A DNA stretch of 34,065 nucleotides from Epibacterium ulvae (GTDB lineage Bacteria; Pseudomonadota; Alphaproteobacteria; Rhodobacterales; Rhodobacteraceae): NCBI RefSeq assembly GCF_900102795.1, contig NZ_FMWG01000020.1:1-34065 (forward strand), written 5' to 3'. Below, piece after piece: positions 1 through 34,065 of this stretch (positions are counted from its first letter, which is position 1; the number at the start of each line of letters is the position of its first letter). Under the pieces are notes generated by a model. The model was not told where the DNA came from. It saw only the letters and a list, made by a program, of their open reading frames with translations, and ran no database searches. The position numbers were made by a program, and so were the translations under genes.

Positions 1-441
1 GTTGGAGAGCAGCCGAGCCTTCGGGTCTACCATGACCACTCGAGAAACCAGAACCTTGACGATACCATGGCGTTCACCCGGATTTACCTGTCCGACGAAA
101 AAATCGAAGTCACAAGTGCCAGCGATTTTGACACTATGACCTTGGTGCAAGAGCGTGAGCTGAAGTTCACAAGCTCAGGAAACTATTTTCAGTTACCAGA
201 TGATCTGGGCCCCGGCATATATTACGCATATGCTCATGTTGATGCGGGCAACAAGTTCGCGGAAACAGACGAAACCAACAACTTTGCCGATCCTTTCAAA
301 ATCATCATTGGGGGCGAAGAGCACATCGCAGAGCTGCAATCACCTAGCGCACCTGTGACGACTTCCCCGAATAGTTCGCTCTATGATATCGATATTGGTG
401 AAGATCACGCCGATGCATTCGTGTTTGATCAATGGCTTTGA
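1..441 (+). CDS. 3' end of a CARDB-type surface/secreted protein (partial at window edge)
   Basis: The frame is open from base 1 to the TGA at 439-441, so the ATG at 67 need not be the start and the gene probably begins outside the window. The middle resembles a CARDB (cell-adhesion-related) beta-sandwich repeat: it has the characteristic YYAYAHVDAGNKFAETDETN stretch, in which a hydrophobic strand is followed by the E-x-D-E-x-N-N turn. The last residues (DHADAFVFDQWL) look like the beginning of an RTX/serralysin-type C-terminal segment (ADxFVF) that is then cut off. Such modules occur in large secreted adhesins or RTX proteins. I infer that the gene was truncated at its 3' end, perhaps at the edge of the accessory island that follows. 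The domain call is moderately sure; the truncation is inference. Confidence 0.5.
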   Translation, partial: VGEQPSLRVYHDHSRNQNLDDTMAFTRIYLSDEKIEVTSASDFDTMTLVQERELKFTSSGNYFQLPDDLGPGIYYAYAHVDAGNKFAETDETNNFADPFKIIIGGEEHIAELQSPSAPVTTSPNSSLYDIDIGEDHADAFVFDQWL

Positions 442-485
442 GGCTATACGACTCGACATAAGCATCTGAGGCTCATCAAGAAGTG

Positions 486-521
486 CATGTTGGTTCTTCG
501 TTGCGTTGCAAAACCAACATG
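486..521. repeat. 10-bp perfect inverted repeat with 16-nt spacer upstream of the RT-like gene
   Basis: CATGTTGGTT at 486-495 is matched by its exact reverse complement AACCAACATG at 512-521. A second, 10-bp perfect palindrome (GTGAATTCAC) lies at 557-566. The block sits between the end of the CARDB gene and the RT-like ORF, where no gene is recognisable. It could be a small structured RNA, a decayed insertion-sequence end, or an operator; the sequence alone does not decide. Confidence 0.5.
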
Positions 522-617
522 TCCTTTCAGCCAAAACACCACTTGGGACAAAAAGTGTGAATTCACGTTTGGGCTCATTCTTGTGATTAGCCGCGTGCTG
601 TTCGAAAGTCTGCACAG

Positions 618-1388
618 GTGGGGGCAGTTCACATCTATGACGATTTTCCCCTCGGGGAGAAAGGCGGGCGCATGTCGCCCACCAATATACTGCATGAACA
701 ACTGCATATGCTCCCACGGGCAGTAGTTGAGAGTTCAGTATTGTCGTCTGGTGTTCTGATGCGGACATCGGGCGGAGCCGCCCTAAGCCGAAACTTACTC
801 GACCGTTTTGGGGTGCCACAGGGGTCGGCGTTGTCGTCCTTTCTGTCGGAATACATCGTAGGTCAGATCATGTCCGAAGCTGAAACGCTTGCCCTATGTG
901 GACAGGTCATGATCGCCTACTGCGATAACATCGCTGTGTTCGGGCAGAACCGAGAGGACGTCAACAGCTTGGCGGAACCCTTGGTTAGCGCCGCAAGGTG
1001 CAGTCCATACGGCGCATTCAGGCTTCGGCGCACGCAAAGCACAAGGCACATCAGCCAAGGGTTCATATTCCTTGGATACCGCCTAAAATGGCATAGCGAA
1101 GGACGGAACAGTTACGTTGAGGTTGATGTCGCGGACAGGAAGAAGGAGCAATTCCAAGCTAAGATCGCCGAGCTGTTACCGCACTGCCGCTTCACCAGAA
1201 ATGTAACGCGTGATGTGCGCGAACAGGCCATGCAGGAGGTAAAGGGCTATGTCCTTGGATGGGCCGAAGCGTTTAAGCGCGCAGATGACATCAAGGGTCT
1301 GGTTCGCGAGCTGCTTGAAGAAGTTCTCTACGAAGAAACTGCCGCTACACAGTTTGCATTTAGGTCCATCCTTCGATCTCTGACTTAA
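618..1388 (+). CDS. Reverse transcriptase-like protein, N-terminally truncated, with YCDN catalytic box
   Basis: The ORF is open from 591 (TAG at 588-590); GTG 618 is the first plausible start, giving 256 aa. RT landmarks are visible in order: residues 65-74 GVPQGSALSS (fingers/palm motif B), 98-104 MIAYCDN (motif C, normally YxDD) and 149-155 FIFLGYR (motif D/E region). They are followed by a helical C-terminal part like the RT thumb. The fingers region with motifs 0-2 is missing, and motif A is doubtful: HIYDDF at residues 5-10 would have His where the first catalytic Asp is expected. Bacterial RTs of this size usually have at least 100 more N-terminal residues. It may be a decayed fragment or a divergent defence-type RT. 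No RT N-terminus was recognised in other frames upstream. Confidence 0.6.
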   Translation: MGAVHIYDDFPLGEKGGRMSPTNILHEQLHMLPRAVVESSVLSSGVLMRTSGGAALSRNLLDRFGVPQGSALSSFLSEYIVGQIMSEAETLALCGQVMIAYCDNIAVFGQNREDVNSLAEPLVSAARCSPYGAFRLRRTQSTRHISQGFIFLGYRLKWHSEGRNSYVEVDVADRKKEQFQAKIAELLPHCRFTRNVTRDVREQAMQEVKGYVLGWAEAFKRADDIKGLVRELLEEVLYEETAATQFAFRSILRSLT

Positions 1389-1766
1389 TGTAGAAATAGG
1401 GCCGGGAAAATCACTCGGCCCATTTCCCGTTTTGTCGATAACGCAGTTCTGCTGGCCGCCTTAAACCTGCTCCAGCGAATGTCTCAGATGTCGTTTCTAT
1501 AGTTCATTTTGCCCTTGTTCGGTTACCGTCGTCGGCTGGCAAGCAAATCGGCACCTTTAATTATGCCCAAGCGTTGAGCGCTGACGCCTACGGTTGAAAT
1601 CCGCCTTCAACTTGGTAAGGCATGACACGAGGTGCAGCGTTGCCGTTCGGTTGGAGTAAACCAACGATCGGAAAAGAGCTCTAAAGCTGTCGGATCGATC
1701 CTAGAGAAAGCAACTAGAAGGCGAAGTTGATCGCGTCTAGGGTGCCCCAAAAGGGGAGCGAAATCG
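1389..1766. other. Intergenic region between the RT-like and DUF3644-type genes
   Basis: No convincing gene on either strand. It holds a GC-rich hairpin at 1399-1421 just after the RT-like stop, and the leader of the next gene with a CCCC-AAAA-GGGG hairpin at 1745-1756 next to the ribosome-binding site. The rest shows nothing I can name. Confidence 0.5.
1399..1421 (+). terminator. Possible terminator hairpin after the RT-like gene
   Basis: GGGCCG (1399-1404) pairs perfectly with CGGCCC (1416-1421) across an 11-nt loop, 11 bases after the RT-like stop codon. The downstream run is only TTTT at 1430-1433 after a short spacer, so this is a weak intrinsic terminator candidate. Confidence 0.35.
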
Positions 1767-2939
1767 ATGCTACGCAGAGCCAGAAACAAGTTAGAAAAGT
1801 GGGAAGTTGCCATTGTGAAGGCAATGCTGACGAAAAACTACGTTCCGCAAGACATACAGGCGTACTTTTCTCGACCAACTCGGTCGATAAACCATGCGCG
1901 CATTTCTGAAATTCGAGACAAGACGAAGCATGTTGCTGTTAGAGCCGCAACAGATGAAGAGCTGGATGCCTTTTTAACAGCGTGGCCCGACGTCGATCCT
2001 TCAACTGGCCTACACTTCAAAGGTGATGAGTTGTTAATCAAAGCCCGTGAAGCCATGATCGCTGCCGTTCATACTTTCAACAGCGCAGGTCTGTTCTTTA
2101 GAGCCGAACTGTTTATCGTCACAGCGATCATCGCTTGGACGTATCTGATGCACGCGTACTACAAGCGCAGGGGTATCGACTACCGCTATAAAGTGAATGG
2201 CGCAGTCCAGAAAACGAAGAATGGTGCGGATAAGCACTGGGAGCTAGGTAAATGCGTTGCCCACGGTGAATGTCCTCTTGATAAAGGTGTGGTGGACAAT
2301 CTGAACTTCCTTTCCGAAATCCGCCACGAGATCGAGCACCAATCGACAAACAGGATAGATGACGCGTTGAGCGCCAAACTCCAAGCTTGCTGCATCAACT
2401 TCAACGACGCGATCAAATCATTGTTTGGCAGAGAGTTTGCACTGGAGAAGCGTCTACCAATCGCCCTGCAATTCGTCACTTTCGATGGGACGCAGCGTGC
2501 TGGCTTAATTGGACAAGACCTTCCCTCAAACTTGGAAACGGCCATGGAAAACTTCCATAACGGCTTGACTGAAGAAGAGCAGGCCGATCCTAAGTTCCGT
2601 TACCGCGTGGCATTTGTTCCTAAACTGTCAGGAAAAGCATCCAAATCCGACTTGGCAATTGAATTTGTGAAACCCGGATCGCCAGAGGCGGAGGCCGCCG
2701 AGCGCGTGCTATTGAAGGAAACCGAAAAACCCAAGCACTTACCTTCCCAAATCGTCGCAAAAGCAAAAGCAGCGGGCCACAACTTCGGGCAATACGATCA
2801 CACCAAACTAGTCGATCAGCTCAATGCCCGTGAGCTAGGTAAAGGTTACGGGGTTTGGGTGGCCAATAAATGGTACTGGTACGATGCTTGGTATGAGAAG
2901 GTTATCGAAAAGCTAGAAGAGGGCTGGACGCGCCCTTAA
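1767..2939 (+). CDS. DUF3644-type protein with HEPN-like R-x4-H motif and N-terminal HTH-like segment
   Basis: 390 aa, starting at an ATG preceded by AGGGGAG at a suitable distance. Residues 11-50 form a short helix-turn-helix-like segment (PQDIQAYFSRPTRSINHARI). Residues about 85-215 look like the DUF3644 domain: helical, with IKAREAMIAAVHTFN and NFLSEIRHEIEHQ. R186 and H191 make an R-x4-H arrangement, the signature of HEPN ribonuclease folds. The C-terminal 70 residues (SQIVAKAKAAGHNFGQYDHT, then an aromatic-rich GVWVANKWYWYDAWY) resemble a DNA- or substrate-binding module seen at the end of such proteins. No reaction is established for the family; a toxin or RNase role in defence is inference from the motif and from the neighbouring RT-like gene and Qat operon. 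Confidence 0.65.
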   Translation: MLRRARNKLEKWEVAIVKAMLTKNYVPQDIQAYFSRPTRSINHARISEIRDKTKHVAVRAATDEELDAFLTAWPDVDPSTGLHFKGDELLIKAREAMIAAVHTFNSAGLFFRAELFIVTAIIAWTYLMHAYYKRRGIDYRYKVNGAVQKTKNGADKHWELGKCVAHGECPLDKGVVDNLNFLSEIRHEIEHQSTNRIDDALSAKLQACCINFNDAIKSLFGREFALEKRLPIALQFVTFDGTQRAGLIGQDLPSNLETAMENFHNGLTEEEQADPKFRYRVAFVPKLSGKASKSDLAIEFVKPGSPEAEAAERVLLKETEKPKHLPSQIVAKAKAAGHNFGQYDHTKLVDQLNARELGKGYGVWVANKWYWYDAWYEKVIEKLEEGWTRP

Positions 2940-3083
2940 GCAAAGTATTTGACCACATGATAAAGCCACGATTGGCCATCGTCTAGCAGTTAGCTAATTG
3001 ATCAGAGGCTTCACAGAAGTAAATCCTTGATTGCAGTTGAGGCGTGATACGTTTCGATGTAAAATATTGTCAGGACTGCGTAA

Positions 3084-3372
3084 AACGGCGTGGTCTCGGG
3101 GCGTAGTAAACTGATGCTGACCATGTTCGCCGCGATGGCCCAGTTTGAACGCGAGATGATGCTGGAACGTCAGCGTGAAGGCAAAGGCGGCTGGAAGGTA
3201 CAAGGGCCGCGCTCCGGTGCCAGATAGCACGACCCAACAAGTTCTGTTGTTGTACGCTAAGGGGATCAAACCAGCGAAAATCGCTAAAGACCTTTCTCTT
3301 GGACGCTCGACTGTCTATCGACTGCTCAAAAGGCCCCCCAATCTACACTCTACAGACCGCTCACTCTCTTAA
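3084..3372 (+). pseudogene. Serine recombinase (Tn3-type resolvase) C-terminal remnant, frameshifted
   Basis: In one frame 3111-3170 encodes LMLTMFAAMAQFEREMMLER followed by QREG, the typical end of a resolvase catalytic domain and E helix. The frame then becomes nonsense, and the expected continuation (AKAAGRYKGRAPVP, then a C-terminal HTH with KPAKIAKDLSLGRSTVYRLL) appears in another frame from about 3175 to the stop at 3372. The join near 3168-3178 lacks the usual IAKAK linker bases, so a small deletion is likely. The N-terminal catalytic serine region is absent (TAA at 3081 in frame). It is a relic of a transposon or integrative element; no terminal inverted repeats were seen around it. 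Confidence 0.85.
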
Positions 3373-3503
3373 ACAGCTTCTGACGCCACGCTTAGCAGGC
3401 GCAATGCCACCTTGAATGTCATCCCTGATGGAGCTCGTTGGGTGCATTTTCCCCCAACTGGCATTCCACAATAGTTTGGGCGATAGTTGTCTGAAATAAA
3501 CTT

Positions 3504-4217
3504 TCAGGCGACAAGAGTTGCTAGGTTTGACTTCAGAGTATTTGCCGTTTCTATGGCATCCATTCGCCAAATGTTCGAGAGCCCTTTGGTTGCTTCGCTC
3601 AATGATGAAGAGATATTGCTACTTGCAAACGGCGCATCGGTCTCCGTCAAAATACGTTCACTGGGCATTTTGGCGACAGTAGCTTTTCCTTTAGCAGTGC
3701 GCAACATTGGAGCACCAATAGAAAACCAACACCCCAGCTTGATTGCTCTCTCCAGTTCAAAACGGTTCCCGGTAAACCAATGCAGGACTGGAACACCAAA
3801 GCCCGGATGCTCTTCGATTTTGTCAAGCACCGCATCCGCTGCGTGGCGGCTGTGAATAGATACAATCTTAGAGCCGTCAGATCTGCAAAGAGAGAGAATT
3901 TCTGAGAAAATCTTTGCTTGAGACGATTGTGATTTCGTGAACTCCTTTCCGCCGTCTAACCCAACCTCACCGACATATCGAGTTTCATGTAGCATCCTCT
4001 CAAAAAGCGGCAACTCATTGGGCCGTTCACCAACAAGTTGTGGATGATAGCCAAGGGCAGTTCTAATTCGCCCCTTAACCTTTACCAACCGAGATGTCTT
4101 CGGGAAGGCCTTCGGAACGGTAGTTACAGATAGAACGTAAATTTGAGCGACTTCCAGTTCCCGCACCGTTTTTGCAGGATCTTTCATCAAGTCAAGATGA
4201 CAATGAAAATCAATCAC
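3504..4217 (-). CDS. qatD: QatD: TatD-like metal-dependent nuclease of the Qat defence system
   Basis: TatD-family fold with all metal-site landmarks: DFHCHLDL at the start (H5, H7), GEVGLDGG (glutamate ligand), SIHSRH, LHWFTG (histidines) and TETDAPF (aspartate). I chose GTG 4217, one base after the qatC stop (TAGCGTG), because it puts the metal-binding HxH at residues 5-7 as in TatD proteins. An upstream ATG at 4271 would add 18 residues inside qatC. The product is about 237 aa, slightly short for TatD (about 260). As last gene of the qatABCD operon it is expected to supply the DNase activity; in published Qat systems (E. coli, Gao and colleagues) this component is required for phage protection. 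No strong terminator follows; there is only a 6-bp hairpin at 3491-3507. Confidence 0.88.
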   Translation of the reverse strand: MIDFHCHLDLMKDPAKTVRELEVAQIYVLSVTTVPKAFPKTSRLVKVKGRIRTALGYHPQLVGERPNELPLFERMLHETRYVGEVGLDGGKEFTKSQSSQAKIFSEILSLCRSDGSKIVSIHSRHAADAVLDKIEEHPGFGVPVLHWFTGNRFELERAIKLGCWFSIGAPMLRTAKGKATVAKMPSERILTETDAPFASSNISSSLSEATKGLSNIWRMDAIETANTLKSNLATLVA

Positions 4218-4218
4218 G

Positions 4219-5538
4219 CTACACGCCTTGGCTTGTGAGAAAATCACCCATTTCCTCAAGGCCCCGCTCATAGACAGAAAGCCACGCCCGGCGCTCGGTA
4301 CTATCGATTGGAAGCGGACCGGACTTGAGTGCGTTCACGAGCCGCTGCTTCTTTGTCGTTTGACGAACGGACCTGATAACCGCCATGAGATCGTCCTTCT
4401 TGGTGCCGTCACGTTCAGCAAAGTTTTGGGGGATTGAGTAGGTGTATGGTGTACTGTCTACTATCCCCGCTTTGTGGAATGACGCTCTACGTATCAGGCA
4501 GGGTAGACAACGGCCACACTGTTCACTCTTTCGTTTCCACTTGCCGCATGAAACTGTCTGACAAGCGTGTCGCTGATCATCCGCAGTCAGTGCCGCGTTC
4601 TTCATCATTTCACCCTTGGTCAAGGTCCAGAACGGATTGCCAATGTTAGCTCTTATGCCGACACGCGAGAACAATTCTTGCAATTGAGACAGATAATTCG
4701 GATGAGCAGTGCGTGTGCTGTGCGATCCAACGCGCCGTGGTGTTAGCGGGGCGTTCAACGCAATAAAGCCGTTTTCGGGTATGTAAAGGGGCACCTGATT
4801 AAGCCCGTTGAGCTCAGCCACAGCATCTGCACAAACTGCTCCCATTGCGAGAAAATTGAAACTTCTTCCACGCATCGTTGTATCGTTAGCGCTTCCCGAT
4901 TGTCTCGGGCTAGCATTGAGGGAAAACCGCTGGAGGGGGTACCCTAAACGGTCATATAAGTAGTTCTGTCGCCGGGCGTCTTGCGGGTAAGAATGACTGA
5001 CAAGGATTGGATTTTTACCACCTGCGGTGAGGTGCTTTGCGCCAAGCCAGCTATCCAACCCTCCAGAGTACAGACATACGCTATCGACGTTTGTCAGGTT
5101 GGATTTTTTCCTAAGTCGCCCCCCAACCGCGTTGGGTTTGGAAGGGCCGTTCGGCAGAAAGGTAAACGCCCAACTATCACCTGTCAGAAAGTTTAGAATT
5201 TTCCGCAACAACGGCTCAACCGCTGCCCATTTGGCTGGCTGCACGAGTGGCACATGGAGTTCAAAATCGCGCGCCCAGCCGTTCTGAGAGACATCCTCCC
5301 TGCGGAAAAAAGTATCGGCTGCTGTGACTGCCATCGAAATAGTCAGAAAGTCATAAGCAGCGGTCGACGTTGGGGCGCCCAAGCGCTCAACTTTATCAGG
5401 TACAGTTTTACCTATGAACCCTGCATTGGCTATGTGGTGGCAGGTATCGTACAGTCGAACAACTCGGCAATTGTCGGCTATGTTTTTAGTTCTCTGAATT
5501 TCTTCAGTTTGAAAATGTGCTACACATTTAGTCATCAT
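4219..5538 (-). CDS. qatC: QatC: QueC-like PP-loop protein of the Qat defence system
   Basis: 439 aa. Residues 158-163 are SGGLDS, the PP-loop ATP-pyrophosphatase signature shared with QueC (7-cyano-7-deazaguanine synthase). Cys331, Cys341, Cys344 and Cys347 (C-x9-C-x2-C-x2-C) match the zinc site at the end of QueC proteins. It is about twice the length of a housekeeping QueC, with roughly 150 extra N-terminal residues, which is typical of QatC rather than a queuosine enzyme, and no other que gene is nearby. The ATG at 5538 (a second ATG follows at 5535) lies inside the end of qatB, an 11-bp overlap that suggests translational coupling. The true substrate is unknown; a nucleobase or protein modification resembling deazaguanine chemistry has been proposed for such proteins. 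Confidence 0.92.
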   Translation of the reverse strand: MMTKCVAHFQTEEIQRTKNIADNCRVVRLYDTCHHIANAGFIGKTVPDKVERLGAPTSTAAYDFLTISMAVTAADTFFRREDVSQNGWARDFELHVPLVQPAKWAAVEPLLRKILNFLTGDSWAFTFLPNGPSKPNAVGGRLRKKSNLTNVDSVCLYSGGLDSWLGAKHLTAGGKNPILVSHSYPQDARRQNYLYDRLGYPLQRFSLNASPRQSGSANDTTMRGRSFNFLAMGAVCADAVAELNGLNQVPLYIPENGFIALNAPLTPRRVGSHSTRTAHPNYLSQLQELFSRVGIRANIGNPFWTLTKGEMMKNAALTADDQRHACQTVSCGKWKRKSEQCGRCLPCLIRRASFHKAGIVDSTPYTYSIPQNFAERDGTKKDDLMAVIRSVRQTTKKQRLVNALKSGPLPIDSTERRAWLSVYERGLEEMGDFLTSQGV

Positions 5539-6287
5539 AGCGCTCCCAAGTTTCCCAAACGTGTTGAGCTGCCGTGCGCATATATTTTTCGACTGCTTCT
5601 GATCCTAGATTAATGCCCGTTTGCTGTACCTGTGCGGCAAACGACTGTTCAACGTGTTCTCTTGTCAGATCCAATATTTCCGCTTCACATCTAGCGGTAT
5701 TCACCACATCCTTAGATCGGCTCCAAGAGTTTCCAGCGTCATTAACAACAATTTGAAAAATTGACTGCGAAAGGTACTCTATCATGATTTGAGCAATATT
5801 GTCGTCGGTTAGCGAGCTCGGATCGAAGTCAGTGTCAAGATCAAGCGCCTGCTCAATTGCTTCCTGAACAGCAACGCAGATAATGTCCGCATCGGGGCTG
5901 TCGCCACCTACATGTTCAGCAATCGCTTGCGCAAACTGATCTACAGTTTTTCCCGTGTAGCGACTGGCATCCAATCCTTCGACGTCGTTACCATCGGCAA
6001 TATTTTTCAGCGTTTCGCCAAATGAACCACCAGATGAGATTACTCGACCCAATCGCCTCGGGCCAATGCCAGCCCCCCCCCGAGGCTTGTCGCGCAAATC
6101 TCCCCAGTGATTTCTCTAGGGGAGCTTTACCGCCACCCCCTGAAACGTAATCACCAAAGCTCTTTCTGAAGGACCTGTATCGGTTTGGATCGGATGTTGG
6201 CTGTGGCGCTCCGGGTTGGTCATCTGCCCATTCAGGGACCAACGGATTGCGACCTCGACCGCCCTTGGAAGATGCAGAGGTCCCCAT
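5528..6287 (-). pseudogene. qatB: QatB of the Qat defence system, one-base frameshift at a G9 tract
   Basis: The ATG at 6287 overlaps the qatA stop (TAATG). The first frame gives MGTSASSKGGRGRNPLVPEW, a Pro/Gly-rich head typical of QatB, and runs to SLGRFARQAS at a run of nine G on the coding strand (C at 6073-6081). The remainder, GIGPRRLGRVISSGG onward to the stop at 5528, lies in another frame. Removing one G (eight instead of nine) joins both halves into a 252-aa protein of normal QatB layout: Gly-rich head, a basic GRF-A-R patch, then a helical body. Either the tract is a sequencing or assembly error, or it is a real slippage or phase-variation site, or the gene is newly inactivated. QatB has no known enzymatic motif but is part of every Qat operon. 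Confidence 0.85.
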
Positions 6288-8047
6288 TATAGGCTCCCAT
6301 CCTGTAGTGTTTCGGTCAGGCGCTTCAGCCAAGCAGCGGGCTGCTGGATGCTTGATAGGAACCGCACCAGTTCATCTCTTGTCTCTTGGTGCTTAGTGGC
6401 AAGTACTACAGCACCATTGACGTCTGCACGTTTGCGAGACCAATCACCATCTTGGCGCAGGGAATTGATTAGCTCACTCATCGCGGCAGGTCTCTCGTCC
6501 GCCGGAATTAGATCAATTGCGACTTCAGCAGCCTTTGAAGTTCTTGTAGCAATTTTTAATAGAGCTGAAATTGCCTTGATCGTATCCGGGGAGAGGGCTG
6601 CGTTTTTAATTTGAAGTGGCAGGGTCTCCCTGGCCAAATATACAGCGGCTCGCAAATCTGTATTGGATAGATCGGGTGAAAGTTGTCCCCACTCAGCGAT
6701 GAAGTCCTTATGATCATGCCAGCTCTCCGGAAATCCAGATGTTGAGCTTGCAATTTTTTCCAAACTATTTGAGGCTAACCCTTTAACCTTCCCCTTTGGA
6801 GAAGCGTTCACGAGCTTTAGCAAGTCACCGAATGCTCTTTCACTTGTACACCGTTCAAACAAAGAGATCTTTGCAATGACAGCTTCGTCCAAATTCATTT
6901 TCCGCCTAATTGCAAGTCCATGCCGCATTCGTACCGTATTCATCATCCTTTTAATTATTCTGGGGTTCCCTAGAACTGCCTTGGATTGAGCAAGCGTCGG
7001 AGCTATCCTTACGACGTTCTCGATCTGTGTCGTCAAATCAGCATTCGCGGAAACTATTTCGACTAGCCTATGTAGTGAGAACTCTTCACTCCCTGACCAA
7101 GATTTTTGAATTGTTTCCAGCAGGTAGGTGCGCGCGTTTTCCAAAGCCTCAGCATCCACTGTAGAGGATCTAGACAATACCAGCATGCACAAAAACGCCT
7201 GAACTTCTTGGAGGCCAAGCCTTGGTACTGCGACAGGAAATTGAATTAGTTTGTCTAGGTAATCATCAACGTGTTTTTTTGATGCACCTGCAAAGTGAGA
7301 GGCAACTGCGTGCCGAACCATGTCAACATCTGCTGCAACAACAAATGCAGTATTCGGCAGGGAAAGAAACAACCGCATTGCTTCCAAATTTTCGATTGCG
7401 GTCTTTGGAAGGCAGCGATCCAAGTTATCTACAAAGACAACCAGACGTCTATCTAGGTCTTTTAAAAGAGATGAAAACTCTGCCTTAAATGCAGCAATCT
7501 CTTCAGGCGGAGACTGAACTTCCTTCGGATCTATCAGCCCCTTCATCTTATTAGATGCAGCGGCCGCGCCCTCCTGAATAGCCTTAAGGTCTTCTTCATC
7601 TCCTTCTCCGGAAAGTGCATCTCCACCAGACGTGATTGCCCGTGACACGAAGCCGAAGGTGGGCAGCCCTAGTGCAGCCATTCCGGCCTCAGCACCTAGG
7701 CCTAGAAGCCTGAGTTTGTTAACTCGTCTGAACAGCCCTTTTGCTTGCTCCTGTAGACTTTCAGGCGCCTCCGCAATGAGAGCTTGAGAAATGACGGTCA
7801 TCAAGGCCGCTTTTGCTTCATCAAACCCCTGGTACAGCCATGCATCGAATTCAATAACGATGGTATCCCCATCTCTGGCGAGTTGCTTATCTACCAGTTG
7901 TAGGATGCTCGACTTTCCAACACCCCACCCTCCATAGACCCCCACCGATAGGGGCAAGAGTGTGTCATCTGAGATCATTTCGCAGATCATTTCTGCGACT
8001 TCAGAATGGTTCAAATAGTCGTTGCGAGTTTCGTTATCGGACCACAT
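6287..8047 (-). CDS. qatA: QatA: KAP-family P-loop ATPase of the Qat defence system
   Basis: 586 aa. Walker A is at residues 39-46 (GGWGVGKS), and Walker B with sensor is at about 198-212 (RRLVVFVDNLDRCLP). The fold fits a KAP NTPase, a STAND-like AAA+ relative: the head SEVAEMICEMI..LPLSVGVYG, then IVIEFDAWLYQGFD after the P-loop, are KAP hallmarks. A Gly/Ala-rich hydrophobic stretch between the Walker motifs (about 115-140), where many KAP proteins carry membrane segments, is only weakly hydrophobic here. It is the first gene of the operon, with AGGA shortly before ATG 8047. It ends in TAATG shared with qatB. Likely the energy-using sensor or effector module of Qat; what it senses is not known. 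Confidence 0.93.
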   Translation of the reverse strand: MWSDNETRNDYLNHSEVAEMICEMISDDTLLPLSVGVYGGWGVGKSSILQLVDKQLARDGDTIVIEFDAWLYQGFDEAKAALMTVISQALIAEAPESLQEQAKGLFRRVNKLRLLGLGAEAGMAALGLPTFGFVSRAITSGGDALSGEGDEEDLKAIQEGAAAASNKMKGLIDPKEVQSPPEEIAAFKAEFSSLLKDLDRRLVVFVDNLDRCLPKTAIENLEAMRLFLSLPNTAFVVAADVDMVRHAVASHFAGASKKHVDDYLDKLIQFPVAVPRLGLQEVQAFLCMLVLSRSSTVDAEALENARTYLLETIQKSWSGSEEFSLHRLVEIVSANADLTTQIENVVRIAPTLAQSKAVLGNPRIIKRMMNTVRMRHGLAIRRKMNLDEAVIAKISLFERCTSERAFGDLLKLVNASPKGKVKGLASNSLEKIASSTSGFPESWHDHKDFIAEWGQLSPDLSNTDLRAAVYLARETLPLQIKNAALSPDTIKAISALLKIATRTSKAAEVAIDLIPADERPAAMSELINSLRQDGDWSRKRADVNGAVVLATKHQETRDELVRFLSSIQQPAAWLKRLTETLQDGSL

Positions 8048-8429
8048 AGAAAATTCCTAAACTATACGGAGGCACAATCACCTCAAAGATGTGCAACTGT
8101 AAAGCCTGCACGTGGAAACTGCGCAAGCCATCAAGCAATAGATCAAGCGGCAGCGTCGAAACTACCAAGACTGGGAAGGAACAGCTTCGCCATCGCACCT
8201 AAATCTTCAGTTCCTTCGGTTCTGAACGCACCGCATTCACTGGTGGGGAGACACAAAAGTGATAGGCATCCACTTTCGGGCAGCTGCAATGGCTGCACAC
8301 AAATAAACTGTGCCCAGGTTCAAACTTTGATGTTGCCCACTAGCAATCTGCATGGGTGGATAGCAGGGTGGATTGAGAAAGTCGCGAAACAGCTAGATTG
8401 CTGATATTAATGACATAATTTAGATTATA
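8048..8429. other. Upstream region of the Qat operon, up to tRNA-Thr
   Basis: About 380 bases without a convincing gene. A plus-strand frame (8006-8404) has no recognisable motif and overlaps the qatA start, so I treat it as chance. The promoter of the Qat operon should lie here on the minus strand; a TATAGT hexamer occurs about 20 bases before qatA, but no well-spaced -35 box is clear. No recognisable integrase remnant is visible beside the tRNA. Confidence 0.4.
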
Positions 8430-8505
8430 TGGTGCCCCCACACGGACTCGAACCGCGGACCTACTGATTACAAATCAGTTGCTCTACCAGCTGAGCTATA
8501 GGGGC
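8430..8505 (-). tRNA. tRNA-Thr (anticodon TGT)
   Basis: On the minus strand the sequence folds as a 76-nt tRNA including an encoded CCA. The acceptor stem is GCCCCTA/TGGGGGC (one G-T pair); the D-arm is AGCTCAGCTGGTAGAGC. The anticodon stem ACTGA/TCAGT encloses loop TTTGTAA, so the anticodon is TGT. The T-arm is CGCGGTTCGAGTCCGTG. The 3' end faces the Qat island, the usual side for integration of mobile elements. Confidence 0.97.
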
Positions 8506-8705
8506 ACTGGCGGTGCGTTTAAAGAAACCTATAATCGAGCACAAGAGAAAAAATGCAGTTTTCATCACAAAAATCAATTTTCCTCCTAACGCCTTCCTTT
8601 CACTCTCACTTTCGACATGAAGTGGCCTTGATTTCCCCATCAAAACGACGGGAAATATTGCGAATGGTAAAGAGAGTATCACAAGACAAGACGTACTGAG
8701 GGCCC

Positions 8706-9581
8706 ATGCAGGTTATTATTCATTGTGGCGCACATGGAACTGAAGAGGATCGCTTGCTCAAAACCCTTTTGCGCAACCGTTCAACGTTTGCGAATAACGC
8801 AACGGTCGTGCCTGGCCCCGGGCGGTATCGTGCTCTTTTACGCAAGTGTCTCGAAGCGCTGGAGCAAGGAGCATTTGCGCCGGAAACGAATGGCGCACTT
8901 TGGGATGCAATTTTAGACGAGGAAACTGCTGAGCGTGTCGTGCTCTCCAATGTGAATTTTTGGGGATCCAGACGTCAGGCGTTGAAAGACAACGTGCTTT
9001 ACCCGGCTGCGGAACATCGTATCGCGCTGACGCAAAACCTCTTTCCTGACGATGACTTGCATATCCACCTGACCTTGCGCAATCCTGCGGCCTTTATCCC
9101 GACGTTGCTGCGCGACGCCGCACCAGAACGTGCACATGAACTGCGACATGGTTGTGACCCTCGTCAGACAAGATGGTCTGATCTTTTAATCCGTCTTCGT
9201 AGCAGCGCACCAACAGTGCCAATCACCGTATGGTGTTACGAGGATTTACCGTTTATCTGGGCCTCAATCCTGCGACATATTGGTGGGCTACCTGAAGGAA
9301 CCCGGCTTCAAGGGGGGCTAGATGTCCTTGCCTCTGTCATGTCACGTGAGGGAATGCGTCGTTTGCGCGCGTATCTGAAAGTTCATGATACGATTAGCGA
9401 ACCACATAAGAGACGTGTTTATGCGGCCTTTCTAGATAAATACGCCGAAGATGATGCTCTTGAAGAAGAGCTTGATGTGCCCGAATGGAGTGAAGTGTTG
9501 ATTGAAGAAGCCACACAACGCTACGAAGACGATCTACAGCTAATCAGCACTCTTGACGGCGTCACATTGATTGCCCCTTGA
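8706..9581 (+). CDS. Conserved hypothetical protein, possibly sulfotransferase-like
   Basis: 291 aa, ATG preceded by GAGGG. The N-terminus (VIIHCGAHGTEEDRLLKTL) resembles the start of sulfotransferase-type P-loop proteins, which typically read hHxGxxKTGTs, but the key K-T-G-T residues are replaced by GTEEDR, so PAPS binding is doubtful. Further features are LHIHLTLRNPAAFIPTLL, like the R-N-P segment of sulfotransferases (3'-phosphate contact), and VPITVWCYEDLPFIW. There is no signal peptide or membrane segment. It lies 39 bases before a glycosyltransferase-like gene on the same strand and is probably co-transcribed, hinting at a role with surface glycans. Function not established. Confidence 0.7.
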   Translation: MQVIIHCGAHGTEEDRLLKTLLRNRSTFANNATVVPGPGRYRALLRKCLEALEQGAFAPETNGALWDAILDEETAERVVLSNVNFWGSRRQALKDNVLYPAAEHRIALTQNLFPDDDLHIHLTLRNPAAFIPTLLRDAAPERAHELRHGCDPRQTRWSDLLIRLRSSAPTVPITVWCYEDLPFIWASILRHIGGLPEGTRLQGGLDVLASVMSREGMRRLRAYLKVHDTISEPHKRRVYAAFLDKYAEDDALEEELDVPEWSEVLIEEATQRYEDDLQLISTLDGVTLIAP

Positions 9582-9620
9582 TCTTGAGGCGACTTAAATC
9601 GATTGGATATCTCCGCAGCT

Positions 9621-10610
9621 ATGTCTCTGTGCTCTTTTAACATTCTAATTGTAGCTCAGGCTGGACGTCTACAATACGAAGCGCTGCTATTCGCGGCCTC
9701 ACTTCGCCAATATTCGCCAAAATTTCAGGGGCGCTTGATTGTTGCCGTGCCTCAAATAGGCCCGTTGTGGACCGAAGATCCAAGCCTGAAAGACGATGAG
9801 GTTATCCAAGCTCTATCACGATTGGGAGCTGAGATTGTCCCTTTTGAGAACAAAGTATTTGGGGAGCGCTACAAACACGGCAATAAAATCGAAGCTCTTA
9901 AAGTTTTGCCCCCTGAGGCACCGTTCATATTTTTTGACAGCGACACGCTGATTACCAATGAAATCTGCGATGTTCCTTTTGACTTCACCAGACCCTCAGC
10001 TTCCCTACGACGGGAAGGAACATGGCCCAAACCTACGCTTTACGGCCCCGGCCACACCAAGATCTGGCAATCTCTTTACACGCGCTTTGGTCTGGATTTT
10101 GAAAGCAGCCTCGACCCAAAACAGCCCGAAGGGTATTGGAAACGCTATCTCTATTTCAACGCAGGCTTTTTCTACGGGTCCTGCCCCAGAACATTTGGCA
10201 CGCGGTTTCTGCAATATGCAGAGACGCTTAAGCGTGACTTGCCACGTGAATTGATTGGTCAGTCGCTTAACCCCTGGCTGGACCAAGTCGCGCTGCCACT
10301 TGTCATTCACAGCCTTGGTGGCGGGCGCGACACCCTACCTGCTGGATATCTTGATGGGCACACGAGCTGTCATTATCGCCTCTTCCCGCTACTATATGCC
10401 CGTGAAAGCGATCGCACCGTAAAGGCGCTTGAACACATCACGGCTCCCAACTGGTTAAAACGCATTCTCAAACGACATGATCCAATCAAGCGTATGGTCT
10501 ACCAAGGCAAAGGTGCCAAAGTCCGTGCACTATTTGATCAAAACAACTTACCCAAGCGTGAAAACGCTATTCGAAAACGCATCAAAGCCGAGGGATACTG
10601 GATCCGCTGA
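9621..10610 (+). CDS. Glycosyltransferase-like conserved hypothetical protein
   Basis: About 329 aa from ATG 9621; a TTG at 9603 could add six residues. I prefer the ATG because the first strand (FNILIVAQAGRLQYEALLFA) follows directly. The layout is like a GT-A glycosyltransferase: a nucleotide-binding N-terminal strand, then FIFFDSDTLITN with a D-x-D metal/UDP-sugar motif near residue 115, followed by YLYFNAGFFYGSCP and LNPWLDQVALPLV, similar to the N-x-G and D-Q acceptor-site segments of GT8/GT24-like enzymes. There is a positively charged C-terminal tail. It follows the 8706 gene closely. Donor and acceptor cannot be told. Confidence 0.65.
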   Translation: MSLCSFNILIVAQAGRLQYEALLFAASLRQYSPKFQGRLIVAVPQIGPLWTEDPSLKDDEVIQALSRLGAEIVPFENKVFGERYKHGNKIEALKVLPPEAPFIFFDSDTLITNEICDVPFDFTRPSASLRREGTWPKPTLYGPGHTKIWQSLYTRFGLDFESSLDPKQPEGYWKRYLYFNAGFFYGSCPRTFGTRFLQYAETLKRDLPRELIGQSLNPWLDQVALPLVIHSLGGGRDTLPAGYLDGHTSCHYRLFPLLYARESDRTVKALEHITAPNWLKRILKRHDPIKRMVYQGKGAKVRALFDQNNLPKRENAIRKRIKAEGYWIR

Positions 10611-10765
10611 CCTTCTACTGTAGTGGGAAACCCCTCTTTCCACTTAGGCATGCAACCCGCGTAGACTATTTACGGCGCGATATTTTCGGACTGCGAAAAA
10701 AGATACTGAAAAACTGCACTTTCCACTAGACGCCTCCAAAGGAACTGCCTATACGGTCGCTACAT

Positions 10766-10840
10766 TCCGACGTAGCTCAGCGGTAGAGCAGTTGACTGTT
10801 AATCAATTGGTCGTAGGTTCGATCCCTACCGTCGGAGCCA
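10766..10840 (+). tRNA. tRNA-Asn (anticodon GTT)
   Basis: 75-nt cloverleaf with encoded CCA. Acceptor stem TCCGACG/CGTCGGA, D-arm AGCTCAGCGGTAGAGC, anticodon stem GTTGA/TCAAT with loop CTGTTAA (anticodon GTT), T-arm GTAGGTTCGATCCCTAC, discriminator G. Confidence 0.97.
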
Positions 10841-10867
10841 ATCACATAATACGATGATTGACTTCAT

Positions 10868-10895
10868 AAAAAACGCCCTTTTGGGCGTTTTTTTG
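10868..10895 (+). terminator. Rho-independent terminator after tRNA-Asn
   Basis: AAACGCCC-TTTT-GGGCGTTT hairpin followed by an extended T run, 28 bases after the tRNA. A textbook intrinsic terminator. Confidence 0.93.
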
Positions 10896-11105
10896 TTTTT
10901 CACCACCCCGTTCTAACAGCGCCCTCTAATATTTAGCCCCTGCCAATTTAAAGAGACCCAAACGCTAACTTGTCTCCCCAAGGCAATGACTTGCCATTTC
11001 GCAAGGTTTGGCTGCACTGGTTCTTTCACTTGGGTTAATTCTCCTTTAAGATCTCGGGAATGGCGGGAAACCTGATACGGTTTTCCATGGTTCAAATGGT
11101 TTTGG

Positions 11106-13892
11106 ATGGTTTACCCAAAGATGAAACCCGATTTTGCACTTTCTTTGTCGGCAGATGGCATAATTTTGTACGAACGCGCCCAATCTGGTTGGTACAATTT
11201 AGGAACCGTGCCTTTTAGCTCCTCCGATTTAAGCAGCGCATTAGACGACCTGCGCGCTAAGGGTGCCAATTCCGATACTGAGATCCAGTGTAAACTCATT
11301 ATTCCTGATGACCAAATTCGCTTTCTGACAATCGAAACGGGTACGGCCAACAGCGAGACACGCTTTATCCAAGCACGCGCCGCACTTGAAGGAGCGACAC
11401 CATATAGCGTGGATGAACTCGCCCTTGATATCTCAGAGGACGGCGCGTTCACCCACATCGCGGCTGTGGCACTTGAGACGTTGGCAGAAGCCGAAGCCTT
11501 TGCAACCGAACATAAGTTCACACCTGTGAGTTTTGTCGCGACCCCCAGCGGCCAATCCTTTTCTGGCGAGCCATTTTTTGGAACAGCTCAGGCTGCCCTA
11601 GGGATCGCTGTGGAAAGAGATACCCAAGCTCTTGTCGATTTAGGCTCTCCTCCCCCCGCAATAACCCCCTCTACACCTGACGAACCAACACCCTCCGCTG
11701 ATCCGGATCCCGTCGCGGAAACATCCCCTCCCCTCTCTGAGACCTCAACTGAAGCTAATCCGGATCTAGAAAAAGATGTGGAGGAAGAGGATGTCACCGA
11801 AAAGGAAGAAACGCAGGCAGAAGCGGCTTCTGATCTCGCCCGTCCAGAGGACGCAAAGCCCGATAGCCCACCTGCCCAAGAAACAGATGTAGAAGACGTT
11901 TCACCCGCTAAAGAGGCGCCCGAAGAAGAGGCCACGGCAACATCTGGGTTTATCAGCCGCCGTGCAGGTAGCACACCTGCTGCTGCGCCCGCACCACAAT
12001 CGGTAGCAACACACACACCGCCAAAGACAAACATTGCTCTTGGAGCCGCACCAACCGCAGCTCCCACCTTGGCCGCCTCCTCCGCTTTGGGCGCAGCAAA
12101 ACGAGATTTCGAGCCGCCGAAAACCGCCGCTGCGATACCGCCCGCTCCCGTGCATGATATGCCATCCGTTGCCGCCCAGATTGCAGCAATGAGAGAGGCT
12201 GCAAAGGCTGCTGCCGCCCCAAAACCTATCGAAGTTCCACCTGTCTTACAGAACAAGCTTCGCGCAACGGCAGAGCAAGGCAAAATTCCTGAATTTGATG
12301 CCACAAAATTTGCGGCGCACAATCCTCTGCCACCGTCAGAAGCCGGCCCCCCCCCCAACAGCACGCAAATCTCCCCTCGGGAAACCGCGCTTGCTGCAAC
12401 AGCCGAGCCAACCGTTGGAGGCAAACCCCGGTTTTTACTTGTCGGCCTGATTGGTGTATTGTTGTTGTTTATGATCGCTGTGGCAACCTTTGCGCTGCAA
12501 TCAGGTGATCTTGAGCTTTTGAAAGCTGAACCCGAGAAATCACGTCTTCAACCGACAACCCTGCCTGAGCCGGTCACCCCTTCAGAGCTTTCACTTCCTG
12601 CGACCCTTGCACCTGCCGCAACGATAGCAGAACCTAAAGCTCCAGATCTCAGTGTTGAGGTGCTCCCTAATGCACCCTCAGAAACACCCAACGCCCCTAC
12701 TCCCACGCTACCAAGTCAGCAAATCGCAAGCCTAGGTGACATCTCTCCAGACACACCTGCAGTCCCAATTCCTGCGCCCCTGCGCACAGAACCGCTCCAA
12801 TCTGCAACGGTCACGCCTGAGCAGGAAGACACACCTTTGGATAATAAAGCCGAGGTGCTCACATCATCATTAACAGAAGTCCCGGCACAGATCGCTAGAT
12901 ACGCAGCCACTGGAATTTGGCAAACCAGCCCCAAAAGCCCTGCCCTTCCAACGCAACCGAAACATGAAAAAATTTACGTTGCATCTTTGGATCGCACAAA
13001 TCTTGCATCAGATGCAGTATCGCTTCCACTGGCTCCGTTGTATGAAACCGACAGTCATCCAAATGCAGTCGAACCCGCCCCGGCTGTTGGTGCTGAGGCA
13101 GCGACCAGCGACGACAGCTTTGATCTGGATGATCGTGGTTTGGTAACGGCCACACCCGAAGGCACATTAAACCCCGATGGGGTTATGGTGTTTTTGGGGC
13201 GCCCAAGTAACGTACCACCGCAGCGTCCAGCGCAAGCCCAGCCAGAACAACCCACCGAAGCTGCCATAGCATCGGTGCCTTCTGGCAAAAGACCACGCGC
13301 GCGCCCTACAGCATTGCAAGCTGAATTTGAACGCTTGGAGCAAGAACGCGAAAGAATACAGCAAGAACAGACACGTCTGGCAGCCCTGGCATCCAAACGT
13401 CCGCGCACGCGTCCCGCTCGTTTACAGATAGCCGTTCAACAAGCGCTAGAAGAAGCGGTGGATCAGGCACCTGCACCGGAAGTATTAGAAGAAGAACCTG
13501 TTAAAGTTGCTTCAATCGCTCCGTCAGCGCGCCCCCGCAGTCGTCCTGCAAACTTCAACCGTCTGGTCAACCGCGCCCGCCGAGAAGCAGAACGGACACC
13601 AACCGTAGCAGTGCCCGCCGCAGCGGCAATCACACCACAACAGCCCAGCAGCGCATCCGCGACTCGTCAGGCAACCGTCAGAGGCGCGATCAATCTGCGC
13701 AAGGTTAATCTGATTGGCGTGTCAGGCACAGCGTCAAACCGACGCGCAATTGTTCGTTTACCATCTGGTCGTTTGAAACGTGTTGGCGTCGGTGACACCA
13801 TTGATGGCGGTCGGGTCGTAGCGATTGGTACAGACCAACTGCGGTACCAAAAACGAGGTCGCGATTTGACGCTTGCAATGCCGAACGGCTAA
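11106..13892 (+). CDS. Large single-pass membrane protein with GspC/PilP-like C-terminal domain
   Basis: 928 aa from ATG 11106; ATG 11121 is an alternative start. The N-terminal ~160 residues (DFALSLSADGIILYER, then ETRFIQARAALEGATPYSVD) resemble the actin-like fold of PilM/GspL secretion proteins. Residues about 185-435 are Pro/Ala/Glu-rich and low-complexity, followed by one membrane helix at about 440-463 (FLLVGLIGVLLLFMIAVA). A second long Pro-rich stretch contains three copies of a PRxRP motif (about residues 728, 764, 808). The last 65 residues (GVGDTIDGGRVVAIGTDQLR and flanks) look like a GspC/PilP periplasmic domain. Topology is probably cytoplasmic N-terminus and periplasmic C-terminus. 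A role in an envelope-spanning complex is inference; no other pilus or secretion gene is adjacent. A run of ten C (12347-12356) is in frame. Confidence 0.75.
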   Translation: MVYPKMKPDFALSLSADGIILYERAQSGWYNLGTVPFSSSDLSSALDDLRAKGANSDTEIQCKLIIPDDQIRFLTIETGTANSETRFIQARAALEGATPYSVDELALDISEDGAFTHIAAVALETLAEAEAFATEHKFTPVSFVATPSGQSFSGEPFFGTAQAALGIAVERDTQALVDLGSPPPAITPSTPDEPTPSADPDPVAETSPPLSETSTEANPDLEKDVEEEDVTEKEETQAEAASDLARPEDAKPDSPPAQETDVEDVSPAKEAPEEEATATSGFISRRAGSTPAAAPAPQSVATHTPPKTNIALGAAPTAAPTLAASSALGAAKRDFEPPKTAAAIPPAPVHDMPSVAAQIAAMREAAKAAAAPKPIEVPPVLQNKLRATAEQGKIPEFDATKFAAHNPLPPSEAGPPPNSTQISPRETALAATAEPTVGGKPRFLLVGLIGVLLLFMIAVATFALQSGDLELLKAEPEKSRLQPTTLPEPVTPSELSLPATLAPAATIAEPKAPDLSVEVLPNAPSETPNAPTPTLPSQQIASLGDISPDTPAVPIPAPLRTEPLQSATVTPEQEDTPLDNKAEVLTSSLTEVPAQIARYAATGIWQTSPKSPALPTQPKHEKIYVASLDRTNLASDAVSLPLAPLYETDSHPNAVEPAPAVGAEAATSDDSFDLDDRGLVTATPEGTLNPDGVMVFLGRPSNVPPQRPAQAQPEQPTEAAIASVPSGKRPRARPTALQAEFERLEQERERIQQEQTRLAALASKRPRTRPARLQIAVQQALEEAVDQAPAPEVLEEEPVKVASIAPSARPRSRPANFNRLVNRARREAERTPTVAVPAAAAITPQQPSSASATRQATVRGAINLRKVNLIGVSGTASNRRAIVRLPSGRLKRVGVGDTIDGGRVVAIGTDQLRYQKRGRDLTLAMPNG

Positions 13893-13908
13893 ACACTCCT
13901 GGACACAC

Positions 13909-13935
13909 AAAAGCGGGCCATTGGCCCGCTTTTTA
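13909..13935. terminator. Bidirectional terminator between the 928-aa protein gene and hpd
   Basis: AAAAGCGGGCC (13909-13919) pairs with GGCCCGCTTTT (13923-13933), with a short A/T loop and A and T runs on either side. It works for both convergent genes. Confidence 0.9.
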
Positions 13936-13951
13936 CTAGATGTTAAGCTTA

Positions 13952-15052
13952 TTATTCAGCTGCGCTAATCTCGCCATTTTCAATCTGTTCTCGCTCAATC
14001 GATTCAAAGAGCGCTTTGAAGTTACCTTCGCCAAATCCATCATCCCCTTTGCGTTGAATGAATTCAAAGAAAATCGGCCCGATAACTGTCTTGGAAAAAA
14101 TTTGCAGCAGAATACGGGTCTCACCGCCATCGACGACACCCTCACCGTCAATCAAGATACCATGCTTCTGCATCCGATCTAACGGCTCTTCATGGTTGGC
14201 CACACGGTCCCGGCTCATCTCATAATAAGCTGCGGGAGGGGGCGGCATAAAGGTAATGCCTTTTTCTGCAATAATATCGGTCGAATTATAGATATCATCA
14301 CTTCCAACCGCGATATGCTGGATCCCTTCACCTTTGTATTTTTTAAGGTATGAGACGATCTGCCCAGTTTCTCCACGGTCCTCATTGATTGGAATACGGA
14401 TACGTCCACAGGGCGACGTCAAGGCGCGGCTGAACAATCCCGTAAATTTCCCTTGGATGTCAAAGAACCGAATTTCACGAAAGTTGAAGAGATCCCCATA
14501 GAATCTGAACCACTTATCCATGTTGCCCTTGAAGACATTATGAGTGAGGTGATCGAGATAGAAAAAACCAACACCGCGCGGCTTGGACTGAGTCAGCCAC
14601 TCGAATTCTTCATTGTAGGGTGAGGTGTCGTAATACTGATCAATGAAATAGATCAGCGAGCCACCGATCCCTTTGATCGCTGGAACGTTCATCGTTTTGT
14701 CGTCACCTACATAAGGCTCAGCCCCTTTAGAGACCGCATGTTCAAAGGCCTTTTGTGCGTCAACAACACGCCACCCCATAGCCGGTGCACAAGGGCCGTG
14801 TTCTTGGACGAACTGCGCAGCGAAGCTGCTCGGCTCAGCATTCAGGATGTAGGTAATATCCCCTTGTTGCCAAAGCTCAATTCCCGGCTTTTCCTTGTGC
14901 CGCGCTACCAATTCATACCCCATACGCGCAAACAGTGTTCGCAGTTCTTCAGGGTTTGGATGTGCAAATTCAACAAACTCAAATCCATCTGTGCCCGCAG
15001 GGTTTTCTGCGGAAATCACAGATTTTGGGGCATCGTGGGGAAATGGTCCCAT
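13952..15052 (-). CDS. hpd: 4-hydroxyphenylpyruvate dioxygenase
   Basis: Converts 4-hydroxyphenylpyruvate and O2 to homogentisate in tyrosine catabolism; cytosolic non-heme iron enzyme. 366 aa, the usual length for bacterial HPPD, with two vicinal-oxygen-chelate halves. Iron ligands are visible as the His in HLTHNVFKG, the His in IQHIAVGSDDI and the Glu in IFFEFIQRKGDDGFGEGN, the last being the family signature. GAGGAG lies seven bases before the ATG. It is divergent from an Lrp-family gene, with a palindrome between them. PhhA, the step two reactions upstream, is encoded at about 29.8 kb. The two-gene arrangement suggests Lrp-type control by an aromatic amino acid. Confidence 0.96.
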   Translation of the reverse strand: MGPFPHDAPKSVISAENPAGTDGFEFVEFAHPNPEELRTLFARMGYELVARHKEKPGIELWQQGDITYILNAEPSSFAAQFVQEHGPCAPAMGWRVVDAQKAFEHAVSKGAEPYVGDDKTMNVPAIKGIGGSLIYFIDQYYDTSPYNEEFEWLTQSKPRGVGFFYLDHLTHNVFKGNMDKWFRFYGDLFNFREIRFFDIQGKFTGLFSRALTSPCGRIRIPINEDRGETGQIVSYLKKYKGEGIQHIAVGSDDIYNSTDIIAEKGITFMPPPPAAYYEMSRDRVANHEEPLDRMQKHGILIDGEGVVDGGETRILLQIFSKTVIGPIFFEFIQRKGDDGFGEGNFKALFESIEREQIENGEISAAE

Positions 15053-15136
15053 AGGAAGTCTCCTCGTGTAACTCTTACACGTAGATTATCGCTTTCCATA
15101 TGCATATTTGCCGCAATCACAGCATGTGTGTAGATT

Positions 15137-15160
15137 AATATGCGGGAATTCCGCAATATT
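15137..15160. promoter_or_regulatory. Candidate Lrp-type operator between hpd and its divergent regulator
   Basis: A 24-bp near-palindrome centred on GAATTC: left arm AATATGCGGGAA, right arm TTCCGCAATATT. The related strings GCCGCAAT (about 15110-15117) and GCCGCATAT (about 15181) lie nearby, so several copies of a GC(C/G)GCAAT-like box cluster in the 135-bp intergenic region. This is the pattern expected for an Lrp/AsnC oligomer. Confidence 0.5.
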
Positions 15161-15187
15161 TTCACAAATCACACAACAAGGCCGCAT

Positions 15188-15643
15188 ATGATTGATCAAA
15201 CAGATACAAAACTCCTCGCTGCTCTCCAACAAAACGCACATTTAACTGCACAGGAACTTGGTGAACACTTGAATCTATCCGCAAGCCAAGCTGGACGAAG
15301 ACGGCAACGGCTTGAGGCGGAAGGCTATATCCTTGGGTATGCGGCACGCCTAGATCCCAATAAGCTTGGATTGGCAGTGCAGGGATTTGTCCAAGTGCAA
15401 CTGGCCAGTCATGGCCCGGAACAATCAAGAACCTTTGCCCGCTTGATAGAAACGCGTCCAGAAATCACCTCTGCTTGGACCATGACGGGGGAAGCAGATT
15501 ATCTTTTGCGGGTTTATTGTCAGGATTTACACGAATTGAACACATTGCTTCATGAAATTCTACTTTCACACCAAATCGTTGCGCGCGTTCACAGCCAAAT
15601 CGTAATGGCGCAATTAAAACGCGATGCTCCTTTACCAACTTAA
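15188..15643 (+). CDS. Lrp/AsnC-family transcriptional regulator (divergent to hpd)
   Basis: 151 aa from ATG 15188, which has AAGG upstream and begins the domain directly (MIDQTDTKLLAALQQNA); the ATG at 15140 falls inside the candidate operator and is rejected. An N-terminal winged HTH (LTAQELGEHLNLSASQAGRR, then QRLEAEGYILGY) is followed by a RAM/AsnC effector-binding domain with the EITSAWTMTGEADYLLRVY segment. It most likely controls hpd and itself through the palindrome in the shared intergenic region, perhaps responding to tyrosine or phenylalanine. Confidence 0.93.
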   Translation: MIDQTDTKLLAALQQNAHLTAQELGEHLNLSASQAGRRRQRLEAEGYILGYAARLDPNKLGLAVQGFVQVQLASHGPEQSRTFARLIETRPEITSAWTMTGEADYLLRVYCQDLHELNTLLHEILLSHQIVARVHSQIVMAQLKRDAPLPT

Positions 15644-15708
15644 CCAGTTAGGAAGGCTTTACGCGTATTACCACGAGTAGAATATACAACAGTATTGGAT
15701 CCTCGCCC

Positions 15709-16932
15709 GTGTCATTCATAGATCGTCGCATTGAAGTCCGTCCTACAACAGGCGAAGCCCCATTTGCGCTGAATGAAGTATTCTTTTCTCGGACAGATCA
15801 ACGCGGCGTGATTGAGGCCGGAAACTATATCTTCCAGCGCGTGTCCAATTATGAGTGGGACGAACTGATCGGAGCACCCCACAAGGTTATTCGAAGCCCA
15901 GATATGCCACGCGGTGTTTACCATTTATTTTGGGAAACGATCCAGCAGGGCAAAACCATGGGTGCCTATGTCAAAAACCTGGCAAAAGATGGCCTCACCT
16001 ACTGGGTCTATGCGGTGGTTGTGCCTTGTGAAGATGGGTTTCTTTCTGCGCGTATCAAACCATCCAGCAAACAATTTGCAGAGATACAGACACTCTACGC
16101 GAAACTGCTGAAGCTAGAGCAAGAAGAAGGTCTTTCTCCTGAAGATAGCGCCATGCTGCTTGAAACCTGGCTGGCCGAAAAAGGTTTTGAGAGCTACCAT
16201 CAATTTGCAGTGGACGCCCTATGCCAAGAGCTAATGGCCCGCGATTCTGGCCTGAATAAACCGCAAGACAGCAAAATTTCGAGCTTGCGTGAAATGATGA
16301 CAAACGCGCGCAAACTGTTGCAGGAAACGGAAGGGTTGATCCAAGATTTTGATGCGATGCACACTATCCCACATAATCTGCGAGTCATTGCATCTCGTAT
16401 CGAACCTTCAGGCGGCCCGGTAACCGTACTTTCCCAAAACTATGGCGCGATGTCTCGCGAGATGGGTGATTGGTTTTCAAAACATGTGATGGGAAAAAAT
16501 AGCAATTTCGCAGCCATTCGTGCTTCTGTCGAAGAAAGCCTTTTTATTCAATGCATGGGGCGGGTTCTGGTTGAGTGCGATACACAACTGCAGTCAGAGC
16601 AACGCTCGCTTGGCAAAATTGACATGGACAAAGAACGCAAAATTCTTGGCTGCCTTGTGAAGAGTCAGGCAAAGCGCGCCCAAAAAGGCATGGCCTCCGT
16701 TGATACTGAAGCCGAACGCATTGTTCGGGCGTGTCAGGTTATGCATCGCCATTTTCTTGGCCTCAGCTCCACGCGTGTGCTCTGTAAGATTGAAAGTGCG
16801 CGCCTACCGCAATCCGGAGAAACCCTGTCGGATATCATTGACCAACTGGGCGCATTTCAAGAAAGAATCTCCCATAGGTTGGACCGTATATCCTCCTTGA
16901 GCTCAGAAATTCGTTCATCTGAAGAAAAATAG
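15709..16932 (+). CDS. Aer-type PAS domain protein without a chemoreceptor signalling domain
   Basis: 407 aa from GTG 15709. Residues about 25-125 are a PAS domain of the Aer kind (FSRTDQRGVI, ELIGAPHKVIRSPDMPRGVY, AYVKNLAKDGLTYWV, FLSARIKPSS), a family that often binds FAD for redox sensing. The remaining ~280 residues are mostly helical, with no membrane span, no HAMP and no methyl-accepting (MA) hairpin, GGDEF, EAL or kinase motif. The output is therefore unknown; it may signal by protein contact. No partner gene is adjacent, and the next gene is a cation/H+ antiporter 66 bases downstream on the same strand. Confidence 0.8.
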   Translation: MSFIDRRIEVRPTTGEAPFALNEVFFSRTDQRGVIEAGNYIFQRVSNYEWDELIGAPHKVIRSPDMPRGVYHLFWETIQQGKTMGAYVKNLAKDGLTYWVYAVVVPCEDGFLSARIKPSSKQFAEIQTLYAKLLKLEQEEGLSPEDSAMLLETWLAEKGFESYHQFAVDALCQELMARDSGLNKPQDSKISSLREMMTNARKLLQETEGLIQDFDAMHTIPHNLRVIASRIEPSGGPVTVLSQNYGAMSREMGDWFSKHVMGKNSNFAAIRASVEESLFIQCMGRVLVECDTQLQSEQRSLGKIDMDKERKILGCLVKSQAKRAQKGMASVDTEAERIVRACQVMHRHFLGLSSTRVLCKIESARLPQSGETLSDIIDQLGAFQERISHRLDRISSLSSEIRSSEEK

Positions 16933-16998
16933 GCTCATCCTAAAATTAGCAGCGGGGTAGAGATTGCAAACAGCGCAGTATCAAGGCCTTATTAGAGA

Positions 16999-18882
16999 AT
17001 GCATACTTTTCTCTACCAAGCTTCGATTTACCTTGCTGCAGCCGTTATCGCCGTCCCAATTGCCTCTCGGCTTGGGCTGGGATCTGTGTTGGGTTATCTG
17101 GCGGCGGGCATATTAATCGGCCCTGTTTTGGGATTGGTTGGCGCTGAGACGCAAGACCTGCAGCATTTCGCTGAATTTGGCGTCGTGATGATGCTATTTT
17201 TAATCGGTCTCGAACTTGAACCCCGCGCACTTTGGGCGATGCGACATAAACTGATCGGTCTTGGTGGGCTGCAAGTGGGCGCCAGCACAGTCGCACTTAT
17301 GGGCGCTGCAATGCTTGCAGGATTAAACTGGCAGGTTGGCCTTGCTATAGGACTCGCGCTTTCCCTTTCCTCGACTGCGATTGTTCTTCAAACACTGTCG
17401 GAAAAGGGTCTTATGCAAACCGGTGGGGGCCGTGCAACATTTGCAGTCCTGTTGACACAGGATATCGCTGTTATTCCAATCCTTGCTTTGTTGCCCTTAC
17501 TTGCGATTAGCGCCCCCGTGACGATCGCAACAGATGGATCACTCCATCGCGAAGCAGTTGATGCCGCCGGACATCACGAGGCACATTTATCCCTTGTTGA
17601 AGGGCTACCTGGTTGGGGTGTAACGCTTGTAACACTAGGCTCCATTGCAGCAATCATTCTGGCAGGCATTTATCTAACACGCCCCGTTTTTCGCTTTATC
17701 CACGCCGCAAATCTACGTGAAATGTACACTGCTCTGGCCTTGCTGATCGTCGTCGGTATTTCTTTTCTGATGACGCTTGTTGGCCTGTCGCCAGCCCTTG
17801 GTGCTTTTTTGGCGGGTGTTGTGCTTGCAAACTCTGAATTCCGCCATGAAATGGAAAGCGATCTCAATCCTTTCAAAGGGCTCCTGCTCGGATTGTTTTT
17901 CATCACTGTCGGTGCGGGAATCAACTACCAGCTTTTTCTCAAAAGCCCAGCCGACCTGATCGGGCTCGCCCTCTTGGTCATCGTCATAAAAGGGTTGGTC
18001 CTTTATTGTGTAGGGCGCGCCTTTGGCCTAAATCATCGCAATCACTGGCTATTCACTTTGAGTCTTGCGCAAGCGGGTGAATTTGGATTTGTGTTGCTTG
18101 CCTTTAGTCGGCAACTTAACCTTATCCCCATTGCCTTGTCTGAAAAGCTATTACTGGTCATCGCATTGTCGATGTTGATCACGCCCCTGCTCTTCATCCT
18201 GTATGATATACTTTCCAAACAATTCTCGGATGCAAAAGCTGAAATTAAAGCTGATAAAATTGATGAAGTCGGTCCTGTTATCATCGCGGGCATCGGCCGT
18301 TTTGGTCAAATCGTAAACCGTTTGGTACGGGCAAGCGGCTTTAAAACAATTGTGCTTGATCATGATATGGAAGCAATCCAGCTCATGCGCCGCTTTGGTG
18401 TAAAAGGGTTTTTGGGCGACCCAACGCGCCCAGAACTGCTCAAAGCGGCAGGGATAGACACCGCCCGCGTGTTGGTCGTTGCACTGGATGATCCCAAAGG
18501 CTCGGTCACGCTTACCGCTTATGCACGGCGCATCAACCCAGATCTACACATTATCGTACGAGCACGAGATCGCAATCATGTTTACGAGCTGTATCGAGCG
18601 GGAGCGGATGATATTGTTCGCGAGATGTTTGATACCTCTCTACGCGCCGGTCGCTATGTCTTAGAGAATGTGGGCCTCAGCGAATATGAAGCTGCACAGG
18701 CGGAGCAGACCTTCTTCGCGCATGATCGACAAACGATCCGCGAGCTCGCCCAGTTATGGGTACCAGGCACGCCATCCAGCCGAAACCCAGCTTACGTTGC
18801 ACGTTCAAAAGAGCTTGAGAAGGATCTGGAAGCCGCGCTGATGGCACTTTCAGAGAAAAAGGAAGCGCAAGACATTGGTTAG
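16999..18882 (+). CDS. CPA2-family monovalent cation:H+ antiporter with TrkA-N domain (KefB/KefC-like)
   Basis: 627 aa. About 12 membrane helices occupy residues 1-400, including the antiporter motif LLTQDIAVIPILALLPLL and LGLSLSST-type helices, followed by a cytoplasmic Rossmann RCK/TrkA-N domain starting near residue 425 (IIAGIGRFGQIVNR, VLDHDMEAIQLMRRFG, GDPTRPELL). Probably exports K+ in exchange for H+, gated by NAD(H) or glutathione adducts as in KefB/C. No KefF/KefG ancillary gene is next to it. KefB versus KefC cannot be decided. Confidence 0.93.
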   Translation: MHTFLYQASIYLAAAVIAVPIASRLGLGSVLGYLAAGILIGPVLGLVGAETQDLQHFAEFGVVMMLFLIGLELEPRALWAMRHKLIGLGGLQVGASTVALMGAAMLAGLNWQVGLAIGLALSLSSTAIVLQTLSEKGLMQTGGGRATFAVLLTQDIAVIPILALLPLLAISAPVTIATDGSLHREAVDAAGHHEAHLSLVEGLPGWGVTLVTLGSIAAIILAGIYLTRPVFRFIHAANLREMYTALALLIVVGISFLMTLVGLSPALGAFLAGVVLANSEFRHEMESDLNPFKGLLLGLFFITVGAGINYQLFLKSPADLIGLALLVIVIKGLVLYCVGRAFGLNHRNHWLFTLSLAQAGEFGFVLLAFSRQLNLIPIALSEKLLLVIALSMLITPLLFILYDILSKQFSDAKAEIKADKIDEVGPVIIAGIGRFGQIVNRLVRASGFKTIVLDHDMEAIQLMRRFGVKGFLGDPTRPELLKAAGIDTARVLVVALDDPKGSVTLTAYARRINPDLHIIVRARDRNHVYELYRAGADDIVREMFDTSLRAGRYVLENVGLSEYEAAQAEQTFFAHDRQTIRELAQLWVPGTPSSRNPAYVARSKELEKDLEAALMALSEKKEAQDIG

Positions 18883-18906
18883 TCTCGCGCTTCGCAGGCC
18901 ATAGAA

Positions 18907-19923
18907 TTACGCGTCAGAAACGCCTGCTTCGGCAAAGGTTGCCATACCACTGTGGCAAACAATTGCGCCACGGAGCAATTGAATCGCCAAAGTCGCGCCT
19001 GAGCCCTCTCCCAATCGCATATCAAGGCTGAGAAGTGGAACCTTACCAATTTTCTGCAGCACCATTTGATGCGCAACTTCAGCGCTTTGATGCCCTGCAA
19101 CGGTATGATCCAGCGCACCATCGGCAACTTTGCTCAAACATGCAGCTGCCGCACAGCAGATGAACCCATCAAGAATAACAGGTATAGAAAGCAGTCGGGC
19201 AGCGGCAATGGCCCCAACCATTGCAGAGATTTCTCGCCCACCCAGACACAGCAATGCGTCTAGTCCGTCTTTGATATGCGGCCGATGCAGCGCAACACCC
19301 TGCTTAACAATCTCAGCCTTATGCGCCAGGCCTTCGTTGTCCACGCCAGTGCCGCGACCTGTCCAAGCAATAGCTTCACCACCAAAGAGCGCATGAACCA
19401 AAGCTGACGCAGAAGTGGTGTTTCCGATCCCCATCTCACCCACCACCAAAAGATCAGATGCTGGATCAACAGCTGCCCAACCAGTCTGTAACGCCGCAAT
19501 CAAATCAGATTCGCTCAACGCCTCTGTTTTTGTAAAGTCTTGCGTTGGATGCTCCAGATCCAATGGGATGACATCCAAATTCGCTCCGGCAAGGCGGGCC
19601 AGCTGGTTGATGGCTGCGCCCCCATGTTCAAAGTTCAAAACCATCTGGGCTGTAACTTCGGACGGAAACGCAGACACCCCCTGTCTGCTCACGCCATGGT
19701 TCCCAGCAAAGATAATGACCTGCGGTGCGCTGAGTTCGGGTTGTGGGTTCCCCCGCCAACTTGCATACCAAATCGCAAGATCTTCTAGGCGCCCCAACGC
19801 CCCTGGAGGTTTTGTCAATTTACCGTTGTGCTGAGCAGCGGCTAGTTCAGCAGCCTGATCAACGCCTGGCATTGCAGCAAGCAGCGAACGAAACTGCTCT
19901 AGTGATTTTAATTCTGGCAACAT
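18907..19923 (-). CDS. cobT: Nicotinate-nucleotide--dimethylbenzimidazole phosphoribosyltransferase
   Basis: Makes alpha-ribazole 5'-phosphate from dimethylbenzimidazole and nicotinate mononucleotide for the lower loop of cobalamin. 338 aa from ATG 19923 ([11 protein letters not shown]), which fits the family length; an upstream ATG at 19974 would add 17 residues. Signatures: [45 protein letters not shown], and the C-terminal [11 protein letters not shown], whose Glu is the catalytic base in the Salmonella enzyme. It is divergent from cobS, which uses the product of this pathway; about 100 bp separate them. Confidence 0.96.
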
Positions 19924-20025
19924 TATCTTTCTGCCTCGTTGCATCTGAGTGGTCGACGCGTTTAAAGCGGTCACAATGTGTTTACAGGCCCGAACCCCCT
20001 CCGCAACCCTACTAAAGGTAGCGCA

Positions 20026-20784
20026 ATGCCCAAAATCGACATAAAAAGCTACGATATTCTAGTTGCTATGGTGTTGCTCACACGATTGCCGCTCCCTCCC
20101 CTACATTCACAAACCTTTAATCGTCAATCAATCTCCACCTGGAGCTTTTCTTTGGTCGGGGCCATAATCACTGTTCCTTTGTGTCTATTGGCCTACGGTC
20201 TGCTAAGTTTTGGCCTTATCGCGCCAGTGACTGCCGTTCTATTTGTTGCAGGTCAAATGCTGCTGACCGGTGCGATGCATGAGGACGGTCTGGCCGACAC
20301 GGCTGACGGGTTTTGGGGTGGTTTCACACCAGAGCGACGCTTGGAAATCATGAAAGACAGCCAGATCGGAACCTATGGCGTCTTGGCTCTCATCATTTCG
20401 GTGTCGCTGCGCGGGCTGTGTTATACGGCCCTGTTCAGCACTGGTGGGCTCTGGAGTGGGATTGCAATTGCGATGTTGTCACGCGCCACAATGCCCGCTC
20501 TTATGCGGTATCTCCCCCACGCACGCAGCTCAGGCCTGTCGCAAAGCGTTGGCCGCCCGGAAGGTCGCTATTGCAGTATTGCAATTCTGCTCGCCATTGG
20601 TTTTGCCTGTGCATTTCTAAATATCTCAACCGTTTTTGCGCTTACATTTACGGCCGCCTGTACAACTCTTGCCATCGGCGCAATCGCTCGGCGGAAAATT
20701 AACGGTCAAACAGGGGATGTCTTGGGCGCGTGCCAGCAACTGAGCGAAATTGCGATGCTTATTGTTTTGATGCTGCTTATATAA
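20026..20784 (+). CDS. cobS: Adenosylcobinamide-GDP ribazoletransferase
   Basis: Joins adenosylcobinamide-GDP and alpha-ribazole to give adenosylcobalamin at the membrane. 252 aa from ATG 20026 with AAAGG upstream; the ATG at 19978 is too far 5'. Five or six hydrophobic segments; the conserved [16 protein letters not shown] motif (acidic, metal/substrate binding) begins near residue 85, followed by [15 protein letters not shown]. Divergent from cobT, forming a two-gene nucleotide-loop module. No cobalamin riboswitch is recognisable in the roughly 100-bp intergenic region. Confidence 0.96.
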
Positions 20785-20809
20785 AAAGCCGCCTGCAAGA
20801 GACGGCTTT
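20785..20809. terminator. Hairpin between convergent cobS and carD
   Basis: AAAGCCG (20785-20791) pairs perfectly with CGGCTTT (20803-20809), directly after the cobS stop. The T run is short, so terminator strength is uncertain. Confidence 0.6.
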
Positions 20810-20837
20810 CTGAAATGTTCAATTTCTAAGGATGAAC

Positions 20838-21347
20838 TTACGCAGCACGCGAGGTCAATACGTCATCTACCTTCTTAGCAGCAACAACCTCATCATTCCC
20901 TGAAACGGCCGCAACTTCACGCGTCAGGCGCTCAAGTGCTGCTTCATAAAGCTGACGTTCTGAGTAGCTCTGTTCACGTTGATCATCTGTACGATGCAAG
21001 TCGCGCACGACCTCAGCAATAGCAATCAGATCACCAGAATTGATCTTTTGCTCATACTCCTGCGCACGGCGAGACCACATGGCACGTTTCACCTTAGCCT
21101 TACCGCGAAGCGTTTTCATCGCCTGCTCAATCACATCAGGAGAGCTCAGCGAACGCATACCAACTTCAACAGCTTTATTGGTTGGCACACGCAGGGTCAT
21201 TTTATCTTTTTCAAAGGTAATCACAAAAAGCTCAAGCGCAAACCCTGCAACTTCCTGCTCTTCAATCGAAATGATCTGTCCCACCCCATGCGCCGGATAG
21301 ACGACATACTCATTGGGGCGGAAGTCGAGCTTCTTCGATTTGGTCAT
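20838..21347 (-). CDS. carD: CarD-family transcriptional regulator
   Basis: 169 aa from ATG 21347, which has GGAAAG just upstream; the longer frame to 21467 has no support. The N-terminal RNA-polymerase-interacting domain (FRPNEYVVYPAHGVGQIISIEE, and ELFVITFEKDKMTLRVP) is followed by a helical DNA-binding domain (GKAKVKRAMWSRRAQEYEQKI, DLIAIAEVVRDLHR). CarD/CdnL stabilises open promoter complexes, notably at rRNA promoters. Located next to fdxA as in many alphaproteobacteria. Confidence 0.95.
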   Translation of the reverse strand: MTKSKKLDFRPNEYVVYPAHGVGQIISIEEQEVAGFALELFVITFEKDKMTLRVPTNKAVEVGMRSLSSPDVIEQAMKTLRGKAKVKRAMWSRRAQEYEQKINSGDLIAIAEVVRDLHRTDDQREQSYSERQLYEAALERLTREVAAVSGNDEVVAAKKVDDVLTSRAA

Positions 21348-21522
21348 ATAGGTCTTTCCTCGCTTTTTGCCGTGACGGCTACGGCAATAGAACAACGGAA
21401 ATAACCTTAAAGAGCAAACTTGCTCGATAAGACGCACCCCGTCGCAAAAACAGACCTGCACGCGCAAACTCTTTCAGTGCGCGATGCGGCCTATAGATGG
21501 TTCAACTACTCGAAGCAGTATA

Positions 21523-21552
21523 ACACAAAAAAGGCGCCTCTAAAAGGCGCTC
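21523..21552 (-). terminator. Rho-independent terminator of fdxA
   Basis: On the minus strand GCGCCT-TTTAG-AGGCGC (21550-21534) is followed by a run of T (A at 21527-21532 on the plus strand), about 60 bases after the fdxA stop. Confidence 0.85.
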
Positions 21553-21611
21553 TCCTTGTCACACACAGTTTTTGGCTGTTAGGCGTTAAAATTGAACCTA
21601 AAAAAACGGTT

Positions 21612-21950
21612 TTAACCGCCTTCGCCAGACGCCTCAGAGAAATATTTCTCCAATTTACCTTCTTCGCCATCACGCTCTTCATAACCAGGCATCGGATCTT
21701 TCTTTGAAAGGATCACTGGCCAGAGTTCAGCATATTTCCGATTAAACTCAACCCATTTGTCCATATCCGCATCTGTATCAGGGCGGATCGCATCTGCCGG
21801 ACATTCGGGCTCGCAGACGCCACAATCAATGCACTCGTCAGGATGAATAACCAGCGTGTTCTCACCCTCATAGAAACAATCTACTGGGCACACCTCAACA
21901 CAATCGGTGTATTTGCAGGCGATGCAGTTATCTGTAACGACGTAGGTCAT
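21612..21950 (-). CDS. fdxA: 7Fe ferredoxin (3Fe-4S and 4Fe-4S)
   Basis: 112 aa, the normal size for FdxA. Cys9, Cys17 and Cys50 fit the 3Fe-4S cluster and Cys21, Cys40, Cys43 and Cys46 the 4Fe-4S cluster ([20 protein letters not shown] and [13 protein letters not shown]). The C-terminal extension [16 protein letters not shown] is the family hallmark. Soluble electron carrier. It follows the Hsp15 gene by 64 bp and has its own terminator. Confidence 0.97.
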
Positions 21951-22014
21951 CGATCAAAGATTCCGTTTACTGTTTGGCGTCTAGCTAATTCAGCGGGGCC
22001 TGTTCTTCAAGCCT

Positions 22015-22389
22015 TCAAAGAGTGTCAAGACGTCGAGTAAGATCAAGCGCCCTGCGCTCTTTCTTATCTGGACGACCTTTTCCCTCATAGCGCGGATTGC
22101 GCGGCACTTTGTCCTGTTTTTCAGTCATATCAAAGTACAATCCCTGTGCTTCTGGCGCGGGTCCGCGCCGTTCTCCCAGAGCTTCGATACGCACTTGCCG
22201 CATTTGTGAACCTTGCGCAAAGATCAGAACGTTCCCAATAGAAACGTTCTGAGCAGGTTTATGCACTTTCTGCCCGTTCAGTCGCACATGGCCCGCACTG
22301 ACTTGTTTCGCTGCCAGCGTGCGCGTTTTAAAAAAACGCGCCTGCCACAGCCATTTGTCAATGCGGATCTTGGCAACCGCTTCGGGCAT
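22015..22389 (-). CDS. S4 RNA-binding protein of the Hsp15 (HslR) family
   Basis: 124 aa from ATG 22389; a TTG at 22398 overlapping the helicase stop could add three residues. The S4 domain starts at once (IRIDKWLWQARFFKTRTLAA, then GHVRLNGQKVHKPAQNVSIG), with a basic C-terminal tail rich in Lys/Arg. Hsp15 binds the 50S subunit carrying nascent-chain tRNA and helps recycle stalled ribosomes. It is immediately downstream of, and probably co-transcribed with, the Suv3-like RNA helicase; both act on RNA. Confidence 0.92.
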   Translation of the reverse strand: MPEAVAKIRIDKWLWQARFFKTRTLAAKQVSAGHVRLNGQKVHKPAQNVSIGNVLIFAQGSQMRQVRIEALGERRGPAPEAQGLYFDMTEKQDKVPRNPRYEGKGRPDKKERRALDLTRRLDTL

Positions 22390-22394
22390 CAAAA

Positions 22395-25253
22395 TCAATC
22401 GCCCTGTTTGAGGCCCATCAGTGCGGCCGCAAATGGGTTATCAGGATCGATCTGCTTTTCCTTCTTTGGTGGGCGTGCAGAGAAAGATTTTGCACCTTGG
22501 TTCTGACGTGGACCACCTTTTTTACCCGGCTTGCCACCTTGTGGTTTGCCGCCACGAGGTTTGCCACGGCCACGGTTTTGGCGCGCCTCTCCCTCACCTT
22601 CGGTACGACGTTGACCACGCCCGGCATTTTGCCGGTTACGATTGCCGCCCCATGTGAAGGTGAAAAACACCTCGGTCTCTGGCTCTGTCGCCTCAGGAGT
22701 GGCTTCCGCTTCATCTTTCGCAGCTGTGTCATCTACAGTCGCGACCGATTCTTCTGTTGCAGAAGCTTCTTCCTCAGGTGAGGTGCCTTCAGCAGCAGAT
22801 GCGGGTTCTGCAGTCGCAGGCTCCACCGCGGTATCGTCGGTCGTGGGTTCAGCTGTCGGCGAAGCTGGTGCTTGTTTCACCTTCTCACGCTCGCCTTTTT
22901 CGGCACGGTAGCCAAGGCCTTGCATGAGGTCAGCAAACTGTTCAAGCGTCATACCTGTGATCGACAGCATATCTGCCTTCGCTTCAAACCCGCCGCGGCT
23001 GTCTTCATTGCGCAGCATATCCGCCAAACGCTCCAACATATCGATACGGATCATCCGCTCGCCTGCGGCACGATACCCTGACATTGTGTCATAGCCTCGT
23101 GGCGCATCTTTCATGGTTGGAACAGTCACCAGTCCCGGAGGTGGTGCTTCGGGGAAATCTTGCAGATCATTTGCCAAAGACCAAAGCAACAGACGCAAAC
23201 GCGTTGGTGCAGGCTTCAGCAACAGGGGCATGAAGATCGTAAACTGGCCGAAACGGATGCCATGCTTGCGCAGGGCCGCACGGGCATCTTGATCCAGATC
23301 TTTTACATCCTGTGCAACTTTTGCACGCGGCATAACCCCCAGATCTTCAACCATGCGGAACGCAAAGCCACGAGCAAGCCCTGTCAGCTCTTCGTCTTTC
23401 TGGAGATTTTGCAGGGGCTCAAACAACGTTGCAATCTTGCGCGTGATAAAATGCTGCAGACGGCGCTCTACCTTCTGGGCCACGTCGACCCCAGCGGCAT
23501 CATCGACAAAAACCTCAACACGCGGGTTCAGCGCATCTGCGCCAGCAGTCAGTTTACCAACCGCATATTCCCCCCACATCAGGCCGCCCTGATCCGTAAA
23601 ATCAATTTCAGTATCGGGTGCGTTGTAAAAGCGATCAGCCCGCAGATGGAAATGCGGAGCCAAGGCCTGTAAGGACGCAGACTTCAGCGCCTTTGCCTCT
23701 GCGCCCTGAGCGCTTTTGTCCGGAGAAAACCGGAACCCTTCGAGTTGACCCACGAATTCACCTTCGACGGTCACTTCACCCTTGTCATTCACTTCGGCCA
23801 AAAGGGCCTCCTTCTGTTTGAGCCGGCGCAAAAGCACGGATGTGCGCCGGTCCACAAATCTTTGAGTCAGCCGCTCGTGCAGCGCGTCCGACAGCCTGTC
23901 TTCTACAGCGCGCGTCTCGCTACGCCAATTGTTTTCGTCACGCAGCCAGCCTTTCCTTTGCGCGACATAGGTCCACGTGCGGATAAACGCTAATCGTTTG
24001 GACAATGCATCTATATTTCCGTCCGTTCGATCAATACGTTTAATCTGCCGCGCCATAAAATCATCAGGAATTGAGCCACCCTGATGGAGATAGTCAAAAA
24101 TCACCGTCAAAAGTGAGGCATGTTCGCCATGGCTGATGCCGCGAAAATCCGGGATTCGGCATACATCCCATAATAACCTGACGGTTTTGGCATCAGTCAC
24201 ACGCGCCGCCACAGTCGCATCCGCAGACAGGGTTTTCAGCACACGCAAATCATCCGCTTCGCGCGCTTTAAGCAGGCGTTCGTGATTAGAATTTGTCTCA
24301 AGCGAGCGTATAAGTGCCTCAACCGTCCCAAATTTCAGATCTGCAGACCTCCAGTTCAGCTTTTTCAGGGGCGTAAAGTGATGCTCCATAATCGCGGTAG
24401 CAGTGCCTTCATCTAGTGGTCGAGCATCGCCAGTCACACCAAAACTGCCATGGCTCATACCACGCCCTGCACGCCCCGCGATCTGCGCAAGCTCATTGGG
24501 GGCTAAATCCCGCATGCGTCTGCCATCGAATTTCGCAGTAGAAGAAAACGCAACATGGTCGATATCAAGGTTCAACCCCATGCCAATCGCATCGGTTGCC
24601 ACAAGATAATCCACCTCTCCATTTTGATAGAGCGCCACCTGCGCATTCCGAGTTCTGGGCGACAAGGCGCCCATTACAACAGCTGCCCCGCCCTTCTGAC
24701 GGCGGATCAGTTCAGCAATGGCATAGACATTATCAACCGAAAACCCAACGATTGCACTGCGTGGCGGCATGCGGCTGATCTTTTTGGAACCAGCATAGAC
24801 CAGATCAGACATCCGCTCACGATGCATGAATTCAACGCCTGGCACCAAATCAGCGATAGCCCCACGAATGGTATCCGCGCCTAGGAAAAGCGTTTCATGC
24901 GTGCCGCGTGCGCGCAGCAGCCTATCTGTAAACACATGCCCACGTTCTGGGTCAGCACAAAGCTGGATTTCGTCGATGGCAAGAAAATCAGTGCCCATCC
25001 CTTCGGGCATCGATTCGACGGTGCAGATCCAATACTGGGTCCTGGGCGGTACGATTCGCTCTTCGCCAGTCACCAAGGCGACAACAGAAGGGCCTTTAAT
25101 CGCAACAATCTTGTCATAGACTTCCCGTGCAAGAAGGCGCAGGGGAAACCCCATTACCCCTGTACGATAGCCCAGCATCCGTTCGATAGCGTAGTGCGTT
25201 TTACCTGTGTTGGTCGGGCCTAAAACAGCCACAACCCGCGATGCGCGCATCAT
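22395..25253 (-). CDS. Suv3-like DExH RNA helicase
   Basis: 952 aa, ATG preceded by AAGGAG. Helicase motifs: GPTNTGKT at about 12-19 (Walker A), DEIQ at about 94-97 (motif II), GADTIRGAI, and QIAGRAGRG near 262 (motif VI); the arrangement is that of mitochondrial Suv3 and its alphaproteobacterial relatives. The C-terminal ~180 residues are not part of the fold: an acidic Pro/Ala/Thr/Glu-rich segment is followed by an Arg/Gly/Asn-rich basic tail (RNRQNAGRGQRRTEG and GKPRGGKPQGGKPGKKGG), which looks like an RGG-type RNA-binding tail. Probably works in RNA turnover with the downstream S4 protein. Confidence 0.93.
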   Translation of the reverse strand: MMRASRVVAVLGPTNTGKTHYAIERMLGYRTGVMGFPLRLLAREVYDKIVAIKGPSVVALVTGEERIVPPRTQYWICTVESMPEGMGTDFLAIDEIQLCADPERGHVFTDRLLRARGTHETLFLGADTIRGAIADLVPGVEFMHRERMSDLVYAGSKKISRMPPRSAIVGFSVDNVYAIAELIRRQKGGAAVVMGALSPRTRNAQVALYQNGEVDYLVATDAIGMGLNLDIDHVAFSSTAKFDGRRMRDLAPNELAQIAGRAGRGMSHGSFGVTGDARPLDEGTATAIMEHHFTPLKKLNWRSADLKFGTVEALIRSLETNSNHERLLKAREADDLRVLKTLSADATVAARVTDAKTVRLLWDVCRIPDFRGISHGEHASLLTVIFDYLHQGGSIPDDFMARQIKRIDRTDGNIDALSKRLAFIRTWTYVAQRKGWLRDENNWRSETRAVEDRLSDALHERLTQRFVDRRTSVLLRRLKQKEALLAEVNDKGEVTVEGEFVGQLEGFRFSPDKSAQGAEAKALKSASLQALAPHFHLRADRFYNAPDTEIDFTDQGGLMWGEYAVGKLTAGADALNPRVEVFVDDAAGVDVAQKVERRLQHFITRKIATLFEPLQNLQKDEELTGLARGFAFRMVEDLGVMPRAKVAQDVKDLDQDARAALRKHGIRFGQFTIFMPLLLKPAPTRLRLLLWSLANDLQDFPEAPPPGLVTVPTMKDAPRGYDTMSGYRAAGERMIRIDMLERLADMLRNEDSRGGFEAKADMLSITGMTLEQFADLMQGLGYRAEKGEREKVKQAPASPTAEPTTDDTAVEPATAEPASAAEGTSPEEEASATEESVATVDDTAAKDEAEATPEATEPETEVFFTFTWGGNRNRQNAGRGQRRTEGEGEARQNRGRGKPRGGKPQGGKPGKKGGPRQNQGAKSFSARPPKKEKQIDPDNPFAAALMGLKQGD

Positions 25254-25296
25254 TGCACCACTCCTTACCCGCCGCCCTGCGTCTAAAACATTAGAC

Positions 25297-25887
25297 CTAC
25301 AGTTTGCGCCCTTCTGTGAAAGGCGCCAATCGTTTCAAAGCATTGGTTACTGCCTCGTGATGCGGATGTATAGCCTTAGCGCGCGTATAGGCCTCATAGG
25401 CTTTCTCAGGATCGCGAAACTGCTCCAAAATCTGCCCCAGAACGAACAATGCATTGTAATCATCGGGGTTAAGATGAAGCGCCTGTTCCAGATCAGCGAC
25501 GGCTGGACCAAACTGATCAAGCCGCGCAAATGCTTCCGCCCGCCGAAGCCGCGCAATTGCAAATTCCGGCGCATGATCTACCAAAGCTGTCAGATGTTCT
25601 ATGGCTTCTGCTGGCGCCTGCTGCTCCAGTGCGCGCTCACCTCGTCGCAGCAACAGATCCATCGCAGCAGACCCGCTGCGCCGCCAGATTGCTTGCAAAT
25701 CTCGGTCAAGATCGACGGCTTCCAAGGCGTTAGCCGTAGCCAATTGTTGCAGCAATTGATCCGCAGGCTTATCTTGCGCAAAACCTGACATTGGCGCCAA
25801 AATCAAAAGCGCTGACAGTGCAATGGACTTATAAAAGGTCTGTGACCTTTCGTCATTTATCATGGATCGCAAAGTTTTTTTCATCAT
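25297..25887 (-). CDS. Exported TPR-repeat protein
   Basis: 196 aa from ATG 25887; ATG 25884 and ATG 25863 are equally possible, and no clear ribosome-binding site decides. The frame runs further upstream but enters the region of the divergent SCP2 gene, so longer starts are rejected. A signal peptide is visible (KSIALSALLILAPMSGFAQ), followed by helices and three or so tetratricopeptide repeats (HLTALVDHAPEFAIARLRRA, DLEQALHLNPDDYNALFVLG, AYTRAKAIHPHHEAVTNALK). A periplasmic scaffold or assembly role is typical; partner unknown. It lies 43 bp upstream of the Suv3-like helicase start, on its own strand sense but downstream in transcription. Confidence 0.82.
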   Translation of the reverse strand: MMKKTLRSMINDERSQTFYKSIALSALLILAPMSGFAQDKPADQLLQQLATANALEAVDLDRDLQAIWRRSGSAAMDLLLRRGERALEQQAPAEAIEHLTALVDHAPEFAIARLRRAEAFARLDQFGPAVADLEQALHLNPDDYNALFVLGQILEQFRDPEKAYEAYTRAKAIHPHHEAVTNALKRLAPFTEGRKL

Positions 25888-25989
25888 CACATGTATCAAT
25901 CTAACCTGAGCCCTGCCATTTTCAATCCTGAGTCGCAGGCCGGTCACAAAGATCTGTTTGCTGACTGAGTTTAAGAAAAGGACTACAAG

Positions 25990-26280
25990 ATGAGCGACAT
26001 CCTCGCACAAGCTGCCCAAGCCCTGAACGAAAAGCTGCAAGGTGCTGACTTCCCTGCAACAGCAAAGTTCGAAATCGCAGATCTGGGCGCAATCCTTCTG
26101 GACAGCAGCGGTGCACGGGTCAGCGATGATGAGGCAGACGTTACATTGTCTGCAGATGCTGAGACCTTTCAAGAGATTCTGTCAGGTGAACTCAACCCAA
26201 CCAATGCATTTATGTCGGGCAAGCTTACCATTGACGGCGACATGGGCATTGCAATGCAATTGGCCTCAGCCCTCGCATAA
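25990..26280 (+). CDS. SCP2 sterol-binding-domain protein
   Basis: 96 aa, ATG with AAGGA upstream. It has the complete small SCP2 fold: LNEKLQGADFPATAKFEIAD, then ADVTLSADAETFQEILSGEL, and FMSGKLTIDGDMGIAMQLA. Such stand-alone bacterial proteins bind lipids or acyl chains. It is 14 bp upstream of an alpha/beta hydrolase, suggesting a lipid-handling pair. Divergent from the TPR gene. Confidence 0.92.
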   Translation: MSDILAQAAQALNEKLQGADFPATAKFEIADLGAILLDSSGARVSDDEADVTLSADAETFQEILSGELNPTNAFMSGKLTIDGDMGIAMQLASALA

Positions 26281-26294
26281 AAGGCGAAGACCCA

Positions 26295-27248
26295 ATGACG
26301 TTTGATGCAGCTCCTCTCTACAATGAGGTCGCAAAAGGACCCGCGACCGGTCAGGCGCATTGGGTTCGCACATCTGATGGTCTACGCCTCCGAATTGGCC
26401 ACTGGCGCAGCACCTCGGATACGGAAAAAGGTACGCTGCTGCTCTTTCCTGGGCGCACTGAATACGTCGAAAAATACGGCATAACCGCAGATTTCTTTGC
26501 ACGTGAAGGTTACGCGACCCTTGCTGTTGACTGGCGCGGCCAAGGTCTGGCGGATCGTCTATATCATGACCGCCTGCGAGGCCATATTGACCGTTTCAAA
26601 GCGTTTCAAACAGACGTAGACGCGGTGATACAACACGCAACAGATCTTAAGCTGCCGAAACCCTGGTATGTTCTTGGTCACTCCATGGGGGGAGCTATCG
26701 CACTACGCGCCTTGCACAATGGCTTAGACGTAAAAGCCGCAGTTTTTACAGCACCAATGTGGGGGATACGTGTGCCGGATGCGCTACGCCCTATCGCCCG
26801 CATTCTGGGCCATGTTGCGCCTCTGCTTGGATATGGAGGATGGCTCGCCCCCTCCACCAGCGCAGGGTCTTATGTGTTAGAGCAAGCCTTTGACGGCAAT
26901 CTGCTGACCAATGATCCCATGATGTATCAATACTTACGGGATCATCTGGCACATGAACCAAAGCTGGAACTAGGCGGGCCCAGTGTGCAATGGGTTTATG
27001 AAGCGTTGAAAGAGTGCACAGCCCTTGCCGATATGTCCTCTCCTGACTATCCGTGCCTGACCTTCCTTGGTGATAACGAAGAGATCGTCTCCACCGAGGC
27101 CATTCACAACCGAATGGAGCGCTGGGCAAACGGAACGTTGGAAATCGTACCCAAAGCACGCCATGAGGTTTTGATGGAGAACATCTCCACACGATCCGCA
27201 ACTCATAACAAAATCATCACGTTCTTTTCGCAGTTTAAAACACCTTAG
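26295..27248 (+). CDS. Alpha/beta hydrolase (lysophospholipase/monoacylglycerol-lipase type)
   Basis: 317 aa. Serine nucleophile elbow GHSMGG near residue 132, acid in FLGDNEEIV, and histidine in KARHEVLMEN complete the triad. The N-terminal WRGQGLADR and LLLFPGRTEYVEKYG match PldB-like hydrolases. No signal peptide, so cytosolic. Very short spacing from the SCP2 gene implies co-transcription; lipid ester substrate is likely but not shown. Confidence 0.92.
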   Translation: MTFDAAPLYNEVAKGPATGQAHWVRTSDGLRLRIGHWRSTSDTEKGTLLLFPGRTEYVEKYGITADFFAREGYATLAVDWRGQGLADRLYHDRLRGHIDRFKAFQTDVDAVIQHATDLKLPKPWYVLGHSMGGAIALRALHNGLDVKAAVFTAPMWGIRVPDALRPIARILGHVAPLLGYGGWLAPSTSAGSYVLEQAFDGNLLTNDPMMYQYLRDHLAHEPKLELGGPSVQWVYEALKECTALADMSSPDYPCLTFLGDNEEIVSTEAIHNRMERWANGTLEIVPKARHEVLMENISTRSATHNKIITFFSQFKTP

Positions 27249-27323
27249 CACGCGTTTGCTTGTGCTTCACGTGGTCCGTGCTTAGATGTTTCTGCAGACA
27301 AGAAATACCATTCAGGAGCCCCT

Positions 27324-29144
27324 ATGTTTCAGCTTCCCTTTCCCGTGCGCGATGCCAATGCAGGATCCGGCGCAGACAGTCTTGGAAATCTGCCAGAATG
27401 GGATCTGAGCGACCTCTACGCTGGTGAAGATGCCCCCGAACTAGATCGCGATCTGGCCTGGTTAGAAGGTGAATGCAGTGCCTTTGCAGCAGATTATGAG
27501 GGCAAACTGGCAGAGCTTGACGCCGCAGGCTTGCTGGACTGCGTCTTGCGCAATGAAAAGATCAACTCAATCGCCGGACGTATCATGTCCTTTGCCGGCT
27601 TGCGCTACTATCAGCTGACAACCGATGCGGATCGCGCAAAATTCATGTCAGACATGCAGGAGAAGATCACGATCTTCACCACACCTTTGGTGTTTTTTAC
27701 GCTGGAGCTGAACCGCATCGAAGATGACGTTCTGGCAGGACATCTGACTACGAACACCGATCTTGCGCGCTATAAACCCGTATTTGATCGCATTCGTGCG
27801 ATGAAACCTTATCAGCTGTCAGATGAGCTGGAAAAGTTTCTGCATGATCTCGGAGTTGTTGGAGATGCTTGGGAGCGTTTGTTTGATGAAACCATCGCAG
27901 GCCTGACCTTCACCATCGACGGCCAAGAGCTGAACATCGAAGGCACGCTCAACTTCCTCACAGAACAAGATCGCAGCAAACGCGAAGCCGCAGCGCGCGA
28001 GTTGGCGCGGGTGTTCAACGACAACATTAAAACCTTTGCTCGCGTTCACAACACGCAAGCAAAGGAAAAAGAAATTCTGGATCGCTGGCGCGGTATGCCA
28101 AGCCCGCAGATGGGGCGCCATCTGTCAAATCATGTAGAGCCTGAGGTCGTCGAAGCGCTGCGCGAAGCTGTGGTTGCCGCCTACCCCAAGCTTTCGCATC
28201 GCTATTATGAGCTGAAACGCAAATGGCTGGGCTTGGACCGGATGCAGGTCTGGGATCGCAATGCCCCGCTGCCCATGGAAGATACCCATACCGTTGCCTG
28301 GGAAGACGCAGAAAAAACGGTCATGGACGCCTACAATGCTTTTGATCCCCGTATGGGTGAAATCGCAGCGCCCTTCTTTAGCAAAGGCTGGATCGACGCA
28401 GGCGTAAAACCCGGCAAAGCTCCAGGTGCTTTTGCGCACCCCACAGTGACTGATGTGCACCCTTATGTGATGCTAAACTACCTTGGCAAACCACGCGACG
28501 TAATGACCTTGGCCCATGAATTGGGCCATGGTGTGCATCAGGTTTTGGCCGCTGAACAGGGTGAAATGCTGTCCTCAACCCCGCTGACACTGGCAGAAAC
28601 AGCGTCCGTCTTTGGTGAGATGCTCACATTCCGCAAAATGCTGGACGCCGCGGAAACAAAAGAAGCCCGCAAAGTCCTGCTGGCGGGCAAAGTTGAAGAC
28701 ATGATCAACACGGTCGTGCGTCAGATTGCCTTTTATGACTTTGAATGCAAACTCCACTCTGCCCGCGCTGAAGGTGAGCTGACACCAGATGATATAAACG
28801 CGCTGTGGATGTCTGTTCAGGCTGAATCTCTTGGTGAAGCCTTTGATTTCATGGAAGGGTATGAGACCTTCTGGGCCTACATCCCACACTTCGTCCACTC
28901 ACCCTTTTATGTCTATGCCTATGCCTTTGGGGATGGCCTCGTAAACGCGCTTTATTCGGTCTACGCATCCGGCGCAGAAGGCTTTGAAGACAAGTATTTC
29001 GATATGCTTAAAGCGGGCGGATCGAAGCATCACAAAGACCTGCTGGCGCCCTTTGGCCTTGACGCATCTGATCCCAAATTCTGGGACAAGGGCCTGAGCA
29101 TGATTTCCGATATGATCGACGAATTGGAAGCGATGGAAGATTAA
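27324..29144 (+). CDS. pepF: M3-family oligoendopeptidase (PepF type)
   Basis: 606 aa, AGGAG upstream of the ATG. Zinc metallopeptidase motif HELGHGVH near residue 399, with the third ligand Glu in LAETASVFGEML. The N-terminal half is the helical M3 propeptide-like domain (LPEWDLSDLYAGEDAPELDR). Cleaves short peptides in the cytosol. A strong GC-rich hairpin follows the stop. Confidence 0.96.
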   Translation: MFQLPFPVRDANAGSGADSLGNLPEWDLSDLYAGEDAPELDRDLAWLEGECSAFAADYEGKLAELDAAGLLDCVLRNEKINSIAGRIMSFAGLRYYQLTTDADRAKFMSDMQEKITIFTTPLVFFTLELNRIEDDVLAGHLTTNTDLARYKPVFDRIRAMKPYQLSDELEKFLHDLGVVGDAWERLFDETIAGLTFTIDGQELNIEGTLNFLTEQDRSKREAAARELARVFNDNIKTFARVHNTQAKEKEILDRWRGMPSPQMGRHLSNHVEPEVVEALREAVVAAYPKLSHRYYELKRKWLGLDRMQVWDRNAPLPMEDTHTVAWEDAEKTVMDAYNAFDPRMGEIAAPFFSKGWIDAGVKPGKAPGAFAHPTVTDVHPYVMLNYLGKPRDVMTLAHELGHGVHQVLAAEQGEMLSSTPLTLAETASVFGEMLTFRKMLDAAETKEARKVLLAGKVEDMINTVVRQIAFYDFECKLHSARAEGELTPDDINALWMSVQAESLGEAFDFMEGYETFWAYIPHFVHSPFYVYAYAFGDGLVNALYSVYASGAEGFEDKYFDMLKAGGSKHHKDLLAPFGLDASDPKFWDKGLSMISDMIDELEAMED

Positions 29145-29153
29145 TCCATCTGC

Positions 29154-29184
29154 GCACTGCCCCCCGTTTCTTCTGGGGCAGTGC
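29154..29184. terminator. Hairpin between convergent pepF and the Lrp-family gene
   Basis: GCACTGCCCC (29154-29163) and GGGGCAGTGC (29175-29184) form a perfect 10-bp stem with an 11-nt loop, placed exactly between the two stop codons. The T run is poor, but the position between convergent genes supports a termination role. Confidence 0.65.
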
Positions 29185-29655
29185 CTACCCCAGCAATGGC
29201 CAGGGGCTACGCGTTTTGGTCTGACGCAAAATGAAATGGGTCTGACTTTCACGTACCAGCCCCGTTGATAAAATACCGCGCATAAGAAAATGTTCCAAAT
29301 CCTCGGGATCCTTTGCCGCGACTTTCAGGATAAAATCAGCCGCCCCGGTGACAGAGGCACATTCCACAATGCGGGCCTCGGTTTCGACCAATCGGGAAAA
29401 GGCTGCGATGGTTTCCTCCCTGTGATCAAGCAATGTGGCAAAAACATAAGCCAAAGCATGCAGCCCCAATAATTTGGGGTCAAGCCGCGCGATATATCCT
29501 TTGATCAATCCCAACTCTTCCAGCCGTTTGATCCGTCGCCAGCATGGCGACGTAGACAACCCTGCAACATCAGCCAAATCTTGCAGACTGGCCTTACCGT
29601 CATTTTGTAGATGCGCCAGCAAGGCACGATCGGCAATATCCAGTTCAGGTGGCAT
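29185..29655 (-). CDS. Lrp/AsnC-family transcriptional regulator (divergent to phhA)
   Basis: 156 aa, GGAGG before ATG 29655. Winged HTH (KASLQDLADVAGLSTSPCWR and RIKRLEELGLIKGYIA) and a C-terminal RAM domain (ARIVECASVTGAADFILKVA). Divergent from phhA, with a palindrome in the 119-bp gap, so it very likely regulates phenylalanine hydroxylation. It is clearly different in sequence from the Lrp gene beside hpd. Confidence 0.94.
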   Translation of the reverse strand: MPPELDIADRALLAHLQNDGKASLQDLADVAGLSTSPCWRRIKRLEELGLIKGYIARLDPKLLGLHALAYVFATLLDHREETIAAFSRLVETEARIVECASVTGAADFILKVAAKDPEDLEHFLMRGILSTGLVRESQTHFILRQTKTRSPWPLLG

Positions 29656-29671
29656 TTTCTCACAAACCTCC

Positions 29672-29697
29672 TTTTAGGGAAAATTTTACCCCCAAAA
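29672..29697. promoter_or_regulatory. Candidate operator between the Lrp-family gene and phhA
   Basis: A near-palindrome, TTTTAGGGAAAA followed by TTTTACCCCCAAAA, with an AT core flanked by GGG and CCC. It starts about 17 bases before the regulator's ATG and about 100 bases before phhA, a normal place for an Lrp/AsnC site. Confidence 0.5.
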
Positions 29698-29774
29698 GAG
29701 CCAAATATCGCAAAATAGGCAAGAAATTTCCGATCATCTCAACAAAACTGAAACTCAGATTTGAGGAGCAGTCG

Positions 29775-30560
29775 ATGCCAAAATCAACAAAATATCTCGT
29801 GAAGACACCAGACGCAGACGGGTATATCTCATATTCAGAGGCAGAAGACCGTGTCTGGGCAGATCTCTATGCGCAGCAATTGCCACGTGTCCAAACCCAT
29901 GCTGCAAAGCCTTATCTTGATGGCTTGGACCGTATGCGTATACCACAAAAGCGGGTGCCTCAATGCACTGAAATTTCGGCCACGCTCCGTCAATTGACAG
30001 GATGGCAGGTCGCACCTGTCCCTGCCTTGATTGGTTTCGAGAAATTTTTCTCGATGCTCGCAGACAAAACCTTTCCAGCGGCCTCATTCATAAGATCACG
30101 TGAAGATTTTGACTACATTGAGGAACCAGATATCTTTCATGAAATCTTTGGCCATACGCCGCTGTTGACAGACCCACGCTTCGCAGAGTTCTCACAGGCG
30201 ATTGGTAAAGCGGGCACGCGCGCAACAAAGAGTGATTATGCATGGCTGATCCGCCTCTATTGGTTCACCATTGAATTTGGCTTATTACGGGAAGGTGCTT
30301 CCATCAAAGCGCTTGGATCAGGGCTTGCCTCTTCTCCGTCTGAAATGTTGCACGCGACCTCCGATAAACCAGAATTTCGTGATTTCAACGTGATCGACAT
30401 CCTACGCACGCCGTATCGCATCGATATTCCGCAACCTGTCTATTTTGTATTAAACACGCTGGAGCAATTGTTTGAAGCGTCAAAGCGCGACTTGCTTGCT
30501 GACGTGAAAGAAGCTCAGAACCTTGGGCAAACCCCACTTTCAGGACTTTCATTGCGCTAA
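29775..30560 (+). CDS. phhA: Phenylalanine 4-monooxygenase
   Basis: Hydroxylates phenylalanine to tyrosine using tetrahydropterin and non-heme iron. 261 aa from ATG 29775, which has GAGGAG six bases upstream; the frame's earlier ATG at 29649 lies inside the regulator's start region and is rejected. Iron ligands: two His in PDIFHEIFGHTPLL and the Glu in YWFTIEFGLL. Usual length for the bacterial enzyme, which lacks the regulatory domain of animal PAH. It feeds the tyrosine route that includes Hpd, encoded at about 14-15 kb. No pterin carbinolamine dehydratase (phhB) gene is adjacent. Confidence 0.96.
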   Translation: MPKSTKYLVKTPDADGYISYSEAEDRVWADLYAQQLPRVQTHAAKPYLDGLDRMRIPQKRVPQCTEISATLRQLTGWQVAPVPALIGFEKFFSMLADKTFPAASFIRSREDFDYIEEPDIFHEIFGHTPLLTDPRFAEFSQAIGKAGTRATKSDYAWLIRLYWFTIEFGLLREGASIKALGSGLASSPSEMLHATSDKPEFRDFNVIDILRTPYRIDIPQPVYFVLNTLEQLFEASKRDLLADVKEAQNLGQTPLSGLSLR

Positions 30561-30797
30561 GAAGCCAAGCTTTTGTTGGCTGACAAGCTGCCCCAAACCA
30601 CAAAACTAAGAGTACACTCGACGAAATTACCGAATTTTCAAGAGAATCCCTCTCAAGCCCTTGGAATATTTACAAAAAGGGATCGATAGAAGTGCGGAAA
30701 ATTATCCTAAAAACAGCTTTCAAAGCACCATTCGCGTATGAGCGAAAAAACGGCTATCGAACTCCGCAAGCATCTGGAATATTTGAATTTTTAGATA

Positions 30798-30819
30798 ATT
30801 TCACATCAAAATGTGAAAT
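30798..30819. repeat. 9-bp inverted repeat upstream of the mobilisation genes (candidate oriT element)
   Basis: ATTTCACAT (30798-30806), spacer CAAA, then ATGTGAAAT (30811-30819), all nine pairs perfect, followed directly by the palindrome GGTGCACC (30820-30827). It stands in the AT-rich gap between phhA and the mob genes. Inverted repeats next to relaxosome genes often form part of an origin of transfer; a regulator-binding site is the alternative. Confidence 0.45.
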
Positions 30820-31011
30820 GGTGCACCGGGGAGGAGTAATCTAGAACCTTTTGAAGCGGATAAAGTGTTGTCTGCGCTGGAGGATTGGTCTGCGGTTTTA
30901 CGTGCAGATCCAGAGGTTTCGCGCAAGCTGGCGGCGTTTTCTGAGGCTGCGGAAGATCAGCAACCCCAAGACACAAACGTTCTACCTCCTCCACCGGAGC
31001 CAGGCCCATGA
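30817..31011 (+). pseudogene. Small ORF ahead of mobC, 5' end apparently lost
   Basis: The frame encodes LEPFEADKVLSALEDWSAVL and continues through a Pro-rich end (LPPPPEPGP) to a TGA that overlaps the mobC ATG (ATGA). Its codon use resembles that of the mob genes. A strong GGGGAGGAG lies at 30828-30836, but the codon at the expected start position is not a start codon; the first possible start in frame is GTG 30865. Either a start codon has been mutated, or the protein is short (48 aa). It looks like the small companion gene often found before mobC on Rhodobacteraceae elements; function unknown. Confidence 0.5.
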
Positions 31012-31463
31012 GGAAAGGCAAGGTTAAAACCGAGGCGACGCTGACGGCTGCGCATCGGGCCGCTGCGGGTATACCCACAAAAACCAAAGCGTCAAAGCGC
31101 CGGGAATTGTCCCCTTTGACACTGCGCCTCACTATTGAAGAACGGGCGCGTCTGGAAGAGCTGGCGGCTGGGATGACGCTCAGCGCTTATGTGCGGGCCT
31201 GTGTCTTTGCAGAGGAGGAGCGCCTGCGGGCGACGCGCCCAGCGGATGCCATTGCGGAGAAGAAAGCACTGTCGGAGGTGATGGGTCTGCTTGGCCATTC
31301 TCGTATCGCCAGCAATCTGAACCAATTGGCGCATCACGCAAACCTTGGTCTGATGATTGAGGATGATCGCGCCAAGGGTCAGATCGCGGAGGCCAATCAA
31401 CATCTCTTGGCCATCCGCACCGCCTTGATGACAGCGCTTGGTAAAGGTCGGAGGTCTGGATGA
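31008..31463 (+). CDS. mobC: MobC-like relaxosome accessory protein
   Basis: 151 aa. The basic N-terminus is followed by a ribbon-helix-helix-like domain (LTLRLTIEERARLEELAAGM and TLSAYVRACVF) and the MobC segment ALSEVMGLLGHSRIASNLNQ followed by LAHHANLG. MobC proteins bind oriT and help the relaxase open the strands. Starts and ends in ATGA overlaps with its neighbours, so the three mob genes form a coupled operon. Confidence 0.88.
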   Translation: MRKGKVKTEATLTAAHRAAAGIPTKTKASKRRELSPLTLRLTIEERARLEELAAGMTLSAYVRACVFAEEERLRATRPADAIAEKKALSEVMGLLGHSRIASNLNQLAHHANLGLMIEDDRAKGQIAEANQHLLAIRTALMTALGKGRRSG

Positions 31464-33709
31464 TCCTGGAGGCCAACGCACGTGGGTATGGGGCGGAGTT
31501 GGCGCGGCATTTGATGAACCCGCGCGACAATGATCATGTGACCCTGCATCGTGTCGAGGGCTTTTTGAGCCATGATCTGGCCAGCGCTTTTGCGGAAGTT
31601 GAGATGATTGCCTCGGGCACCCGCTGCCGGAAATATCTGTTTTCCATGTCTTTCAATCCGCCCCTTGAGGCAAATGTGCCGATTGAGGTCTTTGAACAGG
31701 CCATTTCTGATGCTGAGGCACGGCTTGGGCTTTCTGGACAGCCCCGCGCGATTGTATTTCATGAGAAAAACGGGCGTCGCCACGCCCATTGTGTATGGTC
31801 GCGCATTGACCCCAAGAGCATGACCGCAATTCAGCTGCCCCATTTCAAACGCAAGCTGATGGGGCTGTCGCGCGAGATCTATCAGGATCAGGGCTGGGAC
31901 ATGCCCGATGGGTTCAAGCGGTTTGAGGATCGCGATCCGCTGAACTATTCCCGCCAAGAGGCAGGACAGGCGAAACGCGCGGACCGTGATCCCAAAGCGT
32001 TGAAAGCGAAGTTTCAATCCTGTTGGGCGCAATCAGATGATCTGAACAGCTTTGCAGCTGCCCTGCAGGAGGAAGGTTTTCTGCTGGCGCGTGGCTCGCG
32101 GCGTGGTTTTGTGGCCGTGGATGGCGATGGTAAGATCTGGTCGCTGTCGCGTTGGTGTGGCGTGCGCCCAAAGGATCTGCGCCAACGTCTGGGCTCAGAA
32201 GACCGGCTGCCCTCGGTTGAGGATGTTCTTTCGCAGGCCAAAGACCTGCCAGCGCCAAAGAAACAAAAATCATCTCCTCTGTTTCAAAAGCAGCGGGATG
32301 AGCTGGTGATCCGGCAACGGCAGGAACGTGAGGCACTGATTGAACGACAGATCCAGCGGCAGCGTGACCGTTTGTTGGCCCAACGACAGAGTGCTGGCCG
32401 AGGATTGCGCGCCCTGTTTGATCGCATGACCGGGCAGGATGTGGTCAAAAGAGACAAGGTCCTGTCTGAGGCGAAGGCCGCCAAGGCTACGGATCGCGCA
32501 GAGCAACAGGCCTTAATCACACGCCATCTGGCGGAACGCCGCGCGTTAGATCAGCATGCACACGAGCGATCCCTGCAGCCAATCTTTGGCCGCAGCACAG
32601 ATCCCGAACAACGTCTCCAAATCCGTCCCGAAGCGCTGCCGTATACAGCCAAACAGTTGCGCAAAGATCCTGCGCTGGTGCTGGATCATATCTCGCAGAA
32701 AAAGGCTGACTTCACCCGCACCGATGTGCTGCGGGCATTGGCGCAGGTCTTGCCGGACCCCATGGAGCTGCAGGCAGCAACACGCACGGCCATGGCCTCA
32801 GGTGAATTGGTGCCTCTGCAAAGCACCAGTACATTGCAGCCGCGTTTCACCACCAAAGACTATCAAAAGGCAGAAGCACAACTGAATACCTCAGCCACCA
32901 AACTGAAAGAACAAGGCGGCTTTCAGGTTCAAGACCAGCACATCACCCGTGCCATGGCAGATCAGGACAGACGCATGATGCAGGATTTTGGCGGCAAACT
33001 GAGCCAGGAACAACGCGGTGCCCTGCACCATGTACTGGGCGACAATCACATGGCCTCCGTTGTCGGGCTCGCGGGTGCGGGCAAAAGCACCCTGCTGGAC
33101 ACCGCGCGTATGGCTTGGGAACAGCAAGGCCTGCGTGTTCACGGGGCCGCACTGGCCGGAAAGGCCGCCGAAGGTCTGGAAGGTGCATCCGGTATTCCCA
33201 GCCGCACGCTGGCCTCACTGGAACTCTCCTGGAAGAACGGCCACAGCCCGATTTCCAAAGGCGATGTGCTGGTGGTGGATGAAGCCGGTATGATCGGCAC
33301 CCGTCAACTGGCGCGGATTACAAAACAGATAAATGAGATTGGGGCCAAGCTGGTCTTGGTTGGCGACCCTGAGCAACTGCAACCGATTGAGGCAGGCACG
33401 CCCTTCCGAGATCTGGTTAAGCAATACGGTGCGGCACGCCTGACGGAAATCCACCGACAAAAAGCGGACTGGCACAAACAGGCCTCCAAAGATCTGGCCG
33501 AGGGGCGCAGCCACCAAGCCCTGACGCGCTATGCTGAGAAACAAGCTGTCACGACGAACACCTCCAAGGAAGAGGCGATTGATCACCTCGCAGCGTCTTA
33601 CGTCATGGATGTGGCGGCACACGGGGCACGGAAATCACGGCTTGCCTTGGCGCATAAACGCAAGGACGTGCACGCGCTGAACCAAGCCATACGCGCCCAA
33701 CTGCGCTAA
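31460..33709 (+). CDS. Relaxase-helicase (mobilisation nuclease), interrupted by an in-frame stop
   Basis: The N-terminal ~170 residues are a relaxase: IVFHEKNGRRHAHCVWSRID contains the three metal-binding histidines (H101, H108, H110), and the catalytic Tyr is probably Y10. A long charged helical linker (about 250-380, Gln/Arg-rich coiled coil) leads to an AAA/UvrD-like helicase similar to TraA/TraI: GLAGAGKST near 536-544, VVDEAGMIGT near 605, VLVGDPEQLQP near 632. The ORF ends at TAA 33707-33709 after 749 aa, before helicase motifs V and VI, but the same frame continues with those motifs. Therefore the product as read is truncated. The relaxase part could still nick DNA; the helicase would be incomplete. 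Confidence 0.88.
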   Translation: MILEANARGYGAELARHLMNPRDNDHVTLHRVEGFLSHDLASAFAEVEMIASGTRCRKYLFSMSFNPPLEANVPIEVFEQAISDAEARLGLSGQPRAIVFHEKNGRRHAHCVWSRIDPKSMTAIQLPHFKRKLMGLSREIYQDQGWDMPDGFKRFEDRDPLNYSRQEAGQAKRADRDPKALKAKFQSCWAQSDDLNSFAAALQEEGFLLARGSRRGFVAVDGDGKIWSLSRWCGVRPKDLRQRLGSEDRLPSVEDVLSQAKDLPAPKKQKSSPLFQKQRDELVIRQRQEREALIERQIQRQRDRLLAQRQSAGRGLRALFDRMTGQDVVKRDKVLSEAKAAKATDRAEQQALITRHLAERRALDQHAHERSLQPIFGRSTDPEQRLQIRPEALPYTAKQLRKDPALVLDHISQKKADFTRTDVLRALAQVLPDPMELQAATRTAMASGELVPLQSTSTLQPRFTTKDYQKAEAQLNTSATKLKEQGGFQVQDQHITRAMADQDRRMMQDFGGKLSQEQRGALHHVLGDNHMASVVGLAGAGKSTLLDTARMAWEQQGLRVHGAALAGKAAEGLEGASGIPSRTLASLELSWKNGHSPISKGDVLVVDEAGMIGTRQLARITKQINEIGAKLVLVGDPEQLQPIEAGTPFRDLVKQYGAARLTEIHRQKADWHKQASKDLAEGRSHQALTRYAEKQAVTTNTSKEEAIDHLAASYVMDVAAHGARKSRLALAHKRKDVHALNQAIRAQLR

Positions 33710-34065
33710 GGGCAACCGCCAGACATTGAACATCTCTACCACACGGAAACCGGCCCACGCGCCTTTGCCGCCGGGGGTCGGCTGGCCTTTAGCAAGAACG
33801 ACAAGGATCTGGGCGTCAAAAACGGTATGCTGGGCACGGTGACAGAGGTCAGTCAAGGCGAGTTAAAGGTCACCCTTGATGATGATCCAAAGCGTGATCT
33901 GCGTATAAATACCCAAAAGTATCAGCATTTTGACCATGGCTACGCGGTCACGATCCATAAATCACAAGGCGCAACCGTGGATAAGGCCTATGTGCTCGCC
34001 TCGCGCAGCATGGACCATCACCTGGCCTATGTCGCCATGACCCGGCACAAATCAGACCTACAGCT
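33710..34065 (+). pseudogene. Continuation of the relaxase-helicase after the premature stop (open to window edge)
   Basis: Directly after the TAA the same frame reads GQPPDIEHLYHTETGPRAFA, then HGYAVTIHKSQGATVDKAYV (helicase motif V region) and AYVAMTRHKSDL (motif VI), and stays open to the last base. This is the missing C-terminal part of the helicase. A single base change (for example GAA to TAA) explains the break. The gene continues beyond the window. Confidence 0.9.

What the first reader, a model, noticed from the sequence alone, without database searches (positions are those of the whole stretch)
6073..6081. G9 homopolymer puts qatB out of frame by one base
The N-terminal half (to RFARQAS) and C-terminal half (from GIGPRRLGR) of QatB lie in different frames that meet exactly at nine consecutive G on the coding strand. 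Eight G would restore a normal 252-aa QatB. This could be a sequencing error, but it could also be a phase-variable switch or a programmed slippage site turning a costly defence system on and off. The rest of the operon shows no decay, which argues against an old pseudogene.
Basis: partly seen in the sequence, partly recalled or inferred. Interest (0 to 1): 0.72.

Follow-up and report, generated by a model that had tools for sequence, protein, structure and literature searches.

The report
Frameshifted phage-defence gene at G9 run
A gene needed by a bacterial anti-virus system is split into two reading frames at a run of nine G's, most likely a recent slip that switches the system off in this clone; the run is probably accidental rather than an evolved switch, although such runs can slip again.

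Summary
Nine C on the + strand (G9 on the coding strand) lie at 6073-6081. The two overlapping frames that meet there match the start and the rest of one QatB profile; qatA, qatC and qatD are full length. The closest relatives encode the same Ser-Gly-Gly-Ala motif as TCGGGAGGAGC, without a G run. Of 27 relatives whose DNA was read there, one distant QatB has an in-frame G8 and none has nine. So the run looks like a lineage-specific result of synonymous changes at a highly conserved Gly-Gly motif plus a one-base length change, not a conserved switch. Long G runs are ordinary in this genome: 11 of nine or more, seven of them in genes, and the other six of those seven in frame. The C half shows little sign of decay, so the lesion is recent or an assembly error. 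The 99-aa product keeps the MGTS tail but lacks the QatC-binding helices, so defence is predicted OFF, probably with a polar effect on the overlapping qatC. Best reading: a recent slipped-strand OFF allele, reversible in principle. Assembly error stays open because no reads are held.

The parts
6287..8047 (-). qatA, KAP-family NTPase, 586 aa, full length
   Evidence: PADLOC QatA PDLC02210 E 1.3e-185 over residues 1-577; Pfam KAP_NTPase; 86% identical over 585 aa to L002; NCBIfam QatA 390 bits, below its cut-off of 600
5988..6287 (-). qatB first frame from the MGTS start: about 70 residues in the QatB frame, then about 29 out-of-frame residues to the stop at 5990-5988
   Evidence: PDLC02212 1-70; translation
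6073..6081 (-). G9 run on the coding strand where the two frames meet; encodes the highly conserved Gly-Gly motif
5528..6097 (-). qatB second frame (189 codons from a mechanical TTG start; the homologous part begins at about 6079)
   Evidence: PDLC02212 65-248; NCBIfam QatB NF041924 67.9 bits, below its cut-off of 100
4219..5538 (-). qatC, QueC-like, 439 aa, full length; its ATG overlaps the end of the qatB second frame by 11 nt
   Evidence: PDLC02214 E 3.2e-111, NF041925 above cut-off; overlap context
3504..4271 (-). qatD, TatD-like nuclease, 255 aa, full length
   Evidence: PDLC02215 E 1.3e-87, NF041926 above cut-off
8430..8505 (-). tRNA-Thr next to the operon, possible insertion hotspot
   Evidence: ARAGORN; same-genus G003 matches the window over 8406-10594, and its 1.5 kb held on the other side of the tRNA has no match

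Best explanation
A recent slipped-strand length change in a G run inside qatB put the gene out of frame in the sequenced clone and so switched the Qat system off. Step 1 (inferred from comparison): a highly conserved Gly-Gly-Ala/Ser motif is encoded TCG-GGA-GGA-GCN in the closest relatives; synonymous changes in this lineage made it an uninterrupted G run. Step 2 (inferred): replication slippage changed the run by one base. Step 3 (shown by reading frame): translation ends after 99 aa, with the MGTS tail and, by alignment, about one helix, but without the helices that bind QatC. Step 4 (inferred): the stop about 450 nt before the qatC start, which normally overlaps the end of qatB, also lowers QatC and QatD by uncoupled translation. 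QatB with QatC is the minimal defence unit in P. aeruginosa, so defence is predicted off. A G run of this length can slip again, so the state may be reversible, but nothing shows that the run was selected for switching.
For: Both halves match one QatB profile and meet at the run. L002, L003 and L004 have GCTTCGGGAGGAGC at the site and an intact 252-aa gene. qatA, qatC and qatD are full length. The C half has 2 private changes at columns where all other sequences agree; 18 intact homologues have 0-3. Its dN/dS against L002 is 0.084, beside 0.060 for qatA and 0.097 for qatD. Of seven coding runs of G>=9 in the genome, six lie in open frames of 518-927 aa, four of these with Pfam domains, one being formate-tetrahydrofolate ligase; the only broken gene is an accessory one, absent from 17 of 17 same-genus genomes searched. 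Deletion of qatB or a G2D substitution abolishes defence by P. aeruginosa qatABCD in E. coli (PMC13279940, section read). The motif aligns at about residue 98 of QatB 9zee, before the QatC-contact residues 164-214.
Against: No reads, second isolate or independent assembly could be examined, so an assembly error is not excluded; the window's protein cluster P0001 stands for 3 sequences on 2 contigs, but the second contig could not be seen. Amino-acid changes unique to the window against L002 (third sequence L003) are more skewed in the C half (19 to 2) than in qatA (45 to 24), about as in qatC (50 to 10); this could hint at slight relaxation and an older lesion. mutS and mutL are intact, so there is no sign of a raised slippage rate.
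Confidence: 0.6

Rival explanations
1. Assembly or sequencing error: the real genome has an in-frame run and a normal QatB.
For: The C half shows little sign of decay and the rest of the operon is full length. Illumina reads can fail at G tracts, and a reference-sequence G-tract length in Bifidobacterium breve was not the commonest one in culture (passages of PMC9187656). The genome is a 30-contig draft; its sequencing method is not known to me.
Against: Six of seven coding runs of G>=9 in the same assembly lie in open frames, including a C10 6 kb away in the same contig and a G9 in the FTHFS gene. Weakly: no 252-aa copy closer than 85-86% was listed.
Confidence: 0.25
2. A phase-variable (contingency) locus: length changes of the run switch Qat on and off in the population and the run is kept by selection.
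For: Early position in an essential gene of the system; a break with everything else intact. A distant QatB (L093, genome G921) has an in-frame G8 at exactly the same motif. Precedents: a G-tract switch of pili with polarity on downstream genes (PMC9187656, passages); a homopolymer in BREX brxX (PMC6326788, one passage).
Against: The closest relatives have no G run; 1 of 27 relatives read has G8 and none has nine. Of 22 genomes searched in the genus of G921, itself included, only G921 holds the gene, so conservation of that run is untested. GGG is 28% of 95 Gly codons in qatA, qatC, qatD and the qatB C half, so such a run should arise by chance in about 1% of copies (my estimate). Long G runs are common in this genome.
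Confidence: 0.1
3. Programmed recoding: RNA polymerase or ribosomes slip on the G run and make some full-length QatB.
For: The frames overlap around the run, and homopolymer slippage is known in bacteria (listing only).
Against: The run is absent in close relatives. The needed shift is +1 for the ribosome, or one base fewer in the transcript; the bacterial slippage survey in the listing analysed runs of A and T (PMC1088944, start of abstract).
Confidence: 0.04
4. Split protein: tail peptide and helical domain are made separately and work together.
For: The second frame is open from just before the run; a TTG at 6097 has GGGGAG just upstream.
Against: That TTG lies 2 nt after the G-rich stretch, too close for a normal Shine-Dalgarno (general knowledge); the next in-frame ATG is at 5785, deep in the domain. 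The tail is modelled in the QatC active site while its own domain is bound to QatC (PMC13279940).
Confidence: 0.01

Closest known systems
QatABCD anti-phage system
   Same: Four genes in the order A, B, C, D; QatB MGTS start; QueC-like QatC; TatD-like QatD; KAP NTPase QatA
   Different: QatB is not encoded in one frame in this assembly
G-tract replication-slippage switch of Bifidobacterium breve pilus operons (PMC9187656, passages seen)
   Same: An intragenic G run decides whether translation passes from a first to a second ORF of one gene, with polarity on downstream genes
   Different: There such tracts recur across the genus and length variants were counted; here the run is absent from close relatives and no variants could be looked for
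Homopolymer in BREX brxX (PMC6326788, one passage seen)
   Same: Suggested on/off switching of a defence system by a homopolymer in a core gene
   Different: Different system; no evidence of switching here

Membership tests
QatABCD defence system | QatA KAP NTPase, QatC QueC-like and QatD TatD-like, adjacent and full length | tested here: met
   PADLOC, NCBIfam and Pfam hits; QatA is below the NCBIfam cut-off (390 of 600 bits) but strong in PADLOC
QatABCD defence system | QatB with an N-terminal MGTS motif | tested here: met
   First frame starts MGTSASSKGG
QatABCD defence system | QatB tail and helical domain in one reading frame | tested here: not met
   Frames meet at 6073-6081
QatABCD defence system | Protection against phage | not testable with these tools
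   Needs a plaque assay
Simple-sequence phase-variable locus | Repeat in the coding region whose length sets the frame | tested here: met
Simple-sequence phase-variable locus | Repeat kept in related copies | tested here: not met
   At the site 1 of 27 relatives has G8 and none has nine; the closest have runs of 3
Simple-sequence phase-variable locus | Length variants among clones, altered expression | not testable with these tools
   No reads or sister strains held; one genome per species
Programmed frameshifting or transcriptional slippage | Conserved slippery site shared by relatives with split frames | tested here: not met
   Close relatives are in one frame without the run

The most novel reading that the evidence does not exclude
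qatB is a contingency locus: its highly conserved Gly-Gly motif lets different lineages evolve a G8-G9 run at the same place (this window, out of frame; G921/L093, in frame), so populations bet-hedge between Qat ON and OFF cells, with one slip silencing QatB and, by polarity, QatC.
Probability: 0.1. Interest if true: 0.6.

Novelty: new member of a known kind. Interest (0 to 1): 0.3.

Why it matters
If real, it is a natural loss-of-function allele of QatB, the proposed protein substrate of a newly described QueC-family defence reaction, at a site that could revert, so the cost of carrying Qat could be measured by following run length with and without phage. It also warns that a defence-system caller may count a Qat operon as complete when QatB is broken, since both fragments hit the QatB profile.

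Tried and rejected
Conserved switch: not borne out in close relatives, which lack a G run. Hypermutator background: mutS and mutL intact. Systematic homopolymer error: six of seven coding runs of G>=9 in open frames. Old pseudogene: no excess of changes at invariant columns, though the 19-to-2 count goes the other way. Split exactly at the tail/domain border: considered, then dropped; by the PDB 9zee alignment the motif lies about 33 residues inside the folded domain (counted by hand from the printed alignment; tail length from PMC13279940). Phage- or virus-borne copies: none confirmed in one IMG/VR scan or in phages. Plasmids: 45 records, all under 60% identity, no near DNA match. E. coli: 6 of 5426 genomes with a partial match to the L093 gene, listing only. 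Island borders: no repeat of the tRNA end among repeats of 14 nt or more in 1-9000. First genome pattern was badly chosen and found nothing. Papers holding Qat, anti-phage, frameshift and phase variation together: 0; phase variation, anti-phage defense system and slipped-strand mispairing together: 0.

Weak points: the qatD rows against L003 and L004 compare only 4 codons (wrong frame chosen) and were not used; synonymous distances are saturated for qatC and high in most other pairs. L046 is identical in sequence to L003, and L049/L055 are one genome; each pair is counted once. Of 43 G8 runs only 30 were held and read. Two of the six intact tract-bearing ORFs (L012 and window 11106-13892) have no Pfam hit and rest on length alone. 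Protein hits are clusters at 90% identity, so near-identical members cannot be seen.

Full report
Observation. The window holds nine C at 6073-6081 on the + strand, nine G for the genes on the minus strand. Two overlapping ORFs meet there: 5988-6332(-) and 5528-6097(-). They match one PADLOC family, QatB PDLC02212, at positions 1-70 and 65-248 of 248. Around them lie full-length QatA (6287-8047), QatC (4219-5538) and QatD (3504-4271), all on the minus strand. Read from the MGTS start at 6287, the first frame gives 99 aa and stops at 5990-5988.

Relatives. A protein search with the C half gave 20 proteins including the window's own cluster (P0001, 3 sequences on 2 contigs, the second not visible to me); the best intact one listed is 252 aa and 85% identical over the C half. 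In the alignment the two Gly of the motif are nearly invariant, and the 18 homologues that cover the site run through it in one frame. Three named genomes hold close copies, 80-86% identical over the C half: Roseobacter sp. MH60115 (L002), Celeribacter naphthalenivorans (L003) and C. neptunius (L004). All read GCTTCGGGAGGAGC at the site, longest run three G. Over together, 27 distinct relatives were read at the site (23 intact ORFs, plus L058, L059, L060 and the split gene of G105; duplicates counted once). L069 has a G7 about 20 residues upstream, in frame. Of 22 genomes searched in the genus of G921, itself included, only G921 holds the gene. Of the 15 loci that I picked as true QatC (the strongest hits and G105), 13 have an open MGTS frame of 248-296 aa just before qatC; the window (99 aa) and G105 do not.

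The genome. It is a 3.99-Mb draft in 30 contigs, and the window is contig C26, 34065 bases. It has 11 runs of G>=9 and 43 of exactly G8. Of the 11, four lie outside genes as judged by eye from translations (L007, L008, L011, L013). Seven lie in genes, and six of these seven are inside open frames of 518-927 aa, four of them with Pfam domains: GH42, FTHFS, RTX repeats and patatin. Only qatB is broken. Of the 30 G8 loci held (of 43), 20 lie inside an open frame of at least 900 nt running through the run (not checked by family). So long G runs are ordinary and mostly in frame here. GGG makes up 28% of 95 Gly codons in qatA, qatC, qatD and the qatB C half, so a G8 at a Gly-Gly-Ala motif is no great rarity (about 1% of copies by my estimate). 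mutS and mutL are intact.

Age. At columns where all other sequences agree, the C half has two private, conservative changes; 18 intact homologues have 0 to 3. dN/dS against L002 is 0.017 (N half), 0.084 (C half), 0.060 (qatA) and 0.097 (qatD); for qatC it could not be computed. One count goes the other way: changes unique to the window against L002 are 19 to 2 in the C half, 45 to 24 in qatA and 50 to 10 in qatC; L003 is nearer to L002 than to the window, so part of this skew is built in. On balance the lesion is recent or not real.

Effect. In P. aeruginosa Qat, QatB with QatC is enough for defence against some phages, the QatB N-terminal glycine is essential, and the contacts with QatC lie in QatB residues 164-214 (PMC13279940: abstract, passages, the first part of the Results and the QatB section read). 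The motif aligns to about residue 98 of 287 in PDB 9zee, so the 99-aa product here keeps the tail and about one helix and loses every listed QatC contact (inference). The qatC start overlaps the end of qatB in the window and in L002-L004; a stop about 450 nt upstream probably reduces QatC too (inference, by analogy with the polarity discussed in PMC9187656, passages).

Context. The operon lies on the 3' side of a tRNA-Thr. 0 of 100 sampled relatives, including 17 of the same genus, have qatB. The genus member G003 matches the window over 8406-10594, tRNA included, but its 1.5 kb held beyond the tRNA has no match in the window. This fits an acquired, dispensable island. Another genome of the family, G105, has qatA, qatB and qatC each split over two frames: Qat operons do decay by frameshift.

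Verdict. Real observation. Most likely it is a recent slipped-strand OFF allele at a run created by codon drift; assembly error is second; a selected phase-variable switch is possible but unsupported; programmed recoding is unlikely.

Noticed in passing
L055 and L049 (genome G105:C4, about 6348-8393): A relative's Qat operon has qatA, qatB and qatC each spread over two frames: a multi-lesion, decaying Qat locus.
   Followed up: partly
L093:2742-3575 (G921:C4): A distant intact QatB carries an in-frame G8 at the same Gly-Gly motif; sister strains would show whether its length varies.
   Followed up: partly
L013 (G000:C25:408230-408239): A G10 run ends 2 nt before the ATG of an open frame in the same genome, a place where length changes could alter translation.
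   Followed up: no
window 12347-12356: C10 inside an open 928-aa frame, in frame.
   Followed up: yes
window 618-1388: Open frame with the C-terminal part of a reverse transcriptase (weak RVT_1, group II intron and DRT-like hits); by eye no N-terminal part is seen in the three + frames upstream.
   Followed up: partly
window 1767-2939: 390-aa DUF3644 protein that matches the PADLOC candidate defence family PDC-S19 (E 3.1e-108), near the Qat operon.
   Followed up: no
window 8430-8505: tRNA-Thr with different DNA on its 3' side in a same-genus relative (G003): a possible insertion hotspot.
   Followed up: partly
window 5528-6097: The NCBIfam QatB model (179 positions) starts matching at the Gly-Gly motif, so the tail with the MGTS motif seems to lie outside the model and truncated copies may be named QatB.
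   Followed up: no
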